In this document: positions 1 through 39,376 of the stretch, in pieces | How the letters are laid out: each line of letters starts with the position of its first letter | Position numbering within the stretch: the stretch's first letter is position 1 | Assembly (NCBI GenBank): GCA_944388385.1 | Contig: CALXIO010000022.1 | Location: forward strand, 1-39,376 | Source: an uncultured Ruminiclostridium sp. | Lineage (GTDB): Bacteria; Bacillota; Clostridia; Oscillospirales; Ruminococcaceae | Reading direction: 5' to 3' | Length of the DNA: 39,376 nt | The notes under the pieces: model-generated | The model's input: the letters and a program-made list of their open reading frames with translations, nothing else | The model's database searches: none | What the model was told of the DNA's origin: nothing | Position numbers and translations under genes: made by a program

Positions 1-31
1 TTCCGGCGTTGTAACAGCAATTAACGAATAA
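1..31 (+). CDS. possible C-terminal tail of an upstream gene (partial)
   Basis: One frame reads nine codons (SGVVTAINE) and stops with TAA at 29-31. It is followed 21 nt later by a clear intrinsic terminator, which fits the 3' end of a gene lying outside the window. Too little sequence is present to name a family, and the frame choice rests only on the position of the terminator. Confidence 0.3.
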   Translation, partial: SGVVTAINE

Positions 32-52
32 TTCTGTAAACAATTATAAAGG

Positions 53-85
53 CAATATCCGCTGTAAAAAGCGGATATTGTTTTT
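53..85 (+). terminator. intrinsic terminator upstream of cca
   Basis: A perfect 10-bp inverted repeat (CAATATCCGC at 53-62, GCGGATATTG at 71-80) with an 8-nt loop is followed directly by five T. It ends the transcript entering from the left, so cca needs its own promoter nearby or depends on readthrough; no convincing promoter was seen between 85 and 114. Confidence 0.85.
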
Positions 86-113
86 ATATAATACTTTCCA
101 ATGGAGGTTTAAG

Positions 114-1445
114 ATGTATCTTCCCGGCTATGTAAAAAACGCACTTGATATACTTTCATCAAGGGGTTACTATGCCTATGTAGTGGGTGGATGCGTCAGA
201 GATTTTCTGTTGGGGCATAGTCCCGATGATTATGATATAACCACATCGGCTCTGCCCGAGCAGATAATTGAGGCCTTTGAGGGCTTCAGACTTCTTACGG
301 TAGGCTTAAAGCATGGTACTGTTACCGTTATTACCGAGGAGGGAAACATAGAGATAACCACCTTCCGTACCGACGGTGAATATACAGACCACCGCCACCC
401 TGAGAAGGTTACCTTCACAGGGGAATTAAAGGATGACCTTTCCAGACGGGATTTTACGGTAAATGCCATGGCATACCACCCAAATACAGGTATAATTGAC
501 CTTTTTGGCGGCAGAGAGGATTTAAAAGCCGGCATTATAAGGGCGGTAGGGGATCCCTTTAAGCGCTTTGATGAGGACGGCCTTCGTATAATGAGGGCTT
601 TAAGGTTTGCTTCAAAGCTTGATTTTACCCTTGAGGAAAATACCGCAAGGGCTGTGCATGAGTTAAAGCATTTACTATCGGATATAGCAAATGAAAGAAT
701 AAGGGATGAGCTTAACGGCTTTCTTTTAGGAAACTGCCGTCAGCTGCTTACTGATTATTCAGATGTAATTTGCACAATTATCCCGGAAATGACCGACTGC
801 GTAGGCTTCGAGCAGCACTCAAAGTATCACGATAAGACTGTATATGAGCATATTGCCTCCACAGTAGCGGCGGCGGATAAGGAGCTTGTATATAAGGTTA
901 CCATGCTGCTTCACGATATAGGCAAGCCTGCTGTTTACTTCAATGAAAACGGCACAGGCCATTTTTACGGCCATGCAAAGGTAAGCGTGGAAATTGCAAG
1001 GGTGGTACTTGAAAGACTTCGCTATCCGAAGAAATTCATAAGCTATGTGCTTTTCCTTATAGAAAATCACGGTATATCCATAAACGATACCGAAAAGTGC
1101 ATAAGAAAGGCACTTTTAAGATACGGTGAGAAGGAATTTTTCGATCTTATAAAGATACACATTTATGATACTAAGGGCAAAAATCCTGCATATATGTATG
1201 AATGTGAGCTGTTTGAAAATATAACAAAGGCTACACAAGAGCTGATAGATGAAATGGGTTGTTTTTCCTTAAAGGATTTAGCCGTTAAGGGGGATGACCT
1301 TACAGAGATAGGATATAAGGGTGAAGATGTAGGACAGGCGCTTTCATTTCTGCTTAAAAGCGTGGCAGAAAGACGGTGCGAAAATGACCGGGATAGGCTG
1401 CTTGCTTATCTTAAAAAATGTGATCCAAGGAAAGGTGATAAATAA
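114..1445 (+). CDS. cca: CCA tRNA nucleotidyltransferase
   Basis: Adds or repairs the 3'-terminal CCA of tRNAs from CTP and ATP in the cytoplasm. The N-terminal class II nucleotidyltransferase head shows GGCVRD (residues 25-30) and the metal-binding DxD in PDDYDIT (D39, D41). The next block contains RRDFTVNAMA, then the RNA-binding segment with DEDGLRIMRALRFA. A C-terminal HD domain carries LLHDIGKP. At 443 residues it has the usual bacterial size. The start was set at 114 because GGAGG at 103-107 sits 6 nt upstream; a further in-frame ATG at 78 lies inside the terminator stem. The stop codon overlaps the mreB-family ATG by one base (TAATG), so the two genes are translationally coupled. The HD domain suggests added phosphatase activity, as in other HD-containing CCA enzymes; that is inference. 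Confidence 0.95.
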   Translation: MYLPGYVKNALDILSSRGYYAYVVGGCVRDFLLGHSPDDYDITTSALPEQIIEAFEGFRLLTVGLKHGTVTVITEEGNIEITTFRTDGEYTDHRHPEKVTFTGELKDDLSRRDFTVNAMAYHPNTGIIDLFGGREDLKAGIIRAVGDPFKRFDEDGLRIMRALRFASKLDFTLEENTARAVHELKHLLSDIANERIRDELNGFLLGNCRQLLTDYSDVICTIIPEMTDCVGFEQHSKYHDKTVYEHIASTVAAADKELVYKVTMLLHDIGKPAVYFNENGTGHFYGHAKVSVEIARVVLERLRYPKKFISYVLFLIENHGISINDTEKCIRKALLRYGEKEFFDLIKIHIYDTKGKNPAYMYECELFENITKATQELIDEMGCFSLKDLAVKGDDLTEIGYKGEDVGQALSFLLKSVAERRCENDRDRLLAYLKKCDPRKGDK

Positions 1446-2458
1446 TGTCAGCAACAGATATCGGCATAGATTTAGGTACTGCAAATGTTATTATTACCCT
1501 GGGAAATAAGGGTATAGTTGTAAATGAGCCCTCAGTTGTGGCTTACGATAAGAAAAAGCACGAGGTATTAGCGGTGGGTAATGAGGCCTATAAAATGATA
1601 GGCAGAACCCCTGAATATATAGTGGCGGTAAAACCCCTTCGTGACGGCGTTATTTCCGATAATGAAATGACCGAGGCCATGATTATAGCCTTTATAAGAA
1701 AGGTTATGGGCAAGATATTCAAGCCCCGTATTATTCTTTGCGTTCCCTCATCGGTAACCGATGTGGAAAACAGAGCAGTAGTTGAGGCGGCATTATCCGC
1801 CGGCGCGAGAAAGGTTTACCTTATAGAGGAGCCTATTGCGGCGCTTATCGGCGCAGGGGTGGATATTTCCAAGCCCAACGGAAATATGGTAGTTGATATC
1901 GGCGGCGGTACTGCTGATATTGCGGTGGTGTCCTTTAACGGAATTGTAAAGAGCAGTTCCATTAAAATGGCGGGAAATAAGTTCGATGCGGCTATTGTAA
2001 GGGGAGTTACCCAGAAGTATAAGATACTCATAGGCGAAAAAACCGCCGAAAATGCCAAGAAGGAAATTGCCAACGTATTTAAGCCTGTGGGCAAGAAAAT
2101 GATGGTAAAGGGCAGACATTTAATTAAGGGTCTTCCTGAAAGCGTGGAAATCACCGACTATGATATGTATGAATTTCTTCATGATAATATTATGGAGATT
2201 GTGGATAAGGTAAAGGAAGTATTTGAGCAGACTCCTCCTGAGCTTGTGGGAGATATTCTTACAAGCGGAATTGTCCTTACAGGCGGCGGTGCTTTACTTC
2301 CCGGATTTGCACAGCAGATTTCCGAATCTGTGGGAGTACCCTGCAGAGTAGCGGATGATCCTATTACCTGCGTGGCAAGGGGAGTACAAAAGGCATTCGG
2401 CTATACCGACCAGCTCCTAGACGGATTTGAGAATATCTCACTTTACAGATATAAATAA
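1445..2458 (+). CDS. mreB: MreB/Mbl-family rod-shape actin homologue
   Basis: Bacterial actin that polymerises under the membrane and guides lateral wall synthesis. The actin-fold phosphate-1 loop is visible as GIDLGTAN (residues 7-14), phosphate-2 as DIGGGTAD (151-158) and the adenosine motif as TGGGALLPG near residue 277. Length is 337 residues, normal for MreB. Ribosome binding purines (AAGGAAAGGTG) lie inside the end of cca and the ATG overlaps the cca stop. There is no mreC or mreD downstream: the gene is followed at once by a terminator. It may therefore be the Mbl- or MreBH-type paralogue rather than the copy of the main mre operon. Family assignment is secure, paralogue type is not. 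Confidence 0.92.
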   Translation: MSATDIGIDLGTANVIITLGNKGIVVNEPSVVAYDKKKHEVLAVGNEAYKMIGRTPEYIVAVKPLRDGVISDNEMTEAMIIAFIRKVMGKIFKPRIILCVPSSVTDVENRAVVEAALSAGARKVYLIEEPIAALIGAGVDISKPNGNMVVDIGGGTADIAVVSFNGIVKSSSIKMAGNKFDAAIVRGVTQKYKILIGEKTAENAKKEIANVFKPVGKKMMVKGRHLIKGLPESVEITDYDMYEFLHDNIMEIVDKVKEVFEQTPPELVGDILTSGIVLTGGGALLPGFAQQISESVGVPCRVADDPITCVARGVQKAFGYTDQLLDGFENISLYRYK

Positions 2459-2466
2459 AAAAACAA

Positions 2467-2504
2467 GAGTGCCCTATATGAATAATAAGCATATAGCAGC
2501 ACTC
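2467..2504. terminator. bidirectional terminator between mreB and the LUD gene
   Basis: GAGTGC (2467-2472) plus CTATATG (2474-2480) pair with CATATAG (2490-2496) plus GCACTC (2499-2504) around a 9-nt loop with a small internal bulge. On the minus strand the hairpin is followed by TTGTTTTTTT, a strong terminator for the convergent LUD gene. On the plus strand the tail is only A/T-rich, so mreB termination here is weaker. Confidence 0.75.
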
Positions 2505-2577
2505 ATAGTTATTTAATTATTAAATATACTCCATTAGTTACACTCTTTGTTATGATTTTTACTATACATCCTTAAAA

Positions 2578-3219
2578 TCAATATCCCAGCTCATCGGTGA
2601 TGAATATTACCTTTATTCTGTCCTTTTCTTTCTGATGAGCCATAACAACAAAATCAGAGCATATTCTGTCGGGGCTTAAACAATGACCACACCTGCCGTT
2701 TACTGCACAGGGGGTATTCTTTTTAAGTCTTATGCAGTTAGCCGGGGAGGCTATGGTTTCCACTCTGTCTACTGCCTCATTTATATCGGTAACTATCTTA
2801 TTTATACCGCAAAGCACTATAACCTGCTTAGGGCCGAATATCATAGCTGCAACTCTGTTTCCGTTGCCGTCCACATTATAAAGCTCGCCCTTTTCGGTTA
2901 TGGCATTGGTACTGCAAAAATAGGTGTCCGCATAAAATGCCTTACGCATAATTTCAGCGGATTGCTCAGGGCTTGCGGCATTATCCCTGTCAAGAAATAC
3001 CCCGGGATAGTTTTCATTAAGCCATTGTTGAATACCGGTATTCTTCATGGTCATAGTGCCCCCGGCTGTAATCAGCTTATCATCCTTTATAAGTCCGGCT
3101 ATTATTTCCTTAGCCTCATCAATGCTGTGAGCAATATATCCCTTCATGTTATTTTTTTCAAGGTAGGGCAGTATTTTTTCTGCTCTTGCTGTCAAAGAAA
3201 GCTTAACATTGTTGTCCAT
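2578..3219 (-). CDS. LUD-domain (LutC/DUF162-like) protein
   Basis: A 213-residue protein of the LUD (lactate utilisation) domain family. Visible hallmarks are a Thr/Gly-rich segment (AGGTMTMKNTGI, about residues 53-64), the FLDRD patch, and the conserved later block DGNGNRVAAMIFGP with VIVLCGINKIV after it. The C-terminal third has a cysteine cluster (CAVNGRCGHC followed by C in SPDRIC), typical of the stand-alone clostridial branch of the family. Known LutC/LutB proteins take part in L-lactate oxidation, but stand-alone members are uncharacterised, and there is no lutA or lutB next to it. Start is supported by GGAGG on the minus strand about 9 nt upstream. It is a single-gene unit divergent from manA. 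Confidence 0.8.
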   Translation of the reverse strand: MDNNVKLSLTARAEKILPYLEKNNMKGYIAHSIDEAKEIIAGLIKDDKLITAGGTMTMKNTGIQQWLNENYPGVFLDRDNAASPEQSAEIMRKAFYADTYFCSTNAITEKGELYNVDGNGNRVAAMIFGPKQVIVLCGINKIVTDINEAVDRVETIASPANCIRLKKNTPCAVNGRCGHCLSPDRICSDFVVMAHQKEKDRIKVIFITDELGY

Positions 3220-3250
3220 GTAATTTACCTCCGGAAATTTTTCTGTATTT

Positions 3251-3279
3251 ATTGTAACACATTTTCAGAAAAAAGTCTA
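3251..3279 (-). promoter_or_regulatory. promoter for the LUD gene
   Basis: On the minus strand TAGACT (3279-3274) and TACAAT (3256-3251) are separated by 17 nt. The -35 box falls inside the palindrome at 3275-3290 that it shares with the divergent manA promoter. Confidence 0.55.
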
Positions 3280-3290
3280 TAAATATAGAC
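3275..3290. promoter_or_regulatory. palindrome covering both divergent -35 boxes
   Basis: GTCTATA-AA-TATAGAC is a perfect 16-bp inverted repeat. It overlaps the -35 hexamers of both the LUD promoter (3274-3279) and the manA promoter (3286-3291), a position where a dimeric regulator could control both directions at once. The regulator is unknown. Confidence 0.5.
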
Positions 3291-3314
3291 AATTTAATAA
3301 AAATGTGCTATAAT
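3286..3314 (+). promoter_or_regulatory. promoter for manA operon
   Basis: TAGACA (3286-3291), a 17-nt spacer, and a perfect TATAAT (3309-3314) preceded by the extended -10 TGC. It would start transcription near 3321, giving a leader of about 75 nt before manA. Confidence 0.75.
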
Positions 3315-3361
3315 GCATTTAAAGCACTTGCATTTTAAATTGTGGCATAATATTAGAAAGT

Positions 3362-3380
3362 CTTCTGCAAAATGCAGAAG
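3362..3380 (+). other. 5'-UTR stem-loop just before the manA RBS
   Basis: CTTCTGCA (3362-3369) and TGCAGAAG (3373-3380) form a perfect 8-bp stem with a 3-nt AAA loop. It ends immediately before the GGAAAGGAAA ribosome binding region. There is no T tract, so it is more likely an mRNA-stabilising or translation-control structure than a terminator. Confidence 0.5.
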
Positions 3381-3396
3381 GGAAAGGAAAATAATT

Positions 3397-4347
3397 ATGA
3401 GTATTTTAAAGCTGACTGCACCCTGCAAGGATTATCTTTGGGGTGGTAATCGTTTAAGAGAAGAATATGGTAAGGTTTCACCTGCGGATAAAATCGCAGA
3501 AAGCTGGGAGCTTTCCTGCCATAAGGACGGCGAAAGCGTTATTTCCGGCGGAGAATACAACGGCAAAACCCTTACTGAATACATAAATGAAAATAAGTCT
3601 GCCCTTGGTACTAACTGTGACAGATTTGAATATTTCCCTATCCTTATAAAGCTCATTGACGCTAAGGATAATCTTTCTGTACAGGTACACCCCAACAATG
3701 ACTATGCCATGAGGGTAGAAGGGGAGTACGGCAAAACCGAAATGTGGTATATTGTGGACTGTGACCCTGACGCAAAGCTCATCTACGGCTTTGAAAAGGA
3801 AATTTCAAGGGAAGAATTTGCAAAGAGAATAGCAGAAAATACCCTTCTTGAGGTTACAAACAATGTTCCCGTTCATAAGGGGGATGTATTCTTTATTGAA
3901 TCCGGTACACTTCACGCTATCGGCAGCGGTATCTTAATAGCAGAAATACAGCAGAACTCCAACACCACCTACAGAGTATATGACTACGGCAGAGTAGGTG
4001 CTGACGGAAAGCCCAGACAGCTCCATGTGGAAAAGGCTGTTGAGGTAACTGAGCTTTGTCCTCCCAAGTATGACACAAAACCCGAGGGTACTGCCACAGC
4101 CATTGAGGGCGGTACAAAGACCCTTTTACGTTCCTGCGAATATTTCAATGTAAATAAAATCGAGGTAAAGGGAACAGTAAAGCTGAGTGCCACAGAAAAG
4201 TCCTTTAACTCTGTGCTTGTACTTTCAGGTGAGGGTAGTGTGGGAGATGTTCCTGCAAAGAAGGGTGAGAGCTTCTTTATCCCTGCCGGCACAGGCGAAT
4301 ATGAGGTAAAGGGAGAAATGGAGATAATACTTACTGACATTATCTGA
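3397..4347 (+). CDS. manA: mannose-6-phosphate isomerase, class I
   Basis: Interconverts mannose 6-phosphate and fructose 6-phosphate in the cytoplasm; zinc-dependent cupin enzyme. Zinc ligands are visible: Q96 and H98 in VQVHPNN, E115 in KTEMWYIVD, and H173 in SGTLHAIGSG. At 316 residues it is the short Bacillus/Clostridium form without the long helical insert. Start at 3397 is chosen over an in-frame ATG at 3313 because the latter lies inside the promoter, and GGAAAGGAAA lies just upstream of 3397. It begins an apparent operon manA-glucokinase-ilvD-radC. With the GH26 mannanase elsewhere in the window, the context suggests entry of mannan-derived sugar into glycolysis. Confidence 0.95.
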   Translation: MSILKLTAPCKDYLWGGNRLREEYGKVSPADKIAESWELSCHKDGESVISGGEYNGKTLTEYINENKSALGTNCDRFEYFPILIKLIDAKDNLSVQVHPNNDYAMRVEGEYGKTEMWYIVDCDPDAKLIYGFEKEISREEFAKRIAENTLLEVTNNVPVHKGDVFFIESGTLHAIGSGILIAEIQQNSNTTYRVYDYGRVGADGKPRQLHVEKAVEVTELCPPKYDTKPEGTATAIEGGTKTLLRSCEYFNVNKIEVKGTVKLSATEKSFNSVLVLSGEGSVGDVPAKKGESFFIPAGTGEYEVKGEMEIILTDII

Positions 4348-4362
4348 GAATAAGGGGGAAAT

Positions 4363-5313
4363 ATGAAATATTATATGGGAATTGACATCGGCGGCGCCAA
4401 CATAAAGGTGGGTGTTGTTGATGATAACTGCAAGCTCGTATCCTCTGTATCGGTAAAGACAAATTCCGACGGTGGCTATGAGTCGGTGCTTAATAGCCTT
4501 TTTGACGGAATCGACAGGGTAATAGAATTATCCGGCACTAAAATGAGTGAGATCCGTTCAATAGGCATAGGCTGTCCGGGTACTATGGACAGCGCAAATG
4601 GTGTTGTACTTTATGCAAACAATCTTCATTGGGAAAATGTTCCCCTTGCAAAAGATGTTGAAAAGAAGTACGGCAAGAAGGTAATACTTGAAAATGATGC
4701 CAACGTAGCGGCATACGGTGAATATATAGCCGGTGCGGCAAAGGGGGCAAAAAATGCGGTGATCCTCACCCTTGGCACAGGAGTAGGTGCAGGCATTATA
4801 ATTGACGGCAAGATATACTCCGGCTCTAATGGTGCAGGAGGAGAAATAGGCCATACCGTAATTGAGGTGGACGGCGCTGAATGTACTTGTGGCAGAAAAG
4901 GCTGCTTTGAGGCCTACGCTTCAGCCACCGGACTTGTAAGGCTAACTGCTGAAATGATAGCAAAAAAGCCTCAATGCAGACTTAGAGAGCTTGCAGAGGC
5001 AGACGGAAAAATTTCCGCCAGAACCGCATTTATAGCCGCAAAGCTAGGTGACCCGGAGGGTACCTTAGTGGTGGAGCAGTATATTAAATACTTAGCCTGC
5101 GGCATAACAAATGTTATAAACGTATTCCAGCCGGATATACTTTGTATCGGCGGCGGAGTATGTAATGAGGGGGATAATCTTCTTATTCCCTTAAAGGAGC
5201 AGGTCGCAAAGCAGATTTACTCCAAAAACAGCAGTAAAAATACCGAGATAGTTATATGCTCACTTGCAAATGAAGCAGGCATGATAGGCAGTGCGTTGCT
5301 CGGCAAAAAATAG
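4363..5313 (+). CDS. glcK: ROK-family glucokinase
   Basis: Phosphorylates glucose (ROK enzymes may also take mannose or other hexoses) with ATP. The N-terminal ATP-binding loop is GIDIGGANIKVG. The catalytic aspartate is D112 in ENDANVAAYGE. The glycine-rich LGTGVGAGII loop follows, and the ROK zinc motif CxCGxxGCxE is present (C174, C176, C181). Length is 316 residues, usual for the family. AAGGGGG precedes the ATG, 15 nt after manA. Lying directly behind manA, a role in mannose or glucose phosphorylation is likely; exact sugar preference cannot be read from sequence. Confidence 0.9.
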   Translation: MKYYMGIDIGGANIKVGVVDDNCKLVSSVSVKTNSDGGYESVLNSLFDGIDRVIELSGTKMSEIRSIGIGCPGTMDSANGVVLYANNLHWENVPLAKDVEKKYGKKVILENDANVAAYGEYIAGAAKGAKNAVILTLGTGVGAGIIIDGKIYSGSNGAGGEIGHTVIEVDGAECTCGRKGCFEAYASATGLVRLTAEMIAKKPQCRLRELAEADGKISARTAFIAAKLGDPEGTLVVEQYIKYLACGITNVINVFQPDILCIGGGVCNEGDNLLIPLKEQVAKQIYSKNSSKNTEIVICSLANEAGMIGSALLGKK

Positions 5314-5342
5314 GAACTAAATGAAAGGAAAGGTAAATTCCG

Positions 5343-6998
5343 ATGAGAAGTGATTTACTTAAAAGCGGTGTTGACAGAACACCCCACAAGGCATTATTAA
5401 AGGCATTAGGTGTAACAGACAGCGAAATGGGAAAGCCCTTTATCGCAGTTGTATGTGCGGCAAGTGACTATGTACCCGGCCATTCACACCTTCACGAAAT
5501 TTCAAAGTCAGTAAAGGACGGCATCCGTAATGCAGGCGGCGTACCCTTTGAATTCTTTACTATCGGTGTATGTGACGGTCTTGCCATGAATCACAAGGGC
5601 ATGAGATATTCTCTTGCATCCCGTGAGCTTATCTGTGACAGTATCGAGGTTATGCTTACAGCACATCCCCTTGACGGTATTGTATTTATCCCCAACTGTG
5701 ATAAAATCGTTCCCGGTATGATTATGGCGGCTGCAAGACTTAATCTCCCCTCTATCTTTGTAGGCGGCGGTCCTATGAACCCCGGTAAGGTACAGGGCAA
5801 GAGAGTAGGCTACAGCGAAATATATGAGGCTATCGGCCAGTATTCAAACGGTGAAATCGGCGACGATGTTATTATGGACTATGAGAACAATGCTTGTCCT
5901 ACCTGCGGTTCCTGCTCAGGTATGTATACAGCAAACTCCATGAACTGCCTTACTGAGGCTATCGGTCTTGCTATGCCCTTCTCCGGTACAGAGCCTGCCG
6001 TAAATTCAGCAAGAAGAAGAATTGCCAAGGAAACAGGCGAAAGAATCGTAGAGCTTGTAAAGCAAGACATTCGTCCCAAGGACATTATCACAAGAAAGAA
6101 TATGCTTAATGCACTTGCTACCGATATGGCAATCGGTGCATCATCAAATACCGTACTTCACTTACTTGCAATAGCACATGAGGCAGGGGTTGATATAAGC
6201 CTTAATGACATTGATGAAATGAGCAGAAAGACTCCCCAGTTATCAAAGCTCAATCCTGCAAGTGATGTATTTATCACCGACCTTAACGATGTAGGCGGTA
6301 TTCAGGCTGTTATCAAGGAATTATCCAAGGGCGGACATATCAACACAGATGTTCTTACAGTTACAGGCACACAGGCTGACAGAATAAAGAAGGCCGCAAA
6401 TGCAGACGGAACAATTATTCACACCTGCGAAAGCCCCATCAGAAAGGACGGCGGTATTGCTATTCTTTCCGGTAATCTTGCAGTAAACGGCGCAGTTGTA
6501 AAGCAGGGTGCAGTAAAGCCTGAGATGATGGACTTTACAGGTACAGCAAAGGTATTCAACGGCGAACAGGAAGCAGTAGACGCTATTCTTAACAATGTAA
6601 TCATCCCCGGTGATGTGGTTGTTATCCGTTACGAAGGACCTAAGGGCGGCCCCGGTATGCCTGAAATGCTTGCTCCCACAGCGGCAATAGTAGGTAAGGG
6701 TCTTGACGGAAGTGTTGCACTTATCACAGACGGACGTTTCAGCGGTGCCAGCCGTGGTGCTGCAGTAGGCCATGTATCACCTGAGGCGGCAGAGGGCGGA
6801 CTTATTGCCTTTGTTGAATCCGGCGACAAGATACACATTGATATTCCCAACAGAAGCATTGAGCTTTTAGTAGATGAAAAGACACTTGAAGAGCGTAAGG
6901 CTAAGGGCATACTTCCTCCCAAGGAGTTAGACGGCTACCTTAAGAGATATGCTAAGCTGGTTACAAGCTCCAATACAGGTGCGGTATTCAAGGACTGA
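5343..6998 (+). CDS. ilvD: dihydroxy-acid dehydratase
   Basis: Dehydrates 2,3-dihydroxy-isovalerate or -methylvalerate to the 2-keto acid in valine and isoleucine synthesis; Fe-S enzyme. Cluster cysteines are seen at C119 ([10 protein letters not shown]) and in the [18 protein letters not shown] block (C185, C188, C191). The C-terminal GGPGMPEM and DGRFSG motifs are present. At 551 residues it has the normal length. RBS GAAAGGAAAGG is about 9-12 nt from the ATG. It is odd that ilvD sits alone behind sugar genes, without ilvB, ilvN or ilvC, so the rest of the pathway must be elsewhere. The sugar-acid dehydratase branch of IlvD/Edd is a less likely alternative. Confidence 0.93.
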
Positions 6999-7013
6999 TA
7001 TTCGGGGTGAACT

Positions 7014-7706
7014 ATGAGCGACAATATCCATGACGGTCACAGAGAAAGGATGTACAAAAGGCTTAGCGAACACAGCCCTGAGAGCTTTGAAACCCATGAG
7101 CTGCTTGAAATGCTTTTATATTCTTCCTATAAAAGAGCCGACACAAACGAGATCGCTCACGAGCTCATTGACAGATTCGGTTCACTTGCAGGAGTATTCA
7201 GCGCAAGTGAAAAGGAGCTGATGGAGGTTCCCGGGGTAGGCCTTTCCACAGCAAGAATGATAGCGGTAATAAGGGCGAATGTAATACGCCTGCTGTCTGA
7301 AAGTGCAAGAAAGGGTGAGGACTTGAGCAGTGCCAGAGCGATGATGGAATATTGCACAGGACTGTTTAAGTTTGTGGATACAGAGCAACTCAGAATTATC
7401 TATCTTGACGGCAGTTATCGTTTTGTAGCCCAGGAGCTGATAAGCTCAGGCACAATAGAACAGGTACGGCCGGATGTAATGAGGATAATAGAAAGAACGG
7501 TGCAGAAAAGATGCCCGGTGGTATTGCTGACCCATAACCACCCGAAAAGCAGCGAAATGCCCTCCACAGAGGATAAAATTCTCACAAGAAATATATTCAA
7601 TCTTCTTGATAAGGCAGGGGTGTATCTGGCAGACCACATAATAGTAGGTATGCACGGCACCTATTCCATGCGTTCTAACGGACTTTTGCCTGATATATGG
7701 GATTAA
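7014..7706 (+). CDS. radC: RadC/JAB-domain DNA repair-associated protein
   Basis: A 230-residue RadC (UPF0758) protein. The N-terminal helix-hairpin-helix is seen at EVPGVGLSTA (about residues 70-79). The C-terminal MPN/JAB domain carries the JAMM metal site: H174-N-H176-P, S184 and D187 in HNHPKSSEMPSTED. The usual HPSGD text is altered to HPKSSE, but the metal ligands are kept. RBS GGGGTG lies about 6 nt upstream of the ATG. It closes the manA operon and is followed by a terminator. RadC is widespread, but its cellular role is not settled; a metalloprotease-like or recombination-related role is suspected. Confidence 0.88.
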   Translation: MSDNIHDGHRERMYKRLSEHSPESFETHELLEMLLYSSYKRADTNEIAHELIDRFGSLAGVFSASEKELMEVPGVGLSTARMIAVIRANVIRLLSESARKGEDLSSARAMMEYCTGLFKFVDTEQLRIIYLDGSYRFVAQELISSGTIEQVRPDVMRIIERTVQKRCPVVLLTHNHPKSSEMPSTEDKILTRNIFNLLDKAGVYLADHIIVGMHGTYSMRSNGLLPDIWD

Positions 7707-7763
7707 AGCGAATGAAGCCTTAACCACTGATGGTTGAATTATTGACGATATGATATATAAAGG

Positions 7764-7795
7764 CATCCGGACTTGCAAAGGCCCGGATGTTTTTT
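7764..7795 (+). terminator. terminator after radC
   Basis: CATCCGG (7764-7770) pairs with CCGGATG (7783-7789) around a 12-nt loop and is followed by six T. It ends the manA-radC transcription unit. Confidence 0.85.
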
Positions 7796-7837
7796 ACTTG
7801 CCGAATTAAGACAAGGAGTTTTTGCCTGTGTTATATA

Positions 7838-7866
7838 TTGTATTTTTCAGTTAAATGTGGTACAAT
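7838..7866 (+). promoter_or_regulatory. promoter for uvrB-uvrA
   Basis: TTGTAT (7838-7843), a 17-nt spacer, and TACAAT (7861-7866) with an upstream TGG extended -10. No LexA-type CGAAC-N4-GTTCG box is visible around it, so SOS control is not supported by the sequence here. Confidence 0.7.
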
Positions 7867-7895
7867 AGTTATGTATGCGAAAAGGAGGTTTTGTA

Positions 7896-9872
7896 ATGGA
7901 TCATTTTGAGCTTGTATCCGAATATGCTCCTACAGGAGATCAGCCGCAGGCAATAGACAGCCTTGCCAAGGGAGTTATTGAGGGTAAAAAAGAGCAGGTT
8001 TTACTGGGTGTTACCGGTTCCGGCAAAACCTTCACCATGGCCAATATTATAGCAAGGGTAAATAAGCCCACCCTTATACTTGCCCATAACAAGACCTTAG
8101 CGGCACAGCTTTGCAGTGAGTTCAGGGAATTTTTCCCTAATAATGCGGTGGAGTATTTTGTATCCTATTATGACTATTATCAGCCGGAGGCATATATCCC
8201 CTCTACTGATGCCTATATCGAAAAGGACAGCTCCATAAATGACGAGATAGACAGACTTCGCCACTCCGCCACAGCCTCCCTTGCCGAACGCAGAGATGTT
8301 ATAATAGTTGCCAGCGTGTCCTGTATATATTCCCTCGGTAGCCCGGAGGATTACAGAAATAATATGCTGTCACTTCGTGAGGGGCAGGAAAAGACAAGGG
8401 AAGATATAATAAAACGCCTTGTTGATATGCAGTATGAGAGAAACGACGTAAACTTCGTGAGAAATAAGTTTCGGGTAAGGGGAGATGTGCTGGAAATATT
8501 CCCGGCTGGAAGCACCTCCGACAAGGCCATAAGAATTGAATTTTTCGGAGATGAAATAGACCGCATAAGTGAAATTGATGTGGTGTCGGGTCAGGTAAAG
8601 AGAAGGTTTTCCCATGTGGCAATATTCCCCGCATCCCATTATATAGTGGGCAAGGACAGGCTCAGCCAGTCCCTTATGGAAATTGAAAATGAAATGATAG
8701 ACAGGGTGGAATATTTCACCGAAAACAATAAGCTGATAGAAGCACAGCGAATAGAACAGCGCACCCGTTATGATATGGAAATGCTAAGGGAAATCGGCAC
8801 CTGTAAGGGGGTAGAAAACTATTCCCGTGTCCTTGCAGGAAGGGCGCCCGGCAGCTCACCTATTACCCTTATGCACCATTTCCCCAAGGATTTTCTTATG
8901 TTCATAGACGAAAGTCATGCCACTATCCCACAGGTGAGAGGTATGTTCGGCGGTGACTTTGCAAGAAAGAAAAACCTTATAGATTACGGCTTCAGACTAC
9001 CCTCAGCCTATGATAACCGCCCCATGAATTTCGGGGAATTTGAAAGCATGATAAATCAGGTTATCTATGTATCAGCCACCCCCGGGGAGTACGAAAAAAC
9101 CAGAGCCGAAAATATAGCAGAGCAGATAATCCGCCCCACGGGACTTTTAGATCCGGAAATAGAGATAAGACCGGTGGACGGACAGATAGAGGATCTTTAT
9201 TCCGAAATAAGCAACCGTGTTTCTAAAAATGAATGTGTACTTATAACCACCCTTACCAAGAAAATGGCGGAGGATCTTACAGCCTACTATGAAAATATGG
9301 GAGTAAAAATCCGCTATATGCACCATGATGTTGATTCCATTGAGCGAATGGAAATAATAAGGGATCTGCGTATGCACGTATTTGATGTGCTGGTGGGAAT
9401 AAATCTCCTCCGTGAGGGTCTTGATTTGCCGGAGGTATCCCTTGTTGCAATACTGGATGCGGATAAGCAGGGCTTTTTGCGAAATGAAACCTCCCTTATA
9501 CAGACAATAGGCAGAGCCGCAAGAAATGCAGAGGGCAAGGTAATAATGTATGCGGATGTGGTTACTGACGCTATGGAAAGGGCGGTAAGCGAAACTCTTC
9601 GCCGCCGTGAGATACAGATGCAGTACAATAAGGAGCACGGCATTACACCCAAGACCATAGTAAAGGATGTAAGGGCTGTCCTTGAAATATCCGGCGGTAA
9701 GGATAAGGATAAGGGTAAGGGCAAGGGCAAGGGCAAAAAGCTGACAAAGGCTCAATGTGAGGCTCTTATTAAGCAGTACACCCAGGAAATGAAGAATGCC
9801 GCAAAGGTGCTTGACTTTGAGCAGGCGGCATATTTAAGAGATAAGATAAGAGAATTAGAACAGCAAAAGTAA
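7896..9872 (+). CDS. uvrB: UvrABC excision nuclease subunit B
   Basis: Damage-verification helicase-like subunit of nucleotide excision repair, loaded by UvrA and partnering UvrC. Walker A is GVTGSGKT (residues 38-45). The DNA-inserting beta-hairpin region with [12 protein letters not shown] follows, and the DEAD-type motif II is DESH (338-341). Motif VI is [10 protein letters not shown]. The C-terminal UVR motif ([15 protein letters not shown]) binds UvrA or UvrC. The start is set at 7896, with AAAGGAGG 7 nt upstream; an earlier in-frame ATG at 7875 overlaps the RBS. An unusual Gly/Lys/Asp repeat tract joins the helicase part to the UVR motif. uvrA follows after 12 nt. Confidence 0.97.
9696..9737 (+). 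repeat. hexanucleotide tandem repeat in uvrB linker
   Basis: Seven units of the pattern G(A/G)(T/C)AA(G/A), running GGTAAG, GATAAG, GATAAG, GGTAAG, GGCAAG, GGCAAG, GGCAAA, encode a GK/DK dipeptide tract. The period of 6 keeps the frame, so copy-number changes would only alter linker length. Confidence 0.8.
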
Positions 9873-9884
9873 GGAAAGAAAAGT

Positions 9885-12716
9885 ATGGGCATAGATAAGA
9901 TAGTAATTAAAGGCGCAAGAGAGCATAATCTTAAAAACATAGATATTGAGCTTCCCCGTGACAAGCTCATTGTAATGACCGGGCTTTCCGGCTCAGGTAA
10001 ATCCTCACTTGCCTTTGACACAATTTACGCAGACGGACAAAGGCGGTATATAGAAAGCCTTTCCTCCTATGCAAGAATGTTTTTGGGACAGATGGAAAAG
10101 CCGGATGTGGACAGCATAGAGGGACTTTCTCCGGCAATCTCCATAGACCAGAAAACCACCTCAAAAAATCCCCGTTCAACAGTAGGTACGGTAACGGAAA
10201 TTTACGACTATCTGAGACTTTTATATGCAAGGGTAGGTATACCCCATTGTACTGTCTGCGGTAAGGAAATAAAGCAGCAGACGGTGGATCAGATAGTGGA
10301 CAGGGTAATGCAGTTGCCCCAGCGCACTAAGTTTATGATATTAAGCCCTATTGCAAGAGGCAGAAAGGGCGAATACCGCAAGGAATTTGAGGATCTTGCA
10401 AAGCAGGGCTATGCAAGAGTAAGGGTAGACGGCAGTATATATGACCTGTCCGAAACCATTAAGCTCGATAAGAATAAAAAGCACAATATTGAGGTAGTGG
10501 TTGACCGCCTTGTTATGAAGGAGGATATAAAATCCCGACTTAGTGACAGTATCGAGGTGGCAGGAAAATTATCCGACGGGGTAATTATAGTTGATGTGGT
10601 TGACGGAGAAGAAATGATGTTCTCCCAGAACTACGCCTGCCCGGAGCACGGTACAAGCATGGAGGAATTAGTTCCCAGATTATTTTCCTTTAATAACCCC
10701 TTCGGTGCTTGTCCCACCTGTACAGGCCTTGGTGTTCACAGGAGAATAGATGTGGATCTTGTTATTCCCAACAGAGATCTTACCATAAGGGAAAATGCCA
10801 TTAAGGCAAGCGGCTGGAAATATGCAGAGGGAACAATAGCCCAGATGTATTTTGATGCCCTTGCAAAGCATTACGGCTTTACTGTTGATACCCCCATTTC
10901 ACAGCTTTCGGAAGAACAGCTTGATAAGCTGCTTTACGGCACAAAGGGAGATAAAATAAGGGTAGTACGCAGTAAGGAACAGGGTGGCGGTGTGTTTATG
11001 AGTGAGTTTGAGGGTGTTATAAATAACCTTGAACGCAGATACAGAGAAACCACCAGCATATATTCCCGTGAGGATATAGCCCAGTATATGGGTGAGGTAT
11101 TATGCCCTGACTGTAAGGGTCAGCGCCTTAAAAAGGTAGCCTTATCCGTTACTGTAGCAGGAAAGAACATTAAGGAATTTTGTGACATGAGCATTTCGGA
11201 TGCTCTTGATTTTGTAAATTCAATTTTCCTTTCCGAAAGGGATATGATGATAGCAAAGCAGATACTTAAGGAGATAAGAGAGCGCCTTGGATTTTTAAAG
11301 AGTGTAGGCCTTGAATACCTCACTCTTTCAAGAAGTGCAGGAACCTTATCCGGCGGTGAAAGTCAGCGTATAAGACTTGCCACCCAGATAGGAAGCAGTC
11401 TTATGGGAGTGCTTTATATACTGGATGAGCCCAGCATAGGACTTCACCAAAGGGATAATGACAAGCTGATAGCCACCCTTAAAAGGCTTCGTGACCTTGG
11501 CAATACCCTTATTGTGGTTGAGCATGACGAGGATACCATGAGGGCGGCGGACTTTATAGTTGATATAGGCCCCGGTGCAGGAATACACGGGGGAGAGGTT
11601 ATCTGTGCAGGAAGCCTTGAGGATGTGATGAACACCGAAAATTCCGTTACGGGACAGTATCTTTCCGGCAAGAAGAAAATAGAAGTTCCGAAGGAAAGAA
11701 GAAAATGCGACGGCAGATTTTTATCCGTTCATGGTTGCAGGGAAAACAACCTTAAAAATATAGATGTGGATATACCTTTAGGAATATTCACCTGTATTAC
11801 AGGCGTATCCGGAAGCGGCAAAAGCTCCCTTATAAATGAAATTGTGTATAAGCATCTTGTGGCACAGCTAAACAGAGCAAGAATTCGTTCAGGGGATTTT
11901 GACTATATGGACGGGGTAGACTTTCTTGACAAGGTAATTGCCATAGACCAGTCCCCAATAGGCAGAACACCCAGATCAAACCCTGCCACATATACCGGAG
12001 TATTTTCTGATATTCGTGAGCTTTTCGCCTCCACAAATGAGGCTAAAATGAGGGGATATTCCTCCGGAAGATTTTCCTTTAATGTAAAGGGCGGTAGGTG
12101 TGAGGCCTGCGAGGGTGACGGTATAAACAAGATCGAAATGCACTTTTTACCGGATATTTATGTTCCATGTGATGTGTGCAAGGGCAAAAGATACAACCGT
12201 GAAACCCTTGAGGTACACTATAAGGGCAAGAATATTTACGATGTGCTTGAAATGACGGTGGAGGAGGGTATAACCTTCTTTGAAAATCACGAAAAGATAG
12301 CAAGGAAGCTGCGCACCCTTTACGATGTTGGTCTTGGCTATATAAAAATAGGCCAGCCTGCCACCACTCTTTCAGGGGGCGAGGCACAAAGAGTAAAGCT
12401 CGCTACCGAGCTTTCAAAGAGAGCCACCGGAAGAACGGTATATATTCTTGATGAGCCCACTACAGGACTTCATACTGCCGATGTGCATAAGCTGATTGAC
12501 GTACTTCAGAAGCTCACCGACGGAGGCAATACAGTCCTTGTAATTGAGCATAATCTGGATGTTATAAAAACCGCCGACTATATCATAGATATGGGCCCCG
12601 AGGGAGGAGATAAGGGCGGTACTGTTATAGCTACCGGCACTCCCGAGGAGGTGGCAAAAAATAAAAAGTCCTACACAGGACAATACTTAGCCCCTCTTTT
12701 AAAGAAAAGAAAATAA
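9885..12716 (+). CDS. uvrA: UvrABC excision nuclease subunit A
   Basis: Damage-sensing ABC ATPase dimer of nucleotide excision repair. Two ABC modules are present: Walker A sites GLSGSGKS (residues 33-40) and GVSGSGKS (640-647), with signature motifs [15 protein letters not shown] and [14 protein letters not shown]. Zinc modules are seen as CTVCGK, CPEHG with CPTCTG, and CEACEGDG with CDVCKG. The insertion domain with [19 protein letters not shown] is intact. Length is 943 residues, as expected. AAGGAAAG precedes the ATG, and the gene is in one operon with uvrB, ending at a strong hairpin. No class II UvrA features (missing domains) are seen. Confidence 0.97.
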
Positions 12717-12720
12717 CAAA

Positions 12721-12745
12721 AAAGGCTGTGTTTAGCACAGCCTTT
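12721..12745. terminator. bidirectional terminator between uvrA and the epimerase gene
   Basis: AAAGGCTGTG (12721-12730) and CACAGCCTTT (12736-12745) form a 10-bp stem with a 5-nt loop. It is flanked by an A-run on the left (T-run on the minus strand) and an A/T-rich tail on the right. It serves the convergent genes on both strands. Confidence 0.88.
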
Positions 12746-12750
12746 ATATT

Positions 12751-13605
12751 TTATCTACTTATGATAATGTAACTGCAAAAGGGCTTATCGGGGGATGCAA
12801 ATTGTATTCCCTTCTTATGCTCAAATATATTATCGTCACAGTCATAATCATCACTGCCGCACCAGGGCTCAATACAGATAAAGCCTGCATTTTTTCCTGC
12901 CGGTGTCCAAAGTCCCAAAGAATCAAATCCTCCGTAGGATATGGTGGCAAGGGCATTTCCATTTTCCTTTAAGGTAACGGCTCTTGAATTTATTTCGTCA
13001 AAGTACACCACATCATTATCAAACATGGAATAGCACAGCTTTAAGGTATCGCTGTTATCCAGTCTTGCTATGCGGTTTTTACTTTCAAACATACGGTTAT
13101 CAAGATTCATAACCGGGGTGGAGGCGGTTTCCGGCTTTTCAAATATAAGCTCACAATCATTAAGATTATCGCAGGCTATTGCCGGGTGTCCACCAAGGCA
13201 AAAGGGCATATTTCCATCGGAAAGATTATATACAGTATAATCAATTCTGATGTTGTCAGCGCTTAAGGTATACTTCATAGTAAGCCTTGCCTTATAAGGA
13301 AACTCTCCCTCAGTGGGGGTATATTCATAGCTGAATATTGCCTCACTATCGGAAAGTTGCTGACAGTCAAATTCATTATCCCTTGCAAAGCCGTGCTTAC
13401 CTAAGTGTATCTCCTTGCCGTTTATTATGGTTTTGTTATTTTTAACATTACCCACAGCAGGGAATAACACCGGAGAGCTTTTACCCCAGAATGAGGGGTC
13501 TGCGCACCACATTATTTCTCTGCCGTCTATAACAAGGCTTTTAAGCTGAGCCCCCATAGATTCAATTACCGCAGAGGAATTTTCTGTTTTAAGTGTAATA
13601 TTCAT
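12751..13605 (-). CDS. aldose 1-epimerase family protein (LacX-like)
   Basis: A 284-residue galactose-mutarotase-fold protein. Family features are GAQLKSLVIDGREIMW near the N-terminus, the substrate-site region GKHGFARD, the conserved LGGHPAIAC around residue 140, and ENGNALATISY followed by WTPAGKNAGFICIEPW near the end. This resembles the LacX/YeaD side of the family, whose members convert alpha and beta anomers of sugars or sugar phosphates. The start at ATG 13605 is preferred; GGTG sits about 6 nt upstream. A GTG at 13614 in frame is possible and would overlap the mannanase stop. It follows the GH26 gene in one operon, which suggests mutarotation of mannose or manno-oligosaccharide products; exact substrate is unknown. 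Confidence 0.85.
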   Translation of the reverse strand: MNITLKTENSSAVIESMGAQLKSLVIDGREIMWCADPSFWGKSSPVLFPAVGNVKNNKTIINGKEIHLGKHGFARDNEFDCQQLSDSEAIFSYEYTPTEGEFPYKARLTMKYTLSADNIRIDYTVYNLSDGNMPFCLGGHPAIACDNLNDCELIFEKPETASTPVMNLDNRMFESKNRIARLDNSDTLKLCYSMFDNDVVYFDEINSRAVTLKENGNALATISYGGFDSLGLWTPAGKNAGFICIEPWCGSDDYDCDDNIFEHKKGIQFASPDKPFCSYIIISR

Positions 13606-13606
13606 A

Positions 13607-14989
13607 TTATTCACCGAAATCCAGCTTGTAGTCCTTGAGCTTTGTATTAGCTATGTCAAAATCCTTCTCGTTAAACATCCACAGTCTTATATATGTGGGA
13701 ACAATCTTATCTGTGCCCTCAAAGGTGGGTAATTCACTTAATGTGATTATCTTGTCACTTGAATATACCTTCTGTAAATATTCAACCGTAAGGCGCTCCT
13801 CATTTACGCTGGGAGTACCGTTAAGGTTAGTAACAGCCGCACCTGTGCCGGTGGTCTTAAGTAAGAATTCGCCGTTCCAGGGCAGATAATAAAGCCACTT
13901 AACCTCGCTTGTTTCAGCGTAGATCTTTTCAGGGTCGGGAATATAACCGCACTCTGATAATGCAATCATCTTCTTTGTGCCTACCTGACCTGCAAGTATC
14001 TTATAGGAGCTTGCAAGCTCTGAATAGTCGGGAGTGTTGGGGTAAACGTCAATAGAAGCAATATCGTAGGTATTTTCATTTACCATAGCCTTCTTTGCCT
14101 GGCCGTTCCATACCCAGATAAGGTTTGTCAGCTTGTGGTAGTTTTCAAGTCTGTCAAATACCATGTACCAAAGCTTCTGATAATATTCCTGGGATTCCTT
14201 ATCAGCAACGCCCCACCAGAACCAGCTGCCGCTTGCCTCATGGAGAGGTCTCCATAAAACAGGAACGCCTGCCGCTTCTAACTTCTGTAACTTAATAGCC
14301 GCTGTATCAATGTCACGGATAATTATTTCATATTCCTTTGTGCCGGGGGTTACTGCATTCTTAAAGCTGAAATTTGTGATTTCATCTGAATAGAAGGCTA
14401 TACCCTGGGAATCTGCGTTGTTCATATCAACAGGTACCTTCCAATGCCAGCACATGGTAACTATACCGTTTTGTTCTGTATGCCACTTAATAGCATCATC
14501 AACGTGCTGATCGTTTTCGGGCTGATTACCTGTGGAGAAAATAAGGTCAAAGCCCTTGATTGCAGGTAAGTCACCGGTTTCGTTGATATAAAGAATATCC
14601 TCATACTGCTTTGCATCAAAATACTGCTGACCTGCAAGGGTCTGCTTGCCGTAGATGGATTTAAGATAATCGAATAAAGCCTTTGCTTCGGGATTTAAGT
14701 TCTTTGATACAGGGGTATCAGGGTCAACCTCTCTTGCCTCAAGCTCAGCCTTTAAAGCCTCAAAGTCGGTTTCGTACTTTAAAGCTACCTCCATATCAAC
14801 CTTGCCGTCTTCGTCAACGGCCACCGGGTTTGAAAGGGGCTTTTCGGTCTGTTCTCCGCTTTGTGAGGTATTGTCTGATGTGGTCTGTGAATTATTGCTG
14901 TCTGCATTGCTGCTTGTTGCAGTATCCTGACAGCCTGAAACTGATAAAAGAGTAGCAATAGCAAGTATTGCCGCAAGTACACGTTTCAT
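13607..14989 (-). CDS. secreted GH26 beta-mannanase lipoprotein
   Basis: Endo-beta-1,4-mannanase of glycoside hydrolase family 26, likely anchored on the outside of the membrane. Residues 1-20 form a lipoprotein signal peptide (lipobox LSVSGC, lipidated C20), followed by a Ser/Asn/Thr-rich linker to about residue 55. The catalytic barrel carries the acid/base E251 in WRPLHEASG and the nucleophile E346 in ALSECGY, with MCWHWKVP between. At 460 residues there is no carbohydrate-binding module or dockerin, so it is not a cellulosome part. RBS AAGGAAGGATAGG precedes the start. A good promoter and a palindrome lie upstream, which suggests sugar-responsive control. Other GH26 activities (exo-mannobiohydrolase, beta-1,3-xylanase) are possible. 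Confidence 0.92.
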   Translation of the reverse strand: MKRVLAAILAIATLLSVSGCQDTATSSNADSNNSQTTSDNTSQSGEQTEKPLSNPVAVDEDGKVDMEVALKYETDFEALKAELEAREVDPDTPVSKNLNPEAKALFDYLKSIYGKQTLAGQQYFDAKQYEDILYINETGDLPAIKGFDLIFSTGNQPENDQHVDDAIKWHTEQNGIVTMCWHWKVPVDMNNADSQGIAFYSDEITNFSFKNAVTPGTKEYEIIIRDIDTAAIKLQKLEAAGVPVLWRPLHEASGSWFWWGVADKESQEYYQKLWYMVFDRLENYHKLTNLIWVWNGQAKKAMVNENTYDIASIDVYPNTPDYSELASSYKILAGQVGTKKMIALSECGYIPDPEKIYAETSEVKWLYYLPWNGEFLLKTTGTGAAVTNLNGTPSVNEERLTVEYLQKVYSSDKIITLSELPTFEGTDKIVPTYIRLWMFNEKDFDIANTKLKDYKLDFGE

Positions 14990-15020
14990 TTTTTTACCTA
15001 TCCTTCCTTGAAAATGCTGA

Positions 15021-15044
15021 TATCCGTGATAACGATTACGGATA
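15021..15044. promoter_or_regulatory. 24-bp operator-like palindrome in the GH26 promoter
   Basis: TATCCGTGAT (15021-15030), 4 nt, and ATTACGGATA (15035-15044) form an inverted repeat matching at 9 of 10 positions per arm. It starts about 9 bp after the -10 box of the minus-strand promoter, covering the early transcribed region, a standard place for repressor binding. The central region has the A/T-flanked CG seen in LacI-family operators; the regulator is not in this window. Confidence 0.6.
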
Positions 15045-15052
15045 ATAATAAT

Positions 15053-15081
15053 ATTATATCAAATATTCTTCTTAAATTCAA
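15053..15081 (-). promoter_or_regulatory. promoter for GH26 mannanase operon
   Basis: On the minus strand TTGAAT (15081-15076), a 17-nt spacer, and perfect TATAAT (15058-15053) with an extended -10 TGA. The leader to the mannanase ATG is about 57 nt. Confidence 0.8.
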
Positions 15082-15140
15082 TATCCTTTAAGGTTTTGTT
15101 TTAATCTGTACAAAAAGAAATTTTAAAATTGTATAAAATA

Positions 15141-15170
15141 ACGGCAATACCCTGTTTTGAGTATTGCCGT
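15141..15170 (-). terminator. terminator of the zinc-ribbon membrane protein operon
   Basis: ACGGCAATAC (15141-15150) and GTATTGCCGT (15161-15170) give a perfect 10-bp stem with a 10-nt loop. It is followed on the minus strand by TTATTTTAT. It lies 20 nt after the last gene of the operon. Confidence 0.8.
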
Positions 15171-15190
15171 TTCACATTTTTTAAGTAAAA

Positions 15191-15716
15191 TTACATTTTC
15201 TTAGTGCCACAACCACCGCAGAACATAGCGCCGGGAGGGTTTATTCTGCCGCAGGAATTACATCTCCAGCCGGCAGGCTGCTGTGTAGAAAAGCCGCCCT
15301 GATTTACGGTATTGTAAGGGGTATTCATAGCCTTTTCCCTTGCTGAATTTTGGTCAGCCCTTTCGGTAAGCTCCTTGTTTGCAACAAGCCTGAAGCCGAT
15401 TACGGCGGTTATAACAGAGAAAACCGAGGGAATAATATACATTGCAATAACCGGAATCAGTATAAGACTGAAGGCAGGTACAAATTCATCAAGCTCATTA
15501 CCTGCAAGTCCGTTTATAAGACCGTCAAAAAGCAGCATACATAGTGTGATTATAATGCAGGTTATAATTGCAAAGGCGGTTAAACATACATTTGCAATAC
15601 TGCAACCTAATAACCAGTTTCTTGTGCCCCTTGAAGGGTTTTTAAGATAATTGCTTCTGAATAATAAGAATGGCAATACCAAGCCCTATGGGAGCAAGCA
15701 TCATTAAATATTCCAT
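15191..15716 (-). pseudogene. membrane protein with C-terminal zinc ribbon, frameshifted
   Basis: Third member of a tandem paralogous family. A proper start exists at ATG 15716 with AAGGAGA 5-6 nt upstream, right after the previous gene's stop. That frame reads MEYLMMLAPIGLGIAILII, closely like the paralogue's N-terminus with its IIIGLGITSLVL, and then stops at 15644-15642. The rest of the protein continues in another frame (RSNYLKNPSRGTR onward, open to 15191) and aligns with the paralogue's YRKNPQKSSR segment. One extra base near 15657-15668 explains it. The downstream part has two or three membrane segments and the ribbon CNSCGRINPPGAMFCGGCG. Either a recent pseudogene, a sequencing error or, less likely, a programmed shift. 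Function unknown. Confidence 0.75.
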
Positions 15717-15725
15717 AATATCTCC

Positions 15726-16322
15726 TTATTGCTTTTTATTACCACAGCCGCCGCAGAACATAGCGTCAGCAGGATTAGTGCTTCCGCAGATGTTACATTT
15801 CCATGTTGCAGACTGTGTAGAAAAGCTGCCTTGATTTACACTCTGGCTTGAAGTGGCACTGAAGGGTACATGACAGTTAGGGCAGGCATTTAACATAATG
15901 GCATAGGGTGTACCGCAGTTAGGACAAATCTTTGTTGGAGGCGGTGCGCTGTACTTTAGCTGTTCGTTTGCCATAGCCTTTTGTGTAAGCTCCTTATTGG
16001 ATACTGTTGTAAGACCGAATATGCCGGCAATAATGCCGAATGCTAAGGGAACAAATTCAATGATACATACAATGAAAAATATAAAAGTAAAGACAGGAAA
16101 GTAGTTTTCGGTTTCTGAACTGATACTTGTATCCATTCCTATAAAAATCAAAGAAGAAAAGGCAAGAAGCAATATTCCGATACCGGAAAGACATAAGTCA
16201 ACTATACTGCAAATCATTATGGCAGTACGACTTGATTTCTGCGGATTTTTTCTGTAGCCTGCTCTGAGCACAAGGGATGTGATGCCAAGGCCTATAATTA
16301 TAAGTGAAACAAAAATTCCCAT
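15726..16322 (-). CDS. membrane protein with two C-terminal zinc ribbons
   Basis: A 198-residue protein of unknown function. It has three predicted hydrophobic stretches: IFVSLIIIGLGITSLVL at about residues 3-19, a long one at about 34-58, and another at about 76-102. A soluble tail follows with two zinc-ribbon units, CPNCGTPY...CPNCH and CNICGSTNPADAMFCGGCG. The last unit is nearly the same in the neighbouring downstream gene, and the NPADAMFC text is shared across the family. RBS AGAGGAAA lies upstream. The middle gene of a three-gene paralogous operon. Such ribbons in membrane proteins may mediate protein contacts or sense metal, but nothing here fixes a role. Confidence 0.8.
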   Translation of the reverse strand: MGIFVSLIIIGLGITSLVLRAGYRKNPQKSSRTAIMICSIVDLCLSGIGILLLAFSSLIFIGMDTSISSETENYFPVFTFIFFIVCIIEFVPLAFGIIAGIFGLTTVSNKELTQKAMANEQLKYSAPPPTKICPNCGTPYAIMLNACPNCHVPFSATSSQSVNQGSFSTQSATWKCNICGSTNPADAMFCGGCGNKKQ

Positions 16323-16345
16323 GGTTTATTTCCTCTTTAAAATAT

Positions 16346-16951
16346 TTACTGACCCTGTTTATTTTCAGCGGGTGCAGGAGTGTTTGCCGGGACTTGTGCA
16401 GGAATATTTGCCTTACCGCACTTTAAGCAGTACATGGCATTTCCGGGATTTTTAGCACCGCAAGCACACATCCAGTTATTTAACACCGGCATTACAGGTT
16501 TTTTAATTTTGCTCTTGTATTCTTCCTTAGCGCTTACTGCAAAACCCCACAGACTGATTATAAATCCGAGAATGGTAATAAGCAGAAGGCTTATGTAGGA
16601 AATAATGTAGGTTGCCTGTGCCGCATGAGAAATAGATACGTCTGTGAATACAGAAAATATCCCTACTTTGAAAAAGTCATAGGGATTAAGCAAAAACAGT
16701 AATACATTGAATTTAAACAGCACAATAAGTGAGCTTAAAATTACATCAATGACTGAATAGCAGATTATTCTGTTTCTTCTTGAGGCGGTGGGAGTTTTCT
16801 TGTAGGCTGATATTGTGGAGATAGCGAGGATGGACAATACCAGAAGAGCAGCAATAAATATAAAGCCGCCGAAAAGATCCGATAATGCGCGGTCAAGCAT
16901 TTCACTCTCAGCAAGTGTTGCGTGACCATTTAGAAAAATAAAGTCAAACAT
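16346..16951 (-). CDS. membrane protein with C-terminal zinc ribbon
   Basis: A 201-residue protein, first gene of the three-gene paralogous operon. Hydrophobic segments lie at about residues 29-47 (FIFIAALLVLSILAIS), 62-90 and 115-138. The tail has one zinc ribbon, CACGAKNPGNAMYCLKCGK, and ends with a Pro/Ala-rich low-complexity tail. The motif YKKTPTASRRNRI after the first membrane segment matches the YRKNPQKSSR and YLKNPSRGTR text of its two paralogues, which supports common descent by tandem duplication. RBS AAGGAGT is about 10 nt from the ATG. Function unknown. Confidence 0.8.
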   Translation of the reverse strand: MFDFIFLNGHATLAESEMLDRALSDLFGGFIFIAALLVLSILAISTISAYKKTPTASRRNRIICYSVIDVILSSLIVLFKFNVLLFLLNPYDFFKVGIFSVFTDVSISHAAQATYIISYISLLLITILGFIISLWGFAVSAKEEYKSKIKKPVMPVLNNWMCACGAKNPGNAMYCLKCGKANIPAQVPANTPAPAENKQGQ

Positions 16952-16989
16952 TGTTATGATACTCCTTTCTGAGCAGTTCGTTCATAATA

Positions 16990-17018
16990 ATTATAGCATA
17001 ATTATTTAAAAAAGTCAA
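16990..17018 (-). promoter_or_regulatory. promoter of the zinc-ribbon operon
   Basis: On the minus strand TTGACT (17018-17013), a 17-nt spacer, and TATAAT (16995-16990) with extended -10 TGC. It faces away from the galE promoter. Confidence 0.8.
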
Positions 17019-17024
17019 ATAAGG

Positions 17025-17042
17025 GGATTTTTTTAAAAATCC
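17025..17042. promoter_or_regulatory. palindrome between the two divergent promoters
   Basis: GGATTTTT-TT-AAAAATCC is a perfect inverted repeat lying between the -35 boxes of the zinc-ribbon operon (17013-17018) and galE (17045-17050). It may be an operator or simply a bent A/T tract. Confidence 0.4.
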
Positions 17043-17044
17043 GG

Positions 17045-17073
17045 TTGACATAAAGGAAATATGGGGGTATAAT
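17045..17073 (+). promoter_or_regulatory. consensus sigma-A promoter for galE
   Basis: TTGACA (17045-17050), exactly 17 nt, and TATAAT (17068-17073) match the housekeeping consensus at every position. Predicted start is near 17080, about 32 nt before the galE ATG. Confidence 0.92.
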
Positions 17074-17111
17074 ACTTTATAGTGCAAAGGCACATGAGAG
17101 GAGAAATAATT

Positions 17112-18110
17112 ATGGCAGTATTAGTAACAGGCGGCGCCGGATATATCGGCTCCCACACCTGCATTGAGCTTTTAAATGCAGGAGAGGATATTATCGTTCT
17201 TGATAATTTTTACAACTCTAAGCCCACAGCCATTCAGCTTATAAAGGAAATCACCGGCAGAGATTTTGCATTCTATGAATGTGACTGCTGTGACAAGGAA
17301 GCCCTTGACAGAATTTTCAGAGAGAACTTTATTACAGAGGTAATTCACTTTGCAGGCTATAAGGCTGTAGGCGAAAGCTGTGTAAAGCCCATGATGTACT
17401 ACGAAAATAACTTAGGCTCTACAATCGCCCTTATTGAAACCATGCAGAAGTACGGCTGTAAGAAGCTGGTATTCAGCTCCAGCGCCACAGTTTACGGCAT
17501 ACCGAAGAAGGTACCCGTAACAGAAAAATCCCCCTTAAGCGCAATTAACCCCTACGGCAGTACAAAGCTCGTTATTGAAAATATGTGCAGAGAGCTTTAC
17601 GCTTCAGATAACGAATGGAGCATAGCACTTCTCAGATACTTTAACCCCATAGGAGCCCATGAAAGCGGCATGATAGGTGAGGACCCCAACGGTATTCCCA
17701 ATAACTTAATGCCCCTTATTTTACGCACCGCCGCAGGTAAGATGGCAACCTTAAGCGTATTCGGTAATGATTACCCCACACCCGACGGCACTTGTATTCG
17801 TGACTATATCCATGTTGTGGATCTGGCTTTAGGTCATGTAGCGGCAATAAAGAGGGTAAGAGAGAAAACAGGCTGTCCTGCATATAACCTCGGTACAGGT
17901 AACGGTTATTCCGTTCTTGAAATAATCAATGCCTTTGAAAAGGTAAACGGTGTTAAGGTACCCTATGTTATAACCGCAAGACGCCCGGGAGATGCGGCAG
18001 AATGTTATTCCAATCCTGCCCTTGCCAAAAAGGAGCTTAAATGGGTAGCTCAGCGTGGCATAGAGCAGATGTGTCGTGACAGCTGGAACTACTTTTCAAA
18101 AAACAAGTAA
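17112..18110 (+). CDS. galE: UDP-glucose 4-epimerase
   Basis: Interconverts UDP-glucose and UDP-galactose using tightly bound NAD. The N-terminal Rossmann motif GGAGYIGSHT is at about residues 7-16; the catalytic SSSATVYG serine region and the Y-x3-K motif (YGSTK) are present. The substrate block with RYFNPIGAHESG follows, then VRDYIHVVDLA-like text (IRDYIHVVDLA). At 332 residues it is full length. The start at 17112 is supported by GAGAGGAGAA; an in-frame ATG at 17082 lies too close to the promoter. It can link galactose released by the GH36 enzyme downstream to the UDP-sugar pool, and also serves wall and polysaccharide synthesis. Confidence 0.96.
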   Translation: MAVLVTGGAGYIGSHTCIELLNAGEDIIVLDNFYNSKPTAIQLIKEITGRDFAFYECDCCDKEALDRIFRENFITEVIHFAGYKAVGESCVKPMMYYENNLGSTIALIETMQKYGCKKLVFSSSATVYGIPKKVPVTEKSPLSAINPYGSTKLVIENMCRELYASDNEWSIALLRYFNPIGAHESGMIGEDPNGIPNNLMPLILRTAAGKMATLSVFGNDYPTPDGTCIRDYIHVVDLALGHVAAIKRVREKTGCPAYNLGTGNGYSVLEIINAFEKVNGVKVPYVITARRPGDAAECYSNPALAKKELKWVAQRGIEQMCRDSWNYFSKNK

Positions 18111-18122
18111 TAAGTGAAAATG

Positions 18123-18151
18123 ACAGCCACAGGTAATACTGTGGCTGTTTT
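18123..18151 (+). terminator. terminator or attenuator between galE and the Nudix gene
   Basis: ACAGCCACAG (18123-18132) pairs with CTGTGGCTGT (18139-18148) around GTAATA, followed by four T. The next gene's AGGAG starts 6 nt later, with no separate promoter visible, so the downstream genes may depend on partial readthrough. Confidence 0.8.
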
Positions 18152-18164
18152 AAAAAGGAGCCTT

Positions 18165-18659
18165 ATGAGATTTTGGTTTTGTCCCTTATGCGGTACTAAG
18201 CTATCCCAAAGGGATCTGTGCGATGATAAAAATATCCCCTGGTGTGATAAATGCAACAGGCCATGGTTTGATATGAGCTATTGCTGTGTGATAGTATTAG
18301 TAAGGGTAGGGAATAAATATGTGCTTGTGCGTTCCCGCAACCTTGACGGCAAAACAGACGAAAACCGTTATGTGCTGGTGGCAGGGCATATAAATACCGG
18401 AGAATCCCCGGAAAATGCCGCTGTAAGAGAGGTTTATGAGGAGCTGGGGCTTAAGGCAAAAACGGTAAGGCTTATAAATATCTATCAGCACCCCACAAAG
18501 GATATGCTTATGGCAGGGTATTTTATAGAGGCTGAAAATGAGGATATAAGGCTTTCCCATGAGCTTTTGGATTATGCTCTTGAGGATAAAAAAGAGGCAT
18601 TACAAAAGCTCAAGGATTCAAAAATAGCCTACCGGCTTTTGGAGGATATAAAGGAGTAA
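18165..18659 (+). CDS. Nudix hydrolase with N-terminal zinc ribbon
   Basis: Hydrolyses a nucleoside diphosphate linked to another moiety; substrate unknown. The N-terminal zinc ribbon uses C6, C9, C27 and C30 (CPLCG and CDKC). The full Nudix box runs from G74 with E80, R88, E89, E92, E93 and G95 (GHINTGE then REVYEELG). This ribbon-plus-Nudix layout resembles NudC-type NADH pyrophosphatases, but the protein is shorter (164 residues), so NADH should not be assumed. The start at 18165 is set by AAAAAGGAG; an in-frame ATG at 18114 would read through the terminator hairpin. Its stop is 3 nt before the thioesterase gene, so they are co-translated. Confidence 0.87.
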   Translation: MRFWFCPLCGTKLSQRDLCDDKNIPWCDKCNRPWFDMSYCCVIVLVRVGNKYVLVRSRNLDGKTDENRYVLVAGHINTGESPENAAVREVYEELGLKAKTVRLINIYQHPTKDMLMAGYFIEAENEDIRLSHELLDYALEDKKEALQKLKDSKIAYRLLEDIKE

Positions 18660-18662
18660 ATT

Positions 18663-19100
18663 ATGGCAGAGGTAAAAAGCAGTATCCCTCCTTATGAGAG
18701 AAGGGCATATTATTACGAAACCGACAGAATGGGTATAGTACATCATTCAAACTATATCCGCTGGTTTGAGGAGGCAAGGATATATTTTCTTGAAAAGGCA
18801 GGCTATCCTTACGCTAAAATGGAGGCGGAGGGGGTAATGATTCCTGTACTCAGCGCATCCTGTGAATATAAGAATAATGTACGCTTTGATGAGGATATTT
18901 TAATTGACCTTGATATTATAGAATTTAACGGCTTTAAGATGACCATAAAATACACCGTCACCGGAAAACAGGACGGACAGCTTAAAGCAACAGGCACAAC
19001 TAAGCACTTTTTTGTCACCACAGATTTAAAGCCAATAAGGGTAAATAAGACCCACCCGGGCATATTTGCGGTGTTCAATGACAATAAAATTGAGGAATAA
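18663..19100 (+). CDS. YbgC/FadM-like acyl-CoA thioesterase (hotdog fold)
   Basis: Cleaves acyl-CoA or acyl-carrier thioesters in the cytoplasm. The 4-hydroxybenzoyl-CoA thioesterase motif is seen as YYYETDRMGIVHHSNYIRWFEEAR, with catalytic D21 and the HH pair at residues 27-28 (long motif, quoted in pieces elsewhere). Length of 145 residues is normal. RBS AAAGGAG lies in the end of the Nudix gene. The operon position between a Nudix hydrolase and an alpha-galactosidase gives no clear pathway hint; a housekeeping thioesterase is the safest reading. Confidence 0.87.
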   Translation: MAEVKSSIPPYERRAYYYETDRMGIVHHSNYIRWFEEARIYFLEKAGYPYAKMEAEGVMIPVLSASCEYKNNVRFDEDILIDLDIIEFNGFKMTIKYTVTGKQDGQLKATGTTKHFFVTTDLKPIRVNKTHPGIFAVFNDNKIEE

Positions 19101-19102
19101 AT

Positions 19103-21214
19103 ATGAAAAGATACGATATAAACGAAAACGGAATACACATAGTATTTGATATAGACAATGATAATCAGATAAAGCTGATGCACTTTTCAGCTCTTCCCTA
19201 TAATGAGGCGGATATTTACCATGAAATGTTTGAAAAAACCTTTCTCGGCTGTTTTGATATAGCCCAGGTGGAAATTGCAGGCCTTGACAGACCCTGTGAG
19301 CGCCACGGCACAAAGTACATAGTATCAGCCCCGGGCTACCGCCTTACCTTTAAGGATTTTTCCGATACAAGGGATGATACAGGCAGACTTATAAAAATAA
19401 CCCAGACCGATATTCCCACCGGAATAGATGTAATAAGCACCTTCAGATTTTATAACGGACTTTCGATAGTAAGATGCTTTACAGAGGTTATAAACAATTC
19501 GGAGAATGAGTATACCCTTACCTATGTTTCTTCCTTTAACTATCTTGGAATAGAAAAGGAGGGAATTGGTGAGCGTGATGATAAAATGCGCCTATATATC
19601 CCTCATAATTCCTGGCAAAAGGAAATGATATGGCAAAAGTACACCTTTGAGGAGCTTGGTATGCCCCGTACCCAGAAAATCGGCTGGGAGCATTGCGGAA
19701 AGGCTATTTCCTGCACCAACACAGGAAACTGGTCAACAAACGAGTATCTTCCCATGGGCTATCTTGAAAACGAGGAAACCGGCACCGGACTTTTCTGGCA
19801 GATAGAGCATAACGGCTCCTGGCATTGGGAAATCTCTGACCAGAGAGGACATTTTTACCTGCAATTATCCGGCCCCACCGAACAGGAATCCCATTGGTTT
19901 AAGAATTTAAAGCCGGGGGAATGCTTTACCTCTGTTCCTGTGGCAGTAGGTGTGGGATACGGCTTTGATCAGCCTATGGGCACTCTCACAAAATATCGCA
20001 GAATTATAAGAAGAGAAAATGACGATAATAAAAAGCTGGCAGTAATCTTCAATGACTATATGAACTGTCTTTGGGGGGATCCCACCACCGAAAAGGAAAT
20101 ACCCCTTATAAAGGCCGCTGCAAAGGCAGGCTGTGAATACTACTGTATTGACTGCGGCTGGTATTCAAAGGGCTTTTGGTGGGATAATGTGGGAGAATGG
20201 AAGGAAAGCAGAGAAAGATTCCCGGGAGGCCTTAAGGAAGTCACCGACCTTATAAGACAGCACGGAATGATACCCGGTGTATGGCTTGAAATAGAGGTAA
20301 TGGGAATAAACTGCCCCCTTGCAAAGACCCTGCCTGATGACTGGTTCTTTGTTCGTCACGGTAAAAGAATATATGACCGTTCACGCTATCAGCTGGATTT
20401 CAGAAACCCCGAAGTGAGAAAATACGCAAAGGATGTAATTACCCGACTTGTAAATGACTACGGCATAGGCTATATAAAAATGGACTATAACATAGAGCCG
20501 GGCATAGGTACAGAGCTTAACGCAGACAGCGTAGGCGAAGGACTTTTACAGCATGAAAGGGCATATATAGCATTCCTTGATGATATATTCGCCACCTTCC
20601 CGGATCTGATAATAGAAAACTGCTCCAGCGGTGGTATGAGAATAGACTATTCCCTTTTAAGCAGACTTTCTATTCAGTCCACAAGCGACCAGGATGATTA
20701 CAGAATGTATGCCACAATTTCCGCAAATGCCCCTGCCGGACTAACCCCAGAGCAAAGCGCAATATGGTCCTATCCTCTGACTGAGGGCGACAGGGAAGAG
20801 GTGGTATATAATATGGTTAATGCCATGTTACAGCGCATCCACCAAAGCGGACATTTAGCAAACCTCAGCGAGGAGCGTTTTTCCCTTGTTAAAGAGGGTA
20901 TAGAGTGCTATAAGTCTATTCGTGATGATATAAAGTGTTCAGTACCCTTCTGGCCTCTTGGCTTATCCCACGCTAAGGATGAATGGGTATGCTTAGGCCT
21001 TGACTGCGGGGAAAGAAAATACCTTGCCTTATGGAGGCGACAGGGCAATAACGATACTGTAAATATAAAGCTCCCCTTTGACTGCACGGGACTTACAGCG
21101 GAATGTATCTACCCCTCATACGCAAAGGAGGAATATGCTTTACATAGTTCATCCGGCATTTTATCGGTAAAGCTGCCCACCCAATATACCGCACGACTTT
21201 TTAGATTAAAATAA
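19103..21214 (+). CDS. GH36 alpha-galactosidase
   Basis: Releases terminal alpha-1,6-galactose from raffinose-type sugars or galactomannan side chains. It is cytoplasmic, as there is no signal peptide. The N-terminal beta-sandwich occupies about residues 1-300, with WQIEHNGSWHWEI and the CxDCGW-like block (YCIDCGWY) starting the barrel. The nucleophile is D461 in IKMDYN. The acid/base is D529 in STSDQDDY, after ENCSSGG. At 703 residues it fits the GH36 bacterial size. GAGGAATAA precedes the ATG 2 nt after the thioesterase stop. Together with the GH26 mannanase it points to galactomannan or galactoglucomannan use. Confidence 0.92.
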   Translation: MKRYDINENGIHIVFDIDNDNQIKLMHFSALPYNEADIYHEMFEKTFLGCFDIAQVEIAGLDRPCERHGTKYIVSAPGYRLTFKDFSDTRDDTGRLIKITQTDIPTGIDVISTFRFYNGLSIVRCFTEVINNSENEYTLTYVSSFNYLGIEKEGIGERDDKMRLYIPHNSWQKEMIWQKYTFEELGMPRTQKIGWEHCGKAISCTNTGNWSTNEYLPMGYLENEETGTGLFWQIEHNGSWHWEISDQRGHFYLQLSGPTEQESHWFKNLKPGECFTSVPVAVGVGYGFDQPMGTLTKYRRIIRRENDDNKKLAVIFNDYMNCLWGDPTTEKEIPLIKAAAKAGCEYYCIDCGWYSKGFWWDNVGEWKESRERFPGGLKEVTDLIRQHGMIPGVWLEIEVMGINCPLAKTLPDDWFFVRHGKRIYDRSRYQLDFRNPEVRKYAKDVITRLVNDYGIGYIKMDYNIEPGIGTELNADSVGEGLLQHERAYIAFLDDIFATFPDLIIENCSSGGMRIDYSLLSRLSIQSTSDQDDYRMYATISANAPAGLTPEQSAIWSYPLTEGDREEVVYNMVNAMLQRIHQSGHLANLSEERFSLVKEGIECYKSIRDDIKCSVPFWPLGLSHAKDEWVCLGLDCGERKYLALWRRQGNNDTVNIKLPFDCTGLTAECIYPSYAKEEYALHSSSGILSVKLPTQYTARLFRLK

Positions 21215-21224
21215 AAAATAGGTA

Positions 21225-21253
21225 TTGATTTTTATACTTTACTATGGTAAAAT
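21225..21253 (+). promoter_or_regulatory. promoter of the yerC-rel operon
   Basis: TTGATT (21225-21230), a 17-nt spacer, and TAAAAT (21248-21253) with an extended -10 TGG. It lies within and beside the palindrome 21240-21261. Confidence 0.7.
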
Positions 21254-21261
21254 ACATAGTA
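21240..21261. promoter_or_regulatory. palindrome over the yerC promoter -10 box
   Basis: TACTATG (21240-21246), 8 nt, CATAGTA (21255-21261): perfect 7-bp arms enclosing the -10 hexamer. A protein bound here would block RNA polymerase. The first gene of the unit is a TrpR-like protein, which makes autoregulation an attractive but untested idea. Confidence 0.5.
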
Positions 21262-21310
21262 TAAGTTTTTTATCATAAGGCAAAAAGCCGTTATGCAAAA
21301 GGAGATAGGT

Positions 21311-21604
21311 ATGAATAACAATCGCAACAACATGGAAAAACAGCATCTTTACGAGGCAATTCTTAAGCTAAAGACAGTTGAGGAATGTGAAAAGTTCTTT
21401 GATGATCTTTGCACCATAAGAGAGCTTAATTCCATCGCTCAGAGATTTCAGGTAGCTAAGCTTCTTTCAGAGGGTAATGTGTACAACAAAATTGTTGAAA
21501 ACACAGGTGCCAGCACCGCCACCATAAGCAGAGTAAACCGTTCACTTATCGGCGGTAAGGGTGGTTACAGCATTGTATTTGAACGCATGGAAGAGGATAA
21601 GTAA
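21311..21604 (+). CDS. yerC: YerC/YecD family TrpR-related protein
   Basis: A 97-residue all-helical protein of the TrpR-like superfamily. The signature is seen in LYEAILKLKTVEECEKFFDD followed by LCTIRELNSIAQRFQVAKLL. The helix-turn-helix is at NKIVENTGASTATISRVNRSL, in which ASTATISRVNR is the recognition helix. Bacillus YerC is of this family, and its targets are poorly known. The start at 21311 is chosen because AAAAGGAGATAGG lies just upstream; the in-frame ATG at 21293 falls before the RBS. It heads an operon of six genes, and its promoter is covered by a palindrome, so it may act on its own operon. Confidence 0.85.
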   Translation: MNNNRNNMEKQHLYEAILKLKTVEECEKFFDDLCTIRELNSIAQRFQVAKLLSEGNVYNKIVENTGASTATISRVNRSLIGGKGGYSIVFERMEEDK

Positions 21605-21623
21605 TAAAAAGGAAGAGTGATTT

Positions 21624-22373
21624 ATGGGGGCTTACGGCTGTTTTGCACAGGTTTATGACAGACTGACCGAAAATATAGATTATAATGAGCTGGCATCCTA
21701 TTATGACAGACTTATAGCAAGGCACAGCGGCAAAAAGGGAATACTTCTTGACCTTGCCTGCGGTACAGGCAGTATAAGCCGTATTATGAGCAAAATGGGA
21801 TATGATGTAATAGGCACAGATTTAAGCTACGATATGCTTTCTGTTGCCATGTCACAGCCCCATGAAAATATAGAATACCTCTGCCAGGATATGAGAAGCC
21901 TTGATATGTACGGCACCATTGATGCCACTATCTGCGTACTTGACAGCATAAATCACCTTGAATCAAAGGAAGATATATTACAATGCTTTAAGTCGGTGTC
22001 GCTTTTCTGTGACCCCGAGGGGGTATTCATATTTGATATGAACACAGTAAAAAAGCACGGAGAAACCCTTGCTGATAATACCTACGTATATGATCTTGAT
22101 GATATATACTGCGTATGGCAGAATTATTATCAGGATGACGAAAACGCAAGGGTAGATATAGCTCTTGACATATTTACTCAGAATACCGACGGCAGCTATG
22201 ACAGAATGTACGAGGAATTTTCCGAAATAGCCCTTGCTATAGCAGAAGTTGAAAAATTACTTACGGAAGCCGGATTTGAGGTAAAGGAAGTTTTAGAGTA
22301 TCTTACAGACAACAAAGGAACAGAGGACTGCCAGAAGGTGGTTTTCTGCTGTACAAAGACAAAGGAAAGGTAA
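21624..22373 (+). CDS. class I SAM-dependent methyltransferase
   Basis: A 249-residue Rossmann-fold methyltransferase. SAM-binding motif I is LLDLACGTGSIS (residues 41-52), motif II is the acidic end of GYDVIGTDLS, and motif III-like text is IDATICVLDSINHL. The start MGAYGCFAQVYDRL with YDxL fits the YqeM/TehB-like group often found near genes of unknown methyl acceptor. The acceptor cannot be read from sequence. It lies 19 nt after yerC and 6 nt before hslO, with an AAGGAAGAG RBS, so it is a regular member of the operon. Confidence 0.85.
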   Translation: MGAYGCFAQVYDRLTENIDYNELASYYDRLIARHSGKKGILLDLACGTGSISRIMSKMGYDVIGTDLSYDMLSVAMSQPHENIEYLCQDMRSLDMYGTIDATICVLDSINHLESKEDILQCFKSVSLFCDPEGVFIFDMNTVKKHGETLADNTYVYDLDDIYCVWQNYYQDDENARVDIALDIFTQNTDGSYDRMYEEFSEIALAIAEVEKLLTEAGFEVKEVLEYLTDNKGTEDCQKVVFCCTKTKER

Positions 22374-22379
22374 AAAATA

Positions 22380-23261
22380 ATGGGAAAGATGGTAAGATGT
22401 CTGTCCGCTGACGGCAGTGTGCTTTGCTGTGCAGTGGACACTACAGATATAGTAAGCGAAATACACCGAATACACGGCACCAGTGCCACCGCATCAGCGG
22501 CGGCAGGAAGGCTTGCCACAGCCGCATCTATTATGGGCGGACTTATGAAAAGCGAAAATGACCGCCTTACATTAAGAATAAACGGCGGCGGCAGTTTAGG
22601 TACGCTTACCTGCGTGGCAGACTATATGGGTAATGTAAAATGCTGTATGGATAATCCCATGGCAGACCTGCCCTTAAATTCACAGGGCAAGCTGGATGTT
22701 GCAGGAATTGTAGGTACTGACGGATACCTAGCTGTAATAAAGGACATGGGACTTAAAGAGCCCTATATAGGACAGATACCCATAGTAAGCGGTGAAATTG
22801 CCATGGATATTACCCAGTATTATGCGGTAAGTGAGCAAATTCCCACGGTATGCGCCTTAGGTGTGCTTGTGGACAAGGACTTATCCATAAAAAAGGCAGG
22901 AGGATACCTTATACAGCTTGTTCCTCCCGTAAATGAAAGTGCCATTGATTATATAGAGGAAAATATAAAGGATATGCAGTCGGTTACAGCCATGCTTGAA
23001 GCAGGACTTACCCCGGAGGAAATTGCCATGAAGGGACTTAAGGGTCTTGATGGGGCGGTGCTTGATGAGTGGGAAACCGTATATGCCTGCGACTGCTCAA
23101 GAGAACGCACAGAACAGGTGCTTATAGCAATAGGCGAAAAAGAGCTTAACAAATTAGCATCAGAAAAGGAAATAACAGAGGTTTGCTGTCATTTCTGCGA
23201 TAAGAAATATAGCTTTACATCAGCTGAGCTTATTGATCTTGCGAAAAGGGCGAAGAAGTAA
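22380..23261 (+). CDS. hslO: redox-regulated chaperone Hsp33
   Basis: Holding chaperone that becomes active when its zinc centre is oxidised and unfolds. The four zinc cysteines are C237 and C239 (CDC) and C270 and C273 (CHFC), the standard CxC...CxxC pattern. The N-terminal core shows the LINGGGSLGT-like text (RINGGGSLGTLTCVAD). At 293 residues it is full length. RBS AAAGG lies in the end of the methyltransferase gene. It shares an operon with recJ and rel, which fits a general stress and maintenance unit. Confidence 0.95.
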   Translation: MGKMVRCLSADGSVLCCAVDTTDIVSEIHRIHGTSATASAAAGRLATAASIMGGLMKSENDRLTLRINGGGSLGTLTCVADYMGNVKCCMDNPMADLPLNSQGKLDVAGIVGTDGYLAVIKDMGLKEPYIGQIPIVSGEIAMDITQYYAVSEQIPTVCALGVLVDKDLSIKKAGGYLIQLVPPVNESAIDYIEENIKDMQSVTAMLEAGLTPEEIAMKGLKGLDGAVLDEWETVYACDCSRERTEQVLIAIGEKELNKLASEKEITEVCCHFCDKKYSFTSAELIDLAKRAKK

Positions 23262-23264
23262 TAA

Positions 23265-25280
23265 ATGAAAAAATGGAGCTTAAGAGAATATGACAGCAAA
23301 AAGGCGGAGGAGTTAAAGAGAAACACCGACCTTTCGCCCTTGCTTTGCAGAATATTATGCGCCAGAGGGATAACCGATGTAGAGCTTGCCACAGAGTATT
23401 TCAGAGGGGAATTTTACGATCCCTTTGATATACTTGATATGGATAAGGCGGTAGATACAATCCAGCAGGCCATAGACAATGAGGAGAAAATCACCGTATA
23501 CGGAGATTACGACTGTGACGGTATCACCTCTACTGCAATATTATATACCCACCTTGACGCCATCGGCGCAGATGTGGACTGGTATATTCCCACCCGTGAG
23601 GAGGGCTACGGCCTTAATAAGGACGCTGTAAAAAGGCTTTACGATAACGGCACAAGGCTTATAGTTACCGTTGATAACGGTATCAGTGCGGCAAGGGAGG
23701 CAGAATATATCTATGAGCTTGGTATGAAGCTTGTAATAACCGACCACCACCAGGTGCCGGATGAATTGCCAAGGGCTGAGGCCATAGTAAACCCCCACCG
23801 CAAGGAGGATACCTCACAGTATAAGTTTCTTTGCGGCTGCGGTATTGCATTAAAGCTGATAATGGCGCTTGAAAATGATATAGATACTATTTTTGAGGAA
23901 TACGGCATATTTGCGGCAATCGGTACTATAGGCGATGTGGTAGCCCTGACAGGAGAAAACCGCATTATAGTAAAGCGCGGACTTGAACAGCTTGAATATA
24001 ATGAGAACATAGGTCTTAATAAGCTCATTGAAGCCTCAGGACTTGACACAGAGGATATTACCTCCTCGGATATAGCCTATAAAATATCCCCCAGAATAAA
24101 TGCGGCAAGCAGATTAGGAGAGGCACATCTTTCATTAAGGCTTTTCTTAACCCAGGATGAAGAGGAAGCGCAGGAGCTTGCAAAACAGCTTTGTGAGCTT
24201 AATAACAGTCGTGTATCAATCCAGGATGAGATATATTCCGGGGCTATGGATATGCTTTATAAAAACCACAGAATATTTAACGAGCGTGTGCTTATAGTAT
24301 ACGGCAATAACTGGAATCACGGCATTATCGGTCTTGTAAGCGCAAGGCTTTGCGAGAGATTTGAAAAGCCGGTAATTGTAATAGGAATAGAAAACGGTGA
24401 AGCCAGAGGCTCAGCAAGAAGTGTTGAGGGCTTTTCCATGATAGATTGTGTAAGAAGCGGCAAGAAATATCTTACCCGTTACGGCGGACACCCCTCTGCC
24501 GCAGGCTTTTCCTTAAAGGAGGAGGACTTACCGGACTTTATTGAGGCGGTATATAAATTTGCAAGGGAAAATTACCCTGTAATGCCTCCCGTTAAGATAA
24601 CAGCGGATTTAGAGCCCGAAACAGAGGAATTGACCCCCGGGTCAATAGAGTCCCTTTCCCTTATACAGCCTGTGGGAGAGCAAAATCCGGGTGTAAGGTT
24701 TCTTATGAAAAATTGCCTTATCACCTCTAAAAGATCCTTAAAGGACGGAAAATTTGTACGCTTTGTTGCAAATTACAAGGGCAAGGAATTTACCTTCCTT
24801 GATTTTCATTCCTCCTTTGCGGATTTTCAGTATGCAACAGGGGATAAGGTGGATGTTATCTGTAATGCCGAAATCAACGAATACAGCGGAAAGATAAGTG
24901 TAAGGCTTTTAGTTTGTGATATAAGATACTCCGGCTTTAAGCAGGAGAGATATTTTGCGGCTAAGGATGTTTATGAAAAAATTATCCTCCTTGAAAAGGT
25001 GGATAAAAGGCTGGAGCCCAGAATTATCCCCACAAGAGAGGATATGAAAATTCCCTTTGATATAATAAAGAAGCATACCTCCCTTGAGCTTGCGGTAAAT
25101 GAGGCAATAAGGCTTGGCATAAACTACTGTAAATTTATGATATGCCTTCATATCTTTGCAGAATTCGGCCATTTAAGGCTTGACAGAATAAATAATCAGA
25201 TAGAATATATAAAGGGCGGCAGAAGAATAGAAACAGAAGAATCAAAAGTAATTAAAATGGTAAAACGATCACTGGCATAA
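23265..25280 (+). CDS. recJ: single-stranded-DNA-specific exonuclease RecJ
   Basis: 5'-3' exonuclease for recombination and mismatch repair. DHH-family motifs are present: motif I GDYDCDG (residues 80-86), the DHH triad D160-H161-H162, GTIGDVVAL, and the DHHA1 motif GGHPSAAGF. An OB-fold follows. The C-terminal 110 residues form an extra domain (from about residue 555) as seen in Firmicute RecJ. Length is 671 residues. It starts 3 nt after hslO. No disruption is visible. Confidence 0.95.
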   Translation: MKKWSLREYDSKKAEELKRNTDLSPLLCRILCARGITDVELATEYFRGEFYDPFDILDMDKAVDTIQQAIDNEEKITVYGDYDCDGITSTAILYTHLDAIGADVDWYIPTREEGYGLNKDAVKRLYDNGTRLIVTVDNGISAAREAEYIYELGMKLVITDHHQVPDELPRAEAIVNPHRKEDTSQYKFLCGCGIALKLIMALENDIDTIFEEYGIFAAIGTIGDVVALTGENRIIVKRGLEQLEYNENIGLNKLIEASGLDTEDITSSDIAYKISPRINAASRLGEAHLSLRLFLTQDEEEAQELAKQLCELNNSRVSIQDEIYSGAMDMLYKNHRIFNERVLIVYGNNWNHGIIGLVSARLCERFEKPVIVIGIENGEARGSARSVEGFSMIDCVRSGKKYLTRYGGHPSAAGFSLKEEDLPDFIEAVYKFARENYPVMPPVKITADLEPETEELTPGSIESLSLIQPVGEQNPGVRFLMKNCLITSKRSLKDGKFVRFVANYKGKEFTFLDFHSSFADFQYATGDKVDVICNAEINEYSGKISVRLLVCDIRYSGFKQERYFAAKDVYEKIILLEKVDKRLEPRIIPTREDMKIPFDIIKKHTSLELAVNEAIRLGINYCKFMICLHIFAEFGHLRLDRINNQIEYIKGGRRIETEESKVIKMVKRSLA

Positions 25281-25294
25281 AGGAGGGTTGCTGT

Positions 25295-27472
25295 ATGGTA
25301 TACACCATTGAAATATTGATGGATAAAATCAAAAGCAGCGACAAAAGCTACGATATTGAGAAGATAATGTCTGCCTATGAGCTTGCAGATGAGGCTCACA
25401 GGGGAGTGTTGCGTTCCTCGGGGGACCCTTATATTTCCCACCCTGTGGCGGTAGCCTATATTCTTCTGGATAAATTCTGCATGGATACCGACACTATATG
25501 TGCCGCACTTTTGCATGATGTGGTTGAGGACACAGACATAGGACTTGATGTTATAAAGAAAAAGTTCGGCGAGGATGTGGCAAACCTGGTTGACGGCGTT
25601 ACAAAGATAGGTCAGGTACCCCTTAACACAAGGGAAGAACAGCAGGCGGAAAATATCCGTAAGATACTTATAGCCATGTCTAAGGATATAAGAGTAATTA
25701 TTATAAAGCTTGCGGACAGACTCCACAATATGCGTACCCTTGAAAGCAGACCCCCTGAAAAACAGCGCAAGACCTCCCTTGAAACCATGAACTTCTATGC
25801 CCCCATTGCTCATCGTCTCGGTATCAGCGATGTGAAGGAGGAAATGGAGGATATAGCCCTTCGCTATCTTGACCCCTACGGCTTTAAGGAAATTGAGGCA
25901 CAGCTTGATGTTCACAAGGACGAAAGGGACACCTTTATTGATAAGATAAAATCCATGATAAGAGAAAGAGTAAACGATATTCAGCCTCCCCCCATAATCG
26001 AGGGCAGAGTAAAGAGCGTTTACAGTATCTATAAAAAGGTTTATGTAAAGGGCAAGGACTTTTCTGAGATATATGATATTTACGCAGTCAGAGTAATTTT
26101 ACAGACTGTGGTGGAATGTTATAATGTCTTAGGTATAATTCACGATATGTTCCGTCCTATACCTTACCGTTTCAAGGACTATATAGCGATGCCTAAGGCA
26201 AACCGCTATCAGTCGCTTCACACAACGGTAATAGGCAGAGAGGGTATACCCTTTGAGGTACAGATAAGAACCCAGGAAATGCACAACACCGCCCAGTACG
26301 GTATCGCCGCCCATTGGAAATACAAGGCAGGCATATCCGGTAATGTGGCAGGAGAAAAGCGCTTTGACTGGATAAGACAGATACTTGAACAACAGCAGGA
26401 AGCCGACGATGTGGAGCTTATCTCTGAGGCTATCAAGGTGGATTTAGCCCCCGATGATGTATATGTGTTCACACCTAAGGGAGATGTGATTACTTTGCCC
26501 TCAGGTTCAAATATCATTGACTTTGCCTATGCCATTCATACAGCGGTGGGCAATAAGATGATAGGCGCTAAGGTAGGAGGCAAAATGGTCAGCTTTGATC
26601 ATGAGCTTCACACCGGTGAAATAGTTGAGATACTTACAAGCGGCGGCTCAGGTGCAGGACCTAAGCGTAACTGGATAGAGCTTGCAAGAACAAACGAGGC
26701 CAAGGCAAAGATCCGTGGCTGGTTTAAAAGGGAATGCCGTGATGAAAATATCGAGCAGGGCAAACAGGCTCTTGAAAGGGAGCTTAAGCGCAACGGTATT
26801 ATGGTGGATAATGATATTCTCCTTGAAACCGCCCGCCGTCAGAGATTACAGACGGTGGATGATCTTTATGCCGCAATAGGCTACGGCGGTGTTCAGCTTA
26901 CAAAGATCATAACAAGGCTTAAGGATGAACAGATCCGTCTGCAAAGACAGGCGGCAGCCCAGCAGCAGACTATTGATATAGAAAAGACCATTTCCGATAC
27001 CAATAAGAAGGCACAGCGTGCAGGCGTTATTCTTGACGGAATAGATGACTGTGCGGTAAAGTATGCCCAGTGCTGTAATCCTCTCCCGGGAGATGATATT
27101 ATGGGATTTATTACCCGTGGATACGGTGTATCTATTCACAAGGCGGATTGCCAGAATGTAATTTTAGGTATGCAGGGCGAAAACAAGGAACGCTGGATAA
27201 AGGCTCATTGGGCGGTAAGTGCCAGCACCTCCTTCAGAGCTACTATTGATGTAATAGCCGAGGACAGAACTAACCTTTTGGTGGAGGTATCCCAGGCTAT
27301 TTCCGCAAACCATATTCCCATACATGATGTAAGTGCCCATTGTCTTAAAAACGGCAACGCAAATATTGTGGTAACGGTTGAGGTAAGCGGCATAGAACAG
27401 CTTAAAAACCTTATTGCAAGAATAAGTAAGGTACCCGGTGTAATTACAGCTGAAAGGACAGGTAAGCAATAA
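25295..27472 (+). CDS. rel: bifunctional (p)ppGpp synthetase/hydrolase Rel
   Basis: Makes and degrades the stringent-response alarmones pppGpp and ppGpp. The N-terminal HD hydrolase is intact (H74-D75 in LHDVVEDTD, plus the early HPVAVAYIL histidine), so hydrolase activity is expected. The synthetase domain has YKDYIAMPK-type text (FKDYIAMPKANRYQSLHT) with EVQIRTQEMH. A TGS domain follows (VYVFTPKGDVITLPSGS, about residues 388-404). A zinc-finger-like region (CAVKYAQCCNPLPGD) and a C-terminal ACT domain complete it. At 725 residues it is the full long form. AAAGGAGGG gives a strong RBS. Its TAA overlaps the next ATG. Confidence 0.96.
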   Translation: MVYTIEILMDKIKSSDKSYDIEKIMSAYELADEAHRGVLRSSGDPYISHPVAVAYILLDKFCMDTDTICAALLHDVVEDTDIGLDVIKKKFGEDVANLVDGVTKIGQVPLNTREEQQAENIRKILIAMSKDIRVIIIKLADRLHNMRTLESRPPEKQRKTSLETMNFYAPIAHRLGISDVKEEMEDIALRYLDPYGFKEIEAQLDVHKDERDTFIDKIKSMIRERVNDIQPPPIIEGRVKSVYSIYKKVYVKGKDFSEIYDIYAVRVILQTVVECYNVLGIIHDMFRPIPYRFKDYIAMPKANRYQSLHTTVIGREGIPFEVQIRTQEMHNTAQYGIAAHWKYKAGISGNVAGEKRFDWIRQILEQQQEADDVELISEAIKVDLAPDDVYVFTPKGDVITLPSGSNIIDFAYAIHTAVGNKMIGAKVGGKMVSFDHELHTGEIVEILTSGGSGAGPKRNWIELARTNEAKAKIRGWFKRECRDENIEQGKQALERELKRNGIMVDNDILLETARRQRLQTVDDLYAAIGYGGVQLTKIITRLKDEQIRLQRQAAAQQQTIDIEKTISDTNKKAQRAGVILDGIDDCAVKYAQCCNPLPGDDIMGFITRGYGVSIHKADCQNVILGMQGENKERWIKAHWAVSASTSFRATIDVIAEDRTNLLVEVSQAISANHIPIHDVSAHCLKNGNANIVVTVEVSGIEQLKNLIARISKVPGVITAERTGKQ

Positions 27473-28110
27473 TGAAGGTTATTCCACTTACTTTAGGTGC
27501 TATGGAAACCTCCTGTTATATAATAGCAAGTGAAATGAACAGCGCCGCAGTTGTGGATCCGGCAGACAATGCAAAAAAAATTATGGCCGAAATTTCCGGC
27601 AATGGTCTTATTTTAAAGAAAATCCTTCTGACCCACGGACATTTTGACCATACCGGGGCAGTGGCGGATTTAAAGGAAATGACCGGGGCTAAGGTATATA
27701 TCCATGAAAAGGATGTTTGTATGCTTGATAACACGGTAAAGAATGTGGCATACTTAATGCCCGGCTTTGAGTATAAGCCCTTTACTGCGGATGTTATATT
27801 AAGCGGCGGCGACAGCTTTGAAATGGATGAGCTTATATTTGATGTAATGAGCACTCCGGGACATACAGCAGGAAGTGTTATGTATTTTACCGGCAATACT
27901 ATTTTTTCAGGAGATACTATTTTTGAGGGCTCAGTTGGAAGAACTGATTTTTATTCCGGGGATTATATGGAGCAGAGAAAATCCCTTAAAAGAATTGCCC
28001 TGCTAAGGGAGGATTATATTATCTACCCCGGCCACGGCGGTTCCACCACATTAAATCAGGAAAAGAAGTTCAATCCTTATTTAAAAAATGCTATGGCTGA
28101 CTTATTTTAG
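27472..28110 (+). CDS. metallo-beta-lactamase-fold hydrolase (glyoxalase II-like)
   Basis: A 212-residue MBL-fold protein of the hydroxyacylglutathione-hydrolase-like (YcbL/GloC) group. Metal ligands are H55, H57, D59 and H60 in THGHFDHTG, a later histidine in MSTPGHTAGS, the bridging aspartate in FSGDTIF, and a last histidine in YPGHGGST. It overlaps the rel stop by one base (TAATG), so it is coupled to rel translation. A similar rel-then-hydrolase order is known in many Firmicutes. Substrate may be a thioester from methylglyoxal detoxification, but this is inference. Confidence 0.9.
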   Translation: MKVIPLTLGAMETSCYIIASEMNSAAVVDPADNAKKIMAEISGNGLILKKILLTHGHFDHTGAVADLKEMTGAKVYIHEKDVCMLDNTVKNVAYLMPGFEYKPFTADVILSGGDSFEMDELIFDVMSTPGHTAGSVMYFTGNTIFSGDTIFEGSVGRTDFYSGDYMEQRKSLKRIALLREDYIIYPGHGGSTTLNQEKKFNPYLKNAMADLF

Positions 28111-28113
28111 CAC

Positions 28114-28142
28114 TTGAAAATATTTTCATAATATGGTAATAT
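28114..28142 (+). promoter_or_regulatory. promoter for the zinc-ribbon protein 28182-28601
   Basis: TTGAAA (28114-28119), a 17-nt spacer, and TAATAT (28137-28142) with an extended -10 TGG. A TATAAT at 28142-28147 has a too long spacer for the same -35. Confidence 0.6.
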
Positions 28143-28181
28143 ATAATCGTAGGATAAATCCCCTTGAAAAGGAGCAGAGAT

Positions 28182-28601
28182 ATGGAATTTAAGGACGAAT
28201 TTGACACTATCATTTCAAAAGCAAAGGAATTGACCGACACCACAGTAAAAAAGGGTAATGAGGTTGTCCAGGTATCAAAGCTGAAGCTGGAATGTGTAAA
28301 GCTGGATAATGAAATCAAGGCAAGCTATGCTGTCCTCGGCAGAATGATTTACAGCATGGTAAAGCACGACAATGCAGATTCAGAGAGGATTGCCGAGCAC
28401 GTAAGAAAAATAGATGAAATGTATACAAAAATGGGCAAGCTCCGCACCGAAATCGAGCACACCCGTCGCATAATCACTTGTCCGGTATGCAAGGCAAAGA
28501 ACAAGTACGACAACATCTACTGCACCAACTGTTCAAACCGTCTTGTAGTAACAGACGAGGAACCCGAGGATTACAGTTATTGTAATGCCTGTGATGATTG
28601 A
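28182..28601 (+). CDS. coiled-coil protein with C-terminal zinc ribbon
   Basis: A 139-residue protein of unknown function. Residues 1-105 are helical and heptad-like (charged, with regular Leu, Val, Ile and Met positions), suggesting a coiled coil. Then come a zinc ribbon, CPVCKAKNKYDNIYCTNCS (about 107-125), and an acidic tail with a further CxxC (CNAC). No signal peptide or membrane segment is present. RBS AAAAGGAG precedes the ATG at 28182; an in-frame ATG at 28164 lies before the RBS. It is the last ordinary gene before the CRISPR locus, with its own promoter and terminator. Its stop codon is inside a heptanucleotide repeat. Confidence 0.75.
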   Translation: MEFKDEFDTIISKAKELTDTTVKKGNEVVQVSKLKLECVKLDNEIKASYAVLGRMIYSMVKHDNADSERIAEHVRKIDEMYTKMGKLRTEIEHTRRIITCPVCKAKNKYDNIYCTNCSNRLVVTDEEPEDYSYCNACDD

Positions 28602-28634
28602 TAAATGATAATTGATAATTGATGATTGATAATC
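28593..28634 (+). repeat. heptanucleotide tandem repeat over the stop codon
   Basis: Six in-phase 7-mers: GATGATT, GATAAAT, GATAATT, GATAATT, GATGATT, GATAATC. The first copy encodes the terminal Asp-Asp and includes part of the TGA stop; the rest are in the 3' UTR. A 7-bp unit is not a multiple of 3, so slippage inside the coding end would change the C-terminus. Confidence 0.85.
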
Positions 28635-28639
28635 AAGTA

Positions 28640-28664
28640 AAGCGGAGATTTTCTCCGCTTTTTT
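28640..28664 (+). terminator. terminator after the zinc-ribbon gene
   Basis: AAGCGGAG (28640-28647) and CTCCGCTT (28653-28660) form an 8-bp stem with a 5-nt loop and six T at the end. It isolates the RNA gene that follows from upstream transcription. Confidence 0.9.
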
Positions 28665-28667
28665 GTT

Positions 28668-28696
28668 TTGACAAATTTGGGCGGATGTGATATAAT
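28668..28696 (+). promoter_or_regulatory. consensus promoter of the CRISPR-repeat-like RNA
   Basis: TTGACA (28668-28673), exactly 17 nt, TATAAT (28691-28696), plus an extended -10 TGA. It matches the housekeeping consensus at all twelve positions and starts only 4 nt after the previous terminator's T tract. Predicted start of the RNA is near 28703. Confidence 0.92.
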
Positions 28697-28753
28697 AATA
28701 CCGGTTGTGATGTGTATAATACACACCATAACTCCACATACTGTTTTGTGGTT

Positions 28754-28784
28754 GTCGTGCCCTTGTGGGTGCGGGGATTGAAAT
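28754..28784 (+). repeat. solitary, diverged type I-C CRISPR repeat
   Basis: 31 nt against the array's 32-nt repeat and in the same orientation. The right part TTGTGGGTGCG and the handle GGATTGAAAT are identical. The left stem arm reads GTGCCC instead of GCACCC, one loop C is missing, and T becomes G at the base of the stem. GTGCCC can still pair with GGGTGC through two G-U wobbles, so the processing hairpin is kept although the sequence has drifted. No second repeat follows. Confidence 0.93.
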
Positions 28785-28806
28785 TTGTATAGTTGCTTTA
28801 AGGCAA

Positions 28807-28844
28807 AAGATGAAGGGGCATACTTCGGTATGTCCCTTCATTTT
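28807..28844 (+). terminator. UUCG-capped terminator of the CRISPR-like RNA
   Basis: TGAAGGGGCATAC (28811-28823) and GTATGTCCCTTCA (28828-28840) pair over 13 bp with one G-U around a TTCG tetraloop. The stem extends outward by A-T pairs, and the 3' side runs into TTTTAT. It ends the RNA 26 nt after the repeat and may take the place of the missing 3' repeat hairpin. Confidence 0.88.
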
Positions 28845-28886
28845 ATATGAATTACAATTTAATTTTGTGCCGTTTAAAATATTTTT

Positions 28887-28899
28887 TTCTTGTATGGTT
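28887..28899 (+). promoter_or_regulatory. weaker second pseudo-spacer match (site A) with TTC PAM
   Basis: TTC (28887-28889) is followed by TTGTATGGTT (28890-28899), which matches the pseudo-spacer start TTGTATAGTT at 9 of 10 positions (mismatch at 7). A 35-nt footprint from 28890 would end at the last base of the -35 hexamer at 28919-28924. Confidence 0.5.
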
Positions 28900-28918
28900 A
28901 ATAATTTTCAGGAAACTA

Positions 28919-28947
28919 TTGACAAATATAAAAAGATATGCTATTAT
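28919..28947 (+). promoter_or_regulatory. cas3-facing promoter, likely target of the CRISPR-like RNA
   Basis: TTGACA (28919-28924), 17 nt, TATTAT (28942-28947) with extended -10 TGC. The predicted start is near 28954. It lies between target-like sites A (28890) and B (28962). The leader to cas3 would be about 209 nt. Confidence 0.85.
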
Positions 28948-28958
28948 AAAGAAAAAAG

Positions 28959-28977
28959 TTCTTGTAAAGTTGTTTTA
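28959..28977 (+). promoter_or_regulatory. pseudo-spacer target (site B) with TTC PAM
   Basis: TTC (28959-28961) precedes TTGTAAAGTTGTTTTA (28962-28977). The RNA's pseudo-spacer reads TTGTATAGTTGCTTTA. They agree at 14 of 16 positions, and the two differences are at positions 6 and 12, which type I Cascade does not read. Matching largely stops after position 16. The site begins about 8 nt after the predicted transcription start, so bound Cascade would block the promoter. Confidence 0.82.
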
Positions 28978-29092
28978 TATAATTTTAGAGTCTTAATTAA
29001 AGTCGGTATTTGCAATATGCGAAAATATCGACATAATTCGACAAAATGTATTTTAATATATCTTATATAATGGACAGGATTGTAGAAATATA

Positions 29093-29121
29093 TTGAATTT
29101 CGATATTTTATATGTTACAAT
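29093..29121 (+). promoter_or_regulatory. second, proximal cas3 promoter
   Basis: TTGAAT (29093-29098), 17 nt, TACAAT (29116-29121) with extended -10 TGT. Start near 29128 would leave a 35-nt leader before the cas3 GTG. Its -35 region overlaps the right arm of an inverted repeat with 29022-29039. Confidence 0.7.
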
Positions 29122-29162
29122 AATAGTATGATTGAAAAAATAAAAAGATTTGGGGTGAAACG

Positions 29163-31544
29163 GTGGATTTTAGAGCTCATATTTCCGATGATGGGCGTGA
29201 ACAAAGTGTAAAAGAACATTGTGAAGCGGTGTCAGAGCTTTGCAGAGAATATGGTAAAAAGATAGGTCTTGAAAACCTTTGCAGTCTTGAAGGCTTATCT
29301 CATGACGGAGGTAAGCTATGTGGGGATTTTAATAATTATATTGCCGGCAATTCTTCATTTTCACGAGGTGAAATCGATCATAGCTTTGCCGGGGCAAAGT
29401 ATTTAAGTGACTTGTGCACTAAAATTGAATGTAAGGCTATAAAGAAAATTGCTGCAAGGGTAATTTGCTCTCACCACGGACTTCAGGACTGGCTTAACGA
29501 AAACAGCGAAAATACCTTGGTCAAGCGTTTAGATAAGAAAGACCGCTGGGATGAGATAGAAGAAAATATCAAAGCTACTTTTGATGAAAGGGCAACAATA
29601 GAGCTTATTAAAAAAGCGAACGAAGAATATGTAGCTTTTAAAAACCGCCTTTTTGAATGGTGCAAAGAAAATTATCCTGATGTTAAAACCGAAGCAAAGG
29701 GCTTTTTCCTTTTCTTGCTTGAAAGGATGTTACTTTCCATGCTTGTATCAGCCGACAGAGGAGATACTGCGGATTTTATGGCAGGGGAAAAATTAGGCAT
29801 ATCCTATGACAATAATTCGGTTTTTTCGGGAATGGAGGATAAAATCGAGGAAATAAATAAAGCTTTTTCAACGCTTACAGACCCCATTTCCTTAAAACGC
29901 CAAGATATTTCTAATAGATGTAAGGCGTTTTTCGACAATAAACGCAGCATTGTTCGTCTTGTAGTTCCAACAGGCGGAGGCAAAACCTTATCCTCTATGA
30001 GGTTTGCCGCATCCTACTGTAAGAAGTTTAGTAAGGACAGAATAATATATACCGCTCCCTTTATGTCTATACTTGAGCAAAACAGCGATACTATAAGAGG
30101 CCTTATGCCGGATGAAAGCCTATATTTAGAGCATCACAGCGATATTTTAAGCACAATGGGATCCGGTAATGACCTTGAGTTATACGAACTCAGGACTGAA
30201 CGCTGGGACAACCCGGTTATATCAACCACCTTAGTTCAGCTTCTTAACACCTTATTTTCCGGGAAAATGTCCTCTGTGGCAAGAATGCACAGACTTTGTA
30301 ATTCTGTGATTATTATAGATGAGGTTCAGTCAATACCCATAAAATGTATCTATATGTTTAATATGGCAATGAGTTTTTTAGCGGAGTTTTGTAATACCAC
30401 AGTGGTTTTATGTTCCGCTACACAGCCTTCGCTTGAAGATATTAAGTATAAGATGTGTGTTGATAAAGATTCCTCCATGACAGGTGATTATTCAGATGAT
30501 TTCTCTGCATTTAAGAGAACCCGGCTTGATTTTACTTATATAAAGCCTGAAGAATCCATGAGTTATTTTGAAGCCGCTGCATTTGCCAATGATTTATTAG
30601 GCAAAGATGATAATAACAGTATTTTGTTTATAGTAAATACAAAGGCGGCGGCAAAGGAAATATATGATAATTTAAAGCAGGTATGCCCAGGTGAGGTTCA
30701 GCTTATTTATCTTACCACCAATATGTGCCCTGCCCACCGCAAGGAAACAATCCGAAATATGAAGGATAGCATAAAAGAGAGCAGAGAAGGGGGTAAAAAG
30801 CTCATCTGCGTATCTACCCAGCTTATAGAGGCAGGTGTGGATGTATCCTTTTCCTGTGTTATAAGGTCCTTTGCAGGACTTGACAGCATTTCACAGGCGG
30901 CAGGACGTTGCAATCGTAATGGAGAATATGATTGTAAGACTGTTTATGTTGTAAAACTGTTTGAGGAAAAGCTAAGCAGACTAAAATACATTACCACAGC
31001 CCAAAGTTCGTCAGAATCAGTTATATATAATTCTGAAAATAAGGACCCACAATCCCCTGATGTTATGACTGAATATTATGACAGACTTTTTAAGGACTAT
31101 GGCAAGGAACTTTGCTATCCGGTGAAAGATCTTGATACACCGACAGACTTAATCAATATGCTTTCTGTTGCTAAGATAAGGCAGGATGATTATGTCAGAA
31201 AGACCGGTGCCAAAAGAGATTATTTCCCCCTTATGCGCACAGCAGGGAAGCTGTTTGAGGTAATAGATAATAATACCAAAACCGTAATAGTTCCCTATAA
31301 TGATGAAGCAAGAGATATTATCAATAAACTTAATTCCGATATATTCGGCAAAGAGCTTAATGATTGTTTAAGAAAAGCCCAGAAGTATTCTGTTGAATTA
31401 TACAGCTCAACAGAAAAGAAGCTCTTAGAAGAAAATGCACTTTACAATTTAAAATGTGGTGCAATAGCCGTAAAGGAAGAATTTTATTCTGCTATATACG
31501 GCATAACTACCGAAGGAAGCAACATGGAAGTGTTGTCTTTTTGA
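29163..31544 (+). CDS. cas3: CRISPR-associated helicase/nuclease Cas3 (HD fused, type I-C)
   Basis: Effector nuclease recruited by the I-C Cascade after target binding; unwinds and degrades DNA. The N-terminal HD nuclease shows H47-D48 (SHDGGKL), a histidine in IDHSF (H73) and the HH pair in SHHGLQDW. The SF2 helicase has Walker A PTGGGKT (269-275), motif II DEVQ (386-389), SATQP, and a late QAAGRCNRNG (motif VI). Length is 793 residues, normal for fused I-C Cas3. The start is GTG at 29163 with GGGGTG about 6 nt upstream; the next in-frame ATG would cut into the nuclease domain. It is the first gene of the cas operon and sits downstream of two promoters and the CRISPR-like RNA. Confidence 0.95.
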   Translation: MDFRAHISDDGREQSVKEHCEAVSELCREYGKKIGLENLCSLEGLSHDGGKLCGDFNNYIAGNSSFSRGEIDHSFAGAKYLSDLCTKIECKAIKKIAARVICSHHGLQDWLNENSENTLVKRLDKKDRWDEIEENIKATFDERATIELIKKANEEYVAFKNRLFEWCKENYPDVKTEAKGFFLFLLERMLLSMLVSADRGDTADFMAGEKLGISYDNNSVFSGMEDKIEEINKAFSTLTDPISLKRQDISNRCKAFFDNKRSIVRLVVPTGGGKTLSSMRFAASYCKKFSKDRIIYTAPFMSILEQNSDTIRGLMPDESLYLEHHSDILSTMGSGNDLELYELRTERWDNPVISTTLVQLLNTLFSGKMSSVARMHRLCNSVIIIDEVQSIPIKCIYMFNMAMSFLAEFCNTTVVLCSATQPSLEDIKYKMCVDKDSSMTGDYSDDFSAFKRTRLDFTYIKPEESMSYFEAAAFANDLLGKDDNNSILFIVNTKAAAKEIYDNLKQVCPGEVQLIYLTTNMCPAHRKETIRNMKDSIKESREGGKKLICVSTQLIEAGVDVSFSCVIRSFAGLDSISQAAGRCNRNGEYDCKTVYVVKLFEEKLSRLKYITTAQSSSESVIYNSENKDPQSPDVMTEYYDRLFKDYGKELCYPVKDLDTPTDLINMLSVAKIRQDDYVRKTGAKRDYFPLMRTAGKLFEVIDNNTKTVIVPYNDEARDIINKLNSDIFGKELNDCLRKAQKYSVELYSSTEKKLLEENALYNLKCGAIAVKEEFYSAIYGITTEGSNMEVLSF

Positions 31545-31573
31545 TAAAACTAAAAAGTAAAGGAGTGAAAAAA

Positions 31574-32320
31574 TTGAGCAAACCCCAGCATGAAAATAAG
31601 GTTGAATTCTGTGTTTACGGAGATTATGCTTTATTTTCAGATGTAATTACTAGGTCCGGCGGTGAAAAATTCAGCTACCCTATGCCCACCTATGAAGCTT
31701 TGAAAGGTATATTACATTCAATATACTGGAAGCCCACAATAGTATGGTATATTGATAAGGTTCGTGTAATGAATAAGATCAGTACCGAGCACAAGGGTAT
31801 TCTCAGACTTAAATATAAGAATAAGACTAAAGATTTATCTTATTATACTTACCTGCGTGATGTAAAATACCAGGTGCAGGCACATTTTGAATGGAACGAC
31901 AACCGACCGGAACTTTCAAACGACCGTAACGAAAACAAGCACCATAATATTGCTAAGAGAGCAATAGAAGCCGGCGGAAGAAGAGATATTTTCCTTGGAG
32001 TAAGGGAATGTTACGGCTATGTGGAGCCCTGTGTTTTTGGCGAAGGCGAGGGATACTATGATAACATTGAAGAAATTCAGTACGGTCTTATGCTTCATGG
32101 TATCACCTACCCCGATGAGGCTGTACTTGATGATGACAAGGGTTATCTTTCTGTACGCTTCTGGCAGCCTGTTATGAAAAATGGCATTATTGAATTTATC
32201 AGACCTGAGGAATGCGATTCAAAAAGGCATATCCGTAAAATGGATATCAAGTCCTTTGGAAAGGACAAGGGCAATTTCATAGGTTTAGAGGAGTTTAGAA
32301 AGGAGGGTGAAGATAATTGA
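31574..32320 (+). CDS. cas5c: Cas5c (Cas5d) crRNA-processing subunit
   Basis: In type I-C, which lacks Cas6, Cas5c cuts the pre-crRNA at the repeat hairpin and stays on the 5' handle. The family signature is seen near the N-terminus: VYGDYALFSDVITRSGGEKFSYP, here split as VYGDYALFSD and GGEKFSYPMPTYEALKGIL, then SIYWKPTIVW. Length is 248 residues from the TTG at 31574, which has AAAGGAG about 8 nt upstream. A longer open frame from 31454 has no RBS and overlaps cas3, and a GTG at 31565 lies in the RBS itself. It would also be the enzyme expected to process the solitary-repeat RNA. The stop overlaps the cas8c start. Confidence 0.93.
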   Translation: MSKPQHENKVEFCVYGDYALFSDVITRSGGEKFSYPMPTYEALKGILHSIYWKPTIVWYIDKVRVMNKISTEHKGILRLKYKNKTKDLSYYTYLRDVKYQVQAHFEWNDNRPELSNDRNENKHHNIAKRAIEAGGRRDIFLGVRECYGYVEPCVFGEGEGYYDNIEEIQYGLMLHGITYPDEAVLDDDKGYLSVRFWQPVMKNGIIEFIRPEECDSKRHIRKMDIKSFGKDKGNFIGLEEFRKEGEDN

Positions 32321-34179
32321 GCTGGACAAATGAGCTATATTCGGTTTATGAACGCTTTGCTGATAAGGACAATGAGATTCCCCTGCTTCCTCTTTCGCAT
32401 TCTACCCAGAATGCACAGATAGAAATTACCATTGATAAAGACGGAAATTTCAAAAGTGCCAGAGAAGTTGCCAAAGAGGACACTGTAACAGTAATACCTG
32501 TTACAGAGGATTCAGGAGGCAGAAGCAGCGGAATAGCTGCTCACCCTTTGGCGGATAAACTTATATACATAGCCGGAGATTACACTAAGTATATAGATCC
32601 GGAGCCTAAGAAAAAATACGGAGATTATCACAAGGCTTACCTTGAGCAGCTTAAAAGCTGGGATGAGTCATCATATACTCATCCTGCTGTTACAGCTGTC
32701 AGAAAATATGTTGAAAAGGGAAATGTGATAACAGACCTTGTTAATGCCCATGTAATGAAAACAGATGATACCGGCAAGCTTGATTCAACATTTAAAATAC
32801 AGCAGGTAGACCAAAGGGATTTCTTTATAAGGTTTAAGGTTTTAGGACTTGAAGAAGAAAAAACCTTTGCTGATGTATCATTAAGAGAATCCTATGATGG
32901 TTATTACCAGTCACTTATAAAGAGTGTCGGACTTTGTTATGGATCCGGAAAGGAATTGCCTTTGTCAACAAAGCATTCACAAAGAATAAGAAATGCCGGA
33001 GATAAAGGAAAGCTGATTTCAGCCAATGATGAGAGTGGATTTTCCTATCTGGGCAGATTTAATTCAAAGGAAGAGGCACTTTCTATAAGCTATGATTTTT
33101 CTCAGAAAATGCACAACGCTTTAAAATGGCTTATCCAAAAGCAGGGAACCGGTATTGACAGCATGGTGCTTCTTGCATGGGAAAGCAATCTTCAGCCCTT
33201 GCCTGAGCTTACCGCAAAAGGCATATCCTATGAGGATGAGGATTCAGATATGGATGAAGATGATGCTAACTATGATTCAACTGTAGAAGCCTTTAAGGAT
33301 AAGCTTCAGAAGTCCTTGTTCGGCAAAGGTGTAAAAATCGATCCGGATTCAAAGACAATGATTATGACAATAGATGCGGCGACCACCGGACGAGATTCTA
33401 TCACCATGTATGAGGAAATGCCCACCTCTGATTTTTATGAAAATCTTCAGAAATGGCATGAGGATTCCTCCTGGATGAGATTTAACGGAAAGAAGCTTAA
33501 GAATGAACAGAATTCATTTTCTTTCTATGAGATCGTTCAAAACGCATATGGCACTGAGAATACTTCGGTTGATAAAAAACTTCAGTGTTCTGCGTATTTA
33601 AGACTTTTGCCCTGCGTAATTTCTAACAAAAAAATACCCAACGATATAGTGCAGTCTTTATTCCATAAGGCTTGCAATCCTTTGGCGTATGATTCTAAGA
33701 AATACGGCTGGAGTAATGCGGTTGAAGTTGCGTGCGGCATGATTAAAAAACAAATTATTGAAAAGAAAGGAGAGTGCAGTATGGCACTTGACAAAACCTG
33801 TACCGAAAGAGATTATCTCTATGGTAGACTTATTGCTATTGCAGATATAGCAGAGGCCGGCACCTACAAAAAGGGAGAGAGTCGTACAACAAATGCCAGA
33901 CGTTTGTTTAATGCCTTTGCCAATCACCCTTACAGCACATGGGGAGTTATTATGCAGAGACTGGAACCCTATCTTAACAAAATGGATCCCGGCAAGAGAA
34001 TATGGTATGATAAGCTTATGCAGGAAGTTTATGATATGTTTTCAAAGGAAGATTTTGAAAACAATTCTGCATTAAAGCCTGTGTTTTTACTTGCGTATAA
34101 TTGTCAGGTTCGTGAATTATATGCTAAAAAGGAAGAAAAGGACAATTCGGATGTATCCGGAGAAAGTGAGGAAGAATAA
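32317..34179 (+). CDS. cas8c: Cas8c (Csd1) large Cascade subunit
   Basis: Large subunit of the I-C Cascade; reads the PAM and helps to open the DNA. The start MSWTNELYSVYERF and text such as NAQIEITIDKDGNF, HPLADKLIYIAGDY and AATTGRDSITMYEE follow the Csd1 family. The C-terminal part carries the helical small-subunit-like domain. Length is 620 residues. The start is a TTG overlapping the cas5c stop (TTGA), with AAAGGAGGG upstream. A second strong RBS and ATG inside the gene (33781) mark a separate Cas11c product in the same frame. Confidence 0.93.
   Translation: MSWTNELYSVYERFADKDNEIPLLPLSHSTQNAQIEITIDKDGNFKSAREVAKEDTVTVIPVTEDSGGRSSGIAAHPLADKLIYIAGDYTKYIDPEPKKKYGDYHKAYLEQLKSWDESSYTHPAVTAVRKYVEKGNVITDLVNAHVMKTDDTGKLDSTFKIQQVDQRDFFIRFKVLGLEEEKTFADVSLRESYDGYYQSLIKSVGLCYGSGKELPLSTKHSQRIRNAGDKGKLISANDESGFSYLGRFNSKEEALSISYDFSQKMHNALKWLIQKQGTGIDSMVLLAWESNLQPLPELTAKGISYEDEDSDMDEDDANYDSTVEAFKDKLQKSLFGKGVKIDPDSKTMIMTIDAATTGRDSITMYEEMPTSDFYENLQKWHEDSSWMRFNGKKLKNEQNSFSFYEIVQNAYGTENTSVDKKLQCSAYLRLLPCVISNKKIPNDIVQSLFHKACNPLAYDSKKYGWSNAVEVACGMIKKQIIEKKGECSMALDKTCTERDYLYGRLIAIADIAEAGTYKKGESRTTNARRLFNAFANHPYSTWGVIMQRLEPYLNKMDPGKRIWYDKLMQEVYDMFSKEDFENNSALKPVFLLAYNCQVRELYAKKEEKDNSDVSGESEEE
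33781..34179 (+). CDS. cas11c: Cas11c small subunit translated from inside cas8c
   Basis: In type I-C the small subunit is known to be made from an internal start within cas8c. Here AAAGGAG (33766-33772) lies 8 nt before an in-frame ATG at 33781, giving a 132-residue helical protein (MALDKTCTERDYLYGRL onward) identical to the Cas8c C-terminus. The RBS is better than the one many whole genes here have, and the size fits known Cas11c. Cas11c lines the Cascade belly and steadies the R-loop. It ends in an acidic DVSGESEEE tail. Confidence 0.85.
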   Translation: MALDKTCTERDYLYGRLIAIADIAEAGTYKKGESRTTNARRLFNAFANHPYSTWGVIMQRLEPYLNKMDPGKRIWYDKLMQEVYDMFSKEDFENNSALKPVFLLAYNCQVRELYAKKEEKDNSDVSGESEEE

Positions 34180-34181
34180 TT

Positions 34182-35054
34182 ATGGCAACTTTATCACAGA
34201 AGATTGATTTTGAAGTACTGTTTACAGTAGAGAATGCAAACTGCAACGGAGACCCTCTTAACGGAAATCGTCCCAGAGAGGATTATGACGGCTATGGTGA
34301 AATGTCTGATGTGTGTCTTAAGAGAAAGATTCGCAACAGACTTCAGGATGCAGGAGAGAAGATTTTTGTACAGTCCGATGACCGATGTGATGACGGATTT
34401 GACAGCCTTAAGGCAAGAGCTGACGGAAACGACGAACTGAAAAAGTTCTCAAAGGGCAAGAACACCAACAAGGATGAATTTTCAAAGGTAGCTTGTCAAT
34501 CCTGGATAGATGTTCGTGCATTTGGTCAGGTTTTTGCATTTAAAGGCGGCAAGGATAATGACGGTGTTTCCGTAGGAATAAGAGGCCCTGTTACTATAAG
34601 CCTTGCTAAGAGTGTTTCCCCCATTGACATTACAAGTATGCAGATAACAAAGAGCGTAAACAGTGAAAGCAAAAACGGCGAAAAGGGTTCAGATACAATG
34701 GGCACTAAGCACCGTGTTGATTTCGGCCTTTATGTAGCGAAGGGAAGTATCAACTGCCAGCTTGCAGAAAAGACAGGATTTTGCGATGAGGATGCCGAAA
34801 AAATAAAGGAAGCATTACTTACCTTATTTGAAAATGATTGCTCCTCTGCAAGACCTGACGGCAGCATGGAGGTTTGCCGTTTATACTGGTGGAAGCATGG
34901 ACAGAAACTCCCTAAGTATTCTTCTGCTAAGGTACACCGCAGTGTAAAGATAGAGCTTAAGAATCCTGATAAAAAGCCTGCATCATTTGATGATTATAAC
35001 ATCACAGTGGAAAAACTTGAAGGATTAGAGCCTGAAGTTTATGACCTTGTATGA
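34182..35054 (+). CDS. cas7c: Cas7c (Csd2) Cascade backbone subunit
   Basis: Backbone protein that coats the crRNA spacer, flipping out every sixth base. The Csd2/Cas7 signature VENANCNGDPLNGNRPRED is near the start, followed by LKRKIRNRLQ and later DVRAFGQVFAF and GIRGPVTI, then GTKHRVDFGLYVAKGSIN. Length is 290 residues, normal. Translation starts 2 nt after cas8c with GTGAGGAAG upstream. Its stop overlaps the cas4 ATG (ATGA). The 6-nt periodicity of this subunit is the reason why mismatches at positions 6 and 12 of the pseudo-spacer match are meaningful. Confidence 0.95.
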   Translation: MATLSQKIDFEVLFTVENANCNGDPLNGNRPREDYDGYGEMSDVCLKRKIRNRLQDAGEKIFVQSDDRCDDGFDSLKARADGNDELKKFSKGKNTNKDEFSKVACQSWIDVRAFGQVFAFKGGKDNDGVSVGIRGPVTISLAKSVSPIDITSMQITKSVNSESKNGEKGSDTMGTKHRVDFGLYVAKGSINCQLAEKTGFCDEDAEKIKEALLTLFENDCSSARPDGSMEVCRLYWWKHGQKLPKYSSAKVHRSVKIELKNPDKKPASFDDYNITVEKLEGLEPEVYDLV

Positions 35055-35710
35055 TATATTCTGAAGATGAACATCTTATGATTTCCGGCATTCAGCATTT
35101 TGTGTTTTGTCGTAGGCAGTGGGCACTTATTCACATAGAACAACAATGGGAAGAAAATCTGCTCACTGCCGATGGCAGAATAATACATGAAAATGTTCAT
35201 GACAGCGGGTTTCACGAAAAAAGAAAAGATATAATTTATACAAGGGGTATGGCAGTGGCATCACCTACATTAGGTGTGTCAGGTGAATGTGATCTGGTAG
35301 AATTTCATAAGTCCGATAAAGGAGTTCCTATATTCAGATATGGCGGCACATTTGATGTAATACCTGTTGAATATAAAAGAGGTAAGGCTAAAGAGGATGA
35401 ATCTGATATTATGCAGCTTACTGTTCAGGCCATGTGTCTTGAAGAGATGCTTTGTTGTGATATTCCCTATGGTTTTTTATATTATAACGAAACTCATCAC
35501 CGGGAAAAAATAATACTGGATGATGTAAAAAAGCAAAAAGCTGTAAAGATTTTACACGAGATGCATGATTTAAGGCAAAAAGGTTATACCCCGAAGGCAA
35601 AACGAACCAAATCCTGCAATGCTTGTTCTTTAAAGGAAATTTGCCTTCCTGCTCTTGAAAAATCTAAAAACGTTGCTGATTATATATCAAAGTATATGGA
35701 GGATTTTTAA
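35051..35710 (+). CDS. cas4: Cas4 RecB-like nuclease (adaptation)
   Basis: Helps Cas1-Cas2 pick and trim prespacers with a correct PAM. The single N-terminal cluster cysteine is C20 (HFVFCRRQW), and the C-terminal cysteines are in SCNACSLKEICLP. The RecB-type nuclease motifs are GECDLVEF and PVEYKRGK, then QLTVQAMCLEE. Length is 219 residues. It overlaps cas7c by 4 bp (ATGA). It is stand-alone here, not fused to Cas1. Confidence 0.94.
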   Translation: MIYSEDEHLMISGIQHFVFCRRQWALIHIEQQWEENLLTADGRIIHENVHDSGFHEKRKDIIYTRGMAVASPTLGVSGECDLVEFHKSDKGVPIFRYGGTFDVIPVEYKRGKAKEDESDIMQLTVQAMCLEEMLCCDIPYGFLYYNETHHREKIILDDVKKQKAVKILHEMHDLRQKGYTPKAKRTKSCNACSLKEICLPALEKSKNVADYISKYMEDF

Positions 35711-36745
35711 ATGAAAAAATTACTTAATACTCTGTATATAATACAACCAAACCGATATCTTTCTCTGGATGGTGAAAATGTTATCATAAACGATCAGCAT
35801 GAGGTCATAGGTCGTGTACCTTTACATAATCTTGATGGTATATATGGGTTTGGATGTAATGGGGTTAGTCCGGCTTTGATGGGAAAGTGTGCCTCCTGTT
35901 CAAAACCTATTGTGCTATTTGATAGAAATGGTAGATTTCTTTGTAGGTGTGAGGGTAAGGTTACCGGAAATGTTCTTTTGAGAAGAGAACAATATCGTGT
36001 TGCGGATGATTATGTAAGTTCCTTAGAAATAGCAAAGAATATGATAACCGGAAAAATATTCAACAGCAAATATGTTTTAAAAAGAGCATTGCGTGACCAT
36101 TCGGACAGACTTGACACAGAGAAATTTAAATCAAAAATAGAGCAACTGGATAATTCGTTGCTTATGTGTAAAACAATTCAATCTAAGCAGGAACTTCTCG
36201 GAGTTGAAGGGGAAGCAGCACAGATATATTTTTCTCTTATGGATGATATGATTTTACAGCAAAAGGATTTTTTTAAATTTTCATCAAGAAACAGACGCCC
36301 ACCTAAAGATGCAGTAAACGCCTTATTATCATTTACCTACTCTATATGTACTACTATGTGTGCAAATGCTTTAGAGGGAGTGGGGTTAGATCCCTATGTA
36401 GGATTTTTTCACACAGACAGACCCGGTCGTTGTTCGTTAGCTTTAGATTTAGTCGAAGAATTTCGTTCGGTGCTTTGTGATCGCTTTGTAATTTCTCTGA
36501 TAAACAGAAAAATGATAAATGAAAATCATTTCGAAATAAAAGAGAATGGAACTTATTTACTTACAGATGAAGGAAGAAAAATATTTTTTACCGCATGGCA
36601 AAATAAAAAGCAGGAAGTAATTACTCATCCCTATCTTGATGAAAAGGTACAGTGGGGTATGCTTCCTTATGTACAAGCTCTTTTATTAGCAAGACTTATA
36701 AGAGGGGATATTGATGGATATCCGGTATTTTTGTGGAGAAATTAA
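35711..36745 (+). CDS. cas1: Cas1 integrase (type I-C)
   Basis: Joins new spacers to the leader end of the array. Catalytic residues are visible as E166 (GVEGEAAQIYF), H234 (GFFHTDRPG) and the acidic D246/E249 pair in LALDLVEEFR. Family start MKKLLNTLYI with the SLDGENV beta-domain text is typical of the I-C branch. Length is 344 residues. The ATG follows the cas4 stop directly with GGAGG upstream in the cas4 end. No inactivating change is seen, so adaptation should work. Confidence 0.96.
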   Translation: MKKLLNTLYIIQPNRYLSLDGENVIINDQHEVIGRVPLHNLDGIYGFGCNGVSPALMGKCASCSKPIVLFDRNGRFLCRCEGKVTGNVLLRREQYRVADDYVSSLEIAKNMITGKIFNSKYVLKRALRDHSDRLDTEKFKSKIEQLDNSLLMCKTIQSKQELLGVEGEAAQIYFSLMDDMILQQKDFFKFSSRNRRPPKDAVNALLSFTYSICTTMCANALEGVGLDPYVGFFHTDRPGRCSLALDLVEEFRSVLCDRFVISLINRKMINENHFEIKENGTYLLTDEGRKIFFTAWQNKKQEVITHPYLDEKVQWGMLPYVQALLLARLIRGDIDGYPVFLWRN

Positions 36746-37036
36746 GTGTTTTTAATAATAACATACGATGTGAATGTTACTACTAAGGAAGGCAAAAGAC
36801 GATTGCAGAAGGTTGCAAAAGTCTGTGTTAATTATGGAGTCAGAGTCCAGAACTCTGTATTTGAATGTATAATGGATCCGGCTACTGAACTAATGGTAAG
36901 AAATAAACTTGTTTCAATAATTGATGAAAAAGTTGATAGCTTGCGATTTTATTATTTAGGAGATCATTATCAAAATAAAGTTAAACATATAGGAGCAAAT
37001 GTTTCGTTGAAACTGGATGATCCTATGATATTTTAG
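36746..37036 (+). CDS. cas2: Cas2 adaptation protein
   Basis: Structural partner of Cas1 in spacer integration. The ferredoxin-like fold begins MFLIITYDVN with the conserved aspartate D8, and the middle has VNYGVRVQNSVFEC. Length is 96 residues. The start is GTG directly after the cas1 TAA, with no good separate RBS, so it is likely coupled to cas1 translation. It is the last gene before the leader. Confidence 0.95.
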   Translation: MFLIITYDVNVTTKEGKRRLQKVAKVCVNYGVRVQNSVFECIMDPATELMVRNKLVSIIDEKVDSLRFYYLGDHYQNKVKHIGANVSLKLDDPMIF

Positions 37037-37066
37037 TTGTGAACATAAAGCTCTCATTATATTTGT

Positions 37067-37089
37067 AGAGCTTTCGCAGAAAGTTTTTT
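37067..37089 (+). terminator. possible terminator of the cas operon
   Basis: CTTTC (37071-37075) and GAAAG (37079-37083) give a short stem that extends outward with A-T and G-U pairs and is followed by six T. An alternative stem, AAAGCTCT (37047-37054) with AGAGCTTT (37067-37074), competes with it. Confidence 0.5.
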
Positions 37090-37112
37090 GCCATTTTTAA
37101 AAGAAATGGCAA
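37088..37112. repeat. perfect inverted repeat in the CRISPR leader
   Basis: TTGCCATTT (37088-37096), 7 nt, AAATGGCAA (37104-37112). It is a 9-bp stem about 96 bp before the first repeat; it could be a second terminator arm or a binding site for adaptation factors. Confidence 0.5.
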
Positions 37113-37149
37113 CGCAAAATCAACATTTACTTAATTCTTATTTTGAAAT

Positions 37150-37178
37150 TTGGAATTATAGTTTAATATTTGTATATT
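37150..37178 (+). promoter_or_regulatory. probable array promoter in the leader
   Basis: TTGGAA (37150-37155), 17 nt, TATATT (37173-37178). It would start the pre-crRNA near 37185, about 23 nt before the first repeat. Confidence 0.6.
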
Positions 37179-37207
37179 GTAACTATCGTAATTTGTTGAA
37201 TTTTGCT

Positions 37208-39376
37208 GTCGCACCCCTTGTGGGTGCGTGGATTGAAATATCATCGAAATAAGTCTGCAAGCAGTTTTCATGGGGTCGCACCCCTTGTGGGTGCGTGGAT
37301 TGAAATACTGTGAGTGCCGCTATGTGAGTATCCGATTATCGTCGCACCCCTTGTGGGTGCGTGGATTGAAATATCCCACAACGGGAAATCAAAGTTAAAA
37401 ACCTTGTCGCACCCCTTGTGGGTGCGTGGATTGAAATGTTCTCGTCGCAGACTATTAGTATTGGTGTCTTTTGTCGCACCCCTTGTGGGTGCGTGGATTG
37501 AAATCAGTGTGTTGTAAATGTTATCGATAATTTTACTTGGTCGCACCCCTTGTGGGTGCGTGGATTGAAATACCCATGTGACATTATCTCGTAAAAAAAT
37601 CGAGGGGTCGCACCCCTTGTGGGTGCGTGGATTGAAATATTTTGTAAATTACAAAAAGTTTTATAAAGCCACCAGTCGCACCCCTTGTGGGTGCGTGGAT
37701 TGAAATGCAAAAACCGTCGAAAAGCTCCAGATGTCAAACCGTCGCACCCCTTGTGGGTGCGTGGATTGAAATAGTCCGAGTACACTCGCTTTAAAGCGCA
37801 TTACTGTCGCACCCCTTGTGGGTGCGTGGATTGAAATATCTGAGACTGATTTTGAATCCTTTACTAGTAAGAGTCGCACCCCTTGTGGGTGCGTGGATTG
37901 AAATACTTTAGTGAGGATATGATATACACTTATTGTGATGTCGCACCCCTTGTGGGTGCGTGGATTGAAATAGTCGGAGTACGCTCGCTTTAAAGCGCAT
38001 TACTTTGTCGCACCCCTTGTGGGTGCGTGGATTGAAATACACCCATACCACATAGCACCTCATAGTAACTAAGGTCGCACCCCTTGTGGGTGCGTGGATT
38101 GAAATTACACATGGCTGGATATGTAATGTGTAGGTGTAAGTCGCACCCCTTGTGGGTGCGTGGATTGAAATACCCTCAACACCTACAATTAATAGTGTAT
38201 CTGTTAGTCGCACCCCTTGTGGGTGCGTGGATTGAAATAGATATGGTAAGGAGGATTTTATAATGGCAAATAGTCGCACCCCTTGTGGGTGCGTGGATTG
38301 AAATAAAACGTCTATCGATAATATAATTGATAGTTATGAGTCGCACCCCTTGTGGGTGCGTGGATTGAAATCAGTGCCTCCTTGAGTACTAGTACATCGT
38401 TTGTGTCGCACCCCTTGTGGGTGCGTGGATTGAAATAACGCATGGTACACACTTAACGGTGGTTTTGGCTCGTCGCACCCCTTGTGGGTGCGTGGATTGA
38501 AATTATCAACATTTACCGACTTACAACCCACAGAAAACGTCGCACCCCTTGTGGGTGCGTGGATTGAAATATATGTAAAATAAAATCTTTTCATGTTTTG
38601 TCCGTCGCACCCCTTGTGGGTGCGTGGATTGAAATCTGAAATCCTGCTCAAAATTGATGTTAGGGTATACGTCGCACCCCTTGTGGGTGCGTGGATTGAA
38701 ATTTTAATGCAGAGCTTGCACCGCAGGGTTTAATTTGCGTCGCACCCCTTGTGGGTGCGTGGATTGAAATTGCATACTTTGCTTGATACATATACAGCCA
38801 GTCGTCGCACCCCTTGTGGGTGCGTGGATTGAAATTCCCTAACGTCATTAGATAGTGACGGTTACACAGGTCGCACCCCTTGTGGGTGCGTGGATTGAAA
38901 TAATTATTAACAGAGCTAATTTTGCAGAGCCTAGTCGTCGCACCCCTTGTGGGTGCGTGGATTGAAATGCCGTCAATTATTGCTGTTGTCTCATCGTGGT
39001 AGTCGCACCCCTTGTGGGTGCGTGGATTGAAATTTACACCAGTGGACTTTTTTCTTCTGCCACTCGTAGTCGCACCCCTTGTGGGTGCGTGGATTGAAAT
39101 ATTTTGTTATCAAAAAACTTAAATCCTTTATTTAGGGTCGCACCCCTTGTGGGTGCGTGGATTGAAATTTTTGCCGCGTTTGGCTAAAATGAACGATATA
39201 GAGTCGCACCCCTTGTGGGTGCGTGGATTGAAATAAGAGGTGTTATATGGTTTTCGGGGTCAGTATCAAGTCGCACCCCTTGTGGGTGCGTGGATTGAAA
39301 TGCGACAAACTAAGCGTTGCTGATACAGGATTTATTGTCGCACCCCTTGTGGGTGCGTGGATTGAAATAAAAACTT
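37208..39376 (+). CRISPR. type I-C CRISPR array, at least 33 repeats (cut by window end)
   Basis: A 32-nt repeat beginning GTCGCACCCC and ending GTGGATTGAAAT, with a GCACCC/GGGTGC stem, occurs 33 times from 37208 to 39337. All copies read the same in this window. There are 32 full spacers of 33-36 nt and the first 8 nt of another. Orientation follows the cas genes: the leader is on the left and the 5' handle text ends each repeat. No degenerate last repeat is seen, because the array continues past the window. Spacers 9 and 12 are near duplicates. Confidence 0.99.

Follow-up and report, generated by a model that had tools for sequence, protein, structure and literature searches.

A putative CreR-like guide RNA gene with a PAM-flanked target at the promoter of a type I-C cas operon, and comparable guide-target pairs at other type I-C loci

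In a stretch of 39,376 nucleotides from an uncultured Ruminiclostridium sp. (the window, by which we mean the whole stretch analysed), we identified a candidate CreR-like guide RNA gene in front of a type I-C cas operon. Its pseudo-spacer matches a PAM-flanked site just past the predicted cas promoter and would likely lead Cascade to repress the operon, a reading to which we assign a probability of about 0.87. The initial annotation had proposed a CreR-like guide for the type I-C operon and named no target; the PAM-flanked target found here, the intact operon and 13 more guide-target pairs at other loci all argue for that proposal at the level of sequence.

The candidate gene lies on the forward strand, flanked on one side by a small ORF (28182-28598) with a weak zinc-ribbon match below the Pfam cut-off and on the other by the type I-C operon, so that a repeat-derived RNA gene stands outside the array and adjoins the cas genes, which is one of the features by which CreR genes are recognized. 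Its promoter (28668-28696, TTGACA-17-TATAAT, with TG before the second hexamer) agrees with the consensus at all 12 positions, as had been claimed, and the predicted transcript of approximately 143 nt (28703-28845) takes its ends from this promoter and from a hairpin at the 3' side. Comparison with the array repeat, together with folding, placed a solitary 31-nt pseudo-repeat (psiR), a diverged I-C repeat, at 28754-28784, followed by a 25-nt pseudo-spacer (psiS) at 28785-28809, where the initial annotation had also seen one. Relative to the 32-nt array repeat, psiR is on the same strand and identical in its last 10 bases (GGATTGAAAT), and its stem is altered and one base shorter, being retained with G-U pairs and a 4-nt loop; the last 11 nt of psiR would serve as the 5' handle. 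A search of the host's own genome returned 45 matches, of which one was the whole block and the other 44 were repeat-sized and at array spacing, located where contig C22 ends and contig C3 starts. As these other matches are pieces of the array, the psiR copy is solitary, and the earlier description of a single diverged copy of the local repeat in the correct orientation holds.

Folding of the 145-nt RNA gave -61.4 kcal/mol (z = -6.84), which none of the shuffles equalled (0/200). The hairpin at 28810-28842, placed by folding, is UUCG-capped (TTCG loop in DNA) and is a likely terminator. The UUCG-capped terminator described before was thus recovered as a hairpin and a loop, but its T tail is short (TTTTAT) and it is absent from the list of the terminator scan, which contained only a hairpin at 28639-28661, immediately 5' of the guide gene promoter. 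An Rfam search gave seven matches up to E = 1, every one far under its gathering score.

The type I-C operon is complete, with seven of seven cas genes having a model above its own NCBIfam cut-off, and is accompanied by an array. In order on the forward strand, these are cas3 (29163-31544; helicase plus HD nuclease, TIGR01587 and TIGR01596), cas5c (31454-32320; TIGR01876), the predicted processing enzyme, with a true start that is probably later than the listed ORF start, cas8c (32317-34179; TIGR01863), cas7c (34182-35054; TIGR02589), and cas4, cas1c and cas2 (35051-37036; TIGR00372, TIGR03640 and TIGR01573). The I-C CRISPR array with the parent repeat (37208-39376, forward strand) extends past the window end, with further repeats opening contig C3, and begins 8.4 kb downstream of the guide RNA gene, in agreement with the separation given earlier. 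Four array spacer patterns were searched against viral contigs with zero matches each, so that we infer the host's own PAM. The array spacers at 37773-37805 and 37972-38004 (family D3) are near-identical, as if acquired twice from related invaders, and had no viral contig match.

The predicted promoter of the cas operon (28919-28947, forward strand, TTGACA-17-TATTAT) agrees with the consensus at 11 of 12 positions and carries TG. Just downstream of it, the guide matches a main target at 28962-28977 on the forward strand, beside a TTC PAM at 28959-28961. Guide positions 1-5, 7-11 and 13-16 match and the only mismatches fall at 6 and 12, as expected for Cascade because every sixth base of the guide stays unpaired in type I Cascade. 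Limited complementarity of this kind to the cas promoter region, beside a candidate PAM, is likewise a feature of CreRs. Across the window, the 28959 site is the best TTC-flanked match (14/15 scored positions; the runner-up has 10). A search of the 2.05-Mb genome with the PAM and target pattern, allowing up to three mismatches, gave 12 places, that at 28959 with none and the other 11 with three, and a reversed control pattern gave 15; 28959 is therefore the sole place in the genome with fewer than three mismatches. When the 320-bp region was shuffled with dinucleotides preserved, one in 20,000 shuffles attained the 10/10 seed and none attained 14/15. Shuffled guides attained the seed score of the 28959 site at an equal rate (5e-5), and the best of the 32 array spacers reached only 6/10 seed against the cas promoter region.

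There is a possible second, weaker target at 28887-28899 on the forward strand (TTC plus 9/10 bases), upstream of the -35 box; it was spotted post hoc, and its score level (match at 28890) arises in 0.6% of shuffles. Downstream of the main target and near cas3, a weaker promoter-like site (29093-29121; 9/12 with TG) could bypass repression; nine sites of this level occur in the scanned stretch, against 4.7 expected from shuffles.

The match at the cas promoter also bears on whether the element is instead an RNA anti-CRISPR (Racr) of phage type that soaks up Cas proteins. Racrs take the form of solitary repeats that mimic the host repeat, according to PMC10651486, and the solitary psiR shares that form. 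A Racr, however, has no need of a PAM-flanked match at the cas promoter, and the upstream translations resemble housekeeping genes by eye, with none phage-like, which makes this origin extremely improbable.

To follow the CreR-like reading beyond the window, other type I-C loci were surveyed for a solitary repeat end, differing from GTGGATTGAAA in no more than one base, in the 1.2 kb upstream of cas3. A target could lie anywhere in the same stretch with at least 9/10 and at least 12/15 matches, guide positions 6 and 12 being unscored and 18 unused. No PAM was imposed in the search, and matches were accepted afterwards at TTC or TTT, and once at CTC. This strict rule was tuned on set 1 and then held fixed; later lists were looser, but the six pairs counted from them meet the strict rule. 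For the relatives' first pool, 16 of 60 genomes had a Cas7 match, and the 11 better loci were taken and the weaker ones (approximately 27-40% identity) left out. The exploratory set 1 started from 93 loci, eight of which were without a cas3 start, and with the window included it comprised 86 regions, reduced to 80 after removal of two that were too short and four duplicates; its named loci were the top-ranking 80 of 560, which biases set 1 towards close relatives. Set 2, drawn from the order, had 35 new genomes, of which 34 were requested and 33 obtained, leaving 30 loci after removal of one without a cas3 start and two duplicates. Set 3, drawn from the phylum, had 26 new genomes, of which 25 were taken, leaving 24 loci after removal of one duplicate. 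Some surveyed regions were shorter than 1.2 kb (e.g. L045/L124, L087, L088, L119, L174 and L178), and guides more diverged than the rule allows would escape the survey.

A looser first search with a shorter handle motif gave a match at TTC in eight of the 86 regions and at TTT in four, with 2, 1, 1 and otherwise 0 at nine other trinucleotides. Five of the TTC regions survived the stricter handle (L034, L055, L078, L093 and the window), and L038, L043 and L066 were dropped by it. With a longer handle at three mismatches and any PAM, matches were spread over 25 trinucleotides (TTC 5, CAA 4, and TTT, AAA and TAA 3 each). Most of those outside TTC and TTT had 3-mismatch handles and resembled inverted repeats, tandem repeats or array edges, and they were rejected.

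Under the strict rule, the 134 distinct type I-C loci yielded 19 solitary repeat ends, 14 of them with an accepted target, beside TTC in eight pairs, TTT in five and CTC in one; the CTC of L163 was accepted post hoc, and the strict TTC/TTT count is 13/19. A repeat end was present in 10 of the 80 loci of set 1, with a TTC or TTT target in 8/10, and accepted targets were found for 3/3 repeat ends in set 2 and 3/6 in set 3. Removal of the PAM filter from set 1 added two passing matches: a CAC-flanked one in L041, and in L093 a CAA-flanked one besides the match already accepted there. From shuffled regions, 0.03 of the first 13 guides were predicted to have a TTC or TTT target against 10 seen, and with any trinucleotide 0.5 were predicted against 12 seen (including the CTC and the CAC of L041). 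Accepted targets were lacking for five of the 19 repeat ends (L041, L063, L173, L183 and L185): the sole passing match of L041 was CAC-flanked and in a tandem stretch, and L183 had only a TAA-flanked one at 8/10. In L173 and L183, a well-formed solitary I-C repeat precedes cas3 by less than 200 bp, and the 1.2 kb searched contained no accepted target; their targets may lie elsewhere in the genome.

The other 13 guides have only 2-10 of 17 bases in common with the window guide, and each of them, despite its differing sequence, matches a site beside its own cas3. Guide and target thus co-vary across loci, a test that we added ourselves and that lies outside the published definition of CreR. All eight set 1 pairs and all three set 2 pairs were predicted by folding to have a stem preceding the handle and, after a short guide, a hairpin.

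Of the signs of function in these sequences, the strongest is how pairing is distributed along the guide. Positions 1-5 match in all 14 pairs, positions 7-11 in 14, 14, 13, 12 and 14, and positions 13-17 in 13, 13, 12, 14 and 9, with matches at position 6 in 3/14, position 12 in 4/14 and position 18 in 1/14. Position 19 matches in 7/14 and later positions in 1-5 of 14. As 6 and 12 were unscored and 18 unused, the drop at these three positions is not a product of selection; the high match at the remaining positions comes partly from selection, and the shuffles test the existence of such matches beside the right PAM. Plain DNA duplication would produce matches at 6, 12 and 18 too, where the pairs mostly have none. 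The free positions 6, 12 and 18 and a pairing end near 17 suggest what extent of pairing is tolerated in evolution for binding without cutting, and this extent bears on gene repression tools built on type I-C systems.

The guide gene is oriented with cas3 in four of the 14 pairs and against it in 10. When sets 1 and 2 were scanned with an assumed footprint of 35 bp, a predicted forward promoter of at least 10/12 overlapped or adjoined eight targets (the window, L034, L055, L081, L084, L105, L141 and L163). L078 had no promoter of at least 10/12 near cas3, and L161 had just a 9/12 one. In 10 of the 13 other loci the target starts within approximately 300 bp of cas3. This last count is at odds with an addiction module of the CreTA or CrePA kind, in which the targeted promoter would drive a small toxin, either RNA or protein, encoded in the 200-bp leader, and repression of cas3 would be secondary. 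CreA guides are of like appearance, and in L093 and L174 the target is placed at the 5' region of a small ORF (62 and 85 aa, respectively) and not at cas3, which lends this alternative some weight. In the window, however, the leader is without a convincing small gene by eye, and no terminator is listed between the targeted promoter and cas3, a weak point in that the same scan also missed the 28810 hairpin. Taken together, we regard an addiction module as unlikely here, and continue with a CreR-like autorepressor.

Four of the surveyed loci have layouts of their own. L093 (Enterococcus rivorum) has, in the stretch approximately 730 to 430 bp upstream of cas3, a 62-aa ORF with hydrophobic stretches and no Pfam family; the ORF lies upstream of the guide, whose target falls in its 5' region, and judged by sequence its product resembles a small protein of CrePA type controlled by Cascade. 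In L174, the region 832 to 475 bp upstream of cas3 includes an 85-aa ORF that has no Pfam family; the ORF is preceded by a TTT-flanked target overlapping what is, by eye, a promoter-like TTGACA, and after the ORF come the solitary repeat and, further on, cas3. The target in L177 (330 to 256 bp upstream of cas3) is immediately 5' of the guide's own pseudo-repeat, and this guide might control its own promoter. In L163 (480 to 165 bp upstream of cas3), the sequence behind the targeted promoter resembles, by eye, a broken cas5c fragment.

The initial annotation had proposed to examine whether the repeat part, pseudo-spacer and terminator co-occur upstream of cas3 in related genomes, and held that free decay of the repeat piece in relatives keeping the cas operon would refute the guide reading. 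Pairs do occur in 14 of 134 loci, but the nearest testable relatives (Cas7 75-76% among the best 80 of 560) had no pair in the 2.5 kb upstream searched for L044 or in the 863 bp only of L045/L124; L046-L048 (Cas7 71-74%) fell outside the test, with no cas3 start on the contig. Half of the adverse pattern was therefore seen, in that the closest relatives tested keep the cas operon yet are without the guide element. As the element is missing there and a detectable pair is present in only 14/134 loci, the guide element appears to be an optional, fast-changing part. The window and L034, of one genus, differ in their guides, which suggests either that the element arose more than once or that its guide was completely rewritten.

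Absence from the closest relatives tested, and the presence of repeat-derived sequence near the cas operon, would also fit a decayed and functionless remnant of a CRISPR array. We hold such a remnant to be very improbable in view of the perfect promoter, the folded RNA (z = -6.84), the retained repeat end and the PAM-flanked target, and of a like arrangement that recurs with other guides. A broader reading, which we offer tentatively and at somewhat below even odds, is that type I-C Cascade has a second, regulatory role across Bacillota, with solitary repeats repeatedly yielding short guides whose sequence changes in step with that of the target. Most of these targets would be at the cas promoter and some at genes for small proteins next to the operon, and autorepressors and addiction-type modules would interconvert.

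Passages of PMC7684278 describe type I-C systems as being without Cas6, with crRNA processed by Cas5c. In the proposed CreR-like mechanism, the promoter at 28668 would give a transcript of approximately 143 nt, which Cas5c would cut at the base of the pseudo-repeat stem, so that an 11-nt handle would remain in front of the 25-nt guide and the hairpin at the 3' side. On the processed guide RNA, Cas5c, Cas7 and Cas8c would assemble, and the loaded complex would bind 28959-28996, next to the predicted start site, and block initiation or early elongation of the cas3-cas2 transcript. Pairing of only about 16 nt would permit binding without cutting by Cas3. Expression of cas would in this way be held to the level of free Cascade. 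A shortage of Cascade, its occupation by array crRNAs or its blocking by an anti-CRISPR would free the operon from repression, the last of these being a step borrowed by analogy from the CreR literature. If correct, this would carry RNA-guided self-control of CRISPR to one of its commonest subtypes, with guide processing by Cas5c; the 14 guide-target pairs form a testable set, and the simple rule of the survey can be applied to other type I genomes to look for guides of this kind.

CreR was reportedly described as a cas-regulating RNA by Liu et al. 2023 (Cell Host Microbe). A computational survey by Shmakov et al. 2023 reportedly covered repeats that stand alone and partly match cas promoters, for the most part in type I systems, and the window element is likewise a stand-alone repeat with a partial cas promoter match. 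CreRs are usually two-repeat mini-CRISPRs; the window element differs from this build in having one pseudo-repeat and a hairpin in place of two repeats. In passages of PMC12737573, PMC13131331 and PMC12948488, CreR is an RNA that resembles a crRNA and is complementary to the cas promoter over a limited length; through it Cascade represses its own genes, with relief by crRNA load or anti-CRISPRs. The window element, known here from its sequence, is similarly a crRNA-like gene with limited complementarity to a cas promoter. As to subtypes, the relevant passages name I-B, I-E and V-A (PMC13131331) or type I and V-A broadly (PMC12737573); the I-C system of the window is not among the three of PMC13131331. 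Among the papers listed in our literature searches, which covered mostly non-subscription papers and did not include the Shmakov 2023 survey, we found no type I-C CreR.

The CreA of Haloarcula hispanica (CreTA) is described in passages of PMC8501985 as one pseudo-repeat, a pseudo-spacer and a T-rich terminator, a single-repeat-plus-terminator build that the window element has in common with it, and the H. hubeiense CreA pairs at positions 1-5 and 7-11 beside a TTC PAM. That CreA belongs to a I-B system and represses an RNA toxin, whereas the window target is at the cas promoter of a I-C system. In Neisseria I-C CRISPRi, according to passages of PMC10865793, transcription is repressed when Cascade is directed to a promoter site with TTC or TTT next to it, these two being the consensus PAMs of that I-C system. 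The promoter sites there stand beside the same trinucleotides as in the window and most of the pairs, but that system is engineered and uses full-length spacers. The CreR class is already known, and the window element carries its sequence features, namely a solitary repeat gene by the cas operon and a PAM-flanked promoter match; our preferred reading is a CreR-type autorepressor belonging to a type I-C system.
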